From positions 1,186,239 to 1,250,238 of the forward strand of contig JAGNLW010000001.1 in NCBI GenBank assembly GCA_017999365.1: 64,000 nt of DNA, given 5' to 3'. This document shows, in pieces, positions 1 through 64,000 of the stretch (position 1 is the first letter of the stretch; every line of letters begins with the position of its first letter). The notes below the pieces were generated by a model. That model saw only the letters and a program-made list of their open reading frames with translations. It made no database searches and was not told the origin of the DNA. The position numbers and the translations under genes are program-made. The DNA comes from Candidatus Aminicenantota bacterium (GTDB taxonomy: Bacteria; Acidobacteriota; Aminicenantia; Aminicenantales; Saccharicenantaceae).

Positions 1-1223
1 CCGGCTGCCTCGTCGGCGCGCTCGTATCGGGGGTCCTGTCGGACCGCTTCGGCCGCAAGCGCCTGCTCATCCTGGCCGGCCTCTTCTTCACCGTCTCGGC
101 CGTCTGGACGGCCCTGGCCTCGGATTTCACCCTGTTCGTCGTCTTCCGCCTGGTCGGCGGCGTCGGCATCGGCCTGGCCTCTAACCTCTCCCCCATGTAC
201 ATCGCCGAGCTCGCCCCGGCCGAGATCAGGGGCAAGCTCGTCTCGGTCAACCAGCTGACCATCGTCATCGGCATCCTGGCCGCCCAGATCGTCAACTGGC
301 TCATCGCCCGGCCGGTCGCGGCCGGGGCCACGGCGGCCGACATCCTGGCCTCCTGGAACGGGCAGACCGGCTGGCGCTGGATGTTCGGCGCCGAGACCGT
401 CCCGGCCCTGCTGTTCTTCTTCCTGATGTTCCTCGTCCCCGAGAGCCCGCGCTGGCTGGCCAAGAACGGCCGGCCGGACAGGGCCGTCCGCGTTCTCGAG
501 CGGGTCGGCGGGCGGGACTTCGCGGCCCGGGCCCTGGACGAGATCCGGGCCACCCTGGCGACCGAGGAGATCGGGCGGGTCCGCTTCCGCGACCTCCTCG
601 AGCCCGGCCTGAAGAAGGTCCTCCTCGTCGGCGTCGTCCTGGCCGTCTACCAGCAGTGGTGCGGCATCAACGTCATCTTCAACTACGCCCAGGAGATCTT
701 CACGGCCGCCGGCTACGGCGTCAGCGACGTCCTGTTCAACATCGTCGTCACCGGTACGGTCAACCTCGTCTTCACCTTCGTCGCCATCCGCCTGGTCGAC
801 CGGGCCGGGCGCCGGCCGCTCATGCTGGCCGGCTCGGCCGGGCTGGCCGTCGTCTTCGGCCTCGTCGGCGCGGCCTACGCCCTGCGCCTGCGCGGAGTTC
901 CCATCCTGCTTCTCGTCCTCGTCGCCCTGGCCCTCTACGCCTTGTCGCTCGCGCCCGTGACCTGGGTCCTGCTGTCCGAGATCTTCCCCAATCGCATCCG
1001 CGGCGCGGCCATGTCGGTCTCGACCTTCGCCCTCTGGGCAGCCTGCTTCGCCCTGACCTACACCTTCCCTTACCTCAACGCCGGGCTCGGGCCGGCCGGC
1101 ACCTTCGGCGTCTACGCCGGGATCAGCGCCCTGGGCTTCCTCTTCATCCGCTCGCGCGTCCGCGAGACCAAGGGCAAGACCCTGGAGCGGATCGAGCGCG
1201 AGCTCGGCGGGAGCGGAGCGTGA
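1..1223 (+). CDS. Sugar porter family MFS transporter (5' truncated by window edge)
   Basis: The reading frame is open from base 3, so the start lies outside the window; about 406 residues are visible. It is a proton-coupled sugar symporter of the XylE/GLUT type in the inner membrane. The family motifs appear in order: DRFGRK after an early helix, a PESPRW motif at the end of helix 6, QQWCGIN in helix 7, DRAGRR between helices 8 and 9, and a C-terminal ETKGKTLE. Many hydrophobic helices are visible. The substrate cannot be read from sequence; a hexose or pentose is likely. A SpoIIM-like gene follows 7 bases downstream and is probably co-transcribed. Confidence 0.93.
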   Translation, partial: GCLVGALVSGVLSDRFGRKRLLILAGLFFTVSAVWTALASDFTLFVVFRLVGGVGIGLASNLSPMYIAELAPAEIRGKLVSVNQLTIVIGILAAQIVNWLIARPVAAGATAADILASWNGQTGWRWMFGAETVPALLFFFLMFLVPESPRWLAKNGRPDRAVRVLERVGGRDFAARALDEIRATLATEEIGRVRFRDLLEPGLKKVLLVGVVLAVYQQWCGINVIFNYAQEIFTAAGYGVSDVLFNIVVTGTVNLVFTFVAIRLVDRAGRRPLMLAGSAGLAVVFGLVGAAYALRLRGVPILLLVLVALALYALSLAPVTWVLLSEIFPNRIRGAAMSVSTFALWAACFALTYTFPYLNAGLGPAGTFGVYAGISALGFLFIRSRVRETKGKTLERIERELGGSGA

Positions 1224-1230
1224 GCCGGCG

Positions 1231-1980
1231 ATGAGCGAAAGCGCGGGTCCCCTCAAGAGACTCTACCGCGAGGAGCGGGAGGCCTGGCGCCGGACCTACA
1301 GGCGTTACTTCAAGCACGCGGCCAGGGCCCTGGGACTGGGCTTCGTCGGGGGGTTCGTCTTCTTCTCGCTCTGGCCGGCCCAGGAGCAAAAGGCGCTCGA
1401 GCTTGTCGTCCAGGCCCTCAAGGACATCCCCCTCGGCGGCTCGGCCGCCGTGCTGGCCCTGACCCTCCTCTACCACAACGCCCGGGCCTCGGTCATCGCC
1501 GTGGCCGTCGGGGCGGTCCCCTTCCTGTCGCTGTCCATCTTCGACCCGCTCCTCAACGGCGGGGTCCTGGGCCTGCTGGCCTCCGTCTCCAAACACAACG
1601 GACTCGACGTCCCTCGCCTTTTCCTGACCCAGATCCTGCCCCACGGCGTCTTCGAGCTCGCGGCCGTCTGTTACGCGACGGCCGTCGGCCTCCACCTCTC
1701 GGCCGGGACGGGCCGAAAAGTCGCGGCCGCCTGGCGGGCGCGAAGGGCCAAGAAAGCCGGGCAGGGGGCGGAGCCGGCGGTCGCCCTGGCCGGAGCGGAG
1801 ACGGCAGCCTCGACCGAAGCGGCGACACCGGAACCGCCGGGAGCGGCCGGAGCCGCGCCGTGCGGCCTGTGCGAGCCGGGGCTCGTCCGCGACGCCGTCC
1901 GCTCGTTCGTCCTGGTCGTTTTACCCCTGCTCGCCGCGGCCGCTTTCATCGAGGGCTTCATCACCCCGCATCTGCGCTGA
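1231..1980 (+). CDS. Stage II sporulation protein M (SpoIIM/DUF95)-like membrane protein
   Basis: This 249-residue integral membrane protein has about five hydrophobic segments. Hallmarks of the SpoIIM/DUF95 family are visible: an NxxA segment (YHNARAS), NGGVLG in the middle, ILPHGVFEL, and a C-terminal AAAFIEGFITP. The family occurs widely in non-spore-formers, so the name does not imply sporulation here. An Ala/Glu-rich cytoplasmic stretch (roughly residues 165-205) is inserted before the last helix, which ends with a CGLCEPG motif of two cysteines before it. Molecular role unknown. It starts 7 bases after the sugar porter and is followed 11 bases later by a VOC protein, so an operon is likely. 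Confidence 0.8.
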   Translation: MSESAGPLKRLYREEREAWRRTYRRYFKHAARALGLGFVGGFVFFSLWPAQEQKALELVVQALKDIPLGGSAAVLALTLLYHNARASVIAVAVGAVPFLSLSIFDPLLNGGVLGLLASVSKHNGLDVPRLFLTQILPHGVFELAAVCYATAVGLHLSAGTGRKVAAAWRARRAKKAGQGAEPAVALAGAETAASTEAATPEPPGAAGAAPCGLCEPGLVRDAVRSFVLVVLPLLAAAAFIEGFITPHLR

Positions 1981-1991
1981 CCGGAGGGACC

Positions 1992-2363
1992 GTGAGATTC
2001 ACTTTCGCCCACAACAACATCAACGTCTTCCACCTCGAGAAGAGCTTGATCTTCTACAAGTCCGCCCTCGGGCTCGAGGAGGTCCGCCGGCACGAGGCCA
2101 AGGACGGCGGCTTCGTCCTGGTCTACCTCGGCGACGGCCGGACGCCGCACCGGCTCGAGCTGACCTGGCTCCGCGACCGCAAAGAGCCCTACGAGCTCGG
2201 CGACAACGAGTCCCATCTGGCCTTCACCGTCGACGACTACGCGGCGGCCCACGCCAAGCACGAGGAGATGGGCGTCATCTGCTACGAGAACCCGGCGATG
2301 GGCATCTACTTCATCGAGGACCCGGACGGGTACTGGCTCGAGGTCCTGCCCGAGAAACGCTGA
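1992..2363 (+). CDS. VOC family protein, glyoxalase I-like
   Basis: A GTG start at 1992 is chosen because GGAGGG lies just upstream and the 123-residue product then begins directly with the fold. It is a single glyoxalase/VOC unit with paired beta-alpha-beta-beta-beta modules. The usual metal ligands can be placed: His in HNNINVF near the N-terminus, Glu in RLELTW, His in SHLAFTV and Glu in YWLEVLP near the C-terminus. Length and ligand pattern fit lactoylglutathione lyase (detoxification of the methylglyoxal hemithioacetal), but VOC proteins vary in substrate, so the exact reaction is inferred. It ends 4 bases before the convergent aldose epimerase. Confidence 0.85.
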   Translation: MRFTFAHNNINVFHLEKSLIFYKSALGLEEVRRHEAKDGGFVLVYLGDGRTPHRLELTWLRDRKEPYELGDNESHLAFTVDDYAAAHAKHEEMGVICYENPAMGIYFIEDPDGYWLEVLPEKR

Positions 2364-2367
2364 CCCG

Positions 2368-3537
2368 TTATTTCGTCGAGAACCTGTATTCGGAGACCGT
2401 GCGGTAGATCTCGCCCGGCCGGAGGACCGTCGAGGGGAAGTTCGGGTGGTTCGGGGAATCGGGATAATGCTGGGTCTCGAGGCAGAAGGCGTAGTGCTTC
2501 TTGTAGGCTTGGCCGCCCTTGCCGACGACCGATCCGTCGAGGAAATTGCCGGTGTAGAGCTGGATGGCCGGCTGGTCCGTCCAGACCTCCATGACCCGGC
2601 CGCTCTCCGGCTCCTCGACATGGGCCGCCAGGGCCGGCGTCCCGCCGCCGCTCCTCAGGACGAAGTTGTGGTCGTAGCCGCCCTCGACCATGGCGATCCT
2701 CTCGCCGATCGCGTGGGGGGCGGTGAAATCGAACGGCGTCCCGGCCACGGGCGCGATCTCGCCGGTCGGGATGAGATTGACCGGGGAATCGACGGCCGTG
2801 ATCCGGTCGGCTTCGAGCCGGAGGACGTGCCCCAGGATGTCGCCCCTCCCTTCGCCCTTGAGGTTCCAGTAGGCGTGGTTGGTCAGGTTGAGGACGGTGG
2901 GCTTGTCCGTCGTCGCCTCGTACCGGATCTCGAGCGCGTTGGCGTCCGTCAGGGTGTAGACGACCGTGACCGCCAGGTTCCCGGGATACCCCTCCTCGCC
3001 GTCCCTGCTGAGGTAGGTCAGCTTGAGGCCGGCGCCCGACGCGCCGCGGACGGGATCGGCCGTCCAGACGACCTTGTCGAAGCCCTTGAGCCCGCCGTGA
3101 AGGGTGTTCTCGTTGTTGTTGACGGCCAAGCGGTATTCGGCGCCGTCCAGGGTGAACCGGGCCTTGGCGATGCGGTTGCCGTAACGGCCGATGATGGCCC
3201 CGAAATAGGGGTGCGTGCCGAGGTACCCCTCGAGCGTGTCGAAACCGAGGTTGACGTCGGCCAGGACCCCGTCGCGGTCCGGGGTCTTGAGGGACACCAG
3301 GATGGCCCCGTAGGTCATGATGCGGGCCTCGAGCCCGGCCTTGTTGGTCAGGGTGTAGATGTCGACGGCCGTGCCGTCGGGCAGCCGGCCGAAAAGCTCT
3401 TTCCGTACGTCCATGGTCGGTCCTCCTTCGCCGGCGGCCGCCGCCCGGGGCGTCTCGGTCCCGTTCTTGCAGGCCGGGACGAGCAGGGCCAGGGCCAGCA
3501 CGGCCGCCAGGGTCGTTCTTTTCGCGCTCAGGGTCAT
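2368..3537 (-). CDS. galM: Aldose 1-epimerase (galactose mutarotase), predicted lipoprotein
   Basis: This 389-residue protein interconverts alpha and beta anomers of aldoses. A signal peptide ends in a lipobox (LVPAC, Cys 23), so the enzyme is probably anchored in the periplasm rather than cytosolic. Family motifs: NRIAKARF, the NNENTLHGG stretch with the first catalytic His, NLTNHAYWNL with the second His, and YDHNFVL near the end, followed by PAIQLYTGN and a C-terminal ETQHYPDSPN with the catalytic Glu. The start has GGAGG upstream. It faces the VOC gene tail to tail. Export and the nearby sugar porter suggest a role in sugar uptake. Confidence 0.93.
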   Translation of the reverse strand: MTLSAKRTTLAAVLALALLVPACKNGTETPRAAAAGEGGPTMDVRKELFGRLPDGTAVDIYTLTNKAGLEARIMTYGAILVSLKTPDRDGVLADVNLGFDTLEGYLGTHPYFGAIIGRYGNRIAKARFTLDGAEYRLAVNNNENTLHGGLKGFDKVVWTADPVRGASGAGLKLTYLSRDGEEGYPGNLAVTVVYTLTDANALEIRYEATTDKPTVLNLTNHAYWNLKGEGRGDILGHVLRLEADRITAVDSPVNLIPTGEIAPVAGTPFDFTAPHAIGERIAMVEGGYDHNFVLRSGGGTPALAAHVEEPESGRVMEVWTDQPAIQLYTGNFLDGSVVGKGGQAYKKHYAFCLETQHYPDSPNHPNFPSTVLRPGEIYRTVSEYRFSTK

Positions 3538-3625
3538 GATCGCCTCCGAAAGAAAGCTCGCCCTCTTTGTATCTCAATCGCGGTAACTTTTCAAACGGCC
3601 GTCCGCCCCGCCAGGAAAAATCCTT

Positions 3626-3691
3626 GGGACACGATCCCTTTTCCGGAGAAAAGGGTCATGTCCCGGATTTTCCCGGCTCGCTGCGCGAGCC
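3626..3691. repeat. Two adjacent palindromes of the GGGACA repeat type
   Basis: The 206-base gap between the divergent galM and kinase genes holds two hairpins. The first (3626-3664) has arms GGGACACGATCCCTTTTC and GAAAAGGGTCATGTCCC with a 4-base loop. The second (3675-3691) is a 7-3-7 palindrome, GGCTCGC/GCGAGCC. The GGGACA...TGTCCC termini match the larger repeats near 39.2, 40.4, 48.8, 53.1 and 61.6 kb. Confidence 0.7.
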
Positions 3692-3743
3692 TGGGAACGA
3701 TTGACCCCCGCTTCTACGTATGGTAATCCTTAGGCGTATCACT

Positions 3744-5159
3744 ATGGCCGAACTCGTCGGAACGACCCTCAAGCACTACCGCGTCGAGACCCAGCTCGGC
3801 AAGGGCGGCATGGGCGTCGTCTACCGGGCCCGGGACACCCGCCTGGACCGTCCCGTGGCCCTCAAGACGATCTCGCCCGGCCTGGTGGCCGACCCCGAGC
3901 GCCGGGCCCGCCTGATGGTCGAGGCCCGGGCCGCCGCGGCCGTCACCCACCCGGCCATCGCCCAGGTCTACGACATCGACGAGGTCGACGGCCTCCTGTT
4001 CATCGCCATGGAGTTCGTCGACGGGCGCACGGTCACCAAGCTCGTCGCCGACGGCGAGCTCGACCTCCTGGGGGCGGTCGAGATCGTCCTCCAGGTCGCC
4101 GAGGGCCTGGCCAAGGCCCACGACGCCGGCATCCTGCACCGCGACATCAAGTCCGACAACATCATGGTCACCAAGGACGGCCACGCCAAGCTCCTCGACT
4201 TCGGCCTGGCCAAGCTCGTCGAGCCCGGCGCGGACGCCCCCGCCGGTCCCGCCGCCTCCCCGGGCATGTCCCGGACCCTGACCCAGGGCCGGGTCCAGAC
4301 CATCCCCGGGGCGGTCATGGGCACCATCAGCTACATGAGCCCCGAGCAGGCCCGCGGCAAGGAGCTCGACCGGCGCAGCGACATCTTCTCCCTGGGAACG
4401 GTCCTCTACGAGATGGTCACCTCGGAGCTGCCGTTCAAGGGCGAGACCCCCCTCGACACCATGCACGCCATCGCCTATGAAGAGGCCCGGCCGGTGACCA
4501 TCGTCCGCCGCAACCTGACCCCCGAGCTCCACCGCATCGTCTTCCGCTGCCTGCGCAAGAACCCCGAGGACCGCTATCCCGACGCCCACGCCCTGGCCGT
4601 CGACCTGCGGCGGCTGAAGCAGGACCTCGAGTCGGGGACGCGGACCCGGCTCCCGATCGCCGACCGGGTCCGCAACTGGGGCGTCGGATTGCGGGCCTCG
4701 TTCCCGGGCGGATACAAGGGCATGGCCATCCTGTTCGCGGCCGTCGCCCTGGCCGCCGTGCTCGTGGCCGTCAACTTCGACTGGGGCGGGCTCATCGGCC
4801 CGGCCTTCATCGGCCTGTTCCTCTACCGCTACGTCCGCAACCGCAAGAAACGGCTCATCGCGGCCTTCGCCAAGAAGGTGGGCAAGTTCCCGGAGGTCCG
4901 CCTGGTCACGGCCAGGGACGACCGCATCCTCGTCGTCGTGGACAAGGCCCCGGCCAAGGTCTACCTGCGCATCACGGCCCTGGTCGACGACCTCAACCGG
5001 GCCCTCTTCGTCGGCAAGGACGTCAAAGCCGAGGTCCGCTCGGAGGTCGCCGAGGAAGAGGCCCGGACCCTGCTGACCCAGGTGGGCGTCATCTACGCCC
5101 GCGAGGAGAAGGCCGCGCCTACTTCCGCATCTTCTCGACCGCGGCGATCGTCGCCCTGA
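3744..5159 (+). CDS. Hanks-type serine/threonine protein kinase with C-terminal membrane region
   Basis: The kinase domain covers about residues 12-270 from the chosen start: glycine loop GKGGMGVVY (19-27), ATP lysine in VALKTI (41), catalytic HRDIKSDN (from 132), DFGLAK, and the APE-like loop MSPEQARG. A juxtamembrane stretch, one or two hydrophobic helices (about 320-360) and a C-terminal domain of about 110 residues follow. That last domain is not a PASTA or TPR sensor and I do not recognise it. An ATG 24 bases upstream (3720) is also possible; neither start has a clear ribosome site. The 3' end overlaps the convergent gene by 41 bases. Targets unknown. Confidence 0.93.
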   Translation: MAELVGTTLKHYRVETQLGKGGMGVVYRARDTRLDRPVALKTISPGLVADPERRARLMVEARAAAAVTHPAIAQVYDIDEVDGLLFIAMEFVDGRTVTKLVADGELDLLGAVEIVLQVAEGLAKAHDAGILHRDIKSDNIMVTKDGHAKLLDFGLAKLVEPGADAPAGPAASPGMSRTLTQGRVQTIPGAVMGTISYMSPEQARGKELDRRSDIFSLGTVLYEMVTSELPFKGETPLDTMHAIAYEEARPVTIVRRNLTPELHRIVFRCLRKNPEDRYPDAHALAVDLRRLKQDLESGTRTRLPIADRVRNWGVGLRASFPGGYKGMAILFAAVALAAVLVAVNFDWGGLIGPAFIGLFLYRYVRNRKKRLIAAFAKKVGKFPEVRLVTARDDRILVVVDKAPAKVYLRITALVDDLNRALFVGKDVKAEVRSEVAEEEARTLLTQVGVIYAREEKAAPTSASSRPRRSSP

Positions 5160-6087
5160 CGCTCTCCGCCTGGGGATCGTCCGGGGCCAGCTCCACGAAC
5201 TTGCACAGGCCGGCCAGGGCCTTGTCGAAGTCGCCCTTATTGAGGTAGGCCAGGCCGATCCGGTGGTAGGGCTTGGGCCACTCCGGCTTGATCTTGGCGG
5301 CCATCTCGAAGTAGGCCACGGCCTCGTCGACGCGCTGGTTGGAGAAGAAGATCTCCCCGACGTTGAAGGCGGACGCGGCGTCCTCGGGCGAGATCTCCAG
5401 GGCCCGGCGGAAGGCCGCCTGGGCGGCGTCGAGGTCGTTCCTCAGCAGGGCCGCCTCGCCCAGCCCGGACAGGGCCCGGAGCGAGGTCTCGCGAGCCCTG
5501 GAGGCATCGCCGCCGTCGGCGGCGGCCTTTTCGAGCACGCCCCGGAACTCGGCTTCGGCCCTCTCGAGGTCGCCCTTCTTCATGTGGACCGTGGCGATGT
5601 TGAGCCGGACGCCGTAGACGGCCGGGTAGGCCGCCGCGAACTCCTCGAAGGCGGCCAGGGCCTCGTCGTACCGCTCCTGGCCCAGGAGCTCGCCGCCCCG
5701 TTCGAGGATGAAGGCGGCCTTTTCGTCGGCGCCCGAGGCCGCCGCCGCGGCGGCCACCCGCTTCATCGTCAGCGTGATCGGGGGATTGGTCTTGAGCTGG
5801 CTGACCGGGAGCTCCGTGTAGGCGCCGACGTAGCCCTCCTTGGCCGCGCTGACGCGCCAAGTGCCGGAACCCAGCCCGGCCACGGCGAAGTGGCCCTTTT
5901 TGTCGGTCCGGCCCTCGAGCGTCGTGGTGCCGGGCACGATCTGGGCCGTCACCGCGACGCCGGGAATGCCGGCGCCGGCCTCATCCACGACTTGGCCAGT
6001 GATGCGGCCGCGGCCGAGGTTCTCCTGGGCGGCCAGGGCCGCGGCCAGGGCGAGCAGGGAGAGAGAACAAGCCATCGCGCGTTTCAT
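5119..6087 (-). CDS. Secreted carboxypeptidase-regulatory-like/TPR repeat protein
   Basis: The 322-residue protein has a signal peptide (cleavage probably after ALAAQE). A carboxypeptidase-regulatory-like beta-sandwich covers about residues 25-110, with ITGQVVDEAGAGIPG and WRVSAAKEGYV typical of such domains. Four or five TPR-like repeats follow from about residue 125 to the end (for example YDEALAAFEEFAAAYP, YHRIGLAYLNKGDFDKAL). It is probably a periplasmic scaffold. The gene is last in a leftward set with the GWxTD protein (19-base gap) and the thioesterase. A GGAG site precedes the start. Partner proteins are unknown. Confidence 0.8.
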   Translation of the reverse strand: MKRAMACSLSLLALAAALAAQENLGRGRITGQVVDEAGAGIPGVAVTAQIVPGTTTLEGRTDKKGHFAVAGLGSGTWRVSAAKEGYVGAYTELPVSQLKTNPPITLTMKRVAAAAAASGADEKAAFILERGGELLGQERYDEALAAFEEFAAAYPAVYGVRLNIATVHMKKGDLERAEAEFRGVLEKAAADGGDASRARETSLRALSGLGEAALLRNDLDAAQAAFRRALEISPEDAASAFNVGEIFFSNQRVDEAVAYFEMAAKIKPEWPKPYHRIGLAYLNKGDFDKALAGLCKFVELAPDDPQAESVRATIAAVEKMRK

Positions 6088-6106
6088 CGTCGTCTCCGTT
6101 CGTCGG

Positions 6107-8200
6107 TTATTTGCGCTTCTTGATGGCCTCGACCTTGTCCCGGATGGCGGGCTGGTCCGGGCTGAGCTCGAGGGACTTGGCGAAGGCGGCCAGGGCCTCG
6201 CCGGTCTTGCCCTGCGCCAGGTAGCAGTCGCCGAGAAGGTTCATGAGCGAGGCGTTGACCCCGTAGTGGGCCACGGCCCTGTCGACGAGCTCGCCCGCGC
6301 GGGCGGGCTGGCCGACCTTCAGCAACGCCTCGGCGGCGATGACGCAGGTCTCGTACCTGGCCGTCCGGGCGGGCTCGACGAAGGGCGTCAGGGCGCGAAC
6401 CGCCGCGGCCGCGTCGCCGAGGGCCAGATGGACGCGGGCCAGGTTGCCGGCCGTCTCCTCCGAGCCCGGCTTGCGCTCGAAAGCCCGTTCCAGGAAGACG
6501 CGGGCCTCGTCGAGGCGCCCGAGGTTGAAGAGCTGGGCTCCGATGATCTCCGCGTAGGCCGGGTCTCCGGCGTCCGGCAGGATCCGCGACGAGGACCAGG
6601 GCCGCGGCACGGCCTCGGCGAAGGTCAGGTCGAACTCCTCGGAGGCCGCGACGACCTCCGTCCCGCCGTTCGCGACCGAGACCCGGACCTCGTAGTGGGC
6701 CGGCGGGAAGTCGGCCAGGGCCGTCTCCTCGAGGGCCACGGGCAGGTCGGGGTACTCGGCCGGCTTGCGGCGCGTTTCCCGGAACGGCTGGCCGTCCTTG
6801 AGGAAGGCGACCCGGACCTCGCCCGAGGCGGCCAGCTCGGGCGAGAGATTGTTGAGCTGGAAGACCACGGCCAGGGTGTCGGACTTGGTGAAGATCCGCC
6901 CCGGCTGGGCGTAGACCTGGAAGGGCCCGATGCGGAAGGCCTTCATCCGCCGGGCGGCCGGCTCCAGCCGGAGGGCGCGGTAGCCGAGGAGCGGCTGGGC
7001 CAGCTCGACGGCCGCGCCGGACTGCGGGATGCGCAGGGTCCGTTCGACCGAGGTGAACTCCTTGGAGGCCTCGTTCTTGATCAGGACCGAGAGCTCGTAG
7101 TCGCCGCCGACGAGGGGGAAAAGGTCCTGGAAATCGAAGGGCGCCCGTTCCGCCCCGCTCATCTGTTCGGCCGTCAGCTTCAGGGCCACGGTCTTGTCGA
7201 ACTGGTGGACGAGGCGGCCGCCGGCGCCCGTGACCCGGCCGTTGACCTGGAGCGTCGTCGAGTACTCGCCGTTATAGAGGTTGACCGACAGCCGCCGCGG
7301 CTCGACGGCGTAGTGGACGAAATAGAACCCGGAGGGATCGCGGAAGACCTTGATGAGGCTGTCGCTCTCGAGGTAGTTGGCCGTGTACTCGACGTCGACG
7401 ATGTCCTTGTACTGGAGGAACTTCTGGGCGTAGCGGGCCTCCACGGTCCGGGCCGGCGTCGTGGCGATGCGCTGGAGGAGGATGTCGGAGGACATCGTCG
7501 GCCGGCTGGAGACCATGCCGCTCTCGCCGGGGATGAGGGACAGGGACACGGCGGCCAGGCTCGGTTCGATCTCCCGCAGCTTGTTGTAGGCCGTGGCGTA
7601 CTCCGGGCCGCCGAACCAGCCCGACAGCAGGGCCATGGGGCCGTCGCCGACGGGGCTGTACAGGCGGTACTCGCCGCGGCCGTCGGGACGGAAGAAGACG
7701 AGGTTGAAGCCGGCCGGCAGGCCGACGTTGGTCAGGCCCTGGTAGAACCAGACCTCGGCGTCGTAGGTCGAGGATTTGCCCTCGAAGCGCTGGATGTCGT
7801 GGGGCTCGCCGAGGATGATGTACATGCGGCCGCGGTCCGTGCGCCGGCCGGGCCGGGGCGCGTCGCGCCCGAGGTAACGGTCGGCGTGTGCCAGGCGGCG
7901 CTCGTGTTCGGTCTTGAACTCGTTCTCCGGCGTGCCGGGGTTCGGGTCGCGCTGCTTCCAGAAGGCCTCGATGAACAGGTCGCGCTCCCGGTCGGACTGG
8001 AGCTTGAGGAAGACGTCCCGCTCCATGGGAGAGATGATGTACTCGACCTCGTCCTCGAGCCAGGCCCGGAACTTCTCGGGGAGCTTGGGCTTGACGGCCT
8101 TTTCCCCCGCCTGGGCCCCGGCGGCCGGACCGGCCAGGAGGACCGTGAACAGGACGAGGGCCGACGCGGCCAGGACGCGCTTGGTGACGGAGGAGCCCAT
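6107..8200 (-). CDS. GWxTD domain-containing secreted protein with C-terminal TPRs
   Basis: This 697-residue protein has a signal peptide (residues 1-29). The GWxTD module lies at about residues 40-170, with RDLFIEAFWKQRDPNPGTP, RRLAHADRYLG and MYIILGEPHDI all characteristic. A long beta-rich middle (about 200-500) and several TPR units near the C-terminus (about 550-697) follow. The domain is common in Acidobacteria-like genomes; its biochemical role is not established. The gene begins one base after the thioesterase stop codon, so the two are probably translated together, and the TPR protein follows 19 bases later. Confidence 0.88.
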   Translation of the reverse strand: MGSSVTKRVLAASALVLFTVLLAGPAAGAQAGEKAVKPKLPEKFRAWLEDEVEYIISPMERDVFLKLQSDRERDLFIEAFWKQRDPNPGTPENEFKTEHERRLAHADRYLGRDAPRPGRRTDRGRMYIILGEPHDIQRFEGKSSTYDAEVWFYQGLTNVGLPAGFNLVFFRPDGRGEYRLYSPVGDGPMALLSGWFGGPEYATAYNKLREIEPSLAAVSLSLIPGESGMVSSRPTMSSDILLQRIATTPARTVEARYAQKFLQYKDIVDVEYTANYLESDSLIKVFRDPSGFYFVHYAVEPRRLSVNLYNGEYSTTLQVNGRVTGAGGRLVHQFDKTVALKLTAEQMSGAERAPFDFQDLFPLVGGDYELSVLIKNEASKEFTSVERTLRIPQSGAAVELAQPLLGYRALRLEPAARRMKAFRIGPFQVYAQPGRIFTKSDTLAVVFQLNNLSPELAASGEVRVAFLKDGQPFRETRRKPAEYPDLPVALEETALADFPPAHYEVRVSVANGGTEVVAASEEFDLTFAEAVPRPWSSSRILPDAGDPAYAEIIGAQLFNLGRLDEARVFLERAFERKPGSEETAGNLARVHLALGDAAAAVRALTPFVEPARTARYETCVIAAEALLKVGQPARAGELVDRAVAHYGVNASLMNLLGDCYLAQGKTGEALAAFAKSLELSPDQPAIRDKVEAIKKRK

Positions 8201-8201
8201 G

Positions 8202-8957
8202 TCAGTCCCTTTCCCAGCGGGTCCGCAGGCGGGCCAGCTCGGTCCCCGCGGTCGCGTGGACGATCTGGTGGAGGAAGACCGGCCCGCCGTCGCCGTCCCC
8301 GGCCCGGCGGACGGCCGAGACGACCTCGTCGCCGAGGAAGGCCTCGGCCCGGTAGGAGACCTCGATCTCCGCCGGGCGCCGGCTCGTGAGGACCTCGGCG
8401 GGGACGGCCTCGAGGGCCCATTGGACGTAGATCGCGTTGTTGACGTGGCGGTTCCAGTCGATGTGGCCCGACTCGACCCGGAAGCGGACCTCGGCGTCGC
8501 GGGCCTCGGGCACGGGCAGGGAGTCGAAGGGATCCTCCAGGGCCCGCCGCTCGACGGCGTACGGCACGGCGATGGCCTCGTCGACCTTGACGGGCTGTTT
8601 GCGGTCGAGGGCGATGACCATCCAGGAGCTCGTCGCCGACAGGACCGGCCCGTCGGCGTCGGCCGCCTCGAAGTCGCGCAGGGCGAAATAGCCGCGCTTG
8701 GAGGAGGGCCAGGTCGTGACCTCGAGCCGGGCGCCCATCGCCGGGTAGCGGCGGATGGCGACGTGGTAACGGGACAGGACCCAGGTCATGTTCCGCCGGA
8801 CGAGGTCGTGGACGCCCACGCCCAGCCGGGCGGCGTGCTCGCCGGCGGCGTCTTGGAGGAAATTGAGGAGCGTCGAGGCCTTGGCCAGCCCCCGGGCGTC
8901 GGTCTCGTAGGAGTGGACCGCGTAGTCCTTGGTGAAGATCATCTCGGTGTCGGTCAT
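8202..8957 (-). CDS. Acyl-ACP thioesterase (FatA/FatB-like, tandem hot-dog)
   Basis: This 251-residue protein carries two hot-dog folds. The first has TDARGLAKASTLLNFLQDAAG and the second HIDWNRHVNNAIYVQWALE, the Asn/His active-site segment of acyl-ACP thioesterases; such enzymes hydrolyse acyl-ACP to free fatty acid. A start at 8984 is also open, but I prefer ATG at 8957: a perfect TATAAT on the minus strand (8964-8969) ends 6 bases before it, which leaves no room for a leader and would delete the longer start from the transcript. No ribosome site is visible. It heads the leftward set with GWxTD and TPR genes. Confidence 0.87.
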   Translation of the reverse strand: MTDTEMIFTKDYAVHSYETDARGLAKASTLLNFLQDAAGEHAARLGVGVHDLVRRNMTWVLSRYHVAIRRYPAMGARLEVTTWPSSKRGYFALRDFEAADADGPVLSATSSWMVIALDRKQPVKVDEAIAVPYAVERRALEDPFDSLPVPEARDAEVRFRVESGHIDWNRHVNNAIYVQWALEAVPAEVLTSRRPAEIEVSYRAEAFLGDEVVSAVRRAGDGDGGPVFLHQIVHATAGTELARLRTRWERD

Positions 8958-8963
8958 GACTTC

Positions 8964-9004
8964 ATTATAAATGATTGAATTCATTCCGCCGGAGAATATA
9001 TAAT
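8964..9004. promoter_or_regulatory. Divergent promoters between thioesterase and serine hydrolase
   Basis: On the minus strand TATAAT (8964-8969) sits 6 bases before the thioesterase ATG, which implies a leaderless transcript; no good -35 is seen. On the plus strand TTGAAT (8975-8980) and TATAAT (8999-9004) are 18 bases apart and precede the hydrolase start by 36 bases. The gap is strikingly AT-rich against its surroundings. Confidence 0.65.
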
Positions 9005-9040
9005 ATATCGGATGTTGAGATTAATCAAATAGGAGCCGCT

Positions 9041-10084
9041 ATGTCGATCCATAAAAAATTTGTTATCAGGTCTTTAGCCGTCCTCGGACTGGTCGCGGCG
9101 ACCGCCCTGCCGCTGGCCGCCCAGGTGCTCACCTTCCAAGCACCCCGCTCCCGGGCCGACCTCGAGAAGGCTCTGCGAACCGGGGCCGGGACCGTCCACG
9201 GCCGGCTCGGCATCCTCGTCAAGCACGTCGAGTCGGGCGAGTCCTTCGGTCTGCGCGAGGACGAGCGCTTCCAGCTCGCTTCCGTCTTCAAGATCCCCGT
9301 CCTCCTCACCCTGCACAAGCAGATCGCCCTCGGCCGCATCTCGCTCGACGACCGCGTCAACTTCACGGAGAGGATGAAGACCTTCGGCAGCGGGCTGATG
9401 ACGTCGATGAAGCCCGGGCTCAACATCTCCGTCCAGGACCTCCAGCTCCTCATGATGGCCCGGTCCGACAACACGGCCACCGACATCCTCTTCCACATGG
9501 TCACGCCCGAGGCCATCGCGGCCTATATGTCCGAGCTGGGGCTGCGGGCGACGACGGTCGACTACGACACGCGCCAGCTCATCCTGGCCTTCCTCGGCCT
9601 CGATCCCGGCAGGCCGCTGACCATCGCCGAGCTGGACGCCCTGCCGGAGTCCGTCTGGGCCGACCCGGCCCGGGCCGCCGCCGAGAAGGCCTTCGAGACC
9701 TCCGTCCACAACACCTCGACGCCGCGGGAGATCGGCCTCCTGCTCGAGAAGTGCGTCCGCGGCGAGATCGTCGACCGGGCCGTGAGCGACCGCGTCCTGC
9801 AGGTCATGAAGAGCCACACCGGGGCCGAGCTCATTCTCCGCTATCTGCCGTCGTCGACGGCCGTGGCCCGCAAGGGCGGCAGCCTGTCCCGGGGCGGCGG
9901 GGACACGGTCCTGCTCGACGCGGCCGTCGTCTGGTTGCCGGAAGGGGCGGGTACGCTGGTGATGTGCTTCTTCGGGAACGATCTCGCCGAGGTCCACTAC
10001 GACATCAAGGACAAGGTCGGACGGATGGCCCGGGCCGCCTACGACTACTTCCTGGCCAAGAACCGCAAGCCCGGGAAGGGCTGA
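9041..10084 (+). CDS. Class A beta-lactamase-type serine hydrolase, secreted
   Basis: The 347-residue product starts at ATG 9041, preceded by AGGAGC. It has a signal peptide ending near LPLAAQ. Serine active-site elements of the class A/PBP superfamily are present: SVFK (81-84, nucleophile Ser and Lys), SDN (142-144) and a KGG triad replacing KTG near residue 280. The omega-loop ExxLN glutamate is not evident; an ELDALPESVW segment takes its place. It could be a beta-lactamase or a D-Ala-processing or peptide hydrolase; the weak omega loop makes me cautious about calling resistance. It is divergent from the thioesterase and convergent with another serine hydrolase. Confidence 0.85.
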   Translation: MSIHKKFVIRSLAVLGLVAATALPLAAQVLTFQAPRSRADLEKALRTGAGTVHGRLGILVKHVESGESFGLREDERFQLASVFKIPVLLTLHKQIALGRISLDDRVNFTERMKTFGSGLMTSMKPGLNISVQDLQLLMMARSDNTATDILFHMVTPEAIAAYMSELGLRATTVDYDTRQLILAFLGLDPGRPLTIAELDALPESVWADPARAAAEKAFETSVHNTSTPREIGLLLEKCVRGEIVDRAVSDRVLQVMKSHTGAELILRYLPSSTAVARKGGSLSRGGGDTVLLDAAVVWLPEGAGTLVMCFFGNDLAEVHYDIKDKVGRMARAAYDYFLAKNRKPGKG

Positions 10085-10090
10085 CCCGCG

Positions 10091-11542
10091 TCAGCCCTTC
10101 TGGAAGAAGATCTGCTGGATCTTCCCGTCGGGCGTCCGGTACATCAGGACCTTGAGGGCGCCCGAGGCGAACTCGAGCCGGGTCGTCGAGACCTCCATGC
10201 CGCCCCGCTCGCCGATCGACTCGACGACGGTCTGGAGCGGTTCGCCGAAGGCCTTCATGCGCGCGGCGGCCGCCGGGACGACGGCGTCCTTGAGGAAGAA
10301 CGAGAACTCCTCGCCGAGGCGCGACCGGTCGATCCGGCCCCGCTGCAGGTCCGCGAAGAAGCCCTGGGCCGCCTCGGCCGCCGGAGGCCCGGCGATGGCC
10401 GGGATGCCAGAGGCCGCGGGCGCCGGCGGGACGCGCTTGTCCTTGGCCGCCGGGGCCGGCTTGGGCAGGACGAGGGCCGTGAGCTCGGCGAACACGGCGT
10501 TGGTGTCGCTGTAGGACGACAGGTTCGAGAACAGGACGGCCGCCGAGCGGGTCGAGGGCACGACGATGTTGAGGGCGTGGAAGCCGTTGACGGCGCCGGT
10601 GTGGGAGAGGAACGCGACGCCGCCCCGGGTGCCCATGGCCAGCCCGCAGCCGTAGTTCGAGAGGGTCCCGTCGTTGAGCCGCCGCGGCGAGGTCATGAGC
10701 TTGAATGACGCGGGCGCGAGGACCTTGCCGTCGACGAGGGCCAGGTCCCAGGTGACGAGGTCGGAGGGCGTCGAGAACAGGGCCCCGGCCGCCGCGACCC
10801 AGCCCCGGCCCTCGAGGGGCACGATCTCCGGCGCGCCCAGCCAGAACGACATGTGGCCGCGGGCGCATCCGGGGCCGAGCGGGTCGGGCTCGAAGACGGT
10901 GTGGGCCATCCCCAGGGGCTTGAGGATGCGCCGGTCGAGGAAGGCCCCGAACGGCTCGCCGGAGACCTTCTCGACGACCCGGCCCAGGATGAGGTAGCCC
11001 GTGTTGGAATAGGAATAGCGGGCCCCGGGCTCGAAATCGAGGGGCCGGGTGGCGAAGCGGCGGATGACCTCGTCGCTGGGCGTGGCCGCGGCCATGGGCC
11101 GGTCGACGAAGTCGAGGGGATAGTAGTCGGCGTAGCCCGAGACGTGGTTCATCAGGTCGAGCAGGGTGATGTCGGAGGCCCGTGTCAGGGCCGGATACCA
11201 CTTGGCGACCTTGTCCGTGACGGCCAGCTTGCCGTCCTCGGCCAGGAGCAGGACACAGGCGGCGGTGAACTGCTTGGTGATGGACCCGATGGCGAACATC
11301 GTGTCGGTGGCCACGGGCCGGCCGGTGGCCTGGGAGCGGACGCCGAAGCCCTCGGCCAGGGCCGTGGCGCCGTTCTCCACGACGGCCACGGACAGTCCGA
11401 CGAGGCCGCGGGACTTGAGCAGTCCGGCCACGGTCGAGCGGACGGTGGCGGGATCGATATCGGCCGCGGCCGGGGCGGCCGGCGCGGCGGCCAGGAACAC
11501 GGCCGCGAGGGCCGCGAAAAATCGCGAACGGGTCCTGTTCAT
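10091..11542 (-). CDS. Class C beta-lactamase family serine hydrolase, secreted
   Basis: This 483-residue protein has a signal peptide (to about residue 27). The beta-lactamase/D-aminopeptidase (PF00144-type) domain contains SITK (87-90; nucleophile Ser) and YSN in RYSYSNTGY. A C-terminal domain of about 100 residues after an Ala/Pro-rich linker resembles the DUF3471-like tails of such enzymes. The family includes D-Ala-D-Ala carboxypeptidases, D-aminopeptidases and esterases; substrate unknown. CAGGAG precedes the start. It is the last gene of the leftward block that contains the TonB receptor, and a second member of the family (17.7-18.9 kb) lies in the same block. Confidence 0.88.
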   Translation of the reverse strand: MNRTRSRFFAALAAVFLAAAPAAPAAADIDPATVRSTVAGLLKSRGLVGLSVAVVENGATALAEGFGVRSQATGRPVATDTMFAIGSITKQFTAACVLLLAEDGKLAVTDKVAKWYPALTRASDITLLDLMNHVSGYADYYPLDFVDRPMAAATPSDEVIRRFATRPLDFEPGARYSYSNTGYLILGRVVEKVSGEPFGAFLDRRILKPLGMAHTVFEPDPLGPGCARGHMSFWLGAPEIVPLEGRGWVAAAGALFSTPSDLVTWDLALVDGKVLAPASFKLMTSPRRLNDGTLSNYGCGLAMGTRGGVAFLSHTGAVNGFHALNIVVPSTRSAAVLFSNLSSYSDTNAVFAELTALVLPKPAPAAKDKRVPPAPAASGIPAIAGPPAAEAAQGFFADLQRGRIDRSRLGEEFSFFLKDAVVPAAAARMKAFGEPLQTVVESIGERGGMEVSTTRLEFASGALKVLMYRTPDGKIQQIFFQKG

Positions 11543-11567
11543 GGGGTACTCCTGGTCCGATAAGGCC

Positions 11568-12824
11568 TCAGACGAGCCGCTTGAGCTCGCCGAGGAGCCG
11601 GTCGATCTGGTCGGTCGTGTGCTCCGAGAAGACGGAGGCGCGCAGCACCCCGCCGGCCGGGGCCCCGACGTACTTCAGCAGGGCCACGGCGATGCCCTTG
11701 TCGTAGAGGGCCGCCTGGACCTTCTTCATGTCCTCGGCCGACTTCAGGGTCCAGGTGACGATGGGCACGGGCGTGTCGTTCATCTCGAAACCGAGCTTCT
11801 TCATCCCGCCCTTCAGCCGGGCCACGTTGCGGCGCAGGCGCTCGCGGCGCTGCGGCTCGCGCATGACGATCTCGAGCCCCTTGAGCGAGGCGGCCATGGC
11901 CGGCGTCGGGCTGGGCGTCGCGCCGGGATAGGCGCCGCAGACGGCCTTGATGTGGTCGATGAAGGCCTTGGGAGCGGGGATGAAGCCACCGTGCCCGCCG
12001 AAGGCCTTGCTCATCGTCCCGGCGTAGAAGCAGCGGTCGTTCTTGACGCCGAAGTGGTCGTAGGTGCCGCGGCCGTTCGGCCCGAGGTGGCCGACGGCGT
12101 GCGAGTCGTCGAGGCACAGGTAGCCGCCGTAGGGCTCGAGGGCCTTGAGGTACTCGGGGACCGGGGCGATGACCCCGAAGGTCGGGAAGATGCCGTCGCT
12201 CATGACGAGCGGCGTGTCGCCGGCCTTGAGCTTGGCCTTGAGCTGGCGGGCCAGGTCCTCGGGGTCGCGGTGCTTGTAGGTGTGGACAGGGAGGAGCGCC
12301 GAGTAGACGGCATCGCGGATGCTGAAGTGGGCCGTCTCGTCGATGAAGATGACCGTGGCCTTGGCCTTGAGGGCCTGGACGAGGAAGAGGTTGTCGAGGT
12401 AGCCGGAGACGAAGTGGATGGAGTCCTCGGTGCCGAAGAACTCGGCGATGCGGCGCTCGAGCTCGATCTGCACGGGCGTGTTGCCGAAGCCGGTCCGGGA
12501 GGTCGCGCTGTGGCAGCCGTACTTGCGGAAAGCGGCCACGCCGGCCTCGACGACCTCGGGGTGGCCGTGCAGGGCGTAGTAGCCCGTGCCGCCGAAGTAC
12601 AGGCAGCGCTTGCCGTTGATGACGGTCTCGGGCCCGGGCGCGCTCTCCATGATGAAGCCGCCGGGCGGCAGGCCGCCGTCGCCGAGCGGGAAGGCCTCGG
12701 CGTCGGCCGCGAAGAGCCGTTCGAACGGGGTCAGGGACGAGCCCAGGACGGCCAGGCCGGCCAGGGACCGGGCCAGGAACTCGCGGCGGCCGTTGGGGGT
12801 TTGGGAAGCGGCGTTCTCGGACAT
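11568..12824 (-). CDS. Alpha-oxoamine synthase-family PLP aminotransferase with Tat signal
   Basis: This 418-residue, fold-type I PLP enzyme resembles 8-amino-7-oxononanoate synthase and 2-amino-3-ketobutyrate CoA ligase. Seen: RKYGCHSATSRTGFGNTP near residues 100-116, the PLP aspartate region LDDSHAVGHLG (239-248) and the Schiff-base Lys 273 in TMSKAFGGHGG. The N-terminus carries NGRREFLARS followed by a hydrophobic stretch, a good twin-arginine export signal, which is unusual because family members normally use cytoplasmic acyl-CoA. A GAGGAGG-type site precedes the start. It lies between the TonB receptor and a serine hydrolase, all leftward. The actual substrate is unknown. Confidence 0.87.
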   Translation of the reverse strand: MSENAASQTPNGRREFLARSLAGLAVLGSSLTPFERLFAADAEAFPLGDGGLPPGGFIMESAPGPETVINGKRCLYFGGTGYYALHGHPEVVEAGVAAFRKYGCHSATSRTGFGNTPVQIELERRIAEFFGTEDSIHFVSGYLDNLFLVQALKAKATVIFIDETAHFSIRDAVYSALLPVHTYKHRDPEDLARQLKAKLKAGDTPLVMSDGIFPTFGVIAPVPEYLKALEPYGGYLCLDDSHAVGHLGPNGRGTYDHFGVKNDRCFYAGTMSKAFGGHGGFIPAPKAFIDHIKAVCGAYPGATPSPTPAMAASLKGLEIVMREPQRRERLRRNVARLKGGMKKLGFEMNDTPVPIVTWTLKSAEDMKKVQAALYDKGIAVALLKYVGAPAGGVLRASVFSEHTTDQIDRLLGELKRLV

Positions 12825-12906
12825 GGGAAGGACCTCCTCTCCGGGATCGGACCGGGCCGGCGCCCCCGGAGGGGCGCCGGCCCGCCTGCAGCAAGGGACG
12901 AAGGGT

Positions 12907-15714
12907 CTAAAACTTGTAGATCAGGCCGAGCTGCATGTAGCGCGGCCCCATGATACCGTAAATGGCCTGTCCGCCGACACCCTGGAACCAGTCGTAGTTC
13001 GTGGTGTTGCCGACGCTCGTGGGCCGGTTGTTGTTGAAGACGTTGTAGGCGTCGAACTGGACGCCCAGCTCGCCCCGCCACACGGGGAACGTCTTCTCCA
13101 GGCGAATGTCCAGCAGGTGCTGGTCGGGCAGCTCGTAGGAGCCGCGCTGTTCCGCGAAGATGGCCACGCCGCCCTGGTAGAGGCTGCCGAGGCCCGCCTC
13201 GTACGTCCGGATGACGCGCGAGAACGGGATGCCGGAGCCGAACTGGTAGTAGGCGCTGGCGTTGATGCCCCACGGGCCGGAGTACGTGCCCTGGACCTTG
13301 ACGAGGTGCTCGCGCTGGTAGTCGAGCCGGCCGTAGGCGTTGATCATCGAGTTGGGATCGTCGTAGAAGCCGGTGAAGCCCGTGCTCTGATCGCGGGAGG
13401 TGTTCAGGACGCCCACGCCGCGGGACCAGACGTAGCTGGCCTGCAGGGCCCAGCGGTCGGACATCCGCTTGGTCAGCTTGGTCTCCAGGCCGCGGTACTT
13501 GCGGGCCGTGCCGGGGACGTTCTGGAAGACGAAGTGGTAGTCCCCGAAGTCCTCGTTCATCTCGTAGAAGGTGACGTCGCCGCCCGTCCAGGGGTCGGTG
13601 CCGGTGACGGCGTGGTAGCCGGACCAAACGAGGTCGCCGGTCTCGAGGTAGGTGTCCCAATCGAGGTGGCCGCGGTCGACGTCGTCGATGAGGTTCTTCT
13701 CCCACTTGGCGATGTAGGTCACGGACAGGGAGAAGTCCTCGAACAGCTCGCGCTCGATGCCGATGTTGAGCTCGTCCGCGTAGGGCGAGCTGATGTCGGG
13801 GTCGACCTCGGTCATGCCGGGCGACCAGACGGGGGTCGTGTAGTTGACCGACCAGTCGGGATTGAGCTGGGCCCAGAAGGAGCTCCGCTGGTTGGGGTTG
13901 TTGAAGTAGTAGTAGATCATGAGCAGCGGCGCGTAGTAGCGGCCGAAGTTGGCCCGGACGACGGTCTTGTTGTCGCCGACGGGGTCGAAGCTCAGGCCCA
14001 GGCGCGGCGAGAGCATGTTGAAGGTCATGGCCTTGATGGTCGTCTCATTGACCCACTCGCTGCCGTCCCGGGTCTTCTGGGGAGGGTAGCTGCCCTGGGC
14101 GAAGTCGTAGCGCAGGCCCAGGTTCAGGGTCACCCTCTTGACGGGCGACCAGGTGTCCTGGAGGTAGCCACCGACCTGGACGAGGTTGTTCTTCTGCTTG
14201 TACTCGGTGCCGACCCAGGCCCAATTGGGCACGCCGTCCCAGAGGAAGATGTCGACGGCCTTGAAGCCCTCGGGGAAGACGCCCTCGAAGTGGGGGTCCT
14301 GATGGTACTCGGTCTCGGTCGTGTCGAAGGCGAATTCGGAATCGAAGCCGAGCTTGAACTCGTGGGAGCCCAGCCAATTGTCGACGAAGCGGGTGGCGTC
14401 GCCGGCCAATTGGAGGCGCCGGCGGGTGTACCACCAGTCGGAGCCGTAGCCGCCGCGGTTGATGTTGTCCGTGGCCTCGTCGATGAGGGGGGCCAGGTCG
14501 TTGCGGGCCAGGATGTACTGGTGCAGGGAGTACCAGGCGGCCTTGACGTTGGTGAAGAAGTTGTTGCTGATCGTCTTGGTCCACTGGACGTTGGCGATGG
14601 TGACGGCGCTGTCCTCCTTGGAGTTGGCGTCGAGGACCGTCCAGCGGCTGGCGTTGCGGTGGTCCCAGTTGTAGAGCCGGTAGTAGGCCGAAGCGACGAT
14701 CTTGTCCTTCTGGCCCAGCTGCCAGGTCAGCTTGGCGAACGGGGCGTAGGTGTTCTGGGCCGTGGGGGCCGACTCCGGCTGGGGGCCGCCGTAGGTGGCG
14801 GGGGCGGGGAAGCCCTGGATGTAGGACGAGGACAGGTCGACGTCGAGGCTGGTGAAGAACCACAGCTTGTCCTTGACGACGGGGCCGCCCAGGGAGAAGC
14901 CGGGGACGAACTGGCGGCGGAAGCCGACGAACTGGCCCTCGAGCGGCGTGCCCTGGGTGTTGTCGGACTGTAGGCTCTTGTCGCGGAAGTAGAAGTTGAC
15001 GCCGCCGCTGAACTCGTTGCCGCCGGCCTTGGTGATGACGTTGACCAGGGCGCCCTTGACGGCGCCGTACTCGGCCTTCTGGTTGCTGGTCTCGATCTCG
15101 ACCTCGTCGATGGCGTTCCAGGGGACCGTCTGGTACGGGTCGCCCGTGACGGGGTCCTGCATCTTGACGCCGTCGACGATGAAGTTGTTGGACCGGGCGT
15201 CGGAGCCGTGGGACGTCCGGGCGAACATGCCGGGCGCCGAGTTGAAGATCGACGACAGGTCGCGCGACAGGGGCAGGGTCTCGATGAGCTCGGTCGTGAA
15301 GGTCGAGCCCGTCTGGGTCTTCTGCATGTCGACCGTCGGCGACAGCCCGACGACGGTGATGGACTCGTTGATCTCGCCCGGCGCCAGGGTCATGTCGATG
15401 ACGACCGTGCCCTGGGCCCGGACGATGATGCCTTCGCGGACGCCGGTCTTGAAGCCCTGCAGCTCGAAGACGATCTTGTACGTCCCCGAGGGCAGGGAGA
15501 AGAACCGGTAGAGGCCGTCCTCGTTGGTGACGGTCGCCATCTCCGGAAGGATGAGGGACGGACTGCTGATCTTGACGGAGACGCCCGGCAGGGGCGCCTT
15601 GCCGTCGTCGGTGACCGTGCCCGTCAGCTTGCCCGTGGGCGTCATCTGGCCGAAGGCCAGGGCCACGGACGCGACGGCCAGGAAGGCCACCACGATGCCT
15701 TTCGTGAACCGCAT
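12907..15714 (-). CDS. TonB-dependent receptor with carboxypeptidase regulatory-like N-terminal domain
   Basis: This 935-residue outer-membrane protein has a signal peptide ending near LAFGQ. Residues about 28-105 form a carboxypeptidase-regulatory-like domain (KLTGTVTDDGKAPLPGVSV). A plug domain follows (about 115-235, with SRDLSSIFNSAPGM and NNFIVDGV), then a 22-strand-type barrel ending in an aromatic residue (LIYKF). This is the SusC-like or OAR-type receptor common in Acidobacteria-like genomes. The ligand is unknown; the surrounding hydrolases, epimerase and D-amino-acid-type enzyme suggest peptides or amino-acid derivatives (inference). GAGGAGG lies 8 bases before the start. The GntR regulator is immediately upstream. 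Confidence 0.93.
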   Translation of the reverse strand: MRFTKGIVVAFLAVASVALAFGQMTPTGKLTGTVTDDGKAPLPGVSVKISSPSLILPEMATVTNEDGLYRFFSLPSGTYKIVFELQGFKTGVREGIIVRAQGTVVIDMTLAPGEINESITVVGLSPTVDMQKTQTGSTFTTELIETLPLSRDLSSIFNSAPGMFARTSHGSDARSNNFIVDGVKMQDPVTGDPYQTVPWNAIDEVEIETSNQKAEYGAVKGALVNVITKAGGNEFSGGVNFYFRDKSLQSDNTQGTPLEGQFVGFRRQFVPGFSLGGPVVKDKLWFFTSLDVDLSSSYIQGFPAPATYGGPQPESAPTAQNTYAPFAKLTWQLGQKDKIVASAYYRLYNWDHRNASRWTVLDANSKEDSAVTIANVQWTKTISNNFFTNVKAAWYSLHQYILARNDLAPLIDEATDNINRGGYGSDWWYTRRRLQLAGDATRFVDNWLGSHEFKLGFDSEFAFDTTETEYHQDPHFEGVFPEGFKAVDIFLWDGVPNWAWVGTEYKQKNNLVQVGGYLQDTWSPVKRVTLNLGLRYDFAQGSYPPQKTRDGSEWVNETTIKAMTFNMLSPRLGLSFDPVGDNKTVVRANFGRYYAPLLMIYYYFNNPNQRSSFWAQLNPDWSVNYTTPVWSPGMTEVDPDISSPYADELNIGIERELFEDFSLSVTYIAKWEKNLIDDVDRGHLDWDTYLETGDLVWSGYHAVTGTDPWTGGDVTFYEMNEDFGDYHFVFQNVPGTARKYRGLETKLTKRMSDRWALQASYVWSRGVGVLNTSRDQSTGFTGFYDDPNSMINAYGRLDYQREHLVKVQGTYSGPWGINASAYYQFGSGIPFSRVIRTYEAGLGSLYQGGVAIFAEQRGSYELPDQHLLDIRLEKTFPVWRGELGVQFDAYNVFNNNRPTSVGNTTNYDWFQGVGGQAIYGIMGPRYMQLGLIYKF

Positions 15715-15790
15715 GATGATTACCTCCTCGATATGCGTTAAAACGGGTGATCTCTGTCGTCTGTCGGAGCCTGCGGAACCGGAGTGATTC

Positions 15791-16495
15791 TCACCTCCCT
15801 GTCGTCTTTCCTTCGCCCGGCCCGGCCTCGCGCTCGACGGAGAACTCCTCGCCCCAATGGGCTTCGATGAGCTTCTCCAGACGTTTGACGTCCCGGGCCT
15901 CGACGAACCGGAGGATCTCGAGATGGTCCCCGAACGATTTCTCCAGGGCCGGGCGGGCCGCGAACGGCAGGAAGCCGTTCTTGCGGTGGAAGATGCGGAT
16001 CTTGGCCATGACCTCGGCCAGCGTGTCGTAGAGGGCCGCGCTGCCGGCGTGGCGCCAGATCCGGTCGTGGATGCAAAGGTTCTGCTCGAGGTAGTTGGCG
16101 TGGTCGTCGGCGTCGTGGAAGCGGCCCAGCTCCCCGGTCATCTCGCGCAGCTCCTCGACGTCGCCGGGCGTCATCCGGGACAGGGCCCGGCGAACGGCCA
16201 GGATGTCGAGCGTGCGGACGATCTCGTAGAGCTCGCGGACCTCCTCGAGCGTGGTGTCCTGGGCCAGGACCTCCTTGCGAGCGTTGATGACCAGGAACTT
16301 CTCGGCCGCGAGGCGGAAGAAGGCCTCGCGGACGGGCGTCGACGAGGTGCTGAACAGGGCCGCGATCTCCTTTTCCTGGAGACGCTGGCCCGGCTTGATG
16401 TCGCCGTCGAGGAGGGCTTTTTTGAGCGATTGGTAGATGGTCTCGCTGAGGGTTGCGGGGACCTGAAAAGAGACGGGCTTCCAGTCCATTTTCAT
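15791..16495 (-). CDS. GntR family transcriptional regulator, FCD subfamily
   Basis: The 234-residue protein has a winged helix at about residues 15-80 (IYQSLKKALLDGDIKPGQRL, then TSSTPVREAFFRLA, the recognition helix) and an all-helical FCD effector domain at about 90-220 with metal-ligand-type Asp/His positions (EIVRTLDILAVRRA, CIHDRIWRHAG). FCD regulators usually sense organic acids, amino acids or sugar acids. It lies in the same orientation between the D-threonine-aldolase-type gene (80 bases upstream) and the TonB receptor (76 bases downstream), so it probably controls this block. Confidence 0.9.
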   Translation of the reverse strand: MKMDWKPVSFQVPATLSETIYQSLKKALLDGDIKPGQRLQEKEIAALFSTSSTPVREAFFRLAAEKFLVINARKEVLAQDTTLEEVRELYEIVRTLDILAVRRALSRMTPGDVEELREMTGELGRFHDADDHANYLEQNLCIHDRIWRHAGSAALYDTLAEVMAKIRIFHRKNGFLPFAARPALEKSFGDHLEILRFVEARDVKRLEKLIEAHWGEEFSVEREAGPGEGKTTGR

Positions 16496-16576
16496 ACCTA
16501 CCGCACGATATAAGATATATTTTATTCTGTCAATGGTAAAAAATTTTTGCTCTACATTTTATTTAAAATGAACGCT
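16496..16576 (-). promoter_or_regulatory. AT-rich promoter/operator region upstream of the GntR gene
   Basis: This 81-base gap is far richer in A/T than its flanks. On the minus strand TTGACA (16528-16533) and TATCGT (16505-16510) are 17 bases apart, giving a probable start a few bases before the GntR ATG. A CATTTT-ATTT-AAAATG dyad (16555-16570) lies just upstream of the -35 and is a candidate operator. Confidence 0.5.
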
Positions 16577-17686
16577 TTATGAGCCGAAGGCTCGGATGGT
16601 GGGGATCTTATTCCCCTTCAGGTCCACGTACTGCCGCCACAGATCCACGGTCAGACAGGAATGGACGGGCAGGACGAACAGGATATCCCCGGGCCGCGTC
16701 CGGCGGATGACGTCCTCCGTCGTCGCGACGACGCCGTGCTCCTGCGACAGGGCGCGCACCGATGTCCCCGGCAGGACGGGCCCCCAGCCGGCGCCGCGCG
16801 GCCGGCAGACCCGGCCGTAGATGCGGCCGTCCCGCGCGGAGACGAAATCCTCCTTCGACAGGTGGATGGCCCCGCCGTAGACGACGATCTCGCGCCGGCG
16901 CCCGTGGACGGCCACGACCGGGCAGGCCACGGCCGCCGCCACGTCCCGCTCGGCGCAGCTGCCGAGCTCGAGCTGGGTGACGTCGTAGAGGACGAAGTTG
17001 CCGGGACGGACCTCGTCGACGCCGTCGAAATCCTCGAGCCGGCTGCAGGACGGCGTGTCCCCGACCGAGATCTCGAGCCCGGCGAAGCCCGCCGCCTCCA
17101 GGGCCCGGCGGGCCCGACGCATCTTGTCGAGAGAGTCGGCGTGGCTGGCCGCGAGGGCTTCGGGCGTCCGGGCCGCGTACGTCCGGCCGTTGTGGGTCAG
17201 CAGGCCGCGCAGCCGCAGCCGCGGGAGCCGGACGGCCTCGGCGCAGACGCGGGCCTGTCCGGCCCGGTCGTTCCAGTCGAGCCCGGCCCGGTTGGCCCCG
17301 ATGTCGATCTTGATCCAGACGTCGACGGGACGGCCGACGCCGGCCGCGAGCGCGGCCAGGCCGTCCGCGGCCTCGACGAGGACGCCCAGCTTCACGCGCC
17401 GGGCCAGCCGCCTCAGCCCGTCGATCTCCAGGATGTTGAGCGGGAAGGCGACGAGGATATCGCGCCAGCCGTCGGCCGCGAAGTACTCGGCCATGTCGAC
17501 CGAGGACACGCTGATGGCCTCGACGCCGCTGGCGCGGAAGACGCGGCCGACGGCGCGGGACTGGTGGGTCTTGAAGTGGGGCCGGAAGCGCAGGCCGAGC
17601 CGGCGGGCCTTGGCGGCCATCCGCTCGATATTGCGGCGGGCCCGGCCCGCGTCGAGGACGAGGGCCGGCTTGATGTAGGTCGGCAT
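16577..17686 (-). CDS. D-threonine aldolase/D-serine dehydratase-type PLP enzyme
   Basis: Start ATG 17686 is chosen because the fold begins there (PALVLDAGRARRNI); the frame stays open far upstream without family signature. The 369-residue protein is a fold-type III (alanine racemase N-terminal barrel) enzyme with the PLP lysine in RPHFKTHQS near residue 37. A C-terminal domain carries PVHSCLTVDLW near residue 345, the His-x-Cys metal site of DSD1-like D-serine dehydratases and D-threonine aldolases. It probably cleaves or deaminates a D-beta-hydroxy amino acid. It starts 14 bases after the stop of the upstream serine hydrolase gene, so the two are probably one operon. Confidence 0.87.
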   Translation of the reverse strand: MPTYIKPALVLDAGRARRNIERMAAKARRLGLRFRPHFKTHQSRAVGRVFRASGVEAISVSSVDMAEYFAADGWRDILVAFPLNILEIDGLRRLARRVKLGVLVEAADGLAALAAGVGRPVDVWIKIDIGANRAGLDWNDRAGQARVCAEAVRLPRLRLRGLLTHNGRTYAARTPEALAASHADSLDKMRRARRALEAAGFAGLEISVGDTPSCSRLEDFDGVDEVRPGNFVLYDVTQLELGSCAERDVAAAVACPVVAVHGRRREIVVYGGAIHLSKEDFVSARDGRIYGRVCRPRGAGWGPVLPGTSVRALSQEHGVVATTEDVIRRTRPGDILFVLPVHSCLTVDLWRQYVDLKGNKIPTIRAFGS

Positions 17687-17700
17687 GGCTGTGCTCTGTC

Positions 17701-18948
17701 CTAGTTCCAGTCCGTGACGGCGTTGACGGCCCGCCACAGCTCGCTGTCGAGCTCGTTGAAGAACGAGTCGGCCGCGGCGGGACGGGAGTTGAACAGGGCC
17801 ACCCAGCTCAGGCCGTTGGCCGTCCGGACCATGATTGTCGACGTGCCGGGCAGCGATCCCGTGTGCCACCAGTTGGCGTCCCCGCCGGTCGGCCGGACCT
17901 GCCAGCCAAGGGCGTAATAGGCCGCGGCGCCGGCGTATTCGGCGAGCGGCGGGCGCTCGACCATGAGGTCGATGGAGCCCGGCTGCAGGACGTCGGGCGT
18001 CGCCGCGCGGCCGTCGACGGCCAGGGCGAACCGCAGGAGGTCGCGGGCCGAGGCCAGCCAGCCGCCGTGGGCGTCCATGGGCTCGAGGGCGAAGCCGCCG
18101 TAGGGCCAGGGGACCGTCTCCGACCCGGCGGTGAAGACGCTGGGGGCCATGGGGGCGCCGGCGTAGTCGTAGTAGACGACCTCGTTCGGGGCCCGGTCGG
18201 CCTCGAGCGAGCGGCCCAGCCGCATGCCGGTCGCGCCGGCCGGGGCCAGGACGGCCGACATGACGTAGGCGTCGTAGGCCTGGCCCGTGACCTTCTCGAT
18301 GATCCGGCCGAGCAGGCAATAGCCGAAGTTCGAATAGGCGTAGACCGTGCCCGGGTCGTGGTCGAGGGGCTGGCCGGCCATGTAGCGGACGATGTCCGCC
18401 GCGGCGGCAGGGGGAGCGACGCCGAGGGCGGCGGCGATCTCCCGGGACCGGAACATGGGGTCGTAGCTCACGGAGCGGTCCCAACCGCCGGAGTGGCGGA
18501 GAAGGTCGCGGACGGTGACCTGGGCGAGACGGGGGTCGGGCGTCGAGCCCTCGGGCGGGACGACGTCGTCGAGGATGTCGAAGACGCGGGCGTCGAGATC
18601 GACCAGGCCGGCCTCGCGGAGCTTGAGGACGGCCGCGGCCGTGACCGGCTTGGACAGGCTGGCGACGCGGAAGAGCGAGTCGACGGTCGCCGGCGTCGAC
18701 GCGGACTGGTCGGCCGTGCCGTAGGCGTCGGTCATGACGACGACGCCGTCGCGGGCCAGGGCGACCGCGCCGCCGGGGATATGCCATTTCGACATCAGGG
18801 CCGTGACGACGCGCTCGAAGCTCGCCTCGGGCGTGACGCCTTCGGGCTCGGGCGAGCCCGAGGACTGGCAGCTCGAGCCGGAGACGAGGGCGGCGGCCAG
18901 GACGAGGACGGTCAGGGCCGCGGAACGGCGGACAAGATCTTTCTTCAT
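17701..18948 (-). CDS. Beta-lactamase family serine hydrolase, lipoprotein
   Basis: Start ATG 18948 (MKKDLVRRS) has GGAG 8 bases upstream; a GTG 12 bases earlier is less likely. The 415-residue product has a lipoprotein signal with Cys in SGSSC. The class C/D-aminopeptidase-type fold shows SLSK (nucleophile), YAYSNFGYC and a C-terminal HTGSLPG replacing the KTG motif. It is probably membrane-anchored in the periplasm and acts on a D-amino-acid-containing peptide or an ester; substrate unknown. It lies just upstream of the D-threonine-aldolase-type gene. Confidence 0.87.
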   Translation of the reverse strand: MKKDLVRRSAALTVLVLAAALVSGSSCQSSGSPEPEGVTPEASFERVVTALMSKWHIPGGAVALARDGVVVMTDAYGTADQSASTPATVDSLFRVASLSKPVTAAAVLKLREAGLVDLDARVFDILDDVVPPEGSTPDPRLAQVTVRDLLRHSGGWDRSVSYDPMFRSREIAAALGVAPPAAAADIVRYMAGQPLDHDPGTVYAYSNFGYCLLGRIIEKVTGQAYDAYVMSAVLAPAGATGMRLGRSLEADRAPNEVVYYDYAGAPMAPSVFTAGSETVPWPYGGFALEPMDAHGGWLASARDLLRFALAVDGRAATPDVLQPGSIDLMVERPPLAEYAGAAAYYALGWQVRPTGGDANWWHTGSLPGTSTIMVRTANGLSWVALFNSRPAAADSFFNELDSELWRAVNAVTDWN

Positions 18949-19024
18949 ATCGGACTCCACGCGCGGCGGCGCGCCGCGCCGGCTCGCGGTCCCGGACCCG
19001 TTCAGGGGGCCGGGTCCGCGCGCG

Positions 19025-19450
19025 TCAAGATTTTTCCTGGAACACGAAGACGAAATCGACCATGCAGGGATAGTTGCTAGAGGTCATCTGGACCTCCTGC
19101 GGGTTCTTCAGCCCGATGCAGAGGCGGTAGGTCTTGCCGGCCTCGAACGACAGCCCCTCTTGGGGCTTCAGGGTCACGGTGTAGGCCGCCGCGCTCCCGA
19201 TCCGGAGCGTTCGGAACCAACCCTCGGCCACCGGCGTGTTGCCGTCGAGGACGAGATGATAGAGCCGGTCGAAGCGGGCGAAGTCGACCCGGATCTCGAA
19301 GGTGATCTCCGACGCGGAGGCCTTCGTCACGGTGATGTAGCCCGGCGGCACGTTCTGGCCGTGGTAATAGGTGAGCTCGGGCTTGGCCTTGTAGGTCGAA
19401 CAGCCCGCGAGGACGGCCAGGGCGGCGGCGGCGAACGTCATCGGTCTCAT
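19025..19450 (-). CDS. Small lipoprotein of unknown function
   Basis: This 141-residue product has GGAGGG before its ATG and a lipobox (AVLAGC, Cys 17). The mature part is predicted all-beta (for example EITFEIRVDF, AYTVTLKPQEGLSF, CMVDFVFVF) and looks like a single small beta-sandwich. I do not recognise the family. Its start overlaps the stop of the upstream Gfo/Idh gene by 4 bases (ATGA), which argues for coupled translation and a real gene. Confidence 0.7.
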   Translation of the reverse strand: MRPMTFAAAALAVLAGCSTYKAKPELTYYHGQNVPPGYITVTKASASEITFEIRVDFARFDRLYHLVLDGNTPVAEGWFRTLRIGSAAAYTVTLKPQEGLSFEAGKTYRLCIGLKNPQEVQMTSSNYPCMVDFVFVFQEKS

Positions 19451-20466
19451 GAAGTCCCTCCTTGCCGACGGTCCGTGATAAGGACGGGTCCGCCCGTCCG
19501 GATGGACGCGAAACAGGCGTCGAGGGCCCGGGCATTGGCCAGGGCATCGGCGACGGGGACGCGGAGCGGCGCCCGTCCCAGGACGGCGTCGCCGAAGTGC
19601 TCGATCATGAGCCGGAACATGTCGGCCCGCGGCACGGCCAGGCGCTCGACGGCGCCGCCGCGCTCGACCTCGACGGCGACGTCGAAGTCCTTGGCCGAGA
19701 AGGCCCGGTCGAGGCGGAGCGTGCCCTCGTCGCCGGCGACGGCGAGCCGGCTCTGGAAGGCGGACTCGAAGCTCGCGTCGCACTGGGCGAAGCGGCCGTC
19801 CGGGAACTCGAGCAGGGCGGCCGCGGTCGTGTCGACGCCCGTGTCCGTGTCGACCCGGGCCCGGGCGAAGGCCGCGACCGGTTCGGCGCCGAGGAAGAGG
19901 CGGGCCGCGCTGACCGTGTAGCAGCCGACGTCGTAGAAGGCCCCGCCGCCCATGGCCGGGGACCAGCGGTAGTTGGCGCCCTCGCGGGCGAAGCGGAAGG
20001 TGAACGAGGAGTGGACCGAGCGGACCCGGCCGAGGCCGCCGGACCGGACCAGGCCTAGCGCCCGCTCGATCTGCGGATGGAACTTGTACATGAAGCCTTC
20101 CATCAGCAGGACGCCGGCGGACCCGGCCGCGCCGGCCATGGCCGCGGCCTCGGCCGCGTCGAGGGCCAGCGGCTTCTCGCACAGCACGTGCTTGCCGGCT
20201 TCCATGGCCCGGATGGACCACGGCGCGTGGAGATCGTTCGGCAGCGGGTTGTAGACCGCGTCCACGTCCGGGTCGGCGACGAGGTCGGCGTAGGTGGCGG
20301 CGGCGCGGGCGAACCCGAACCGGTCCGCCCAGGCCCTGGCCCGGGCTTGGTCACGGGCCGCGACGGCGGCCAGGACGCCGTTGCGCGACGCGAGGACGGC
20401 CGGGATGAAGGCCTTCTCGGCGATCCCGGCGCAGCCCAGGATGCCCCAACGGACCCTGCGGTCCAT
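19447..20466 (-). CDS. Gfo/Idh/MocA family NAD(P)-dependent oxidoreductase
   Basis: The 339-residue protein has an N-terminal Rossmann fold with WGILGCAGIAE (7-17), the DAVYNPLPNDLH strand and the EKPLAL catalytic-lysine motif near residue 97, then a C-terminal alpha/beta domain. Members oxidise or reduce a sugar, cyclitol or related hydroxyl. No signal peptide is seen, so it is cytoplasmic. GGAGGAG precedes the start. It lies between the epimerase and a small lipoprotein in one leftward run with gaps under 20 bases. Confidence 0.9.
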   Translation of the reverse strand: MDRRVRWGILGCAGIAEKAFIPAVLASRNGVLAAVAARDQARARAWADRFGFARAAATYADLVADPDVDAVYNPLPNDLHAPWSIRAMEAGKHVLCEKPLALDAAEAAAMAGAAGSAGVLLMEGFMYKFHPQIERALGLVRSGGLGRVRSVHSSFTFRFAREGANYRWSPAMGGGAFYDVGCYTVSAARLFLGAEPVAAFARARVDTDTGVDTTAAALLEFPDGRFAQCDASFESAFQSRLAVAGDEGTLRLDRAFSAKDFDVAVEVERGGAVERLAVPRADMFRLMIEHFGDAVLGRAPLRVPVADALANARALDACFASIRTGGPVLITDRRQGGTS

Positions 20467-20483
20467 GCGCTCCTCCCCCGCCG

Positions 20484-21695
20484 TCAGATCTTCTTCAGCT
20501 TCTTGACGAAAGCCGGGTCGACGTCGCAGCCGAGGCCCGGCTTCTCGGGCAGCGTCAGCGTGCCCGCCTTGACGGTCATGCCGTCGACGATGGGATCGCT
20601 GACGTGCTCGGAGTTGCCGTCGAGGTCGGCGTAGACGATGTTGGCCTGCGAGGCCACGACGTGGGCCGCGGCCGTCAGGGCCAGGCGCGTCTCCAGCATG
20701 CAGCCGACCATGCAGCGCATGTTGGCCGCGTCGGCGATGTGGGCGATGCGCAGGGCATTGAGGATACCGCCGGCCTTCATGAGCTTGATGTTGAAGGTGT
20801 CGCAGGCCTCGGACCGGACGAGCTCGATGGCCTGGGCGGGGCTGAACAGGGACTCGTCGGCCATGATGGAGATGGGGCTCTGCTGGCGGACGGCGCGCAG
20901 TCCGGCCGTGTCGGCGGCCCGGACGGGCTGCTCGCAGAACTGGATGTTCAGAGGGGCCATGCCCTTCAGGGCGTGGAGGGCCTGGGGCACGGAATAGCCC
21001 TGGTTGGCGTCGATGCGCAGATCGACGTCGGGCCCGATGGCCTTGCGGACGGCCGTCATGCGGACGATGTCATCCTCCGGGTCCAGCCCGACCTTGACCT
21101 TGAGGGTCTTGTACCCCCGGTCGGCGTAGCCCTTGGCCTCGGCGGCCATATTCTCGGGCGTGTCGAGCCCGGTCGTGATGTCCGTCTCGAAGGTCGACTT
21201 CGTGCCGCCGAGGAGGCGGAACAGGGGCAGGCCGGCGACCTTGCCCAGGATGTCGTGGAGGGCCATGTCGAAGGCGGCCACGGCGCTGGGATTGGAGTGG
21301 ACGATGGGCCCGATGAGCCGGAGAAGGTCGTCGATGGCCAGGGGGTCCTTGCCGATGAGCATGCCCCGGATGGCCGCGGCGGCCGCGGCGTTGGTGGCCT
21401 GGGTTTCGCCGGTGATGGGCGGGAATGGGCAGGCCTCGCCGAGGCCGACGATGCCCTGATCGGTCTTGACGCGGACGAGCAGGTCGTTGGCCGCGGTCAT
21501 CTCGCCGATGGCGATGCGGAAGGGCGAGGTCAGGGGCAGGTCGAAGAGGTAGATCTCGACGTCCGTGATCTTGATCTTCTTGGCGGCGGCCCGGGCGTCC
21601 TCGAGCGCCTTGGACGGCAGGCCGTAGGCCTTGGTGCCGGCGGCGAGCGCGCCGAATCCGAGCATCTTCAGGAATCCTTTGCGGGTGAGACTCAT
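20484..21695 (-). CDS. Dipeptide epimerase-like enolase-superfamily enzyme with export-type N-terminus
   Basis: ATG 21695 is chosen because GGAGG lies just upstream. The 403-residue enzyme belongs to the muconate-lactonizing/dipeptide epimerase group: catalytic lysines in TLKVKVG (K199, K201), metal ligands D229 (RIDANQGY), E255 (FCEQP) and D280 (MADES), and a second acid/base lysine at K304 (FNIKLMKAGG). This pattern fits L-Ala-D/L-Glu epimerases. Residues 1-25 (SLTRKGFLKMLGFGALAAG) look like a Tat-type signal with RK in place of RR, so it may act outside the cytoplasm. A TATAGA box is seen 30-40 bases upstream. First gene of the leftward block. Confidence 0.85.
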   Translation of the reverse strand: MSLTRKGFLKMLGFGALAAGTKAYGLPSKALEDARAAAKKIKITDVEIYLFDLPLTSPFRIAIGEMTAANDLLVRVKTDQGIVGLGEACPFPPITGETQATNAAAAAAIRGMLIGKDPLAIDDLLRLIGPIVHSNPSAVAAFDMALHDILGKVAGLPLFRLLGGTKSTFETDITTGLDTPENMAAEAKGYADRGYKTLKVKVGLDPEDDIVRMTAVRKAIGPDVDLRIDANQGYSVPQALHALKGMAPLNIQFCEQPVRAADTAGLRAVRQQSPISIMADESLFSPAQAIELVRSEACDTFNIKLMKAGGILNALRIAHIADAANMRCMVGCMLETRLALTAAAHVVASQANIVYADLDGNSEHVSDPIVDGMTVKAGTLTLPEKPGLGCDVDPAFVKKLKKI

Positions 21696-21797
21696 GATGC
21701 CTCCGTGCGTGCGAAGTGGCGATACAGAAAACATTCTATAGCAGGAGGCCCGCGGTTTGACAAGGGCCGCCCGCGTTCATAAGGGGTAAATTTTTTT

Positions 21798-23195
21798 TCA
21801 GACGTCGCCGTTCGCGGCGCGGTCGCCGCGGGCCAGCGAAGCGAAGACGCCGGCGGCGCAGAGGGCGGCGAAGAAGAGGAAAGCGATCCGGGCGCTGCGC
21901 AGGAAGAGCGGGTAGACGGGGGGCGTGATGGGGACGCGGCCCATGACCAGGGCGAAGATCATGAGGACCGTCCCGGCGCTCATCATCTGGCCCGTCAGGC
22001 GCATGGTGCCGAGAGCCGCGGAGGCCACGCCGAGGTGTCGCCGGCCGACCGAGCCCATCACGGCGTTGGTGTTCGGCGAGGAGAACAATCCGAAGCCGAG
22101 GCCGAGAAGGGCCAGGCTGGCGGCGATGAAGCCGAAGCCCGTGTCCGGCCCGAGGAAGGCGAACAGGACCAGGCCGGCGGCCGACAGGGCCATGCCGGCC
22201 GAGGCCAGGACGCGCGGTTCGACCCGGTCCGAGAGCCGTCCGGCGAAGGGCGAGGCCACGGCCATGACGACGGGCTGGGCGATGAGGACGAGTCCGGCCT
22301 TGTGGGGCGGCAGCCCCTTGAGGTACTGCAGGTAGAGGCTCATGAGGAAGGCCACGGCCGAGGTGGCGCTGTAATTGAAGAAGGCGGCCAGGTTGGAGAA
22401 GGCGAAGATGCGGTTATGCCGGAACAGGCGCAGGTCGAGGAGCGGCGCGTCGCAGGCCAGCTCGTAGCGGACGAAACCGGCCAGGGCGGCGGCGCCGCCG
22501 GCCGTGAGGACGAGCCCGAGCGCGGACGGCAGGCGCGAGAAGCCGTACATCAGCGCGACCAGGCCGGCGCCGAAGACGGCCGCGCCGGTCCGGTCGAAGC
22601 GCTCGCCGCGGGCGTCGGCCCACTCGCCGTCGAGCCGGGCCAGGGTCAGGGCCAGGGCGAAGGCCGCGACCGGGGCCGTGGCCCAGAAGACGGCCCGCCA
22701 GCCCCAGGCGTGGACGAGGAAGCCGCCGGCGACGGGACCGAGGGAAAGCCCCGTGTAGACGGCGGCGGTGTTGAGCCCGAGGGCGTGGCCGCGCTCGCCG
22801 GGCGGGTAGACGGAGGTCAGGATGGCCACGCCGGTGCCGAAGATCATGGCCCCGCCGACGCCCTGGACGCCGCGGCCGAGGATGAGCAGGACGGCCGACG
22901 GGGCCAGGGCGCAGAGGAGGGTGCCGGCGATGTTGACGGCGATGCCGAGGACGAAGATCCGCTTGCGCCCGACGAGGTCGGCCAGCCGGCCGAAGGGGAC
23001 GAGGAACATCGCGGCGGCCAGGGTGTAGGCCGTCAGGACCCAGCCCAGGGACACGGCGCTGAGGCCGAACTCGCGGCCGATGAGGGGCATGGCCACGTTC
23101 GTGCCCGAGGCCATGAACGGCGTCAGGAAGGACGAGACCATGGACACGGTCAGGGCCGTCCGCCGCAGGGACAGGGAGTGATCGTCGCCGCGCAT
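21798..23195 (-). CDS. MFS drug-efflux-type transporter (DHA2/EmrB-QacA-like)
   Basis: This 465-residue membrane protein has about 13-14 hydrophobic helices. Motif A (GRLADLVGRKR) follows helix 2 and a motif C-like segment (LGLNTAAVYTGLSLGPVAGG) lies in helix 5; both point to a proton-driven multidrug exporter. Substrate unknown. A perfect TATAAT on the minus strand (23206-23211) is only 10 bases before the ATG, so the leader is very short or absent. No neighbour suggests a specific drug. Confidence 0.88.
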   Translation of the reverse strand: MRGDDHSLSLRRTALTVSMVSSFLTPFMASGTNVAMPLIGREFGLSAVSLGWVLTAYTLAAAMFLVPFGRLADLVGRKRIFVLGIAVNIAGTLLCALAPSAVLLILGRGVQGVGGAMIFGTGVAILTSVYPPGERGHALGLNTAAVYTGLSLGPVAGGFLVHAWGWRAVFWATAPVAAFALALTLARLDGEWADARGERFDRTGAAVFGAGLVALMYGFSRLPSALGLVLTAGGAAALAGFVRYELACDAPLLDLRLFRHNRIFAFSNLAAFFNYSATSAVAFLMSLYLQYLKGLPPHKAGLVLIAQPVVMAVASPFAGRLSDRVEPRVLASAGMALSAAGLVLFAFLGPDTGFGFIAASLALLGLGFGLFSSPNTNAVMGSVGRRHLGVASAALGTMRLTGQMMSAGTVLMIFALVMGRVPITPPVYPLFLRSARIAFLFFAALCAAGVFASLARGDRAANGDV

Positions 23196-23235
23196 GTCGC
23201 GCGGTATTATACACCATCAAGACGGTACTTAAGAC

Positions 23236-23291
23236 GGTGCCTGGCATTCACAGACGTCTGTTCTCCCCTGGAGATGTGAAGACCTGGCCCC
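23236..23291. repeat. Palindromic repeat, GGTGCCTGGCATTCACA family
   Basis: Starts GGTGCCTGGCATTCACA and ends TGTGAAGACCTGGCCCC, an imperfect inverted repeat. The same sequence, slightly altered, occurs twice in tandem at 37.4-37.6 kb, and its outer arms recur at 61.6 kb. It fills the gap between the MFS gene and the activase gene. Confidence 0.8.
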
Positions 23292-23317
23292 AACGGGATG
23301 GGGTTTTTGGATTCGGC

Positions 23318-24088
23318 TCAGTCCGGGACGGCGCGGGAGGCGACGAGGGCCGCGCCGACGGCCGTGACGATCTGCGGGTTCTCGGGAACGATGACGGCCC
23401 GCCCGAGCTTGTCCGCGAGCGCCGCGGCGAAGGCCGGGTTGAGGGCGACCCCTCCCGCCAGCACGATCTCCCCGTCCGTGGCGAAGCGGGCGGCGAGCGG
23501 GTAGATCCGGTCGGCGATCGAGCGCAGCAGGGCCCGGGCGATCGACCGCCGGTCGCGCCCGGCCGCCAGGAGCGAGACGACCTCGGATTCGGCGAAGACC
23601 GTGCACATGCTGCTCAGCGCGAGGGGCTCGGCGTCCGGGCCGGCCTCGCGGCCGAACTCATCGAGACGCAGGCCGAGACGGGAGGCCATGACCTCGAGAA
23701 ATCGGCCCGTCCCCGCCGCGCAGCGGTCGTTCATCTCGAAATCGGCGAACGGCCCGGGCCCGCCGCCGAGGAGGATGACCTTGGAATCCTGTCCGCCGAC
23801 GTCGATGACCAGGCCGGCCGCGGGCCGCTGGAAGCGCGCGCCCAGGGCGCAGGCCGTGATCTCGGTCACGATGCGGCAATCGAGGTGGGCGTTCGCCAGG
23901 AAGCGGCCGTAGCCCGTCGCCGCGGCCCGGACATGATCCGTGCCGGCCAGGCGGGCCCGGACCCGGTCGAGCGTGTCGGGGCCCGTGTCGAAGATCTCGG
24001 ACCGCCGGACCGCCCCGCCGGCCATCTCCACCAGCTTGGTCGTCCGGGAGCCGAGGTCGAGGCCGAGGAAGACGTCCGCCGCGGCCAT
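23318..24088 (-). CDS. 2-hydroxyacyl-CoA dehydratase activase (BadF/HgdC-type ATPase)
   Basis: The 256-residue ASKHA-fold protein has GLDLGSRTTKLV (N-terminal phosphate loop), VIDVGGQDSKVI (second phosphate loop) and FEMNDRCAAGTGRFLEVMA, whose Cys, with CTVFAESEV, provides the [4Fe-4S] cluster shared by two subunits. It uses ATP to drive low-potential electron transfer into a partner dehydratase-type protein, encoded 9 bases upstream. The start is preceded by GGGGAG. Length and pairing match YjiL-like activators. Confidence 0.92.
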   Translation of the reverse strand: MAAADVFLGLDLGSRTTKLVEMAGGAVRRSEIFDTGPDTLDRVRARLAGTDHVRAAATGYGRFLANAHLDCRIVTEITACALGARFQRPAAGLVIDVGGQDSKVILLGGGPGPFADFEMNDRCAAGTGRFLEVMASRLGLRLDEFGREAGPDAEPLALSSMCTVFAESEVVSLLAAGRDRRSIARALLRSIADRIYPLAARFATDGEIVLAGGVALNPAFAAALADKLGRAVIVPENPQIVTAVGAALVASRAVPD

Positions 24089-24097
24089 GGCGCTCCC

Positions 24098-25369
24098 CTA
24101 ACGCCCCGTGCCTTCGAGGAAGGCGTCGATCCGCAGGCGCAGCTGTCCGGTGTCCTCCTCGGAGTAATCGGTGACGATCTTGAGGCTGGGGATGCCGGCC
24201 TCTCTGAGGGCGTCGGCGACGGCCACGGCCTCGATGTTGTAGGTGTGGCAGTACTGGAGGACGTACTGGAGGACGCCGTCGACCCGGTGCTCGCGCGCCA
24301 GCCGGACGACGGAAGCCAGGCGCTCCTCGTTGGGGGAGAAGCAGGAGCAGTCGATGGCCAGATAGCGGTCGGCGACGGCGGCCAACTGGGCGTCGAGGTC
24401 GCCGTCGGCTTCCTCGACGAGGCGGGCGTAATAGCGCCAGCCCGTGCAGGTCTCGTCGCAGACGACGACGGCGCCGGCGGCCTCGACGAGGGCGTGGAGC
24501 TTCCAGTTGCCCATGACCGACGGGCATCCGGAGACCATGATCCGCCGGGCCCGCGGCGGCGCGACGCCGACGCCCCGCCGGACCCGCTCCGCGAGCTCGT
24601 CGTTGAGCTCTTCGAGCCGCTCCGTGAACCGGAGCGTGTCGTCGACGAGGGCCCCCTGCATGACCACGAGCGCGTCCAGGCCGCTGATCGGCGGGCTGGC
24701 CTCCTTGCGGAACTCGTTGAAACGGGCCAGGGCCCGGCGCTTGCGGTTCATGAGGCGCACGGCCGCGGCCAGCGCGGCCGGTTCGAGCCGACGCCCGGTC
24801 ACGTCTTCGAGGCGGGCCCGGAACTGACGGACCTCGTCGAGCCAGAGGTCCCGGTCACAGGGGCCCTTCTTCTGGGGCACTTCGAGGACGTGGAAACCGC
24901 CGTCGCGCGCCAGCAGGTCCCAGGTCTTCTTCTTGGCGTCGCAGGTCGTCTCGCCGACGGCCAGGTCCTCGAGGGGCCCGTACGGACAGGTGTTCGACAG
25001 GGCCAGACCGAGCGTCGACTTGACCAGCGGGCAGATGTCCCGGGGCAGCATCTTCTCGGCGTACGGGATGGACGCCGCGGTGCCGCCGCAGAGAGCCACG
25101 GGAACGGCCTCCAGGGCCAGGACGATCTCCTCGGGGACGTAGACGCAGAACGTGCCGATGAACTTGTCGCCCGCTTCTCGCCTTGCGGCGATCTCCCGGA
25201 CGCGCTCTCCGTGCGCGCCGCGGATGACGCCGTCGAAGTAGGCCATGCGGGCGGGCCGGTCCGGCCGCGACAGGACCGCGCGCTCGAAGCTGCGGTCGAC
25301 GGCGTCGAAGATCCGGTGATGGAGCGCGACGTCCAGGCCGAGCTCCGTCAGGAAGTCGTCGTGGCTCAT
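24098..25369 (-). CDS. 2-hydroxyacyl-CoA dehydratase family / double-cubane-cluster-type protein
   Basis: ATG 25369 gives 423 residues and starts at the family N-terminus; a GTG at 25426 is an alternative. The HgdB-like fold is supported by the cysteine set: DICPLVKSTLGLALSNTCPYG, CDAKKKTW, VSGCPSVMGN, CDETCTGWR, IDCSCFSPNEER and YVLQYCHTYN. The number of conserved cysteines and the pairing with one activator but no second dehydratase subunit resemble the double-cubane cluster proteins (YjiM-like) that reduce small substrates at very low potential. That assignment is inferred; a classic hydroxyacyl-CoA dehydratase would need a second subunit, absent here. Probably oxygen-sensitive. Confidence 0.85.
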   Translation of the reverse strand: MSHDDFLTELGLDVALHHRIFDAVDRSFERAVLSRPDRPARMAYFDGVIRGAHGERVREIAARREAGDKFIGTFCVYVPEEIVLALEAVPVALCGGTAASIPYAEKMLPRDICPLVKSTLGLALSNTCPYGPLEDLAVGETTCDAKKKTWDLLARDGGFHVLEVPQKKGPCDRDLWLDEVRQFRARLEDVTGRRLEPAALAAAVRLMNRKRRALARFNEFRKEASPPISGLDALVVMQGALVDDTLRFTERLEELNDELAERVRRGVGVAPPRARRIMVSGCPSVMGNWKLHALVEAAGAVVVCDETCTGWRYYARLVEEADGDLDAQLAAVADRYLAIDCSCFSPNEERLASVVRLAREHRVDGVLQYVLQYCHTYNIEAVAVADALREAGIPSLKIVTDYSEEDTGQLRLRIDAFLEGTGR

Positions 25370-25459
25370 CGAACGGCCGCCTTTCCGCGCGCGGGCGCCT
25401 GTCTCGACGTCGATAGGGGGAGGCACGCACCTGCGGCCGACCGGCCGGGAGGGGAGGTC

Positions 25460-25465
25460 ATTATA
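25460..25465 (-). promoter_or_regulatory. TATAAT box upstream of the dehydratase/activase pair
   Basis: A perfect TATAAT on the minus strand, about 90 bases before the chosen ATG and 33 bases before the alternative GTG start. The rest of the 368-base gap (25370-25737) consists of this leader, a 206-base repeat (25502-25707) and about 30 bases before the MurJ stop codon. Confidence 0.45.
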
Positions 25466-25501
25466 GGCCGCGCCTATGAACGGGTCAATCAGCTCAGACG
25501 G

Positions 25502-25707
25502 GGATTCCCTCTCTCAGGCTTTAGCTCGGGGATGTCCTCTGGCTCCCCGGCCCCCCGGGGAACGGGGAGCGAACCCGGTGAGCGGACCAGGCAGGTTCGG
25601 GACGGAGCACCCGGAGTCCCGATCCTGCGAAATATCTTAAGATATTTCCCTCCTCCAGCAACGGGGATCTGCGAGGACAATCCCCTCGCCGCTTCGAGAG
25701 GGAATCC
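25502..25707. repeat. MITE-like 206-bp repeat with 12-bp terminal inverted repeats (copy A)
   Basis: Ends are perfect 12-base inverted repeats, GGATTCCCTCTC and GAGAGGGAATCC. It shares long near-identical stretches with 48877-49030: the first about 60 bases (through TCCTCTGGCTCCCCGG and the CCCCCCGGGGAA run) and the last about 55 bases (including CCTCCAGCAACGGGGATCTG). The middle differs between copies. No ORF. It sits between the dehydratase gene and MurJ. Confidence 0.8.
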
Positions 25708-25737
25708 AGGAATTCGGAGAAGGACCTGTTTTGCTTT

Positions 25738-27294
<1,557 letters not shown>

Positions 27295-27369
27295 GCTCAG
27301 GCCATTATTGGCCAAGCGGGGCCCTCATGGCAAGGGAAGGCCGGGGCTTGCGTCGCGCAGCCGCCGGCC

Positions 27370-27375
27370 TATAAT
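27370..27375 (+). promoter_or_regulatory. TATAAT box 6 bases before the DUF3788 ATG
   Basis: TATAAT at 27370-27375 with TTGCGT 16 bases upstream (27348-27353). The expected start of transcription, 7 bases downstream, coincides with the A of the ATG at 27382, so the mRNA would be leaderless. Confidence 0.6.
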
Positions 27376-27381
27376 GGGCCC

Positions 27382-27783
27382 ATGCCGTTCGACGACAAGA
27401 CCGAAGCCCCCGACGACAAGGCCCTCGCGAAGGGATTGGGCAAGTCCAAAGCGCTCTGGGACGGGATCGTCGGCCACATCCGCGGAACGTATGTCCCCGT
27501 CACCGAGGCCTGGGGCTTCTACAAGGCTTGGTCGTTGCGGCTCAAGCGCAAGGACCGGACCGTCCTCTATCTCCTGCCCGGCGACGGCGGGTTCCGCTGC
27601 GCCTTCGTCCTCGGCGCCAAGGCCACCGAAGCCGCCCGGAAGGCCAAGCTCCCCAAGGCCGTCCTGAAGGCCATCGACGACGCTCCCGTCTACGCCGAGG
27701 GCCGCGGTTTCCGGTTCGAGGTCCGCACGGCCAAGGACGTCGTGACGGTCAAGACGCTGGCCGCGATCAAGATGGCGGGCTGA
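27382..27783 (+). CDS. DUF3788 family protein
   Basis: The 133-residue cytoplasmic protein has the DUF3788 pattern: an N-terminal LWDGIVGHIRGTY helix, EAWGFYKAWSLRLKRKDRTV, LYLLPGDGGFRCAFVLG, and a C-terminal ETVKTL-like segment (VVTVKTLAAIKM). Function unknown; the fold is small alpha/beta. The frame runs open far upstream, but the ATG at 27382 matches the family start and is placed exactly after a TATAAT box, with no ribosome binding site. Stands alone between MurJ and the arsenic region. Confidence 0.85.
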   Translation: MPFDDKTEAPDDKALAKGLGKSKALWDGIVGHIRGTYVPVTEAWGFYKAWSLRLKRKDRTVLYLLPGDGGFRCAFVLGAKATEAARKAKLPKAVLKAIDDAPVYAEGRGFRFEVRTAKDVVTVKTLAAIKMAG

Positions 27784-27835
27784 ATCCCGCTCTCACCGGC
27801 GGTCACCGACCCACCCTCCTTCTTGAAGATCGTAT

Positions 27836-27864
27836 TTGACACATATTCTGATTTATCTTATTAT
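27836..27864 (+). promoter_or_regulatory. Strong promoter for the AbrB-like/ArsM operon
   Basis: TTGACA (27836-27841) and TATTAT (27859-27864) separated by 17 bases. The 60 bases around it are AT-rich in a GC-rich region, and a GAAT-N6-ATTC dyad (27868-27881) overlaps the expected start of transcription and could be an operator. Confidence 0.7.
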
Positions 27865-27904
27865 ACTGAATAGTTTGATTCTGACATCCGTTCAGGAGGT
27901 GGGT

Positions 27905-28156
27905 ATGGCCGGACGCGAGAAGAGCGACGAAAGCTGCTGCGCCGTCGAGGCCCTCATCAGCGTCGACGAGCGCGGCCAGATGGTCCTGCCCAAGGACGTG
28001 CGGGACGCCGCGGGCATCCGCCCCGGCGACAAGCTGGCCCTGATCGCCTGGAAGAAGGACGGGGCCGTCTGCTGCATGTCCCTGATCAAGGCCGACGAGT
28101 TGAAGGGCATGGTCCGGGGCAAGCTCGGACCGCTCATGAAGGACATCCTCACATAA
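27905..28156 (+). CDS. AbrB/MazE/SpoVT-fold protein with Cys pair (HgcAB-associated type)
   Basis: This 83-residue protein starts at ATG 27905 with a very strong AGGAGGTG. The swapped-hairpin DNA-binding fold is seen in ISVDERGQMVLPKDVRDAAG and PGDKLALIAWKKDG. It carries CC near the N-terminus (DESCCAVEAL) and CC in the middle (AVCCMSLIK), which may bind thiophilic metals. From memory it resembles proteins annotated as HgcAB-associated, often found near arsM. It is 11 bases before arsM in the same operon and could be its As-sensing regulator (inference). Confidence 0.82.
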   Translation: MAGREKSDESCCAVEALISVDERGQMVLPKDVRDAAGIRPGDKLALIAWKKDGAVCCMSLIKADELKGMVRGKLGPLMKDILT

Positions 28157-28167
28157 AGGAAGGACCC

Positions 28168-29019
28168 ATGACAGACAAAGACACCGAGATCAAGAAGCAC
28201 GTCCGCGACCGGTACGCCCGGGCGGCGACGACCGGCTCATCCTGCTGCGGGCCCGCTCCCAGCCCCTGCTGCTGCGGCGGGACGCCGTCCCCGGAGGGGA
28301 CCGAAGCCAGCCGGATGGTCGGCTATTCGGCCGAGGAGCTGGCGGCCATCCCGGCCGGGGCCGACCTCGGGCTCGGCTGCGGCAATCCGACAGCCCTGGC
28401 GGGCCTGAAGCCCGGAGAGACGGTCCTCGACCTCGGCTCGGGCGGCGGCATCGACTGCTTCCTGGCGGCCCGCGGGGTCGGCCCGACCGGCCGGGTCATC
28501 GGCGTGGACATGACCCCGGAGATGATCGACCGGGCCCGGGCCAACGCCCGCGAGACCGGCGCGGCCAACGTCGAATTCCGGCTGGGTGAGATCGAGAACC
28601 TGCCCGTCGCCGACGGCATCGTGGACGTCATCATCTCCAACTGCGTCATCAACCTCTCGACCGACAAGCCCCGCGTCTTCCGCGAGGCCTTCCGCGTCCT
28701 CCGGCCGGGCGGCCGGCTGATGGTCTCCGACCTGGTCCTGACGAAACCGCTGCCCGAGGCCGTCCGCCGGTCGGTCGAGGCCTACGTCGCCTGCATCGCC
28801 GGGGCCATGGTCAAGGACGAGTACCTCGGCGCCATCCGCGGCGCCGGATTCGGGAAGGTCGAGACCGTGAGCGAAAAGGCCTTCCCGGCCGAGCTGGTGC
28901 TCGAGGATTCTCTGGCCGGCGGCGTCGCCGCGAAGCTGAAGCTGTCCCGGGAGGAACTCCAAGGCCACGTCGGCTCGGTCGTCAGCCTGAACGTCGCGGC
29001 GACGAAACCGGGGGCCTAG
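28168..29019 (+). CDS. arsM: Arsenite methyltransferase ArsM
   Basis: The 283-residue SAM-dependent methyltransferase converts arsenite to methylated arsenicals. Motif I is VLDLGSGGGIDCFLAA; the rest of the Rossmann core is VIGVDMTPEMIDRAR and LPVADGIVDVIISNCVINL. Cysteines expected for As(III) binding are seen in GGGIDC, ISNCVINL and YVACIAGAMV. An N-terminal cysteine cluster (SSCCGP, CCCGG) may bind additional arsenic. AAGGAAGGA precedes the start. It forms a two-gene operon with the AbrB-like protein. Confidence 0.94.
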   Translation: MTDKDTEIKKHVRDRYARAATTGSSCCGPAPSPCCCGGTPSPEGTEASRMVGYSAEELAAIPAGADLGLGCGNPTALAGLKPGETVLDLGSGGGIDCFLAARGVGPTGRVIGVDMTPEMIDRARANARETGAANVEFRLGEIENLPVADGIVDVIISNCVINLSTDKPRVFREAFRVLRPGGRLMVSDLVLTKPLPEAVRRSVEAYVACIAGAMVKDEYLGAIRGAGFGKVETVSEKAFPAELVLEDSLAGGVAAKLKLSREELQGHVGSVVSLNVAATKPGA

Positions 29020-29039
29020 CGCCGGTCTCGTCCCGTTCT

Positions 29040-29068
29040 TTGACACGCGGCGGCAGACGGACTATCCT
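29040..29068 (+). promoter_or_regulatory. Sigma-70 promoter of the sigma-54 activator gene
   Basis: TTGACA (29040-29045) and TATCCT (29063-29068) are exactly 17 bases apart, placing transcription near 29075 and the decayed regulator's ATG about 29 bases downstream. GGGGGTG before the ATG is a plausible ribosome site. Confidence 0.75.
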
Positions 29069-29103
29069 CTGCGGGAGACAGGCGCGTTCTCCCGGGGGTG
29101 CAA

Positions 29104-30461
29104 ATGGACCCTGAGCCCTTCCGCCGCGAGTCCCTCTTCGAAGCGGTGCTGAATACCGTCAGCGACGCCATCACGGTGATCGACAGGGACCTCAAGGTCC
29201 TCTATCAGAACGAGGCCGTCCAGAAGCTCTACGGGGCCAAGACCGGCGAGACGTGCTACGAGGCCTATCGCGGGCGCCGGGAGCCCTGCGAGAATTGCAT
29301 CATCCTCGACGTCATCAAGGACGGTCGGCCCTAGAGCGCCCTGCGCGACATCCGCCTGCCGAATGGGAACATCTTGTGGATCGAGGTCTTCGCCGGGCCC
29401 TACCGGGACCGGGACGGCCGGATCATCGGCGCCGTGGAAGTCGTCCGCAACGTGACGGAGCAGATGAGGCTCACGGAGACCTGCGCGACCCTCCGCCGGG
29501 AGATCGAACGCCAGGCCCAGTTCCACAATATCGTCACCCAATCCAAGAGAATGAAGGCCATCTTCCGCCTCGTCGAACGGGTGGCCTCCACGACGAGCTC
29601 GGTCCTCATCACCGGAGAATCCGGGACGGGCAAAGAGCTCATCGCCCGGGCCATCGTCTTCAACTCGGACAGGAAGGACAAGCCCTACGTCACGGTCAAT
29701 TGCGGGGCTATCCCGGAGAACCTGCTCGAGTCGGAGCTGTTCGGCCACGTCCGCGGCGCGTTCACGGGGGCCGTCAGGGACCATCCGGGCGTTCTCGAGG
29801 CCGCCGACGGCGGGACGGCCTTTTTGGATGAGGTCGGCGAGATCCCGCCCGCGGCGCAGGTCAAGCTGCTCCGCTTCCTCCAAGAGGGGGAAATCCGCCG
29901 CGTGGGCGATACGAAGGTCCGGAAGCTCGATGTCCGGATCATCGCGGCCACGAACCGGGACCTCGAAGGGGCCGTCCGGGACGGGACGTTCCGGGAGGAC
30001 CTGTTCTTCCGCTTGAACGTCATCCCCATCGCGCTCCCCCCGCTCAGGGACAGGAAAGAGGACATCCCGCCCCTGGCCGCCCACTTGCTCCAGCGACTCT
30101 GTGACGCGCACTCCCGCAACGTCACAGGCCTTTCTCCGGAGGCCCTGAAGGCCTTCATGACCTACGACTGGCGGGGAACGTGCGGGAGATGGAGAACGCC
30201 ATCGAATACGCCCTGCACCTCACGGACGAGGGGAATCCCATCCGCCCCGGCCAGCTTCCCGCCAAGCTCCTCGCGGAGCCGGACACAGGGTGGAGCCCGG
30301 GCCGCTGCGTCTCGATCGAGGAGTACGCCAAGCGGGCCATCCTCGCGCTCCAGGCGGACCATTCCGAAGAACGGATCGCCGAGATCCTGGGGATCAGCCG
30401 GAAGAACCTGTGGGAAAAGCGGAAGCGGTGGAGCATCCCGAGACCGGGCAAGGACAAGTGA
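29104..30461 (+). pseudogene. Decayed PAS/AAA+/Fis sigma-54-dependent activator (in-frame TAG and frameshift)
   Basis: Domains can be followed in order: PAS (about residues 10-120, with CYEAYRGRREPCENC cysteines suggesting redox or metal sensing), AAA+ with Walker A GESGTGKE, the sigma-54 contact loop GAFTGA and Walker B GTAFLDEVGE, and a C-terminal Fis-type helix-turn-helix (EERIAEILGISRKNLWEKR). Two lesions break it. A TAG at 29332 interrupts the PAS domain in the same frame as the rest. One base is missing near 30172, inside the conserved YDWPGNVREMEN motif, so the last 95 codons are in another frame. Sequencing error could explain one lesion; two favour a pseudogene. Confidence 0.85.
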
Positions 30462-30515
30462 CGCCCCGAGTCCATCGCCCGTCCGCTCGCCGGCTGGACG
30501 ATCCTGCGGAACTCC

Positions 30516-30562
30516 GTTACGTATCGTAACCAGCCTCCTCCCTCTCTGTTGCTTTCGGTAAC
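30516..30562 (+). promoter_or_regulatory. Candidate paired upstream activator sites for the sigma-54 regulator
   Basis: Two 15-base dyads, GTTACGTATCGTAAC (30516-30530) and GTTGCTTTCGGTAAC (30548-30562), share GTTnC...GTAAC. They start 32 bases apart, about three helical turns, and lie 100-146 bases upstream of the -24 element, the usual place for enhancer sites. The remaining part of this 256-base gap (30462-30717) is AT-rich and carries no gene. Confidence 0.55.
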
Positions 30563-30659
30563 ATCGCCCTGACGGCAGATCCTCCCCGCGCGCCCAGGAA
30601 ATGTCTTTATGTGTATTGTATTCAATATGTTATTGAAGGCTTCGACCGTCCACGCAACC

Positions 30660-30676
30660 TTGGCATGCTTTCGGCA
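30660..30676 (+). promoter_or_regulatory. Sigma-54 (-24/-12) promoter
   Basis: TTGGCATG-CTTTC-GGCA: the invariant GG (30662-30663) and GC (30674-30675) are separated by exactly 10 bases, as in the YTGGCACG-N4-TTGC consensus. It lies directly downstream of a sigma-54 activator gene and 42 bases before the first start codon of the small Cys-rich genes. Confidence 0.75.
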
Positions 30677-30717
30677 AAATGGGGGGTGTGGAACGAGAAG
30701 GACAAAAAGGCCCGAAG

Positions 30718-30981
30718 ATGACAGAAGACAAGGATCGGCCTAAGACGGTCAGTACCTGTTTCGATGGATCGCCTTGCGCCGAGAACATGCAGAAGGCCCT
30801 TGGCGGAGGCGGGATCGGCTCGCTGTGCGAACGGCTATTGAGGTCCGCAAGGAAGACGCTCGGCCGTGACCCCCAAGGGCCGCGGGAAGCCATGAGACCG
30901 GTCCGGGAGGAGAGTACTCATTCGAATTCCCGAGCCGTCCAATGTCGGATGAAGGATCAAAACGACGGAGGTATGAAATGA
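30718..30981 (+). CDS. Small Cys-containing protein of unknown function
   Basis: An 87-residue product starting at ATG 30718; the upstream ATG at 30679 lies before the expected sigma-54 transcript start. The N-terminal half has STCFDGSPCAENMQKAL and GSLCERLLRSA, a C-x5-C...C arrangement on amphipathic helices that resembles small proteins seen next to PAS/sigma-54 regulators in anaerobes (from memory). The C-terminal part is polar and low in signature. The stop overlaps the next start (ATGA), arguing that both are translated. It may bind a metal or metalloid; this is inference. Confidence 0.6.
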   Translation: MTEDKDRPKTVSTCFDGSPCAENMQKALGGGGIGSLCERLLRSARKTLGRDPQGPREAMRPVREESTHSNSRAVQCRMKDQNDGGMK

Positions 30982-31160
30982 TCGAATCCCTGATGAAGCT
31001 CCACAAGTGCGCCCACTGCCCGATCGGGTGCCGGGCCTCACGGAAGCCCGGGTCGCTCTTCGGGCGCATCCATCGCTGGCACGCGACCTGGTGGCCGGGC
31101 TGGAAGCTCTACCAGGCGGAACTCGGCGCACGGACGGCTAAAGCCGCTCCGCGCGTCTGA
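30978..31160 (+). CDS. Short Cys/Trp-rich protein of unknown function
   Basis: A 60-residue product with GGAGGT 8 bases before its ATG, overlapping the previous stop by 4 bases. It has KCAHCPIGCRA (C-x2-C-x4-C) followed by RIHRWHATWWPGWKLYQ, an unusual run of His and Trp. The CxxC could hold a metal. It is too short for a confident family, but start signals and coupling support a real gene in the sigma-54 operon. Confidence 0.6.
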   Translation: MIESLMKLHKCAHCPIGCRASRKPGSLFGRIHRWHATWWPGWKLYQAELGARTAKAAPRV

Positions 31161-31199
31161 AGTCCAGATCCGAAAAGACCATTCAGAGGAGGACATGAA

Positions 31200-31567
31200 A
31201 TGAACAACCCGATGAAGGGCGTTGAAGCCGGCGATCCGTCCGGCGACCGCCGGCAGGGCCGGCGTCTCGATGAGATCTCCCTGGCCCTGGTCCTTATCAT
31301 GACCGGAGCGATGTGGCTCTCTCCCGTGACACTGTTGCCCGAGGGCTCCTGGCTCGTGGGCCTGGGACTGATCGTGCTCGGACTGAACGCCGTCAGGCGC
31401 CTCCGGGGCCTCGAGGCGAGCGGCTTCGGCATCATCATAGGTCTGGTCGCGCTCGCGGCCGGGATCTCCCGATCATCCCCGGCTTGCTGATCGTCCTGGG
31501 CGCCGGACTGGTCCTCAGGGCCGCCGCCGGCGGCAAGCGCCGGACGGACCGGCCCGACGCGTCGTGA
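31200..31567 (+). pseudogene. Small membrane protein gene broken by a one-base frameshift
   Basis: AGAGGAGGA precedes the ATG. The frame encodes three hydrophobic helices (SLALVLIMTGAMWLSP; SWLVGLGLIVLGLNAV; FGIIIGLVALAAGI), then goes to a stop at 31488-31490. The continuation (PIIPGLLIVLGAGLVLRAA) is found in another frame and ends at 31567. One base appears to be missing around 31470. The intact product would be about 122 residues, similar to small LiaI/LiaF-type membrane domains; function unknown. Confidence 0.65.
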
Positions 31568-31577
31568 GCGGGGCGCC

Positions 31578-32018
31578 ATGGACATCATGACGGTCATCGC
31601 CCATCCGAACCCCAAGTCGTTCTGCCACGCCCTCCTCGAGGAGTTCGACGCCGGATTGAGAGAGGCCGGGCAGATGAACTTCCCGGCCATCCTCAAGGGC
31701 TGGTTCGAGCGGGTCTTCTCCCCCGGCTTCGCCTACAGCCTGACGCCGGAGGGATGGCGCGGGGAGTCGGCCGGACGCATCCCGCTCTTCCGCCACGAGA
31801 AGGCCCTGGTCATCAACACGACCCACTTCAAGGAAGAGACTTACCAGGGCGACTTCGGCAAGGCCATGGCGCGGATCATCGACGACTGGGGACTGCGCTA
31901 TCCCGGCGTGAAGAAGGTCGAGCACGCCTACTTTTACGGCGCCGACGTGTCGACGCCCGGGCAATGTCGGGACTGGCTCGCTCAGGCGCGCCGGTTGGGG
32001 CGCGAATTCGCCGCCTGA
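31578..32018 (+). pseudogene. NAD(P)H quinone reductase (flavodoxin-like fold) with internal deletion
   Basis: The first 30 residues match family members (VIAHPNPKSFCHALLEEF, FMN-binding loop). The frame then jumps directly to MNFPAILKGWFERVFSPGFAY, the post-active-site segment. Around 50 residues that normally carry the DLYxxGFDP and PLWW parts of the flavin site are missing, so the 146-residue product is shorter than the usual 190-200 and unlikely to bind FMN normally. The frame is otherwise open to the end, consistent with an in-frame deletion. Its 3' end overlaps the convergent ferredoxin gene by 37 bases. Confidence 0.65.
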
Positions 32019-32296
32019 TCGCCTTCCGTGAGCTCCCGGCGTATCTCCCGGATCAAGGCCGCGATCTCCGCGACGTCGGGGAACGAGACGGCCCCGGCCG
32101 GGCACCGGGGCTGGCAGCCGCTGCATCCGACCAGGCAATTGAGGGGCCGGGCGACGACGGGCCGGCCGGCCGTTTCGTCCCATTCGTAGACGCCGTGTTG
32201 GCAGAACTCATAACAGACGCGGCAGCCCGTGCATTTCGCAATTTCGACGGACGGATGCCAGGGGATCCGTTCCCGGGGGACCTTCCGCGCCGTCAT
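31982..32296 (-). CDS. 2[4Fe-4S] ferredoxin-like protein of the ars operon
   Basis: The 104-residue protein starts at ATG 32296, overlapping the ACR3 stop by 4 bases. Eight cysteines form two clusters: C22-x2-C25-x2-C28-x3-C32 ([12 protein letters not shown]) and C54-x3-C58-x2-C61-x3-C65 ([14 protein letters not shown]). It probably carries electrons in the cytoplasm. Last gene of the radical SAM-arsR-acr3 operon, it is a plausible reductant for the radical SAM enzyme (inference). Ferredoxins of this kind are not standard ars genes. Confidence 0.85.
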
Positions 32297-33345
32297 GGCC
32301 GCTCCGCCGCGAAGAACCGGCGCCTGAAATAGAGCGCCACGTTGACCAGGCCGATCATGACCGGCACCTCGACCAGCGGCCCGATGACGGCGGCGAAGGC
32401 CTGGCCCGAGTTGATGCCGAACACCGCGACGGCCACGGCGATGGCCAGCTCGAAGTTGTTGCTGGCCGCCGTGAACGACAGCGTCGCCGCCTTGGGGTAA
32501 TCCGCGCCCGCCCTCTTGCTCAGGACGAACGAGACCAGGAACATGACCACGAAGTAGATCAGGAGCGGGACGGCGATGCGCAGGACGTCGAGCGGGATCT
32601 TGACGATATACTCGCCCTTGAGCGAGAACATGACGACGATGGTGAAGAGGAGCGCGACGAGCGTGAGGGGGCTGATCCGGGGGATGAACTTGGTCTCGTA
32701 CCAGGTCTTGCCCTTGAGCTTGATCAGGCCGAAGCGGGTCACGACGCCGGCCAGGAACGGGATGCCGAGGTAGATGAAGACGCTCTCGGCGATCTGCCGC
32801 ATCGTGATGTCGACGGTCGTCCCCGCCAGTCCCAGCCAGGTCGGGAAGACGGTGATGAAGATGTAGGCGTAGACCGAGAAGAACAGGACCTGGAAGATCG
32901 AATTGAACGCCACCAGGCCCGCGGCGTACTCGCGGTCGCCGCCGGCCAGGTCGTTCCAGACGATGACCATGGCGATGCACCGGGCCAGGCCGATCAGGAT
33001 GAGACCGTACATGTACTCGGGCTTGTCGCGCAGGAAGACGACGGCCAGACCGGACATCAGGAGCGGCCCGATGACCCAGTTCTGGACCAGGGACAGCGCC
33101 AGGACGCGGCCGTTCTTGAAGACGTCGCCGAGCTCCTCGTATTGGACCTTGGCCAGGGGCGGGTACATCATCAGGATGAGCCCGACGGCGATGGGGATGT
33201 TCGTCGTGCCCGACTGGAACCGGTTGATGACGCCGACGACGGCCGGGACGAAGTAGCCCAGCCCGACGCCGGCGGCCATGGCCAGGAAGATCCAGACGGT
33301 CAGGTAACGGTCGAGGAACTTGAGTCTGGTGTTGCCGGGTGTCAT
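32293..33345 (-). CDS. acr3: ACR3 family arsenite efflux transporter
   Basis: ATG 33345 is chosen because AGGAGG lies just upstream and it overlaps the arsR stop by 4 bases. The 350-residue protein has ten helices of the BASS/ACR3 type. The essential Cys lies in helix 4, [13 protein letters not shown] (C123), and the second functional site in [16 protein letters not shown] and [14 protein letters not shown]. It expels As(OH)3 using the membrane potential. Translational coupling on both sides indicates a tight operon with ArsR and ferredoxin. Confidence 0.95.
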
Positions 33346-33731
33346 GCCTTCCTCCTCTCGCCTGGCCGGGGCTCGCAGCCGTCGCGGGCGCGGATGCCCC
33401 GGCGGACGCAGTCCTCGAGCTTGCGGATGTCCCCCGCCCTGCGGACCGGACGGCCGAGGCCCGACCGCGCCAGGCCTTCGACCAGGCCGTCGACGAACGC
33501 GCGGGACCGCGGCGGGATCCGGTAGACCATCCAACGGCCCTGCCGGAGGTCCTCCGCCAATCCCGCCTGGCGCAGGATGCGCATGTGGTGCGAGACCCGC
33601 GATTGCTCCATCCCCAGGATGTGCGTCAGCTCGCAGACGCAGAGCTCGCGCACGCCGAGGAGGAGCATGACCCGCAGCCGGGTCGGATCGGCCAGCGCCT
33701 TGAGGACCGTGACGGCGTCTTTCACGGGCAT
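33342..33731 (-). CDS. arsR: ArsR family metalloregulator
   Basis: The 129-residue winged-helix repressor has [16 protein letters not shown] (helix 1), the As(III)-binding CVC in ELCVCEL (C31, C33; helix 3), and the recognition helix [15 protein letters not shown]. The C-terminal tail ([17 protein letters not shown]) adds two more cysteines that could complete the arsenic site. It overlaps the radical SAM gene by 10 bases and acr3 by 4. It should repress the promoter at about 35.1 kb and release on As(III). Confidence 0.94.
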
Positions 33732-35065
33732 TGGATGACCCCCTGGGCCCACAGGCAGCCGCCGCAGGCCGGGAACGCGTTCCCGTAGCAGTCTTCGCCG
33801 TTCGTCTCGAGCAGCGAACAGCCTCCGCAGACGTGGCAGGGCGAGAAGTCGAAGGCCTTGACCTTGTCCCGGAAGCGGGCGTAGGCCTCGGACTCCCAGA
33901 TGTCGGGAAGGGGCCGCTCGCGGACGCTGCCGAAGTCGTGGGCCCGGACCCGCCGCTCGAGGCCGTAGAGGAAGGTCCGGTGCGAATGAAGGAGCCCCAT
34001 GCAGGGGCTGACCCGGCCGTCCCAGCGGACGAACGCGGTCCGGCCGTGGACGAAGCGGCAGCGGCGGCCGTCGACGGCGACGCGGTTGCCCATGAAGGTC
34101 AGGTTCTCGAATCCCTGGAGCAGGCGGAAGAGCGCGTCCTTGGTCGTGTCGTTGACGTCCATGCGGGGCAGGCTCAGCTCGGTCTTTCCTGGGGCGAAGG
34201 TGAACGTCTCCAGGGTCAGGGTCTGGAGGCAGAGCATCTCCTTCTCCATGGTCTCGCTGTAGGGCAGGACGTGGCTGACCAGGATGCGCCGGGCGCCGAC
34301 CGAGCGGGCCAGGCGGTCGAGGTGGGGGACGTCCCCGAGGTTGGTCTTGGTGACGACGAAAGCGATGGCGATCTCGATCCCGCGTCCGTCGCGGCCGTTG
34401 CGGCGGGCCAGGCGGTCGACGTTCTCGAGGACGCGGGCGAAGCCGGCGCCCGGCCGGGCGGCGGCGAAGCTCTCCTCGGTCGTGCCGTCGAGCGAGATCC
34501 AGAGCGTGTCGAGGCGCTCCCGGAGGAGGCCGTCGACGAGGGCGTCGTCGAGGAGGGTCGCGTTGGTGGTCATCTCGGCCCGCAGGCCGAGCGCCTTGAC
34601 GGCCCGGACCATATCCAGGATGCGGGGATGGGCGGTCGGCTCGCCGAAGCCGCCGAACATGACCGACTCGAGGTGGGGGAAGCGGCCGAGCCCCGCGACG
34701 AGGCCGTCGAACGTCGCGGCGTCCATGTCCCCCATGGGCTCGTCCCAGGTGTTGCGGATGCAGGTCCGGCAGGCCAGGTTGCAGCGCGAAGTCGGCTCGA
34801 TATAGAGGCGGTTGAGGCTGTGGATGTTGGGCAGGACCTCGGCCCGGCCGTTCTCGAGGACGACCTCGAGCTTGGCGCCGGGGAACAGGCCGAGCGACCT
34901 GGCCAGCTCCGGAGGGACGGCCAGGGCGCCGTTCTCGAACCGGAGCTCGTGGACGTCGCGCGGGCCGGAAGGACGGGCCGCGGACGGTCCCCATCCGGCC
35001 TTCTCGTGATAGGCGAGGAGACCGGTCCCTTCGGGCATGTCCCGGGCGAATTTGGGGGCGTTCAT
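33722..35065 (-). CDS. Radical SAM/SPASM protein, ArsR-regulated
   Basis: The 447-residue protein starts at ATG 35065. An AbrB-like N-terminal segment (about 40-80: [21 protein letters not shown]) precedes the radical SAM core with CNLACRTC (95-102) and [10 protein letters not shown]. The C-terminus has SPASM-type cysteines ([26 protein letters not shown]) and so probably two auxiliary clusters. Architecture resembles the radical SAM maturases of tungsten-cofactor oxidoreductases, but no tungsten enzyme is nearby. It is the first gene of an operon with arsR, acr3 and a ferredoxin, so arsenic modification or a metal-related maturation role is suggested (inference). Confidence 0.85.
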
Positions 35066-35074
35066 GGGGCCAAC

Positions 35075-35094
35075 ATATGAAGATATATTCATAT
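35075..35094. promoter_or_regulatory. ArsR/SmtB-type operator
   Basis: ATATGAA-GATATA-TTCATAT, a perfect 7-6-7 inverted repeat, 10 bases upstream of the radical SAM ATG. Its TGAA-N6-TTCA core in an AT-rich frame matches the classic ArsR/SmtB site. It overlaps the only AT-rich promoter-like region of the operon. Confidence 0.75.
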
Positions 35095-35190
35095 ATTAAA
35101 AGCGGATGGCTGTCAACGCGGGTCACGGCCGGCCGGGCCCGGAGCGGGCGGCCCCTGGTCACGGCCCGCGATCCGGGTTAGAATCCGGGC

Positions 35191-37422
35191 ATGCGCGGCA
35201 AGGACATCGTTCGGTTCACGGGTATCGTGTTCGCGGCGGCCGGCCTGGCGGCCTGCGGCCGCGACCGGGCGGCGGGCGGAGCGGGCGGGCCCCTGCCCTA
35301 TCGCGACGCGTCCCTCCCGGTCGAACGGCGGGTCGAGGACCTCCTCGGGCGGATGACGCCGGCGGAGAAGTTCCGCCAGCTGTTCATGGTCGCCGGAGAC
35401 CTCGACGCGGGGACGGCGGCCTACGGGGACGGGATCTTCGGGCTCCAGGTCCGGGGCGACGCCGACGCGAGGGGCGCGGCCGCGAGGATCGACGCCATCC
35501 AGGAGTTCTTCGTCGAGCGGACGCGGCTGGGCGTGCCCATCGTGCCCTTCGAGGAAGCCCTCCACGGCCTGGTCGCGCCCGGGGCGACGGCCTTCCCGCA
35601 GGCCATCGGGCTGGCGGCGACATGGGACCCGGCGCTCGTCGGCGAGGTCGCCGGCGCCGTCGCGGCCGAGACGCGGAGCCGGGGTATCCGCCAGGTCCTG
35701 TCGCCGGTCGTCAACATCGCCCGCGACGTCCGCTGGGGCCGCGTCGAGGAAACCTACGGCGAGGACCCGTATCTCGCCTCGAGCCTGGCCGTCGCCTTCG
35801 TGCGGGCCTTCGAGGAGCGGGGCGTCGCGGCCACGCCCAAGCACTTCGTCGCCAACGTCGGCGCGGGCGGGCGCGACAGCTACCCCATCGCCGACGGCGA
35901 GCGGGCCCTACGGGAGATCGACTTCCCGCCCTTCCTGGCCGCGATCCGGGAAGGCGGGGCCCGGTCGATCATGACCGCCTACAATTCCTGGGACGGGGTG
36001 CCCTGCTCCATGCACCCGCGGCTGCTCACGGACATCCTCAAGGGCGAGTGGGGGTTCGGGGGCTTCGTCATCTCGGACGCCTGCTCGGTCGGCGGGGCCT
36101 TCAGCCTGCACCTGACGGCCGATTCCTATCCCGAGTCGGGGCGGCAGGCCTGGGCGGCCGGGCTCGACGTCGTCTTCCAGACGGAGATCGGCCACGCGGC
36201 GCTCTTCGAGCCGGCCATCCTCGAGGGCCGGGTGGCATCGGCGCGCGTCGACGACGCCGTGCGGCGCGTCCTGCGGGCCAAGTTCGAGCTGGGCCTGTTC
36301 GAGGACCCGTACGTCGATCCGGACGAGGCCGGGCGCACGAACGGGGCGCCCGGGCACCGGGCGCTGGCCCGACGGGCGGCCCGGGAGTCCGTCGTGCTGC
36401 TGAAGAACGCGGCGGGAACTCTGCCGTTGAAAGCGGAAGGCGGGCCGCGGTCCATCGCCGTCATCGGGGCGGACGCGGTCGAGGCCCGGCTCGGCGGCTA
36501 CAGCCGGCCGGCTGGACGCGAGGTCTCTCTTCTCGACGGCGTCAGGGAGCGGGCCGCGGGGTTGGGCGCGGAGGTCCGCTACGCGGCGGGCTGCGGCCGG
36601 ACGGACGGGGTCGGAAAGGACGGAGAGGCCGCCATCGCCGAGGCCGTTCGTCTGGCGAGCGGCGCCGGACTGGCCGTCATGGCGGCCGGCATCGAGGAGG
36701 GTGAGGCCCGCGACCGGTCCGACCTCCGGTTGCCCGGACGGCAGGCCGAGATGATCCGGCGCGTGGCGGCGACAGGGACGCCGACAGTCGTCGTCCTCTT
36801 CGGCGGGAGCGCCGTGGCTATGTCCGAATGGCTCGAAGACGCCGCCGCGGTCCTCATGGCCTGGTATCCCGGCGAGGAAGGCGGACGCGCGGTCGCCGAC
36901 GTCCTCTGGGGCGACGCGGACCCCGGCGGGCGCCTGCCCATCACCTTCCCGCTCGCGGTCGGGCAGCTGCCGCTCGTCTACAGCCACAAGCCGACGGGGC
37001 GGTTCGACGGCTACCTCGACCTCCCGGGCGATCCGCTCTTCCCGTTCGGGTTCGGACTGAGCTACACGGAGTACGCCTACGGGGACCTGCGGATCGAGCC
37101 GGCGGCCATCGCCCCGGGCGGCACGGCGCGGGTGTCGTGCCGGGTGACGAATACAGGCGGCCGTGCGGGCACCGAAGTCGTCCAACTCTATGTGCGCGAC
37201 AAGCTGGCTTCGGTCGTTCGCCCTGTACTCGAGCTCAAGGGCTTCCGCAAGGTCGCCCTCGGGCCGGGCGCCTCGGCCGAGGTGACGTTCACGCTCGGGC
37301 CGGAAGAGCTGTCGATGCTCGACGCGGCCATGAAGCGGGTCGTCGAGCCGGGCGGGTTCGAGGTCCGCGTCGGCCGCTCGTCCCGCGACCTCCCCCTCTC
37401 CGGCCTCCTGACCGTCAAATAA
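35191..37422 (+). CDS. Glycoside hydrolase family 3 beta-glucosidase-like lipoprotein
   Basis: The 743-residue protein has a lipobox (GLAAC, Cys 22), an N-terminal TIM-barrel (about 35-370) with the nucleophile Asp in GFVISDACSVGG, KHFVANVGAG, an alpha/beta sandwich (about 400-600, VVLLKNAAGTLPLK) and a C-terminal fibronectin-III-like domain. It probably removes glucose or xylose from oligosaccharide ends at the cell surface or in the periplasm. TAGAAT (35179-35184) ends 6 bases before the ATG and no ribosome site is present, so the transcript is probably leaderless. The 3' end abuts a duplicated repeat. Confidence 0.93.
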   Translation: MRGKDIVRFTGIVFAAAGLAACGRDRAAGGAGGPLPYRDASLPVERRVEDLLGRMTPAEKFRQLFMVAGDLDAGTAAYGDGIFGLQVRGDADARGAAARIDAIQEFFVERTRLGVPIVPFEEALHGLVAPGATAFPQAIGLAATWDPALVGEVAGAVAAETRSRGIRQVLSPVVNIARDVRWGRVEETYGEDPYLASSLAVAFVRAFEERGVAATPKHFVANVGAGGRDSYPIADGERALREIDFPPFLAAIREGGARSIMTAYNSWDGVPCSMHPRLLTDILKGEWGFGGFVISDACSVGGAFSLHLTADSYPESGRQAWAAGLDVVFQTEIGHAALFEPAILEGRVASARVDDAVRRVLRAKFELGLFEDPYVDPDEAGRTNGAPGHRALARRAARESVVLLKNAAGTLPLKAEGGPRSIAVIGADAVEARLGGYSRPAGREVSLLDGVRERAAGLGAEVRYAAGCGRTDGVGKDGEAAIAEAVRLASGAGLAVMAAGIEEGEARDRSDLRLPGRQAEMIRRVAATGTPTVVVLFGGSAVAMSEWLEDAAAVLMAWYPGEEGGRAVADVLWGDADPGGRLPITFPLAVGQLPLVYSHKPTGRFDGYLDLPGDPLFPFGFGLSYTEYAYGDLRIEPAAIAPGGTARVSCRVTNTGGRAGTEVVQLYVRDKLASVVRPVLELKGFRKVALGPGASAEVTFTLGPEELSMLDAAMKRVVEPGGFEVRVGRSSRDLPLSGLLTVK

Positions 37423-37617
37423 AAAGTAGGTGCCTGGCATTCACAAACGCTATTCTCCCCCTGGAGTTGTGAAGACCTGGCACCGTTTTCCGCTTCAATC
37501 GTCCCCGGCTTGGCCCGTGAAAAGTAGGTGCCTGGCATTCACAAACGCTATTCTCCCCCTGGAGTTGTGAAGACCTGGCACCGTTTTCCGCTTCAATCGT
37601 CCCCGGCTTGGCCCGTG
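37422..37617. repeat. Perfect 98-bp tandem duplication (2 copies) carrying a palindromic element
   Basis: 37422-37519 and 37520-37617 are identical. Each unit contains the GGTGCCTGGCATTCACAA...TTGTGAAGACCTGGCACC inverted repeat (37429-37482 and 37527-37580) plus the last eight codons and stop of the leftward YgiQ-type gene. One copy of those codons is real; the other is a silent fragment. Confidence 0.9.
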
Positions 37618-39158
37618 AGCAGGCGCTTCTGGGCCTTTTTCTCGGCGTACGGGCGCGGCACGTAGACCGGCTCCCCGGTGATGGGATCGAGCCCCGTGTG
37701 ATACATGCAGGTCGAGCGGGTCATGGGCGTCGGCGTGAAGATCTGGACGCCCTCGACCGGCTTCTCCCCGCTCCGCTCGAGCTCCCGCAGGAAATCGGCC
37801 AGCTCGCGGGCCTCCTTCTCGGTCGTCCCCGGGTGGGCGACCATGAAGTAGTACTTGAGGTGCTGGGGCCGGCCGCCCTTCGGGTCCGCGACGGCGGCGA
37901 AGAGCTTGCGGAACTCGTCCAGCCGGCGGCGTCCGCCGCTCTTGTTCATGAGCTTGAGGACCTTGTCCGAGACGTGCTCGGGGGCGATCTTGAGCAGGCC
38001 GGAGACGTGATGGCGGACGAGCTCGCGGACGTAATCGGGGCACTCGACGGCCAGGTCGTACCGGATGCCGCTGCGGACGAAGACCTTCTTGACGCCCGGC
38101 ACCTTGCGCGCGGCCCGCATCAGGGCCAGGAGGCGGCGGTGGGCCCCCGCGACGTGGGCCCCGTCCAGGCCGTACATGTTGGCCGTCGGGCCGCCCAGGT
38201 CGTCGACGATGCCCTTCCACTCGGGGTGCTTCGTCATCCGACGGATCTCCTCGAGGATGGAGGCCTCGCTCCGGGAGACGATACGGTCGCCCTGGTGGAG
38301 CGACAGGGCGCAGAACGAGCACCGGCCGACACAGCCGCGGTGGGTCTGGACCGAGAAGCGGGCCATGCCCAGCTCGGGGAAGCCCTCGGGGATGCGCCGC
38401 GTGAACGGCAGTCCGTAGACGCGGTCGAGGTCGGCCGGCGCGTAGTCGGGCGCGGGGTACTGGACGACGAAGCGGTTGGCGTGCTTCTGGGCGATGGTCT
38501 TGCGGTTGGTCAGGCGCTTCTGGGCCTCGGCGAACCGGGCTTTGTCGTCGCGGACCTCTTCATAGGACGGGACGACCAGGGCGCCCGCGGGCGGCTCGGA
38601 CCGGATGACGGCCGTGCCGCGGACGCCGTCGAGCCCCTCGCCGCGCCCGAGGCGGCGGGCGATCTCGACGGCCTGGAGCTCGCCGGGGCCGTAGACGAGG
38701 ATATCGGCCCGGGTGTCGAGGAGGATGGAGCGGCGGACGTCGTCGCCCCAGTAGTCGTAGTGGGCGAAGCGGCGGAGCGAGGCCTCGATGCCGCCGAGGA
38801 CGATGGGGACGCCCTTGTGGAGCTCGCGGAGGCGGTTGGCGTAGACGATGACGGCCCGGTCGGGCATCCGCGACTTGAACGGGGCATTGGGATCGACGGC
38901 CCGCTCGCGCTTGAGCGGGGTGTAGTTGACGAGCATGGAGTCGATGGAGCCCGAGGTGACGCCGAAGAACAGCCGCGGCCGCCCGAGCTTCAGGAAATCG
39001 TCCTTGCCCTTCCAGTCGGGGCACTCGATGACGCCCACGGCCAGGCCCTCGGCGTCGAGGACCCGGGCGATCATCCCGACGGGCGAGAGCGGGTGGTCGG
39101 CGTAGGGCTCGCCGCTGACCAGGATGACGTCGAACCCCGTGCCCTCGGTGGCGATCAT
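37593..39158 (-). CDS. YgiQ family radical SAM protein
   Basis: The 521-residue protein has an N-terminal half with PLSPVGMIARVLDAEG (cobalamin-binding-like fold without a clear His ligand) and a radical SAM core with CVGRCSFCAL (C-x3-C-x2-C). Family markers include SVQTHRGC, DLGGPTANMYG, SGLLKIAPEHVSD and YYFMVAHPGTTEKE. The substrate of YgiQ proteins is unknown. TAGAAT on the minus strand (39165-39170) ends 6 bases before the ATG with no ribosome site, so initiation is probably leaderless. The final codons lie inside a tandem duplication. Confidence 0.92.
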   Translation of the reverse strand: MIATEGTGFDVILVSGEPYADHPLSPVGMIARVLDAEGLAVGVIECPDWKGKDDFLKLGRPRLFFGVTSGSIDSMLVNYTPLKRERAVDPNAPFKSRMPDRAVIVYANRLRELHKGVPIVLGGIEASLRRFAHYDYWGDDVRRSILLDTRADILVYGPGELQAVEIARRLGRGEGLDGVRGTAVIRSEPPAGALVVPSYEEVRDDKARFAEAQKRLTNRKTIAQKHANRFVVQYPAPDYAPADLDRVYGLPFTRRIPEGFPELGMARFSVQTHRGCVGRCSFCALSLHQGDRIVSRSEASILEEIRRMTKHPEWKGIVDDLGGPTANMYGLDGAHVAGAHRRLLALMRAARKVPGVKKVFVRSGIRYDLAVECPDYVRELVRHHVSGLLKIAPEHVSDKVLKLMNKSGGRRRLDEFRKLFAAVADPKGGRPQHLKYYFMVAHPGTTEKEARELADFLRELERSGEKPVEGVQIFTPTPMTRSTCMYHTGLDPITGEPVYVPRPYAEKKAQKRLLTGQAGDD

Positions 39159-39177
39159 GGGTCTATTCTACAAAAAC

Positions 39178-39271
39178 GGGGACATGATACCTATTTCCGT
39201 TTTTCACGTGAGGGATCGGTCCCCTTCGTATCCCCTCAGACAGGCAAAAAGGAAATAGGTATCATGTCCCC
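39178..39271. repeat. Palindromic repeat with 21-bp perfect arms (GGGGACATGATACC family)
   Basis: Arms GGGGACATGATACCTATTTCC (39178-39198) and its perfect complement (39251-39271) surround a 52-base core. The same arms bound another copy at 40416-40494 on the other side of the MFS gene. Confidence 0.88.
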
Positions 39272-39274
39272 CAT

Positions 39275-40393
39275 TTATTCTTTCGGGAGGGCGTAGAGGC
39301 CGAAGGCGGCGTTGGCCAGCAGGACGGCGCCGGCGACGATCATCGGCACCTGGAGGCCGGCCCGGAAGCCCAGCCACGAGAACAGCAGGCTCCCGGCCAT
39401 GTGGCCCGTCGTCTGCAGGGCCATCAGAAGGCCGGCGCTGCCGCCGATCGTGGCCGTTCCGAACAGGCGCGACATGGTCAGGATGACGAAGGCCCCCATC
39501 AGGCCGTCGCCGCCCTCGTGGAGGAACCGGAACAGGAACGACAGGCGGACATCGCCGACCGTCATCAGGATGAGGCCCAGGCCGGACAGGGTCATCCCGG
39601 CCAAGAACAGCCGCCGGTTGCGGACCGGGTCGAATTTCAGTCGCCCGACGAGGAAGGCGGCCCCGGCCAGGGCTAGATAGGCCCCGGCCATGTAGAGGGA
39701 GACGCCCGAGTCGCTCAAGCCCAGGCGGGTCTTCAGGAACGGCCCGTAGACCGTCAGCTCCGTGCCCCAGTGCAGAGCCAGCAGGACCAGGAAGGCCGAG
39801 AACAGGAGCGTCCGCCGGTTGAAGACGCTGAAGCGGTAATCCCGCAGCGAGACGGCCGCGAACCGCTCCTCGCCGAGGCCGCGCACGGCCGCCGCCGCGC
39901 CCAGGCACAGGACGGCCATGACCGCGAGCAGGGTCCGAAAGCCGGCGACGCGGGCGACGAAGCTGCCCATGAGCAGCCCGGCCGGCGGCCCGAGCGACAG
40001 CCAGCCGACGTAGCGGCCGTACTTGCGGTTCGGGTCCGTCTCCGCCCGGTCCTTGAAGTACAGACTGTTGATGGAGACGTTGAAGGCGTTATTGGCCACG
40101 CCGAGGAGCAGGAAGGCCGCGGCCATGGGCGCGACGCCCCGGATGAAGCCCAGCGCCGCGAACAGGGCCGACATGGCAAGCAGGGCCGCCCCCATGACGG
40201 CTTTCATGGACACGCGGTCGTTCAGCCAGCCCGTCGGGAAGGAGAAGACCATGGGGGCCGAGGCGAACAGGGCCACGATGACGCCGATGCCCGCCCCGTC
40301 GAAACCCAGCTCGAGGAAGCGCAGCGGGGCCAGGAAGGCCACGGTCGTCACGGCCATGGTTCGGATGAAATTGAGGACGTGGACCCGGCGCAT
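39275..40393 (-). CDS. MFS transporter of unknown substrate
   Basis: ATG 40393 gives 372 residues; the ATG 9 bases earlier overlaps the TATAAT box. The protein has about 12 hydrophobic helices with a motif A-like loop (PTGWLNDRVSMKAV) after helix 2. No substrate-specific motif is recognised. TATAAT on the minus strand (40401-40406) ends 7 bases before the chosen ATG, with no ribosome site. The gene is framed by two copies of the same palindromic repeat. Confidence 0.85.
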   Translation of the reverse strand: MRRVHVLNFIRTMAVTTVAFLAPLRFLELGFDGAGIGVIVALFASAPMVFSFPTGWLNDRVSMKAVMGAALLAMSALFAALGFIRGVAPMAAAFLLLGVANNAFNVSINSLYFKDRAETDPNRKYGRYVGWLSLGPPAGLLMGSFVARVAGFRTLLAVMAVLCLGAAAAVRGLGEERFAAVSLRDYRFSVFNRRTLLFSAFLVLLALHWGTELTVYGPFLKTRLGLSDSGVSLYMAGAYLALAGAAFLVGRLKFDPVRNRRLFLAGMTLSGLGLILMTVGDVRLSFLFRFLHEGGDGLMGAFVILTMSRLFGTATIGGSAGLLMALQTTGHMAGSLLFSWLGFRAGLQVPMIVAGAVLLANAAFGLYALPKE

Positions 40394-40415
40394 GCCGGCC
40401 ATTATACAAAGAAAA

Positions 40416-40494
40416 GGGGGACATGATACCTATTTCCTATTTCCGGGAACGTCAGCGACAGGCGGGAAAATAGGAAATAGGTATCATGTCCCCC
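40416..40494. repeat. Palindromic repeat with 24-bp perfect arms (GGGGACATGATACC family)
   Basis: Arms at 40416-40439 and 40471-40494 are perfect complements and share the first 21+ bases with the element at 39178-39271. The core between them is unrelated (31 bases). Confidence 0.88.
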
Positions 40495-40500
40495 ATTTGA

Positions 40501-41463
40501 TCATTTCTTCTTCAGGTCGACGTTGCCGCTGAAGCTCTTGAGGACGAGCGTGGCCCCGCCCTTGCCGACCGTGCCGCGGACTTCCTTGGGCGTGATCTTC
40601 CCGGACACGGTGATCTCGAAGTCGCTGTCGATGTCGCCGCTGAAGGTGTTGGCTTCGAGGTCGAAGGACGAGCCGGCCGGGATGGACATCCGGATGTCGC
40701 CGCTGTGGGCCTTGAGCTCGTAACGGCCGTCCGGCTCGACGGCGCCGATGTAGGTAACGTTGCCGCTGACCGTCTTGACGCTGACCGTCCGCGAGCCCGC
40801 GACATCGGTCATCCGGACGTCGCCGCTGACCGTCTCGGATCCCACCGAGCCCTTGATCTTGTTCGCGGTGATGTTCCCGGAGACGGCGTTGATGAAGAGG
40901 TCCCCGGCGATGTTCTCCACGACGAGGTCGCCGCTGACCAGCTGGACCTCGGCCCCGGCCGCGCCGGCGAGGTCGACGTTGCCGCTGACGCACTCGATCT
41001 TGGCCTTGCCGCCGATCGGGGCGACATCGACGTCGCCGCTGACCGACTTGAGGTCGACGGCGGCCGCCTCGGGCACCCAGACCTTGTAGTCGACCGAGAC
41101 GTTGATGGAGTTGCCGCCCCAGAAGCCGCCGCTCTTCTTGGGGTACTTGGTCTCGACCCGGACGGCGTCGCCGTCCTTGGTCACCTCGATGGTCACCAGC
41201 CTGGCGTTCTCCTTGGCCTTCTCGAGCGAGTTGGCTTTGGACGTCTTGAGGGCCTCGATCTTGACCTGGGCTTCCTTCCAGGTCATGACCGCGATCTGGC
41301 CGGAGACGTTGCTCAGATAGAGTTTGCCGTTCTTGGCCAGGGCTTCGGTCTTCTCGAACTTCTCCTCGTACTTCTCGTCGGCCAGCGCCGGCGCCGCGAC
41401 GAAGACGGCGGCGAAGACCAGCGCGGCGGCGATCGTCAGGGCCTTCTTGAGGTTCGTGTTCAT
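40501..41463 (-). CDS. DUF4097 family secreted beta-repeat protein
   Basis: The 320-residue protein has a signal peptide (cleaved near PALADEK). After a charged segment, about nine repeats of roughly 20 residues each carry an SG turn: SVSGDVDV, CVSGNVDL, LVSGDLVV, AVSGNITA, TVSGDVRM, TVSGNVTY, AHSGDIRM, TFSGDIDS, SFSGNVDL. This is the beta-helix-like pattern of DUF4097 (putative adhesin). Role unknown. It follows the anti-sigma gene by 26 bases in an ECF sigma operon, the same order as at 61.8-64 kb. Confidence 0.88.
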   Translation of the reverse strand: MNTNLKKALTIAAALVFAAVFVAAPALADEKYEEKFEKTEALAKNGKLYLSNVSGQIAVMTWKEAQVKIEALKTSKANSLEKAKENARLVTIEVTKDGDAVRVETKYPKKSGGFWGGNSINVSVDYKVWVPEAAAVDLKSVSGDVDVAPIGGKAKIECVSGNVDLAGAAGAEVQLVSGDLVVENIAGDLFINAVSGNITANKIKGSVGSETVSGDVRMTDVAGSRTVSVKTVSGNVTYIGAVEPDGRYELKAHSGDIRMSIPAGSSFDLEANTFSGDIDSDFEITVSGKITPKEVRGTVGKGGATLVLKSFSGNVDLKKK

Positions 41464-41489
41464 GTCGGTCCTCCTTCTCTCGTCGCTTA

Positions 41490-42197
41490 TCAGATGATCG
41501 GCCGGCCCGGCGCGGCGTCCCCGTCCCCCCGGCGGAGGTCCAGGGCCGCGTCGAGCAGCGTGATCTTTCTCGTATAGGCGGCCAGCAGGTAGTTGCGGGC
41601 CTCGAGGTCGTCGGGCTCGGCCGTGACGGCCGCCCGGCAGGCCCGGATGGTGGCGTCGACGACCGACAGGTTCCGGTCGAAGAACTCGGCCACCTCGGGC
41701 GCCAGCACGCCCTTCTGGGCCGCGAACGCCTCCCCGAGGGCCCTAACGGCCTGCTCGTAGTGCGCTTCGGCTTCGTCGAGCTTGGCCAGGGTGTAGGCCT
41801 CGCCGCCGCGGGCCGCCGCCGAGGCCTCGTCCCGCCCCAGGCGCCGCCCGCCGACGATCCCGGCCGCGACGAGGACGACGGCCAGCGCCGTTACCCCGGC
41901 GTACCGGACGGCCGGCAGGCCCATCCCGAAGAGCGGCCGGCGGTCGAGCCGGGCCCCGACGGCGACCGGCCGCTCGGCCCTCTCCGCGAGCCGGGCCCGG
42001 ATATTCTCCCAGACGCGGTCCGACGGCTCGGGCGTCTCGAGCGCGGCCGCCCGCCCGGCGATCCGCTTCATATCCTCGCGCAGCTCGCGGCACTCCGGGC
42101 AACGGGCCAGGTGGCGCTCGAGCCGCTCGAACCGGCGCGGGGAGAGCTCGCCGTCCACCGACCGGCTGATCTCTTTTCGGGCTTTACCGCATCTCAT
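41490..42197 (-). CDS. Zinc-finger anti-sigma factor
   Basis: The 235-residue protein has the zf-HC2 anti-sigma domain at its N-terminus, with HLARCPECRELRED (H-x3-C-x2-C) ligating zinc. One membrane helix lies at about residues 95-115 (YAGVTALAVVLVAAGIVGG). The periplasmic part is a helical region with LDEAEAHYEQAVRALGEAF. It should hold the ECF sigma factor encoded 12 bases upstream at the membrane until a signal arrives. Confidence 0.87.
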   Translation of the reverse strand: MRCGKARKEISRSVDGELSPRRFERLERHLARCPECRELREDMKRIAGRAAALETPEPSDRVWENIRARLAERAERPVAVGARLDRRPLFGMGLPAVRYAGVTALAVVLVAAGIVGGRRLGRDEASAAARGGEAYTLAKLDEAEAHYEQAVRALGEAFAAQKGVLAPEVAEFFDRNLSVVDATIRACRAAVTAEPDDLEARNYLLAAYTRKITLLDAALDLRRGDGDAAPGRPII

Positions 42198-42209
42198 CGT
42201 CGCGCTCCC

Positions 42210-42893
42210 TCAGACGGCCCCTTTGGCCCTCAGGAAATCCCGCACCTTGAGCCGGGCCTTGAAAAGCTGGGACTTCGAGGTCCCGACGGCGCAGCCCAGG
42301 GTCCGGGCGATCTCCTCGTGCTTGAAGCCCTGGACGTCGTGCAGGACGAAAACGCTCCGCAGGCGCGGCGCCAGCCGGCCGATGGCCTCCTCGAGCGGCC
42401 CCCGCAGGTCATGCTCGACGGGCTCGCCGGCCCGGTCCTCGAGGCTCGCTTCCACGTTCTCGAGGGGCACGGTCCGGTCGGCCTGGACCCGCTTCTGCCG
42501 CAGGTGGCTGTAGGCCGTGTTGACGGCGATCCGGAAGATCCAGGCCGGGAAGGTCGCGGCGTCCCGGACGTCGGCCATGTGGCTGAAGGCCTTTAGGAAG
42601 ACGTCCTGGAGCAGGTCCTCGGCGGCGACCCGGTTCTGGGCGTAACGGTAGAGGAGGCCGAAGACCGGCCCCTTGAACATGCCGTAGAGGGACTCCAGGG
42701 CGGCCGCGTCGCCGGCCCGGCCCCGGGCGACGAGCTCGTCCAGGCGGGCCCGGTCGATCGAGCCCCAGCCCGTTCCTTCCCCCTTGTCCCCGCCCATGGC
42801 TAGGAGCGCCTCCCAGAAGGCTTCGTGGTCCGCACGGAGGCTATTATCGCCGAATCGGCCGTCCATCGCCAGGACCAGGGTGCAGGCGCTCAT
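42210..42893 (-). CDS. ECF-type RNA polymerase sigma factor
   Basis: ATG 42893 gives 227 residues; other starts within the first 35 codons are possible. Region 2 (about 65-135) has YGMFKGPVFGLLYRYAQN, AEDLLQDVFLKAF and FPAWIFRIAVNTAYSHLRQKR. Region 4 (about 165-222) has RLRSVFVLHDVQGFKHEEIARTLGCAVGTSKSQ-type sequence (helix-turn-helix: EEIARTLGCAVGTSKSQL). The N-terminal 50 residues are an extra, acidic stretch. Followed by anti-sigma and DUF4097 genes. An ECF-like promoter precedes it. Confidence 0.9.
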   Translation of the reverse strand: MSACTLVLAMDGRFGDNSLRADHEAFWEALLAMGGDKGEGTGWGSIDRARLDELVARGRAGDAAALESLYGMFKGPVFGLLYRYAQNRVAAEDLLQDVFLKAFSHMADVRDAATFPAWIFRIAVNTAYSHLRQKRVQADRTVPLENVEASLEDRAGEPVEHDLRGPLEEAIGRLAPRLRSVFVLHDVQGFKHEEIARTLGCAVGTSKSQLFKARLKVRDFLRAKGAV

Positions 42894-42896
42894 TCC

Positions 42897-42937
42897 GTTC
42901 ACACCCCTATAGATGTGAACGGGCCCGAAAGGGTTGC
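42897..42937 (-). promoter_or_regulatory. ECF-type promoter with overlapping GTTCACA dyad
   Basis: On the minus strand GCAACCCTTT (42928-42937) is followed 18 bases later by TCTA (42910-42913). The other ECF gene in the window has GTAACCTTTT at the same relative place, so both may be autoregulated. A 7-10-7 inverted repeat GTTCACA/TGTGAAC (42897-42903, 42914-42920) covers the -10 and start. Confidence 0.5.
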
Positions 42938-42964
42938 CTGGGGCCGGCAGGTTCCGGGGGCCCG

Positions 42965-44188
42965 TCAGGCCGGCCCTTGGGCGTTGTCCGCCTCGACGGC
43001 CTCCTCCAGACGGTCCAGGAAATCGGGGATGGCCGAGGTGACCCGGTTCCAGCTCGGGATGAGGGGCGAATAGAGGGGGTCCTCCATGAACTCCTTCCCG
43101 GCGATCTGGATGGCCCGGGTGAAGGCCTCGACCATGACCGTCTCCAGGTGATAGTCGAAGGTCAGGCCGTTGAAGTCGGCGTCGTCGCGGTAGCTTTTGA
43201 CGGCGTCCTTGGCCGTGCGCTGGTAGTTGACGACGAGCGTCCGCAGGGCGCTCTCGCTGAGGACGATGCTCTCGACGGCCAGGTTGCGGAAGACGGACTT
43301 GGCGATGTCGACGGCCATCTTCATCAGGCCCGTGCGCGGATCCTCGGCCGAGAGCGGCTGGTGCTTGTGCTCGTAGGTCTCGCAGATCTCGGCCTGGCAG
43401 ATGCGCCGCAGGGAATAGTTCCGGAAGACCTCGGCCAGCGTCTCGACCTCGAGTCCCCAGTCGCTGGGGATGCGGTTGATGCGGGCCAGGTCGGCGACCA
43501 TCGAGAACTCCCCGGCCAGGGCGTAGCGGAAGCTGTCGAGGTAGACCAGGAAGGGCAGGTGGCCGAAGAGCTTGATGAGGCTGCGGACGAGCGGGGTGAC
43601 GAAGAGCCGCGTGACCCGGCCGTGCATGCGGTCCGTGACCCGGGCGTAGTAGCCCTTGCAGAAGGCGTAGTCGATGTGGGGCGAGGCCACCGGGTAGAAC
43701 AGCCGGCCGACCATCTCGCGCGAGTGGTTGACGATGTCGCAGTCGTGGAGGCAGATGACCTTGCTCTCTTCGCGGGCCAGGACGTAGCCGTAAGCCGTCC
43801 AGGCCGACCGGCCCTTGCCGTCCTCGCCAGCCGAGAGGTCGTTGGCCTCCAGGAGCTTATAGAGGTCGAGGAAGCGCGGCCCGGAGGCCCAGACGATCCG
43901 GTGCCGCTGGGGCAGGATGGAGAACAGCTCGCGGACCTGGGCGAAGTGGGCCGGGTCGTCGGTCCGGCCCAAGGTGACGACGACCTCGTTCAGGTAATCG
44001 AGCTCCCTGATGTTGGCCAAGATCCCCCGGAGGGCCGGGGAGTCGAGCTCCTTGGGCGTCGTGGGCAGGACCAGGGCCAGGGGCCGGTGCTGGTTGAACT
44101 CCCTGAGGTCGTCTTCGAGACGCTCGAGATGGAGCGCCCCCAAGCGATGGAACGTGGCCACCACGCCGGTCTGATAGAAGTCGGCCAT
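42965..44188 (-). CDS. gpgS: Glucosyl-3-phosphoglycerate synthase-type glycosyltransferase (GT81)
   Basis: The 407-residue GT-A enzyme has HRLGALHLERLEDDL at the N-terminus, the LALVLPTT strand, the metal-binding ICLHDCDIVNHSREM (D149/D151) and YFC-type acceptor region (DYAFCKGYYARV, MHGRVTRLFVTPL). It should transfer glucose from NDP-glucose to 3-phosphoglycerate, the first step to glucosylglycerate, a compatible solute. GGAGG precedes the start. The HAD phosphatase gene is upstream on the same strand. Confidence 0.88.
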   Translation of the reverse strand: MADFYQTGVVATFHRLGALHLERLEDDLREFNQHRPLALVLPTTPKELDSPALRGILANIRELDYLNEVVVTLGRTDDPAHFAQVRELFSILPQRHRIVWASGPRFLDLYKLLEANDLSAGEDGKGRSAWTAYGYVLAREESKVICLHDCDIVNHSREMVGRLFYPVASPHIDYAFCKGYYARVTDRMHGRVTRLFVTPLVRSLIKLFGHLPFLVYLDSFRYALAGEFSMVADLARINRIPSDWGLEVETLAEVFRNYSLRRICQAEICETYEHKHQPLSAEDPRTGLMKMAVDIAKSVFRNLAVESIVLSESALRTLVVNYQRTAKDAVKSYRDDADFNGLTFDYHLETVMVEAFTRAIQIAGKEFMEDPLYSPLIPSWNRVTSAIPDFLDRLEEAVEADNAQGPA

Positions 44189-44236
44189 GCGCGCCTCCTT
44201 TCGAAGAGATTGGCCTCCCGGCGCCCGGCCCGCGGG

Positions 44237-45055
44237 TCAGGCCGCGCCGCGGAGGATATCGAGGACGGCCTCCCGCCAGCCCTCGGGCCCCGCGTAGGGG
44301 GCGACGACCAAGCCCGGCAGGTGGATCGCGCCGGCGTGGCCGCCGTCCGGCTTGCGGACGAGGACGGGGAGGTCGACCTCCCGGAGCATGGGCTCGTCGT
44401 TGGGGCTGTCGCCCAACCCGGCCGTGCGGACGGGGCCGCGGCACCGGACGAAGAGCTCCGTCAGGGCCCGGACGGCCAGGCCCTTGTCGCTGCCGCCGAC
44501 GAGGTGGTGGAAGCGGCCGCCGCTGACGATCCGCAATCCCTCGGCCTCGGCCGCGGCGACCACCCGGGACAGGGCCGGCCCGTCGGCGCCGACGAAGGGC
44601 TCGTCGTACTCCCGCATGGCGGCCAGGGCGGCCTCCTCGCGGGTGAAGCCGCAGAGGGAGGCGATCTCCTCGACGGCCATGTCGCCGAAACCGCGAAGCG
44701 GGAGGCCGGTCGCCGTCCGGATGGCGCCGAGGGCCCGGCGCAGCTCCCCGTACGGCCGGCCGAACTCGAGGAGGCCGTAGCACCCCTCCCGCCGGTCGAA
44801 GGCGGCGTCGGACCCGAAGTAGCCCTCCGGGACGAACACGGCCCCGCCGTTCTCGACGATGAAGGGGTGGACGTTGGCCAGCGACCGCCGCCAGCGCTCG
44901 GTCTCGAGACGGGTCTTGCTGGTGCAGAAGACGAGGGGCACGCCGGCCTCGAGGAGGGCCTCGAGCGCCGGGCGGGCCGGCTCGAAGGAGTAGGTCCGGT
45001 GTTCGAGCAGGGTGCCGTCGAGATCTGTGAAAACGACCAAGGACATCCGCTTCAT
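44237..45055 (-). CDS. HAD-IIB phosphatase, mannosyl/glucosyl-3-phosphoglycerate phosphatase-like
   Basis: ATG 45055 has GAGGA 7 bases upstream. The 272-residue protein has the HAD motif I FTDLDGTLLEH (D11, D13), motif II VFCTSKT, and motif IV GLGDSPNDEPML near residue 210. The C2B-type cap places it with MpgP-like phosphatases that remove phosphate from mannosyl- or glucosyl-3-phosphoglycerate. It pairs with the synthase gene 48 bases downstream. Promoter: TTGACA-17-TATCAT (45145-45117). Confidence 0.86.
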   Translation of the reverse strand: MKRMSLVVFTDLDGTLLEHRTYSFEPARPALEALLEAGVPLVFCTSKTRLETERWRRSLANVHPFIVENGGAVFVPEGYFGSDAAFDRREGCYGLLEFGRPYGELRRALGAIRTATGLPLRGFGDMAVEEIASLCGFTREEAALAAMREYDEPFVGADGPALSRVVAAAEAEGLRIVSGGRFHHLVGGSDKGLAVRALTELFVRCRGPVRTAGLGDSPNDEPMLREVDLPVLVRKPDGGHAGAIHLPGLVVAPYAGPEGWREAVLDILRGAA

Positions 45056-45116
45056 CTCACTTCCTCGCAATGTATTCCCAGAAAAGCCGGGAGGCGATAA
45101 CGGAGCGGGCCTTTTT

Positions 45117-45188
45117 ATGATAAAGGCCGAACGGCGGCTTGTCAAAGGGAAAAGGGAAGTTGACTTGCCCGGCCCCGGCCTTTACCAT
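45117..45188. promoter_or_regulatory. Divergent sigma-70 promoters of the compatible-solute genes
   Basis: Leftward: TTGACA (45140-45145) and TATCAT (45117-45122), spacing 17. Rightward: TTGACT (45160-45165) and TACCAT (45183-45188), spacing 17. The two -35 boxes are 14 bases apart, so the halves of the pathway could be co-regulated from one control region. Confidence 0.75.
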
Positions 45189-45223
45189 AGGGATGCCCAT
45201 CGGCCCGAAAGGAGACCGGACCC

Positions 45224-46468
45224 GTGGCCTACGACACCGCCCTCCGCTACTACACGTCCAAGCGCATCGAGGAGATCGACACGGCCGACATCCTCGTCGG
45301 CATCCCCTGCTTCAACAACGAGCGGACGATCGCCCATGTCCTCCAGCGGGTGACGCACGGCCTCGACCGCTACTACCGCGACATGCGCAACGTCATCCTG
45401 GTCGCCGACGGCGGCTCGACCGACGACACCCGCGAGGCGGCCCGCGACTACGAGATCAAGCCCTGGCAGGAGAAGATCGTCTCCATCTACCGCGGCCCGG
45501 GCGGCAAGGGGACGGCCCTGCGCTCGGTCTTCGAGGCGGCCGAGCGGCTCGCCGTCAAGGCCTGCGTCGTCGTCGACGCCGACCTGCGCAGCATCACCTC
45601 GGATTGGGTCCTCGACCTCCTCGACCCGGTGCTCGAGACCGGCTACGAGTTCGTCGCCCCCGTCTACCTGCGGCACAAGTACGACGGGACGATCACCAAC
45701 AACATCGTCTACAACATGACCCGGGCCCTGTACGGCAAACGGCTGCGGCAACCCATCGGCGGCGACTTCGCCTTCTCCCGCGAGGTGGCCCGCTTCTACG
45801 CCTCCCAGGACGTCTGGGAGACCGACGTGGCCCGCTACGGCATCGACATCTGGATGACGACCATGGCCGTGACCCAGGGCTTCAAGGTCTGCCAATCCAA
45901 CCTGGGGGTCAAGATCCACGACGCCAAGGACCCCGCGGCCCACCTCGGCCCGATGTTCCGGCAGGTCGTCTACGTCCTGTTCTCGCTCATGGAGAGGCTC
46001 GAGACGGACTGGCGCAACGTCCGGGGCAGCGTCTCGGTCGAGACCTTCGGCCGGACAACCGACCTCCAGCCCGAGGACGTGGCCGTCGACCTCGACAACC
46101 TCGTCGAGCGCTTCAAGACCGGCTTCCAGCAGTTCGGGCCGCTCTGGAAAGAGGTCTTCTGCGCCGACTGCTACGAGTCCATCCGCCGGGCCGCGGAGAA
46201 GCCGGTCGCGTCGTTCGAGCTGCCGCTGTCGACCTGGGTCCAGATCCTGTTCGAGCTGGCGGCGACCTTCCACGCCTGGACGCGGAATCGCTTCAAGATC
46301 ATCGAGCTGGTGACGCCCCTCTACTACGGGCGGGTGGCCTCGTTCGTCAACCAGACCCGCGACATGTCCTCGGAGGAGGCCGAGCGCCTGGTCGAGGAGC
46401 AGGCCTTGGAGTTCGAGCGGCAGAAGGACTATCTCGTCGCCGTCTGGGACAAGGCCAAGCCGGCCTAG
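45224..46468 (+). CDS. Family 2-type glycosyltransferase, probable second step of solute synthesis
   Basis: The GTG start has AAAGGAG 11 bases upstream; 414 residues. A GT-A fold with VGIPCFNNERTI, VADGGSTDDTR, GGKGTALRSVF and the metal motif VVVDADLRS (DAD 118-120); a C-terminal half with GGDFAFSREVARF, YGIDIWMTTMAV and a helical tail. It resembles mannosylglycerate/mannosylglucosylglycerate-type synthases in layout. Divergent from the HAD phosphatase and GpgS genes, it may add mannose or glucose to the glycerate solute (inference). Its TAG stop shares CTAG with the convergent YfcC stop. Confidence 0.8.
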   Translation: MAYDTALRYYTSKRIEEIDTADILVGIPCFNNERTIAHVLQRVTHGLDRYYRDMRNVILVADGGSTDDTREAARDYEIKPWQEKIVSIYRGPGGKGTALRSVFEAAERLAVKACVVVDADLRSITSDWVLDLLDPVLETGYEFVAPVYLRHKYDGTITNNIVYNMTRALYGKRLRQPIGGDFAFSREVARFYASQDVWETDVARYGIDIWMTTMAVTQGFKVCQSNLGVKIHDAKDPAAHLGPMFRQVVYVLFSLMERLETDWRNVRGSVSVETFGRTTDLQPEDVAVDLDNLVERFKTGFQQFGPLWKEVFCADCYESIRRAAEKPVASFELPLSTWVQILFELAATFHAWTRNRFKIIELVTPLYYGRVASFVNQTRDMSSEEAERLVEEQALEFERQKDYLVAVWDKAKPA

Positions 46469-47871
46469 GCCGGGCCCCACTTCATCAGCACGGGCGGGAT
46501 GAGGGCCAGGGCGGCGAACAGCACCCACAGGACGAGCAGGGGCACCATCCACTTGGCCCACTTCTCCCAGCGCAGCCCGGCCAGCCCCAGGACGCCCATG
46601 GTCACGCCCGACGTCGGCAGGACGGGGTTGATGTACTCGGCGAACTGGAAGGCCAGCACGGCCGTCTGCCGGGTGATGCCGACGAGGTCGCCGAGCGGGG
46701 CCATGATGGGGATGGTCAGGGCGGCTTGGGCCGTCCCCGAATGGACGAAGAAGTTGATGACGCACTGCGACAGGAACATGATCTGGGCCGAGAGGACCGG
46801 GCTGAAGCGGGATATGCCCCCGGCCAGGCCGGCCAGGATGGTGTCCATGATCCGGCCGTCCTGGGCCACGATGAGGATGGCCCGGGCCGTGCCGATGATG
46901 AGGCAGGCGTTGACCATGTCCTTGACGCCGTCGATGAAGGCCCGCCCGAACTCGTCGCCCTTGAGCCCGCCGGCGATCCCGGCCAGGATGCCCATGGCCA
47001 GGAAGACGCCGCCGATCTCGTTGATGTACCAGTGCTCGATGAGGATGCCCAGGACCATGGCCGCGAAGCCGGCCGCGAACACGCCCAGCACGAGCTTCTG
47101 GCGGACGGTCAGGGGGATGCGCTCGAGGACCGGCTTGTCGACGCTCAGCCGCTGCCGCTTCTCCTGGTCCTCGTCGTAGGTCGGGCTGAGCCGCGGGTCC
47201 TTGTGGATGCGGGCCGCGTAGACCATGACCACGGCGATGGCGATGGCCGTCCCGATGGCCCAGATGACGATCCGGTAGCCGAGCCCCGAATACATGGGCA
47301 GGCCGGCGATGCCCTGGGCGATGCCGACCGTGAAGGGATTGAAGAACGCCCCGGCGAACCCGGCCGCCGCGCCGACGAAGGGCATGGCCACGCCGACGAT
47401 GGTGTCGTAGCCGAGCGACAGGGCCAGCGGCACGAAGACCAGGATGAAGGGCATGGTCTCCTCGCACATGCCCCAGACACCGCCCCCGATGGAAAAGATG
47501 AGCATGACGACCGGGATGAGCAGGACGCGCAGGGCCTTCTGCCGGCCGAAGGCGAAGGCGATGTTGCGGATGACGGCCGTGATGGCCCCGGTCTGCTGGA
47601 TGACGTTGAAGGCCCCGCCGACGACGAACAGGATGGCGATGATGGCCCCGGCCTCCATGAAGCCGCGGATGGGCGAGACGAGCAGGCCGCCGAGGCCCTG
47701 CGGCTCGCTGGCCACCCGGGCGTAGGACCCGGCCACGGGGACCTGCCGGCCGTCCTTCTCGACCCGCTGGTACTCGCCGCCCGGGATGAGCCAGGTCGCG
47801 ACCACGGTCAGGACGACCATGGCGTAGATGAGGATGAGGGTGTGGGGGAGGCGGAGCGGTTTGGCGCTCAC
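46465..47871 (-). CDS. YfcC family (C4-dicarboxylate/basic amino acid type) transporter
   Basis: The 468-residue protein has about 12 helices. The start (LPHTLILIYAMVVLTVVATWLIPGGEY) and SIGGGVWGMCEETMPF, MPFVGAAAGFAGAFFNPFTVG and the HSGTAQAALTIPIM segment are typical of YfcC/DcuC-like carriers. Relatives move C4-dicarboxylates or arginine/ornithine-type amino acids. The start overlaps the cyanophycinase stop by 4 bases (ATGA), so the two proteins are made together and the substrate is likely a product of that peptidase. Confidence 0.88.
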   Translation of the reverse strand: MSAKPLRLPHTLILIYAMVVLTVVATWLIPGGEYQRVEKDGRQVPVAGSYARVASEPQGLGGLLVSPIRGFMEAGAIIAILFVVGGAFNVIQQTGAITAVIRNIAFAFGRQKALRVLLIPVVMLIFSIGGGVWGMCEETMPFILVFVPLALSLGYDTIVGVAMPFVGAAAGFAGAFFNPFTVGIAQGIAGLPMYSGLGYRIVIWAIGTAIAIAVVMVYAARIHKDPRLSPTYDEDQEKRQRLSVDKPVLERIPLTVRQKLVLGVFAAGFAAMVLGILIEHWYINEIGGVFLAMGILAGIAGGLKGDEFGRAFIDGVKDMVNACLIIGTARAILIVAQDGRIMDTILAGLAGGISRFSPVLSAQIMFLSQCVINFFVHSGTAQAALTIPIMAPLGDLVGITRQTAVLAFQFAEYINPVLPTSGVTMGVLGLAGLRWEKWAKWMVPLLVLWVLFAALALIPPVLMKWGPA

Positions 47872-48773
47872 CGGGCCGGCTCCTCGACCGCGCCGGTCGC
47901 CGGGTCGTAGATGTCGCCGGCGAGCAGGACGTGGGCCGTGAGGCCGTGGCCGCCGAGGCGCCCGTCCGCGGACCGGAGGGTCTTGGCGCGCCGGGCGTCG
48001 TAGACGACGACCTGGCCCTCGCCGAGGACCTCGTACTTGCCGTCGGGCCGGACCAGGACGGCCGTCGACTCCTCGATGCCGACGCCGACGAGCGTGGGGT
48101 TCTCGAGGACGACGCTGATGAGGCGGTTGTGGCGCTTCCGGGTGACGAAGTGCTGGTCGATGACGGCCGCGGTGACGAAGCCGAAGCCGCGGCTGTGCTC
48201 GACGTTGTCGGCCAGGATCGTCTCCCAGCTGCCCTCCTCGCCGCCGGCCCGCTTCTCGTTGCCGGTGATCATGAACTCGCTCATGACGGCCGCCCCGGCG
48301 CTCGTCCCGCCCATCAGGCAGCCCTCGCGGTAGAGCTCGAGCATGCGCGTGTGGAGGGGCGTGTCGAGCAGGACCGCCGTCTGCTTGGCTTGGTCGCCGC
48401 CCGAGAACCAGACGCCGGTGACGCCGTCGAGGATCGTGAGGTTGGCCGGGTCCAGGGCCTCGTCCCGGGTCAGGTGGTAATAGGCGACGTCGGCCACCCC
48501 GTAGGCCTTGAACTCGGCCACCAGGGCCGGGCCGGTCTCGAGGGGCACGCCGCTGGCCATGGTGAAGACGACGACCTTGGCCGGGCCGTTGGCCTGGGCC
48601 AGCGCGACGTAGCGGCGCATGAGGGGCTCGTCGCGGTCGCCGCCGCCGACGATGAACAGGTGGCCTTTCGGAAGCGGGGCGGCCGCGGGGGCCGGGGCCT
48701 TCGGGGCGCAGGCCGCGACGAGGATCGCCGCTGCGAGGACGACGGGCAGGACGACGACGGGGTACTTCTTCAC
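47868..48773 (-). CDS. Cyanophycinase-like peptidase S51, lipoprotein
   Basis: A GTG start at 48773 with GGAGG is chosen; it gives a clean lipoprotein signal (Cys 22 in LVAAC). The 301-residue enzyme has IVGGGDRDEPLM, FSGGDQAKQ, the nucleophile elbow GGTSAGA (Ser 158), GFGFVTAAVIDQHF and the RLISVVLENP segment. Cyanophycinases hydrolyse cyanophycin to beta-Asp-Arg dipeptides. As a periplasmic or surface lipoprotein it would use external polymer or beta-aspartyl peptides and pass the products to the coupled YfcC transporter. Confidence 0.9.
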   Translation of the reverse strand: MKKYPVVVLPVVLAAAILVAACAPKAPAPAAAPLPKGHLFIVGGGDRDEPLMRRYVALAQANGPAKVVVFTMASGVPLETGPALVAEFKAYGVADVAYYHLTRDEALDPANLTILDGVTGVWFSGGDQAKQTAVLLDTPLHTRMLELYREGCLMGGTSAGAAVMSEFMITGNEKRAGGEEGSWETILADNVEHSRGFGFVTAAVIDQHFVTRKRHNRLISVVLENPTLVGVGIEESTAVLVRPDGKYEVLGEGQVVVYDARRAKTLRSADGRLGGHGLTAHVLLAGDIYDPATGAVEEPAR

Positions 48774-48824
48774 GCTCGACCTCCGATCGAAGGACGACTT
48801 CCGGGCGGGTATCTTATCAAAAAC

Positions 48825-49046
48825 GGGGACACAATACCTATTCACCTATTTTCTAAAATCCTTCCCTGGACTCGATGATTCCCTCTCTCGGGTTATGGCT
48901 CGGGGATATCCTCTGGCTCCCCGGCCCCCCGGGGAACCAGTTCGCACGGTTCCCCCCCGCTGCGCGGGTCCCCTCCTCCAGCAACGGGGATCTGCGAGGA
49001 TAATCCCCTTCGCCCCCTCGAGAGGTAATCCCTGTATTGTGTCCCC
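48825..49046. repeat. Nested repeat: copy B of the 206-bp MITE inside a GGGGACACAATA palindrome
   Basis: Outer arms GGGGACACAATA (48825-48836) and TATTGTGTCCCC (49035-49046) are perfect. Inside lies copy B (48877-49030) with GATTCCCTCTCT / GAGAGGTAATC ends and long identity to 25502-25707. This fills the gap between the cyanophycinase and GH116 genes; no gene is seen. Confidence 0.85.
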
Positions 49047-49049
49047 GAT

Positions 49050-51695
49050 CTAGAATTTGAGCATTAAGGCGAGCGGCTTGCCGGGCTCGATGCGGACGGG
49101 CTGGAGCCAGCTCAGGAGGACGGTGTTCCCCGTCTGGCGGACAGTCGGACGGGCCGCGGTGCCGCCGACGGTCGCGTCGGCCGCCCGGACCCGCTTGCCC
49201 GCGAGCGACGGCGGCAGGACGACGGTGACCGTCTTGAGCGCGACCGCCCCGCTCCGGGCCTCGAGGCCGGCCTCGAACGGCCGTCCGGCCGCGGCCTTCT
49301 GGGTGTAGACGCCCCAGCCCGCGCCGGTCGTCCAGACCGTCCGGAAATCCTCGGCGTTGACCTTCGGGTCGAAATCCATGCGCATCTCCGGGCCCGAGTA
49401 GACGCAGCCCGAGAGGGCCAGCAGCACGCCCCACGAGGACATGGCCCGGGCGTAGTGGTGGCCGCACTCGACCTCGTTCCAGGGATTGCGGCGCCGGCCG
49501 TCGTAGCGGTCGCGGACGGCCTTGACGATGTTCAGGCCCTCCTCGACGAGGCCCTCGTAGATGAGGTGCGAGGCGACCTGGTACTCGATGCCCGTCCAGA
49601 CCTCGTCCGAGTAAGGGAAGGGCAGCGGCGGCCGCCCGCCCTTGGGCCAGGAGCAGAGGAGCAGGCCCTTCTCGTCGTTCAGCGCGTAGGTCCGCTGGAC
49701 GTTGGAGAAGCCCCGGAAGTCGGACAGGAAATTGTATTTGTAGATGGCCTTCAGGGACGACTGGACGCGCTCGGGCGGCAGGTAGCGGCCGAGGCCGGTG
49801 ACCATGCCCAGCCACTGGCCGAGGAGCATGTCGGACAGGCATCCCTCGCCGTACTGGTACTTCTTCTCCATGACCTGGGCGTACTTCTGGACGTAGTACT
49901 CGCCGTTCCAGAGCTCGCGGTCGTAAGCCGCCCGGCCCTGCTCGTAGATGGCCAAATACTTCTTGGCCGCGACGACGTCGCCGGCGACGAAGGCCATGGC
50001 CGCGCCGGCCTTGAGGGCGCCGAGGTAGAAGGCGCCCATCATGCTGTTGGGGCCGTAGAACTCGATGTCGTAGGTGTTGTGCTGCTCGCCCTCCATAAGG
50101 CCGTCGCGGTCGGCGTCCCAGGCCTTCCAGGCGTAGTCGAGGGCCTTCTTGGCCTGCGGCCAGAGCTTCTTCAGCCACTCGGTGTCGCCCGAGAGCTGCC
50201 AGTCGCGGTAGAGGCTGATGATCCGCCCCATCTGTCCGTCGGCGGCCGGCTTGAAGTCCCAGAGGACGCCGCTCGCGAGCGGCAGGGAGGTCCGGAACAT
50301 CATGGCCCCGTCGGGCTTGACGTTGTTGAGGAAGTCGGTCTCGCGCATGGTCCGCTCGAGCGACGGGAAGAGGAAGGCCAGGGACTGGGCGTAGTTCCAG
50401 ACGTGGGCGCAGTTGAGCGGGCAGCAGCCGGACTGGTCGCCGCAGCCCTCGAAGCCGAAGAACCGGCCGCCCTCGAGCCACAGGCCGGTCGTCGTGCGGA
50501 TGATGGAGGCCTGGCTCGAGACCGCGTCGAGGACCTCGGGCGGCAGGGTCTGTGAGAAGAAGGCGTCGTGGAAGGCGCGGCTCGAGGCCTCGAGGCGGCC
50601 GAGGTTGGCCTGGAGATATTCGGCCGCCGCCCAGGCGTCGGGGAACTTTTCGGCGTAGTGGTTCCGGAAGACGCGGCCGCGCTGTTCGGGGACGACGTCG
50701 AAATAGTTGAGGACGTTGGGGAAGTTCCAGGACAAAATGAACGGCAGGACGACCTCGCCGCCCGGCTCGATCGTGGCCACCAGGCCGAGCGTGCCGACAT
50801 CGGTCTGTTTGTCGGGCGAAGGCGAGGGCTCCGGGACGTCCTTGAGCAGGCCGTCGGCGGCGAAGTCGTCCCAGAAGATCTGCAGGTCGTCCCACCAGTC
50901 GCCGCGGACCCAGTGGGCGAGCGTCGTCGTCTCCGGCCACGGCGACGTCAGGGCCACGGTCCCGAAGGCGGCCTCCTCCGGCTTGACCCGGCGCGAGGAC
51001 ATGGCCAGGCCGCGGAGCGTCGGCGTGGCCTTGATCTCGTTGAGGTTCTGGCCGAACTTGTCGTGGCCCAGGCCGTCGACCGCCCCGACGCCGTCGTAGC
51101 CGACGGGATTGGCGACCGAGCCGGCGACGGTGACCTTGGCCGGAGCCGTCCCCGTGTTCCTGATCCGGTAGCGCCAGACGAAGGCCGGGATGCCGGAGTC
51201 GTCGGGCTCGAGGGGGATGAACGGGTTGAAGGCCTCGAGCGTGATCTCGAGCGGGACGTCGGGGTCGGACAGGGCCACCTCGGCGAACGGGTACTCGCCC
51301 TTGAAGCGGGCCTTGGCCATGCGCGGCAGCCCCGGGACATGGACGCGCTTGATGCCGAAGCCGGACGAGAACGGCGGCTCGAGCGGTCCCTCGAGGACGC
51401 GGACGAGCTTGCGGCCCGCCCCCTCGTAGTAGAGGGCGAAGAAGGTGAAGGGCATGTGGACGCCCTTGCCGGGCCGGTTGAAGATCTCCCAGTCGCGGAG
51501 GTTGCCGCGGCCGCCGAGCGAGACCGTGCCCGTGCCGATGCCGCCGAGGGGGAAGGCGATCTCGGAGAGGGCGGCCCCCTCGAAGGTCCGGACGGCGCTC
51601 TGGTCCGGGGCGGCGGCGGCCGGCGGGACGAGGACCGCAGCGGCGAGCGCGGCGACGAGGACGAAGCGGGCGATCGAGCGGGCGGGAGCGTTCAT
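49050..51695 (-). CDS. GH116 family glycosidase (bile acid beta-glucosidase/GBA2-like), secreted
   Basis: The 881-residue protein has a signal peptide (to about residue 28). The N-terminal beta-domain starts LSEIAFPLGGIGTGTVSLGG, typical of GH116. The (alpha/alpha)6 barrel has the nucleophile region TTGLWLEGGRFFGFEGCGDQ and the acid/base region GEQHNTYDIEFYGPNSMMGA. It probably cleaves beta-glucosides or beta-xylosides outside the cytoplasm. GGAGGG precedes the start. It stands alone between repeats and the Mut7-C gene. Confidence 0.92.
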   Translation of the reverse strand: MNAPARSIARFVLVAALAAAVLVPPAAAAPDQSAVRTFEGAALSEIAFPLGGIGTGTVSLGGRGNLRDWEIFNRPGKGVHMPFTFFALYYEGAGRKLVRVLEGPLEPPFSSGFGIKRVHVPGLPRMAKARFKGEYPFAEVALSDPDVPLEITLEAFNPFIPLEPDDSGIPAFVWRYRIRNTGTAPAKVTVAGSVANPVGYDGVGAVDGLGHDKFGQNLNEIKATPTLRGLAMSSRRVKPEEAAFGTVALTSPWPETTTLAHWVRGDWWDDLQIFWDDFAADGLLKDVPEPSPSPDKQTDVGTLGLVATIEPGGEVVLPFILSWNFPNVLNYFDVVPEQRGRVFRNHYAEKFPDAWAAAEYLQANLGRLEASSRAFHDAFFSQTLPPEVLDAVSSQASIIRTTTGLWLEGGRFFGFEGCGDQSGCCPLNCAHVWNYAQSLAFLFPSLERTMRETDFLNNVKPDGAMMFRTSLPLASGVLWDFKPAADGQMGRIISLYRDWQLSGDTEWLKKLWPQAKKALDYAWKAWDADRDGLMEGEQHNTYDIEFYGPNSMMGAFYLGALKAGAAMAFVAGDVVAAKKYLAIYEQGRAAYDRELWNGEYYVQKYAQVMEKKYQYGEGCLSDMLLGQWLGMVTGLGRYLPPERVQSSLKAIYKYNFLSDFRGFSNVQRTYALNDEKGLLLCSWPKGGRPPLPFPYSDEVWTGIEYQVASHLIYEGLVEEGLNIVKAVRDRYDGRRRNPWNEVECGHHYARAMSSWGVLLALSGCVYSGPEMRMDFDPKVNAEDFRTVWTTGAGWGVYTQKAAAGRPFEAGLEARSGAVALKTVTVVLPPSLAGKRVRAADATVGGTAARPTVRQTGNTVLLSWLQPVRIEPGKPLALMLKF

Positions 51696-51762
51696 GGACG
51701 GCCCTCCTGGACGGGGATGGCGTGACGCCTGTCCCCTGTTCTAAAAGAACGGGGGCCGGATG

Positions 51763-52245
51763 TCAATCGCCGGAAGAGGGCACGGGGCGCCGGGCCAGGA
51801 TCCGGGCGATCTTCTTCTCCATGTCGCCGTGGTGCGTGCCCTGCCAGTAGACGCGCTCGCAGCCGGGGCAGAGGGCGAAGGCCGAGGCCCGCTCGCCGAC
51901 GTAGGGCGTGACGAGGTTGCGGGCCCGCTCGCGGCTGAGCGGCTTGAGGGGCATGTTGCAGACGACGCAGCGGGTTTTCGGCCGGACCTCGTCCCATAGC
52001 GTGTACTCGTCGAGGACCTGGACGACCTGGTCTTCCCAGGCGTCGCTGCGGACGAAGAGGCGGCCGGCGCGCTTGGCCGTGCGCTCGATGAGCCCGGAGT
52101 CGCGGGTCAGGAGGACGCGGCCCTCGCGGCGGGCCAGCGCGACCAGGTCCGGGTCCTCGACCTTGGGGAGATAGGCGGCATCGAAGCCGAGGATGCGCAG
52201 CCACTTGGCCAGACGGCCGAGCATGCAGTCGGCGACGAAGGTCAC
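51763..52245 (-). CDS. Mut7-C RNase (PIN-like) domain protein
   Basis: A GTG start with AGGAGG gives 160 residues. The PIN-like half has FVADCMLGRLAKWLRILGFD (acidic D5), DPDLVALARREGRVLLTRDSGL, and the C-terminal zinc ribbon uses CVVCN and CPGCERVYWQGTH. Members are presumed ribonucleases; the substrate is not known. It starts 9 bases after the stop of the metal transporter gene and is probably its operon partner. Confidence 0.9.
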   Translation of the reverse strand: MTFVADCMLGRLAKWLRILGFDAAYLPKVEDPDLVALARREGRVLLTRDSGLIERTAKRAGRLFVRSDAWEDQVVQVLDEYTLWDEVRPKTRCVVCNMPLKPLSRERARNLVTPYVGERASAFALCPGCERVYWQGTHHGDMEKKIARILARRPVPSSGD

Positions 52246-52254
52246 GAAGACCTC

Positions 52255-53055
52255 CTAAAGGCCGAGGAATTGGACGGCCAGGCCGGAGACGAAGATCATC
52301 AGCCCGGCCAGGGCGTGGGAATAGCGCTCGAGCTTGCCCAGCTTGACGAACTTGGCCCCGTACGAGGCGGCGGCGATGATGACCAGCATCGTGGCCACGG
52401 TCGCGACGCCGAAGGCCGCGGCGACCAGGGCCACCCCGGCCGTGCTGTGCCGGGCGGCCGGGTACATGACCAGCGGGATGAGCGGCTCGCAGGGACCGAA
52501 GACGAAGATGGTGAACAGGACCCAGGGGGTGATGTTGGCCTTCTTGGGGTCCTCCCCGTGGGGATGGGCGTGGGAGGCCAGCTCGTGGGTGTGCGGGTGG
52601 GCGTGCTCGTGGCCGTGATCGTGATCGTGATCATGCGCCTCGCCCGCCGCGCGGCCGTGATCGTGCGCCGGGACAGGGACGGCGTTGTGCAGGTGGTCGT
52701 GGAGATGGGGGTGGGTGTGGGGCTTGGCCCGCCAGGCCCGGCGCATGCCCCAGACGAAGTAGGCGAAGCCGAAGCCGATGAGCAGCCAGGCCGCGACCGC
52801 GCCGCGGGTCGACTCGACGCCCTCGAGCTTGGACACGGCGATGCCCAGGGCGATGCCGGCGAAGCCGAGGACGATCGAGCTCAGGATGTGGCCGAGGCCG
52901 GCCAGGAAGGCGACGCCGAGCGTCTTGCGCAGGGACCACTCCCGGGCCCGGCCGATGACGATGAAGGGCAGGTAGTGGTCGGGGCCGATGACCGTGTGGA
53001 CGAGCCCGAGGGTCGCGGCCGTGCCGGCCAGCATCCAGATCTCGTTGCCGATCAT
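52255..53055 (-). CDS. UreH/RcnA-like metal transporter with His-rich loop
   Basis: ATG 53055 has GGAGGGG just upstream; upstream codons belong to a repeat. The 266-residue protein has six helices. HTVIGPDHYLPFIVIGRA in helix 1 and FGPCEPLIPLVMYPA in the fourth carry the His/Asp and Cys-Glu residues of nickel/cobalt or TauE-like carriers. A loop of about 60 residues is packed with His (HDHDHDHGHEHAHPHTH). It probably exports or imports Ni, Co or a related metal. Confidence 0.82.
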   Translation of the reverse strand: MIGNEIWMLAGTAATLGLVHTVIGPDHYLPFIVIGRAREWSLRKTLGVAFLAGLGHILSSIVLGFAGIALGIAVSKLEGVESTRGAVAAWLLIGFGFAYFVWGMRRAWRAKPHTHPHLHDHLHNAVPVPAHDHGRAAGEAHDHDHDHGHEHAHPHTHELASHAHPHGEDPKKANITPWVLFTIFVFGPCEPLIPLVMYPAARHSTAGVALVAAAFGVATVATMLVIIAAASYGAKFVKLGKLERYSHALAGLMIFVSGLAVQFLGL

Positions 53056-53068
53056 CGCCCCTCCGTCC

Positions 53069-53139
53069 TTGGGGACATGTCCCTGGCGCCTGTCCCCCGA
53101 TCGGCTATGGGGACATGTTCCTTGGGTACGTGTCCCCAA
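53069..53139. repeat. GGGGACA palindrome between metal transporter and tRNA
   Basis: TTGGGGACATGT (53069-53080) is complemented by ACGTGTCCCCAA (53128-53139) with one mismatch. A second dyad, GGGGACATGT/ACGTGTCCCC (53110-53138), shares the right arm. Same family as the 39.2, 40.4, 48.8 and 61.6 kb elements. Confidence 0.72.
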
Positions 53140-53155
53140 ATGCCGGATAAAAAAA

Positions 53156-53231
53156 TGGTGGACGGTAGGAGATTCGAACTCCCGACCTCAGCGTTGCGAA
53201 CGCCGCGCTCTCCCAGCTGAGCTAACCGCCC
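53156..53231 (-). tRNA. tRNA-Ala (anticodon CGC)
   Basis: The 76-base gene folds as a full cloverleaf: acceptor GGGCGGT/ACCGTCC with one G-U, D-arm TAGCTCAGCTGGGAGAGC, anticodon stem CGGCG/CGCTG with loop TTCGCAA (anticodon CGC, reads GCG), and T-arm GGGAGTTCGAATCTCCT. CCA is encoded and is followed by a run of seven T. It should be an elongator alanine tRNA. Its first 14 bases are duplicated at 55473-55486. Confidence 0.96.
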
Positions 53232-53241
53232 GTAGCACAAT

Positions 53242-53269
53242 ATTTTAGCGATTTTGCCGAGCTTGTCAA
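53242..53269 (-). promoter_or_regulatory. Promoter of tRNA-Ala
   Basis: On the minus strand TTGACA (53264-53269) and TAAAAT (53242-53247) are 16 bases apart, ending 10 bases before the mature tRNA 5' end. It lies on the islet side of the tRNA/islet junction. Confidence 0.75.
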
Positions 53270-53271
53270 TT

Positions 53272-55227
53272 TTAACTACTCAGCTGTGTTACACGCCAGG
53301 GGAATCTCGGGGAGGCCGTTCTTTCCTCGAGCTCCGCGAGATCCTGAAGGCGATCTGGCATAGGCTTAGGCCAAAGGCTTCCGTGTCCGACAGTGGACCT
53401 CAGGTCTGAATACCATTTGATAAGGCTATGCTCAGTCTTGACGTCGAAGTACCGGTATTTTGCATATTTCGTATCGATCGTGGACTTGAGGACCAGGCTC
53501 CCGAGAGATCGAGATACCGGGTATTCGATCCGTACCGCAGTATGGGAAGGCAAGGCGACAGTTTTATATTGCGTGCCATATTCACACGACGTGACAAAGC
53601 GAGGGTGAATCCCGAGCTGGGCACAATCGGCGAGGACTTCTTCAAATCCCTCAATGGGCACGCCTTCGATCTCGCACTTGAGAATCCGATAGTTCTCTTT
53701 ATCGACCCAGATCCTCGCTAACTCAATGCCCTCGTCGTTTCCGCTCTTGGGCAAAGCCTCGACGATGTCGCATTGTCTTCCTTGGAGCTTGCCATCGCCG
53801 ATCAAACGGAATGTAAACAAGCCCTGTCGCTTCGTGGAGAGGATCCGAACTCCTTTTAGAATCGGCATGAGAACCGAGTATCTCTTTTCCTCCAGAACGA
53901 TTCCTTCTGAGGCTTTTTTGCCGTCCCTCTTTAAAATGATCCGCCGTTCTTTTATCAAATCCCTGTCTTTTACGATCTGGTAATCACAAAGAAAACGCGT
54001 TCTCTTTGTCTGTTGAGGGTCCATAAGGGTTAGTCTGGCGGATACGGCTCCAGTCGCGACCCCGAGATTCGTCCTTATCGGCCCAAAGGTCTTATAATAA
54101 TCCACTTCCAGTTGCGGATCCTGCCGGAGCTTATAGCCGATTTCGTTGATCGTTTCTTCGCAGACGTAATCGAGTATCGAGTCCGAAAGAGATTGGCAGT
54201 AATCTGCGCTTCCGGCAAGCACCGTGACCAGCCTGCCTGAATCCGTCATTCCCTTTCCATCGAGTTGCTCGTCCTTTTCGGGCGGAGCGCCCGCCAAATG
54301 TTCGAATCGATATTCATAGGGAAACACGGCCTCGACGGGCTTGCCGTTCTTGAAAATAGGGGAAAAGCGCTCTAGGATGACGGCTTGAACGACGGAATAA
54401 TCGAGATAAGGATGGAGTGATTGGGTGACCCTAGTGCCGATAACAGCTCCGGACTTGTCTATCGCAATGAGTAGCCCGACCTTACCCTCTATCCGTCTCT
54501 GGCGCAGGCTGTCGGGATAATACGGGTGGATTCGCCCAAGAGGAATCTGAGATTCAACGATTTCTAGCCCGGACTTGCTCGTTTTTGAAACCTCTTTCTT
54601 CGTCTGGCCGATATTCTTGGTCACGGCAATTACGACAAAAAGTGCTCCCTCCTCGAGAGGAGAACGAACAACAACTGGGTCGTCTAGGCTGAGCTCAATT
54701 CCATTCTCAAATATTTTATCCATCTTCTTCGGATTCGAGCCGGATTCAAGAGCCCTCCGGGCCCGTGTCTCAAGGCTCTCATCCTTCGGGATCACCCCTA
54801 GCTTCGAGCGGAACAGAGTCGCGCGAATAGTGAAGTTCTGAATTCGTCCGTTTCTTGCGGAAGTCTCAAGCCTGAACACGACATCGCTCCCCAAGAAACG
54901 ATCGAGCCAGTCTCTTGATCGCCCATCCCAACCCCGAGATACGGAAAATAGCTCGCTCAACGTCTCTAGGTCCGCCAGGTCGAAGAGGACCTTGGTGACA
55001 TTTGCCGACCATTCCGAATCCGGGGCGGCGATGACATCGACGAGGGAAGAAAGGAGCGGCTCCTGGGAAGTTCTCCAAAGCGCTTCGTTTTTATCGGAGG
55101 GCACGTCCTCCATCACCTTCCCCTGATACACTTGGACGCGGAGCAGATAGGTGTCTTCAGGATGAAGCCAGGAACTCAAAATGAGGATGGAGATTGAAAA
55201 CAAGAAGAGTCTACTCAGCCTGAGCAT
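53272..55227 (-). CDS. Secreted protein with TonB C-terminal-like domain, AT-richer islet gene
   Basis: The 651-residue protein has a signal peptide (FLFSISILILSSWL) and GGAGGAG before its ATG. Near residues 235-310 is a TonB/energy-transducer-like domain: GRIHPYYPDSLRQRRIEGKVGL, LIAIDKSGAVIGTRVT and a VIQAVILERFSP-like helix followed by the PYEYRF strand. The remaining 340 residues match nothing I know. Base composition and codon use (many A/T third positions) differ sharply from the GC-rich neighbours, suggesting recent transfer. The gene fills a segment bounded by the tRNA-Ala gene and a copy of its 5' end. Confidence 0.75.
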   Translation of the reverse strand: MLRLSRLFLFSISILILSSWLHPEDTYLLRVQVYQGKVMEDVPSDKNEALWRTSQEPLLSSLVDVIAAPDSEWSANVTKVLFDLADLETLSELFSVSRGWDGRSRDWLDRFLGSDVVFRLETSARNGRIQNFTIRATLFRSKLGVIPKDESLETRARRALESGSNPKKMDKIFENGIELSLDDPVVVRSPLEEGALFVVIAVTKNIGQTKKEVSKTSKSGLEIVESQIPLGRIHPYYPDSLRQRRIEGKVGLLIAIDKSGAVIGTRVTQSLHPYLDYSVVQAVILERFSPIFKNGKPVEAVFPYEYRFEHLAGAPPEKDEQLDGKGMTDSGRLVTVLAGSADYCQSLSDSILDYVCEETINEIGYKLRQDPQLEVDYYKTFGPIRTNLGVATGAVSARLTLMDPQQTKRTRFLCDYQIVKDRDLIKERRIILKRDGKKASEGIVLEEKRYSVLMPILKGVRILSTKRQGLFTFRLIGDGKLQGRQCDIVEALPKSGNDEGIELARIWVDKENYRILKCEIEGVPIEGFEEVLADCAQLGIHPRFVTSCEYGTQYKTVALPSHTAVRIEYPVSRSLGSLVLKSTIDTKYAKYRYFDVKTEHSLIKWYSDLRSTVGHGSLWPKPMPDRLQDLAELEERTASPRFPWRVTQLSS

Positions 55228-55584
55228 GCTGGGTCTCCTCCCCGTCCCTCAACCCCACGAGTGTTAAAGTCCTTGCTATATTGTATCACCTTAGAGGAAC
55301 TAGAGTACATTCCCGCATGCAAAAATGGAGCGCACCCACCTTGACCAAATCTTGACCAAACCAACGGAAAAACCGGGACGATTGGGTACGGATAGGGACG
55401 AATCGGTAAGCGGGTCTTCCCTGTAGAAGGGGCTTATATGGGATTTTCAGGGAGGACTGAAAAAGGCGCCAGTGAGCTAACCGCCCACATCCCCAAAGCC
55501 CCCTCATGATAGCAGAAGGCGGGAGGGGCTTCAACCGGCCGGTTGACGGCTATCGGGGCTTGTGCGAACATAGGCGCGGCTCCC
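55228..55584. other. Intergenic junction region with tRNA 5'-end copy and old-promoter candidate
   Basis: This 357-base gap has no convincing gene. It contains a tandem 11-mer (TTGACCAAATC/TTGACCAAACC, 55341-55362), the 14-base copy of the tRNA-Ala 5' end (55473-55486), and on the minus strand TTGAAG (55529-55534) plus TATCAT (55506-55511) 17 bases apart, which would point into the tRNA fragment. Confidence 0.6.
55473..55486 (-). repeat. 14-bp copy of the tRNA-Ala 5' end (candidate attachment site)
   Basis: TGAGCTAACCGCCC is identical to 53218-53231, the first 14 bases of the tRNA (read on the minus strand). With one base indel the match extends to CCAG upstream. The two copies lie 2255 bases apart in direct orientation and enclose the AT-richer gene. 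Confidence 0.7.
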
Positions 55585-55800
55585 ATGTCGACAGATATCA
55601 GAGATCCCGAGATCGTCGCCGACGACATGGCGGCCGTGTTCAGGGGCAAGACGCCTGTCGAGCGGCTTCGCATCGCTTTCGGACTGTGGACCTCCACCCG
55701 GAACATGGTCGAAAGGCTCCTCCGGTCCCAGCACCCCGACTGGGACGACCGCGCCATCAGGTCGGAAGTCGCGAAAAGGATGTCTCATGGAGCAGGATGA
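55585..55800 (+). CDS. Rv0078B-like antitoxin
   Basis: A 71-residue helical protein beginning MSTDIRDPE, with VERLRIAFGLWTSTRNMVERLLR and SEVAKRM; the layout EKLRIA...MVRQRLRRE...WLHRR is typical of the Rv0078B-related family (recalled, not searched). The 3' end overlaps the nucleotidyltransferase start by 14 bases, the usual order for an antitoxin-toxin pair. No strong ribosome site is seen. Confidence 0.65.
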   Translation: MSTDIRDPEIVADDMAAVFRGKTPVERLRIAFGLWTSTRNMVERLLRSQHPDWDDRAIRSEVAKRMSHGAG

Positions 55801-56353
55801 GCTCCTGAGACACGCCGCTCGCTGTTTTAACGAGCACGGCATCCGTTATTTCGTGACGGGCGCCGTCGCCGCCATCGCTTACGGAGAGCCGCGGCTGACG
55901 AACGATATCGATATCGTGGCCGATCTCGGCGAAGACAAGATCGCTCGACTCAAGGGTTGTTATCCGGCCGACGAATTCTATTTCGACGAGGAATCCGCCA
56001 AGCGAGCCGTTCGAACCAGGTCCCAATTCAATATCATCCATCCCGGTTCGGGCCTGAAGCTCGATATCATGATCACCCAAGGCGACGAGTTCGACCAGAG
56101 CCGCTTCCGCCGGGCCCGGCGGCTCAAGCCCATCGAAGACACCGAGGTCGATTTCGCTTCGCCTGAGGACGTCATCCTGAAGAAGCTGGACTTCTACAGG
56201 AGGGGGCGTTCCGACAAGCACCTCCGCGATATCGCAGGCATCCTCAAGATCTCGGCGGGTATCATCGATCGCACGTATATCGAGGCTTGGGCCCGAAAGC
56301 TCGATCTCGTTGAGGAATGGGCAGCGGCGGCAAAAAGGGCGAGAGAATCCTGA
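55787..56353 (+). CDS. Nucleotidyltransferase-fold protein, probable toxin partner
   Basis: The 188-residue protein has FVTGAVAAIAYGEPRLTNDIDIVADL, with the G-x-x-AxxxYG and DxD (NDIDIV) metal motif of polymerase-beta-like nucleotidyltransferases; a later LDIMIT supplies the third acid. The C-terminal half has SPEDVILKKLDFYRRGRSDKHLRDI, as in AbiEii/MNT-type toxins that modify tRNA or proteins. Overlap with the upstream small gene supports a TA pair. Target unknown. Confidence 0.75.
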   Translation: MEQDELLRHAARCFNEHGIRYFVTGAVAAIAYGEPRLTNDIDIVADLGEDKIARLKGCYPADEFYFDEESAKRAVRTRSQFNIIHPGSGLKLDIMITQGDEFDQSRFRRARRLKPIEDTEVDFASPEDVILKKLDFYRRGRSDKHLRDIAGILKISAGIIDRTYIEAWARKLDLVEEWAAAAKRARES

Positions 56354-56398
56354 AGCCGGTTCGTTACGGGCCGGGTCCACCCTTGTGAGAAGGGAAGG

Positions 56399-57511
56399 TC
56401 AAAGCCCGACGAGACGGCACTTCCTGATCACGATGAGGCCGTCGCTCGTTTCCTCTTTGAAATAAGCGCACCCCCCGGCAAAGGTCATGTGGATCCGCGC
56501 CGGCCGGCCGCCCTCGTCTTTCATCATCGACTGGATATAAAAACAGTCAAGATACCGGCCATTGGTGTCGAAGACGTCGAAGAGGATGCCTTTCTCCTCG
56601 GTTACAGTCCAAGTTTGGACCCAGAGGCGGCCATCCACGATGTGAAGGGCGTAGATGTCCGGCCAGAACTCAGGGGCGTCGGGGCCGCTCCCCCGCAAGG
56701 AGGAGACCCCGCCGCTCGCGGTCCTCTTTTGCCGCGCAAAAGGCCTCCGGAAGCGAAGGGCGACCGACCTCTTGTCCCTGACGAATTTCTCGATCAGATA
56801 TTCAGGCGAAGAATTCAGGAAAAGGGAACGGCCGTCGAGAGCGGCAACTTGAAGCCGATTCCAGCTCGTCACGCTGATCGCGCCACCCGCTTCGACTTCC
56901 AAGAACGAGGAGATCGAAAAGGACCCGATCCTCTCTTGGGAAGTGCCGGCCGCGGAGATCGCGAAGATATCCCAAGGCGTGTCCCGCAGGCCTACTCCGT
57001 CTGCCGGATCAGGCCGGCCTGGCCCATAGAGCAATAGGCCGGCGTGATCAGCCCAGATGAAGCTCCCGGCGGGGGTGCCGCCGCGGAGCGGAAGTTCCTC
57101 GATAAGGTTCCCTTTGAAGTCGCAAATGAGGATCTTCGGCGGATTGCCTCTGAGGAATAACTGGTCCGGGGACACCCACGTGTCTGACACAGAGGTCAAT
57201 TCCCCGGGACCTTGTCCCTTTTTAAAGAGATCCCGGACGAAGCGGCCTTGGGGATCGAACAGGAGGGCCTGCTCTTGGCCGTCCCTGAAAAAGATGTCTC
57301 CTCGCGGCGAGACGCGAATGGAGCTGGGGTTCTTGAAGAAGTAGCCTTCCCCCGTGTCCTCGATCCGCAATTCTTCTTTCAGTGTGACGACTCGCCCGGC
57401 ATTCGCCGCCGGCGGCTTGGCGGGGTTCTCGACGATCTGCCCGGATGCCCAAACACGCATCAGGAACAGAGCCACTAAAATCCTGATGAGGGCCCCCGGA
57501 CATATCCTCAT
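56399..57511 (-). CDS. Secreted 6-bladed beta-propeller protein
   Basis: The 370-residue protein has a signal peptide (LIRILVALFLMRVWASG). NHL-like blades are visible: FFKNPSSIRVSPRGDIFFRDG, ALLFDPQGRFVRDLFKKGQGPGEL, KILICDFKGNLIEELP, LFDVFDTNGRYLDCFYI. The GxGPGEL motif is typical of the 6-bladed propellers (PF17170) of Bacteroidota and Acidobacteriota. Probably a periplasmic or surface binding protein; ligand unknown. GGAGGGG precedes the start. Codon use is somewhat less GC-rich than elsewhere. Confidence 0.83.
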   Translation of the reverse strand: MRICPGALIRILVALFLMRVWASGQIVENPAKPPAANAGRVVTLKEELRIEDTGEGYFFKNPSSIRVSPRGDIFFRDGQEQALLFDPQGRFVRDLFKKGQGPGELTSVSDTWVSPDQLFLRGNPPKILICDFKGNLIEELPLRGGTPAGSFIWADHAGLLLYGPGRPDPADGVGLRDTPWDIFAISAAGTSQERIGSFSISSFLEVEAGGAISVTSWNRLQVAALDGRSLFLNSSPEYLIEKFVRDKRSVALRFRRPFARQKRTASGGVSSLRGSGPDAPEFWPDIYALHIVDGRLWVQTWTVTEEKGILFDVFDTNGRYLDCFYIQSMMKDEGGRPARIHMTFAGGCAYFKEETSDGLIVIRKCRLVGL

Positions 57512-57634
57512 CGACGACCCCTCCTTCGCGGAGCACTAAGTTGATGATAATCCTCAAGGGCTGAAGTTTCAAACTTCGGCTACCCGAATCAGCAGAAAGT
57601 CTTGTGAGCGAAGGTCTTGTGAGCGGAGGGATCG

Positions 57635-58288
57635 TCAGTGGGCGTCGATGTAGGCGTCGAGGGCCCGGTGCCAGGCCTCGGGCTCGAACGTCCCGGGCGC
57701 GGTCGGCTCCCCGAAGAGGAGGTCGACCAGATGGCGGGGCCGGCGGCCGCCGATGTGCATGGCCTTGACGCAGGAGACGCAGTAGACGGCGATGTCCTCG
57801 ACCGGCATCTCCTCGGCCCGCTTCCTCATCAGGGCCTCGACCTCGGCGTTAGGGAGCTCCCCGTAGAAGCCGTCGCCGCAGCAGATGCCGTGCGTCCGGG
57901 TGGCTTTCGGCTCGACCGGCTCGACGTTCATCCGGCGGAGGAGGGCCCGGACGGCCTCGTGGACCCGCTCCTGGTCGCGCGTCGGGCAGGCGTCGAGGAC
58001 GGCCATCTTGGCCCCGCCGTAGTCGGGGAACGGAAAGGAACGTTCCTCCGCCAGGACTTCCCAAAGCGAGATCGTCGTGATGCCTTCGTAGAGGGTCCGG
58101 AAGCGCTTGTCGCAGCCCGGGCAGACGTTGATAACACGCGTGCCGGGGGTCAGACCGGGCTCGTGGCGGCAGCAGAGGGCGTGCTCGGCGACCGGGCCGA
58201 GCCGCTCGGAGAGGACGTCCGTCAGCCGGTGGGCAAGGTCGGGCCGGTGGAGCATCAGGGCGCAGCCGGGGGCGAAGACGGGGGTCAT
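57635..58288 (-). CDS. CCG-domain (HdrB-like) Fe-S protein
   Basis: ATG 58288 gives 217 residues; TATAAT (58298-58303, minus) ends 9 bases before it. Two cysteine-rich modules are seen: FAPGCALML...ALCCRHEP...VCPGCDKRF and LDACPTRD...GICCGDGF...YCVSCVKAM, matching the CX(n)CCG(X)nCX2C pattern of heterodisulfide reductase subunit B-like proteins that bind non-cubane clusters. It probably handles thiol-disulfide or electron transfer, but no partner subunit is adjacent. Confidence 0.85.
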   Translation of the reverse strand: MTPVFAPGCALMLHRPDLAHRLTDVLSERLGPVAEHALCCRHEPGLTPGTRVINVCPGCDKRFRTLYEGITTISLWEVLAEERSFPFPDYGGAKMAVLDACPTRDQERVHEAVRALLRRMNVEPVEPKATRTHGICCGDGFYGELPNAEVEALMRKRAEEMPVEDIAVYCVSCVKAMHIGGRRPRHLVDLLFGEPTAPGTFEPEAWHRALDAYIDAH

Positions 58289-58370
58289 GACCGGGCGATT
58301 ATACACGAAAAGCCGGCCTATTGTTTCGGGGCCGGGGCTGGCTTACAATGCCGGCGGAGGAGGGACCGCC

Positions 58371-58715
58371 ATGGGCAAGACGATCGTCGTGCTCGTCCTC
58401 ATCGCCGCGGCCGCGTACTTCGTCTACCAGCAGACGAGCCAGCCGGCCTCGGAGGAGGTCCAGCTGGTCAAGCATCTCGAGGAACGCTACGCCGTCGTCG
58501 TCAACAAGTTCCTCAGCGCCTCGGGCCGGGCCGGGTCCATCGGCATGGACACGACCTTCGACTCCGAGACGGCCGTGGTCCAGATCAAGCAGGTCCAGTC
58601 CGAGCTGGCCGAGCTGCAGGCGACGCTGACCGAGGACAAGGCCATCGCCAGGGCCGACGCGCTGGCCGAGAAGATCGCCTACTTCTGCAATAAGAACGAC
58701 ATCACCCGGCCTTGA
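58371..58715 (+). CDS. Small membrane-anchored protein of unknown function
   Basis: ATG 58371 follows GGAGGAGGG and a TACAAT box. The 114-residue product has one N-terminal helix (TIVVLVLIAAAAYFVYQQ) and a mostly helical exterior part (VQLVKHLEERYAVVVNKFL, QVQSELAELQATLTEDKA). I do not recognise the family. It overlaps the GH36 start by 4 bases. Confidence 0.7.
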   Translation: MGKTIVVLVLIAAAAYFVYQQTSQPASEEVQLVKHLEERYAVVVNKFLSASGRAGSIGMDTTFDSETAVVQIKQVQSELAELQATLTEDKAIARADALAEKIAYFCNKNDITRP

Positions 58716-60355
58716 CCTTCCAGCTCTTCGGCAAACCCGCCCGCGCCGGCCGGCTCGTCCGCCGTTACGGGGTGGCCCGCGTCGAGGCCGAGGTCGAGCG
58801 GACCGACGAGGGCTATGTCGTCCGGGGCACGGTCTCGGGACGGCCGGGCCGGATCGAGGCCTTCCGGGCGCCGGCGCCCGCCGTGTTCCTCCTCAACAAC
58901 TGGCAGTCGTGGGGACCGGCCGAGGCCGTCACGCCGGAGACCCGCTACCCCGAGCTCGGCACCATCGTCCGCGACTACAGCCCCTATCTCTTCTCGCCGC
59001 TGCCGGGAGAGCTCTTGAAGGGGCCGGTCAGCGACTATTTCGCGGCCTGGGACGGCGGGCTGGCCGGGTTCGCGGCGGCGCGCGCCGGCCACCCGTTCTT
59101 CACGGTCGAGGGCGACGACCTCGTCGGCTGGATCGACTACTTCGACGCCGTGTTCGAGGCGCCCGTGCCGCTCGAGCCGCTGGCCGTGCTGGAGGGCGGG
59201 TCCGGGGCAGGCGATGTCCTCGAGGGCTACGGACGGCTGGTCAAGCGGGCCAACCGGGTCCGCGTCAATCCCTGGAACCCCGTCGGCTGGTGCAGCTGGT
59301 ACCACTATTTCGGCAAGCTCGGCTGGGCCGATGTGCTCGAGAACGTCGAGGCCGCGGCCGGGGACCGTAGGGGCCTGCCCTTCGACGTCTTCCAGGTCGA
59401 CGACGGCTACGAGACCGAGATCGGCGACTGGCTGTCGCCCAAGCCCGGCTACCCCGACATCGGCGGGCTGGCCCGGGCCATCACGGAGAAACGCTTCCGG
59501 GCCGGCATCTGGACCGCGCCGTTCAGCGCGGCGGAATCATCGCGGCTGTTCGCCGAGCACCCCGATTGGATGGTCGCGGAGGGCGGGAGGCCGAAGCCGT
59601 GCTACAAGGGATGGGGGCGGACGATCTACGCCCTCGACACGACCCACCCCGAGGTCAAGGGCTGGCTCGGCGCGACCTTCGGCGCCCTGCGGCGGGCGGG
59701 CTTCGACTATCTCAAGATCGATTTCCTATTCGCGGCGGCCATGCCGGGGGAACGGCGGAAGGCGGTGACGCCCATTCAGGCTTACCGGGAAGGGATGCGT
59801 GCCGTGCGCGAGGCCGCGGGCGACGCCTTCGTGCTGGGGTGCGGCGCTCCCCTGCTGCCGTCGGCCGGGCTCGTCGACGGCATGCGCATCGGCGAGGACA
59901 CGGCGCCGTACTGGAAGACCAAGCCGTCGCCGTTCCAGGGCCCGAACGCCTACTTCGCGCTCAAGAACGCCCTGACGCGGCAATTCATGCACCGGGCCTT
60001 CTGGCTCAACGACCCGGACTGCCTGCTCCTGCGGGGCTCGGAGATCGAGTTGGCGCCGAACGAGCGGGAGCTCTACGCGCTGGCCGCCGGGGCCCTGGAC
60101 AACATGGTCGTCGACAGCGACCGGCTGGCGCTTTTGGGACCGGAGGAGAGAGCGCTTTTCAGGCGGGCGTTGCAGCTGCGCGGGGGGCGGGCCCGGGTCG
60201 AGGGGCTATTGGGGGAGTTGGGGCCTGACGCCTATATCGTCGACTCCCAGGGGGGGCCGGGCGGGCGGACGCGGCTGGCCGTGAACCTGTCCGACCGGGA
60301 GACCGTCATCAGGGGCCGGGCCGTCCCCGCCAGGGCGGGAGCTTTCCTGGGCTAA
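58712..60355 (+). CDS. GH36-like alpha-galactosidase
   Basis: A TTG start overlapping the previous stop (TTGA) gives 547 residues. An N-terminal beta-domain (about 1-170) precedes a TIM barrel with NPVGWCSWYHYFGKLGW, FDVFQVDDGYE, RAGIWTAPFSA and FDYLKIDFLFAAAMPG, where the Asp of KIDF is the nucleophile; GEDTAPYWK carries the acid/base Asp. No signal peptide is visible, so it probably acts on imported alpha-galactosides. The last stop is followed by an A-run that is the T-tract of the purM terminator on the other strand. Confidence 0.9.
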   Translation: MTFQLFGKPARAGRLVRRYGVARVEAEVERTDEGYVVRGTVSGRPGRIEAFRAPAPAVFLLNNWQSWGPAEAVTPETRYPELGTIVRDYSPYLFSPLPGELLKGPVSDYFAAWDGGLAGFAAARAGHPFFTVEGDDLVGWIDYFDAVFEAPVPLEPLAVLEGGSGAGDVLEGYGRLVKRANRVRVNPWNPVGWCSWYHYFGKLGWADVLENVEAAAGDRRGLPFDVFQVDDGYETEIGDWLSPKPGYPDIGGLARAITEKRFRAGIWTAPFSAAESSRLFAEHPDWMVAEGGRPKPCYKGWGRTIYALDTTHPEVKGWLGATFGALRRAGFDYLKIDFLFAAAMPGERRKAVTPIQAYREGMRAVREAAGDAFVLGCGAPLLPSAGLVDGMRIGEDTAPYWKTKPSPFQGPNAYFALKNALTRQFMHRAFWLNDPDCLLLRGSEIELAPNERELYALAAGALDNMVVDSDRLALLGPEERALFRRALQLRGGRARVEGLLGELGPDAYIVDSQGGPGGRTRLAVNLSDRETVIRGRAVPARAGAFLG

Positions 60356-60398
60356 AAAAAAGGCCCCCTTTTGCCGTAACCTCACCTTTTCGGGGGCC
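60354..60398 (-). terminator. Intrinsic terminator downstream of purM
   Basis: On the minus strand a GGCCCCC/GGGGGCC stem (60392-60398, 60362-60368) is followed by eight T (60361-60354). It lies 130 bases past the purM stop and overlaps the convergent GH36 stop codon. Confidence 0.7.
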
Positions 60399-60529
60399 CG
60401 AAAACCGCACCTTCCAGTTCCATATGGGAAGATAGCCCATCCCACAGGGGTGTCAATGGGTTTTCGGGGCGTGTCCGAATATGTCAGTTATTGTCAGATG
60501 GGGAGGGTGCGCCAGGGGCGGAGGGACCG

Positions 60530-61531
60530 TCAGACCAGGGTGACTTCACGGCGGCCGCGGACCACCTCGCCTATGGTCCAGGCCTTGAAGCCCTGCCTGG
60601 AGAACAGGGCGATGGTCCGGTCCGCGTCCCCGGCCGGGACGACCAGGGCCATGCCGATGCCCATATTGAGGGTCCGGAACATCTCCCGGTCGTCGACGTT
60701 CCCGGCCCGCTGGATCTTGCGGAAGATCGGGGGGATGGGCCAGGAGCCCAGCTCGACGCGGACGCCGAAACCCTCGGGGATGACCCGGGGAATGTTGTCG
60801 TAGAAGCCGCCGCCCGTGATGTGGGCCATGGACTTGATGCGGACCTTCTTCAGGACCTCGAGGATGGCCGTGCAGTAGATGCGGGTCGGCCGGAGCAGGT
60901 CGCGCCACAGGCCGGCCTTGATCTCCCGTTCCGTGAAGACCTTGCGGGCCAGGGAGTAGCCGTTGCTGTGGAGGCCGCTCGAGGCCAGGCCGATGACGGC
61001 GTCGCCCTTGCGGCAGGTCCGGCCGTCGATGATGCGGTCCTGGTCGACCAGGCCGACGCAGAAGCCGGCCAGGTCCCACTTGCCGGGGCCGTAGAGGCCG
61101 GGGAGCTCGGCCGTCTCGCCGCCGACCAGGGCGCAGCGGGCCTCGCGGCAGCCGCGGACGACGCCCTTGACGATGTCGACGAGCATGGACGGCACGACCT
61201 TGCCGACGGCGATGTAGTCGAGGAAGAAGAGGGGCTCGGCGCCGAGGACGACGACGTCGTCGACGGACATGGCCACCAGGTCGACGCCGACCGTGTCGTA
61301 CTTCTTGACCATGTCGGCGATGAGGAGCTTGGTCCCGACGCCGTCGGTCGAGGAGACCAGGACGGGCTTTTTCATGCCGGCCAGGCGGGGCCGGAAGAGG
61401 CCGGAGAAGCCGCCCAGGCCGCCCAGGACCTCGGGCCGGCCGGTCGACTTCACCAGGGGCTTGATCAGGCCGATGAAGCGGTCGGCGGCGTCGATGTCGA
61501 CGCCGGCCTGCTTATAGGTCACTCGGGGCAT
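60530..61531 (-). CDS. purM: Phosphoribosylformylglycinamidine cyclo-ligase (AIR synthase)
   Basis: ATG 61531 has GGAG upstream. The 333-residue enzyme makes AIR from FGAM with ATP (purine step 5). Motifs in order: YKQAGVDIDAADRFI, STDGVGTKLLIA, VAMSVDDVVVLGAEPLFFLDYIA-type ATP region, LVGGETAELPG, GLASSGLHSNGYSL and HITGGGFYDNIPR. Cytoplasmic. No other purine gene is in the window. Its own promoter is TTGACT-17-TATAAG. Confidence 0.96.
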   Translation of the reverse strand: MPRVTYKQAGVDIDAADRFIGLIKPLVKSTGRPEVLGGLGGFSGLFRPRLAGMKKPVLVSSTDGVGTKLLIADMVKKYDTVGVDLVAMSVDDVVVLGAEPLFFLDYIAVGKVVPSMLVDIVKGVVRGCREARCALVGGETAELPGLYGPGKWDLAGFCVGLVDQDRIIDGRTCRKGDAVIGLASSGLHSNGYSLARKVFTEREIKAGLWRDLLRPTRIYCTAILEVLKKVRIKSMAHITGGGFYDNIPRVIPEGFGVRVELGSWPIPPIFRKIQRAGNVDDREMFRTLNMGIGMALVVPAGDADRTIALFSRQGFKAWTIGEVVRGRREVTLV

Positions 61532-61561
61532 GTCCGTTCTCCAGGGGAAGTTGGCGCATTC

Positions 61562-61590
61562 CTTATAGCATCCGCCCCCCGCCAAGTCAA
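61562..61590 (-). promoter_or_regulatory. purM promoter
   Basis: Minus strand TTGACT (61585-61590) and TATAAG (61562-61567), spacing 17; start of transcription near 61555, about 24 bases before the ATG. Confidence 0.75.
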
Positions 61591-61602
61591 ACCCCTCCGG
61601 AT

Positions 61603-61674
61603 GGTACCTGGTCTTCGCAAAGGGGGACACGTACCTGGGGTACGTGTCCCCGGAGCTTGCGAAGACCTGGCACC
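61603..61674. repeat. Nested palindrome combining both short repeat families
   Basis: Outer arms GGTACCTGGTCTTCGCAA (61603-61620) and TTGCGAAGACCTGGCACC (61657-61674) match 16 of 18; they belong to the 23.2 and 37.4 kb family. Inner arms GGGGACACGTACC (61623-61635) and GGTACGTGTCCCC (61639-61651) are perfect and belong to the GGGGACA family. Confidence 0.85.
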
Positions 61675-61727
61675 CGCCGGGACGGGATCTTTCCGTGGAG
61701 GGCGTTTGACCCGGTGTCCTTCGGGGT

Positions 61728-61754
61728 GTAACCTTTTGGCCAAAGGGCGGTATT
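61728..61754 (+). promoter_or_regulatory. Candidate ECF-type promoter
   Basis: GTAACCTTTT (61728-61737) with TATT (61751-61754) 17-18 bases after AACC. It parallels GCAACCCTTT upstream of the 42.9 kb sigma gene, so each may be read by its own or the other's ECF factor. Confidence 0.45.
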
Positions 61755-61798
61755 TCCCCATGAACGACGCCGAAACCGAGAGAGGGAAGACCGGACCC

Positions 61799-62353
61799 AT
61801 GTCCCCGACCGACAACGAGCTGATGGAAGACGTCAGGGACGGCCGCGTCGAGAGGCTGGCCGTCCTGTTCGAACGCTACCAGATCCCGCTCTACAACTTC
61901 TTCCTCCGCCTGACCGGCAACCGGGCCGCCAGCGAGGACCTGGTCCAGGACGTCTTCATGCGCGTCCTCAAGTACCGGGCCGGCTACCTCAGCGAGAGCC
62001 GCTTCAACGTCTGGCTCTTCCAGATCGCCCGCAACGCCCACGTCGATCACCTCCGAAAGCACAAGGCCACCCTGCCCCTCGACGAGCAGTTCGCCGAGAC
62101 GCCCGGGCGCGAGCCCCTGCCGGGGGCGGCCTACGAGTCCGACCGCGAGGCCGAGCTCGTCCGCCGGGCCCTCGACCGCCTGCCGGTCCAGAAGCGGGAG
62201 GTCTTGGTCCTTTTCCGCTACCAGAACCTCAAGCTCCGGGAGATCGCCGAGCTCCTCGGCGTCCAGGTGGGCACGGTCAAGGCCCAGGTCCACCGGGCGC
62301 TCAAGGACCTCAGCCGCATCTACCTCGATCTTCAGAAAGGGAACGTGTCATGA
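61799..62353 (+). CDS. ECF-type RNA polymerase sigma factor
   Basis: ATG 61799 (MSPTDNELM) gives 184 residues and fits the usual ECF start; ATG 61760 is an alternative but would lie at or before the expected transcript start. Region 2: LFERYQIPLYNFFLRLTGN, ASEDLVQDVFMRVLKY, NVWLFQIARNAHVDHLRKHK. Region 4: LPVQKREVLVLFRYQNLKLREIAELLG and VGTVKAQVHRALKDL. It overlaps the anti-sigma gene by 4 bases. Confidence 0.93.
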   Translation: MSPTDNELMEDVRDGRVERLAVLFERYQIPLYNFFLRLTGNRAASEDLVQDVFMRVLKYRAGYLSESRFNVWLFQIARNAHVDHLRKHKATLPLDEQFAETPGREPLPGAAYESDREAELVRRALDRLPVQKREVLVLFRYQNLKLREIAELLGVQVGTVKAQVHRALKDLSRIYLDLQKGNVS

Positions 62354-63147
62354 CCTGCGAGAAGACCCAGGAACGGTTCGCCGATTACCTGACGGGCGAC
62401 CTCGACGAGGCCGGCTGCGGCGAGGTTCGGGCGCACATCGCCGCCTGCGCCGCCTGCCGCGGGGACCTCGAGGACCTGACCGCCGTCTGGACCAAGCTCG
62501 GCGTCCTGCCCGAGGAACAACCGAGCGGCGCCCTGCGGGCCCGGTTCTACACCATGCTCGAAGAGCACAAGGCCGCGGGCGAGCGCCGGGCGGCGCGGCC
62601 CGCGTGGCGGGAGTGGTTCAGCTTCCGCCGGCCGGCCTTCTCCGCGTCGTTCTCGGCCGTCCTGCTCGTGGCCGGCCTGGCCGCCGGCTGGCTCCTGAAC
62701 GGCGGGATGCGGGGGCGGCTGAAATACGCCAGCCTCTTCCGCGAGGTCCAGGACATGCGCCAGCAGATGGCCGTGTCGCTCCTCGACCGGCCGTCGGCTA
62801 GCGAGCGCATCCAGGGCGTCGGCTACACAGCCGAGGTCAAGGAGCCGAACGACGCGACGCTCGCCGCGCTCTTCGACGCGGTCGACAAGGACCCCAATCC
62901 CAACGTCCGCCTGGCCGCCGTCGACGCGCTCTATCTTTTCCGCGACCGGCCCGGCGTCCGGGAGCGGCTGGTCCGGTCCCTCACCGTCCAGACCTATCCC
63001 CTCGTCCAGGTCGCCCTCATCGACTTCCTGGTCGAGGTCCGGGAGGCCCGGGCGGCCGCGGCGCTCAAGACGCTCGTCGAGGGCGACGCGCTGACGCCGG
63101 AAGTCAAGAAGCGGGCCGAGCTCGGCCTGCAGCAGATCACGATCTGA
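62350..63147 (+). CDS. Zinc-finger anti-sigma factor with HEAT-like C-terminus
   Basis: The 265-residue protein has an N-terminal zf-HC2 domain (HIAACAACRGD: H-x3-C-x2-C), one membrane helix (about 97-115, SAVLLVAGLAAGWLL) and a C-terminal helical repeat region (DPNPNVRLAAVDALYLF, YPLVQVALIDFLVEV, AAAALKTLVE) like HEAT repeats, probably the sensor outside the membrane. Coupled to the sigma gene by ATGA overlap, so it is its cognate inhibitor. Confidence 0.88.
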   Translation: MTCEKTQERFADYLTGDLDEAGCGEVRAHIAACAACRGDLEDLTAVWTKLGVLPEEQPSGALRARFYTMLEEHKAAGERRAARPAWREWFSFRRPAFSASFSAVLLVAGLAAGWLLNGGMRGRLKYASLFREVQDMRQQMAVSLLDRPSASERIQGVGYTAEVKEPNDATLAALFDAVDKDPNPNVRLAAVDALYLFRDRPGVRERLVRSLTVQTYPLVQVALIDFLVEVREARAAAALKTLVEGDALTPEVKKRAELGLQQITI

Positions 63148-63154
63148 GGCGGCC

Positions 63155-64000
63155 ATGAAGACGCGCGCCCCGATCCTCGTCGCCGCCGTCGCGGGCCTCG
63201 CCGTCGCCGCGGCGGTGGCCGTCACGGCGGCGCAAACCTGGCGGGACGACGACCGCGACTGGAAGTCCTTTAAGACGGAGGACATCCGCAAGACCCTGAG
63301 CTTCCCCGATCCCGCCAAGCCCGGCGAGGTCGCCATCGACAACATCTTCGGCCCCGTCACGGTCGAAGGCTACGCCGGCAACGATGTCGTCCTGGAGGCG
63401 CGGAAGATCGTCTACGCCCGCGACGAGGCCCGGGCCCGCAAGGCCGAGGACGAGGTCAGGCTCGACGTCGCCGTGAAGGGCAACACCATCGAGGCCTACG
63501 TCGACGGGCCCTTCCGCGAAAAGGACGAGGAGGGACGCGGCGTCCGCATCCGCCGCGATCCCGGCTACCGGGTCTACTACGGCTTCCGGCTCAAGGTCCC
63601 GGCCGCGTCGCGCCTCTACGTGTCCACGGTCACCGACGGCGACGTCGAGGTCCGCGGGGTCGAGGGCGCGTTCGACGTCCGCAACGTCAACGGCCAGGTC
63701 CGCGTCGTCGACGCGGCCGCCGCGGGCGACGCCCGGACGGTCAACGGCGGCGTCACCGTCGTCTTCCGGCGCGAGCCCGGCGGGGCCTGCCTGTTCAAGA
63801 CCGTCAACGGCGACGTCGAGGTCGGCTTCCCGGCGGCGCCGGCGGCCGACTTCCGCATCGAGACCATGAACGGCGAGGCCTATTCCGACTTCGACGTCAC
63901 CCGCCTGCCCCGGTCGCTCCCGGTCCGCGAGGAGCGGCGGGAGAGGGACGGGAAATCCGTCCACCGCTGGGACGGCGCGTACGGCGTCCGGTCCGGCAAG
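63155..64000 (+). CDS. DUF4097 family secreted protein (3' truncated by window edge)
   Basis: The frame is open from ATG 63155 to the last base (282 codons seen). It has a signal peptide (ILVAAVAGLAVAAAVAVTAAQ), a charged segment, then a beta-repeat region with NG turns: VTDGDVEV, NVNGQVRV, TVNGGVTV, TVNGDVEV, TMNGEAYS. It is the paralogue of the 40.5 kb protein, which uses SG turns. It starts 7 bases after the anti-sigma gene, completing the same sigma/anti-sigma/DUF4097 order. Confidence 0.87.
   Translation, partial: MKTRAPILVAAVAGLAVAAAVAVTAAQTWRDDDRDWKSFKTEDIRKTLSFPDPAKPGEVAIDNIFGPVTVEGYAGNDVVLEARKIVYARDEARARKAEDEVRLDVAVKGNTIEAYVDGPFREKDEEGRGVRIRRDPGYRVYYGFRLKVPAASRLYVSTVTDGDVEVRGVEGAFDVRNVNGQVRVVDAAAAGDARTVNGGVTVVFRREPGGACLFKTVNGDVEVGFPAAPAADFRIETMNGEAYSDFDVTRLPRSLPVREERRERDGKSVHRWDGAYGVRSGK

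Follow-up and report, generated by a model that had tools for sequence, protein, structure and literature searches.

The window analyzed here, a 64,000-nucleotide stretch of DNA from Candidatus Aminicenantota bacterium, includes an intergenic segment (positions 48825-49046) in which a small MITE-like repeat appears to lie inside a palindrome of another repeat family. This arrangement raises the question of whether the segment is a single element or two repeats, one inserted into the other, and, if the latter, in which order and by which enzymes they arrived. Our reading is that two unrelated mobile repeats have very probably been stacked by stepwise insertion, with the MITE putatively moved by an ISL3-type enzyme and the palindrome putatively by a RAYT. 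The locus and its neighbors comprise the following features.

47868..48770, minus strand: peptidase S51 gene (PF03575; start codon provisional), one neighbor and second orthology anchor
48825..48852, plus strand: surviving 28 nt of the left arm of the surrounding GGGGACA palindrome, 26/28 nt identical to the palindrome-only locus of the related genome G007
48863..49033, plus strand: MITE copy B, consisting of module M1 with no M2 insert, outer ends degraded and right end cut back; a profile hit at 48863-49039 covers model positions 8-183 of 193
49034..49046, plus strand: surviving 13 nt of the right arm of the surrounding GGGGACA palindrome, 11/13 nt identical to G007
49050..51695, minus strand: GH116-type glycosidase gene (PF04685 and PF12215), the other neighbor and orthology anchor

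MITE copy B is enclosed by the two arms of a GGGGACA palindrome, and the final bases of its profile match overlap the right arm. The outer arms, GGGGACACAATA (48825-48836) and TATTGTGTCCCC (49035-49046), are exact complements, as the original prediction held when it described two intact 12-base arms. Relative to the G007 palindrome, 41 of 72 nt are retained around copy B, and the loss of the other 31 nt is one-sided, with the right arm being the cut-back side. No target duplication is visible at copy B itself, whose outer ends are degraded.

The arm pattern, allowing up to two mismatches, matches the 2.82-Mb source genome (G000) 42 times, versus 0 times for the reversed control. Therefore, the arms around copy B are not a chance occurrence. 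By our grouping, these matches fall into 29 palindrome loci. Both arms lie within the pattern in 13 of the 29, and among the 30 of 42 matches inspected there are others whose second arm is degenerate or missing. Blast searches with the MITE produced 35 hits, three of which are palindrome arms, and we grouped the remaining 32 into 22 loci. By coordinates, copy B is the sole MITE locus in the source genome with an adjoining palindrome arm. The window also contains two intact members of the palindrome family.

39173..39276, plus strand: MITE-free intact GGGGACA palindrome; a palindrome arm plus MITE is present at the orthologous site of the related genome G008, with synteny of 85% over 1488 nt up to 39171
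40412..40498, plus strand: intact GGGGACA palindrome

A composite element, in which palindrome and MITE always move as one, could explain the physical enclosure at 48825-49046 and at two loci of relatives described below (L125 and, with one arm, L064). However, such an element is almost certainly not what we observe: only 1 of the 22 MITE loci and 1 of the 29 palindrome loci of the source genome are combined, and the proposal is contradicted by an empty site, because G007 carries the palindrome alone at the same spot. The MITE and the GGGGACA palindrome are independent families. Had they always occurred together, a single element would have been indicated, and they are mostly separate.

The order in which the two families arrived can be read from the orthologous spacer in relatives. 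The GH116-type gene was taken into the 13 genomes of the genus and has a match in 11, and the spacer behind its 3' end was inspected at the nine best loci. In six of the nine, both neighbors are kept, with the peptidase S51 gene at most 400 bp away. The motif of this second gene lies 796 bp away in G004, and the 900 bp inspected in G011 and G012 do not contain it. Among the six spacers with both neighbors, the palindrome is present in two and the MITE in one. The spacers of G002, G003, G005, and G010 contain no repeat. That of G007, the closest relative by the GH116-type gene (83% identity), contains the palindrome alone in the same place, and the source genome is the only one with both palindrome and MITE. 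Empty sites, which the original prediction had named as a check, are thus available, and the spacer exists in three states: no repeat, palindrome, and palindrome plus MITE. Comparison of these states shows that the palindrome is the older component of the spacer and the MITE the younger.

One caveat concerns the host arms: between copy B and G007, each arm carries a two-base difference, and the two differences compensate each other (CA/TG versus TG/CA). This pattern needs either concerted change or a swap of one palindrome for another, and a single unchanged ancestral palindrome does not account for it. Nevertheless, the series of occupied and empty sites, together with the mostly separate occurrence of the families, bears out the proposal that one repeat family was inserted into another, and the nesting of the MITE in a GGGGACA palindrome at 48825-49046 is confirmed as real.

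The boundaries of the MITE required correction. The original prediction described a 206-bp element, and the ends it assigned are wrong: intact copies in relatives extend from GGTTCTTCTCCC to GGGAGAAGAACC and measure ~194 bp without the M2 insert. We collected 48 candidate copies with both inverted ends present (a few pairings are doubtful), which range from 151 to 334 bp and are therefore too short for a transposase gene. The likeness of their left and right flanks peaks at a length of 8, at 0.549 versus 0.344 when flanks are re-paired (z 7.3, a value reached in 0 of 2000 re-pairings), and other flank lengths from 2 to 12 give z values of 1.6 to 5.2. These 8-bp flanks are 79-81% A/T, versus a window G+C content of 68%. 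Readable duplications include TAAATAAA (L138) and TATTATAA (L216), and a flank match of 7 or 8 of 8 positions occurs in only 5 of the 48 copies. Thus, the target duplication that was sought exists as an A/T-rich 8-bp signal across the family. Judging by eye, a few MITE copies sit in the T-run of terminator-like hairpins. An A/T-rich 8-bp duplication is the mark of a DDE transposon, not of a RAYT.

The MITE ends point to a particular DDE family. A pattern search with up to three mismatches yielded 96 end matches in 7 of the 13 genomes, and the consensus of these ends, GGTTCTTCTCCCATTT, agrees at 16 of 16 positions with one end of the ISL3 copies L238 and L245. Individual MITE ends match that end at a mean of 13.3 of 16 positions, the sister end at 11.6, the ends of two other ISL3 types at 10.1 and 9.2, and the reversed control at 3.4; 4 of the 96 are fully identical to the L238/L245 end over 16 nt. 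The sister end, (G)GATCATCTCCC, is found on at least one side of L240, L245, and L247. Copy L245 is flanked by a perfect A/T-rich 8-bp duplication, ACATTTAA, and L237 and L241, which are of another ISL3 type, have A/T-rich 8-bp duplications AGTTTAAT and TTTTAATT; L242 has no 8-bp duplication. Because of the 16-nt end match and the 8-bp A/T-rich duplication, the MITE is best read, from its sequence, as a nonautonomous ISL3 derivative.

ISL3 transposases (PF01610) were matched in 1 of the 13 genomes of the genus and in 36 of 148 relatives, from which 33 loci were fetched. The source genome, which is 94.85% complete, has 0 matches, and 11 of its 12 congeners have none. The only one in the genus belongs to G007, and its end GGTTCTTCAGAC, inferred where two copies diverge, has no match to the MITE end beyond 8 nt. 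In the part of the end-pattern matches surveyed by eye, no long autonomous element with MITE ends was seen inside the genus, and facing end pairs lie ~190-322 bp apart. The MITE family looks orphaned in the source genome, with incomplete assemblies as the alternative. As a separate observation, G002 has 63 MITE-end matches, the most of any genome, of which 11 are without mismatch, and it has no ISL3 transposase match. Its MITEs look like a recent burst whose enzyme is not visible.

An A/T-rich 8-bp duplication fits IS1595 too, and RAYT-like genes are present in the source genome. Mobilization of the MITE by an IS1595-type or RAYT transposase is nonetheless scarcely plausible, given the 16/16 agreement of its end with an ISL3 end. 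The IS1595 DDE domain (PF12762) was found in 0 of the 13 genomes and in 1 of 14 control genomes. IS200-type transposition is not known to produce a target duplication, which counts against a RAYT for the MITE. The Y1/RAYT transposase that the original prediction suggested looking for fits the palindromes, since several RAYT genes have ones of this type beside them. It does not fit the MITE, for which the ends and the 8-bp duplication indicate an ISL3-type DDE enzyme.

A structured RNA was also considered as an identity for the MITE and rejected. Rfam models at gathering score find only a tRNA in the window, and a search of five MITE loci with E values up to 1 produced only P10, at 19.8 bits versus a gathering score of 37. 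Double changes do preserve 15 of 42 pairs of the MITE stem. However, this covariation is not evidence of RNA function, given that the MITE forms an inverted repeat and that related subfamilies are mixed in the alignment.

The GGGGACA palindromes have an organization like that of REP or REPIN repeats, in that the 42 arm hits in 29 loci form dispersed inverted pairs. Because the GTAG tetramer is absent from the conserved arms (by eye), we call them REPIN-like and not GTAG REPs. Two Y1 (RAYT-like) genes are present in the source genome, and the genus has 25 Y1 hits in 10 of 13 genomes. The RAYT gene could be recognized by motif in 20 of these 25 loci, with five unrecognized. Palindromes of the form GGGGACA..TGTCCCC lie at most 100 bp from the RAYT genes of L062, L156, L162, and L170 (4 of 20), and L171, a fifth case, has irregular palindromes nearby. 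The RAYT genes of L061 and L154 are accompanied by GGTRCC palindromes, and 12 of the 20 loci have neither type by the patterns used. Directly beside RAYT genes, only a short GGGGACA form occurs, for example GGGGACA(C/T)GTACC, which is also the inner element of a second nesting at 61.6 kb. Copy B is hosted by the long GGGGACATGATACC form, which is not found directly beside a RAYT gene; its nearest instance is 338 bp from one (L160 in G007). We also observed that the RAYTs beside GGTRCC palindromes (L061, L154) are of ~320 aa, and that those beside GGGGACA palindromes (L062, L156, L162, L170) are of ~215 aa. Thus, two palindrome types may pair with two RAYT types in one genus.

Two more MITE-in-palindrome cases were found in relatives. 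At L125 (G003), the MITE lies between GGGACATGATACC.. and ..GGTATCATGTCCC, and its right end is cut back much like that of copy B. At L064 (G008), a palindrome arm is followed by the MITE, within which the contig ends. The L064 flank is the one that matches window positions 37698-39171 (85% over 1488 nt), reaching the intact palindrome at 39173-39276. A census was made of 77 long MITE hits at 76 loci, 75 of which have at least 60 nt on both sides. GGGGACA palindrome arms in the right sense occur within 120 nt of 3 of the 77 hits, two others (L003, L212) have a weak match to the right arm only, and the remaining 72 lack any palindrome arm up to 120 nt away in either direction. In addition, a half palindrome is followed by a degenerate MITE at L133 (G008). 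Between the two, at L133:364-413, is a different kind of hairpin, which is near-perfect (AGAGAGGGTCAGATC..GATCTGACCCTCTC). Stacking also involves other repeats: two palindromes of the source genome run into GGTRCC-like hairpins (L041, L055), and in G012 (L224) a palindrome of a third type, GGGGTCAAACC..GGTTTGACCCC, encloses a piece of the M2 module of the MITE.

These cases might mean that the MITE is specifically targeted to palindromes and that nesting is nonrandom, as the three hits in GGGGACA palindromes, the weak right-arm matches at L003 and L212, and the arrangement at L133 would suggest. The number expected by chance can be approximated from the A/T-rich 8-mers that the MITE uses. The window has 603 intergenic A/T-rich 8-mers, of which 32 belong to the two intact palindromes. 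Palindromes are common in the window; when the count is scaled to the 29 loci of the genome, their share of such 8-mers is ~1.7% (hand arithmetic). Thus, ~1.3 nestings are expected among the 77 hits versus the three seen, with a Poisson chance of at least three of ~0.15 (also hand arithmetic); this is a rough figure, based on one window and on the palindromes of the source genome, and the excess would be larger if the doubtful cases were counted. On this estimate there is no clear excess of nesting over chance, and specific targeting is doubtful. The A/T-rich loops of palindromes in 68% G+C DNA probably suffice to explain nesting.

Stepwise insertion can be laid out as follows. First, as comparison of the spacers shows, a GGGGACA palindrome of ~72 nt entered the GH116/peptidase S51 spacer in an ancestor shared with G007. 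A RAYT/IS200-like Y1 transposase is the putative agent, because the same general type of palindrome flanks RAYT genes in the source genome and its relatives. Second, again by comparison, the MITE was added later inside the palindrome, in the lineage of the source genome. An ISL3-family transposase, proposed from the family to which the MITE is assigned, would recognize the MITE ends (GGTTCTTCTCCC...) and paste the element into an A/T-rich 8-mer in the loop or the inner arm of the palindrome, with duplication of 8 bp. The right tip of the MITE, the inner part of the adjoining arm, and with them the duplication may subsequently have been lost in one deletion.

The missing 31 of 72 nt and the lack of a duplication at copy B could instead reflect replacement of an inverted repeat, in which the MITE transposase recognizes hairpins and swaps their loop, as reported for IS1272. 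The loss at L125, which by eye is similarly one-sided, is also in favor of this explanation. However, the loss at copy B being confined to one side argues against it, as do the 8-bp duplication signal among the 48 candidate copies and the 72 of 77 MITE hits that have no palindrome arm nearby, and we consider loop replacement highly unlikely.

The MITE is itself modular, as is evident at the other copy in the window.

25499..25724, plus strand: MITE copy A, consisting of M1 holding an M2 remnant at ~25563-25652, without enclosing palindrome

The original prediction treated this copy (as 25502-25707) as an unenclosed twin of copy B. It indeed has no such arms, but it is not an equivalent copy, because it carries the M2 remnant. 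M2 is a 172-bp unit with inverted ends of its own that lies inside many MITE copies (including L010-L028 and L202-L218). Among 25 copies in which both MITE sides are readable, M2 is in one orientation in 18 and in the other in 7. Its right border is at MITE position 113-116 in 17 copies, in one orientation, and at 148-153 in the other 8, of which 7 are in the other orientation. Left borders are at positions 80-81 (9 copies), 49-51 (9), 76 (2), and 39, 44, 45, 61, and 71 (1 each), and those at 39, 44, 51, and 71 (7 of 25) come after GGC. For the seven copies with M2 in the second orientation, the left border is at 44-51 and the right border at 150-151, and MITE position 50 or 51 pairs with 150 in predicted folds. 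M2 takes the place of the hairpin tip of the MITE, and its breakpoints recur at a small number of positions. It may be mobile by itself or may have been exchanged through the hairpin.

This pattern raises the idea that the palindromic repeats in this lineage undergo reshaping in hairpin form, and that nesting is partly an exchange of hairpin tips and not plain transposition. It is suggested by the pairing of M2 breakpoints at ~44-51 and 150-151 in the predicted stem (7 copies) and by arms that change in concert, both in the host palindrome (CA/TG versus TG/CA) and in the MITE stem (15 of 42 pairs). We regard this idea as rather improbable and favor stepwise insertion.

The original prediction also held that an element at 61.6 kb shows the same kind of nesting.

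61603..61674, plus strand: outer palindrome of the GGTRCCTGG family, GGTACCTGGTCTTCGCAA/TTGCGAAGACCTGGCACC; no outer-only orthologue among seven relatives
61623..61651, plus strand: inner palindrome, GGGGACACGTACC..GGTACGTGTCCCC, of the type also present around a RAYT gene

The anatomy and composition are as described. However, no empty site was found: the outer palindrome occurs alone in 0 of the 7 relatives' spacers (L220-L226 of the loci L220-L228). A GGGGTCAAA-type palindrome is present in five of the seven (one degenerate); G004 has none, and G007 has a different upstream gene. Nesting at 61.6 kb is thus suggested by anatomy only. The surrounding spacer, upstream of a sigma-factor gene (window 61535-61760), contains both GGTRCC and GGGGACA palindromes and is a spot of repeat turnover. 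Elsewhere in the window, an exact tandem duplication of 98 bp (37422-37617) holds a palindrome of the GGTGCC family.

The locus at 48825-49046 provides a stepwise, ordered record of the stacking of small intergenic repeats in an uncultured bacterial group. It also permits a likely enzyme family to be named for an orphan MITE, which is set apart from the RAYT-linked palindromes that host it. Its lesson for annotation is that composites of this sort should not be taken for single elements or structured RNA genes. Among the literature matches listed, titles and opening lines of abstracts contain no description of these repeat families in Aminicenantes.

Small repeats nested in each other are of a known kind. 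The BOX, RUP, and SPRITE repeats of Streptococcus pneumoniae are a comparable system, in which BOX is modular (PMC3049150), as is the Aminicenantes MITE with its M2 insert. They differ in sequence and phylum, and in the passages of that account used here their order does not come from a cross-species series of empty sites. REP palindromes serve as targets for insertion sequences (PMC1525189), and REP-targeting elements, including ISPpu9 (PMC8450116), similarly place a transposon in an extragenic palindrome. Those elements are described in outline as full insertion sequences with specific REP targeting, whereas here a MITE uses A/T-rich targets with no clear preference for palindromes. IS1272, as summarized in PMC5678879, replaces inverted repeats, and part of its hairpin target is likewise missing after insertion; in contrast, the MITE family has 8-bp duplications and the loss at copy B is one-sided.

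REPINs and RAYTs (PMC3116915, PMC3733652) are comparable in that short repeats are dispersed as inverted pairs, some of which adjoin Y1 transposase genes, and REP dimers are noted to occur inside other palindromes (PMC3733652). The arms described here differ in having no GTAG tag, and the exact host form was not found directly beside a RAYT gene. The closest counterparts of the MITE are the ISL3 insertion sequences (PF01610; L238, L240, L245, L247), which share the same or nearly the same ends and, in L245, the 8-bp A/T-rich duplication. They differ in that the MITE has no transposase, and the likeness is that of their ends. All finds of an insertion sequence with the matching end come from genomes that belong to other families of the order. 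Set beside these systems, the nested locus is ordinary layering of one repeat into another.
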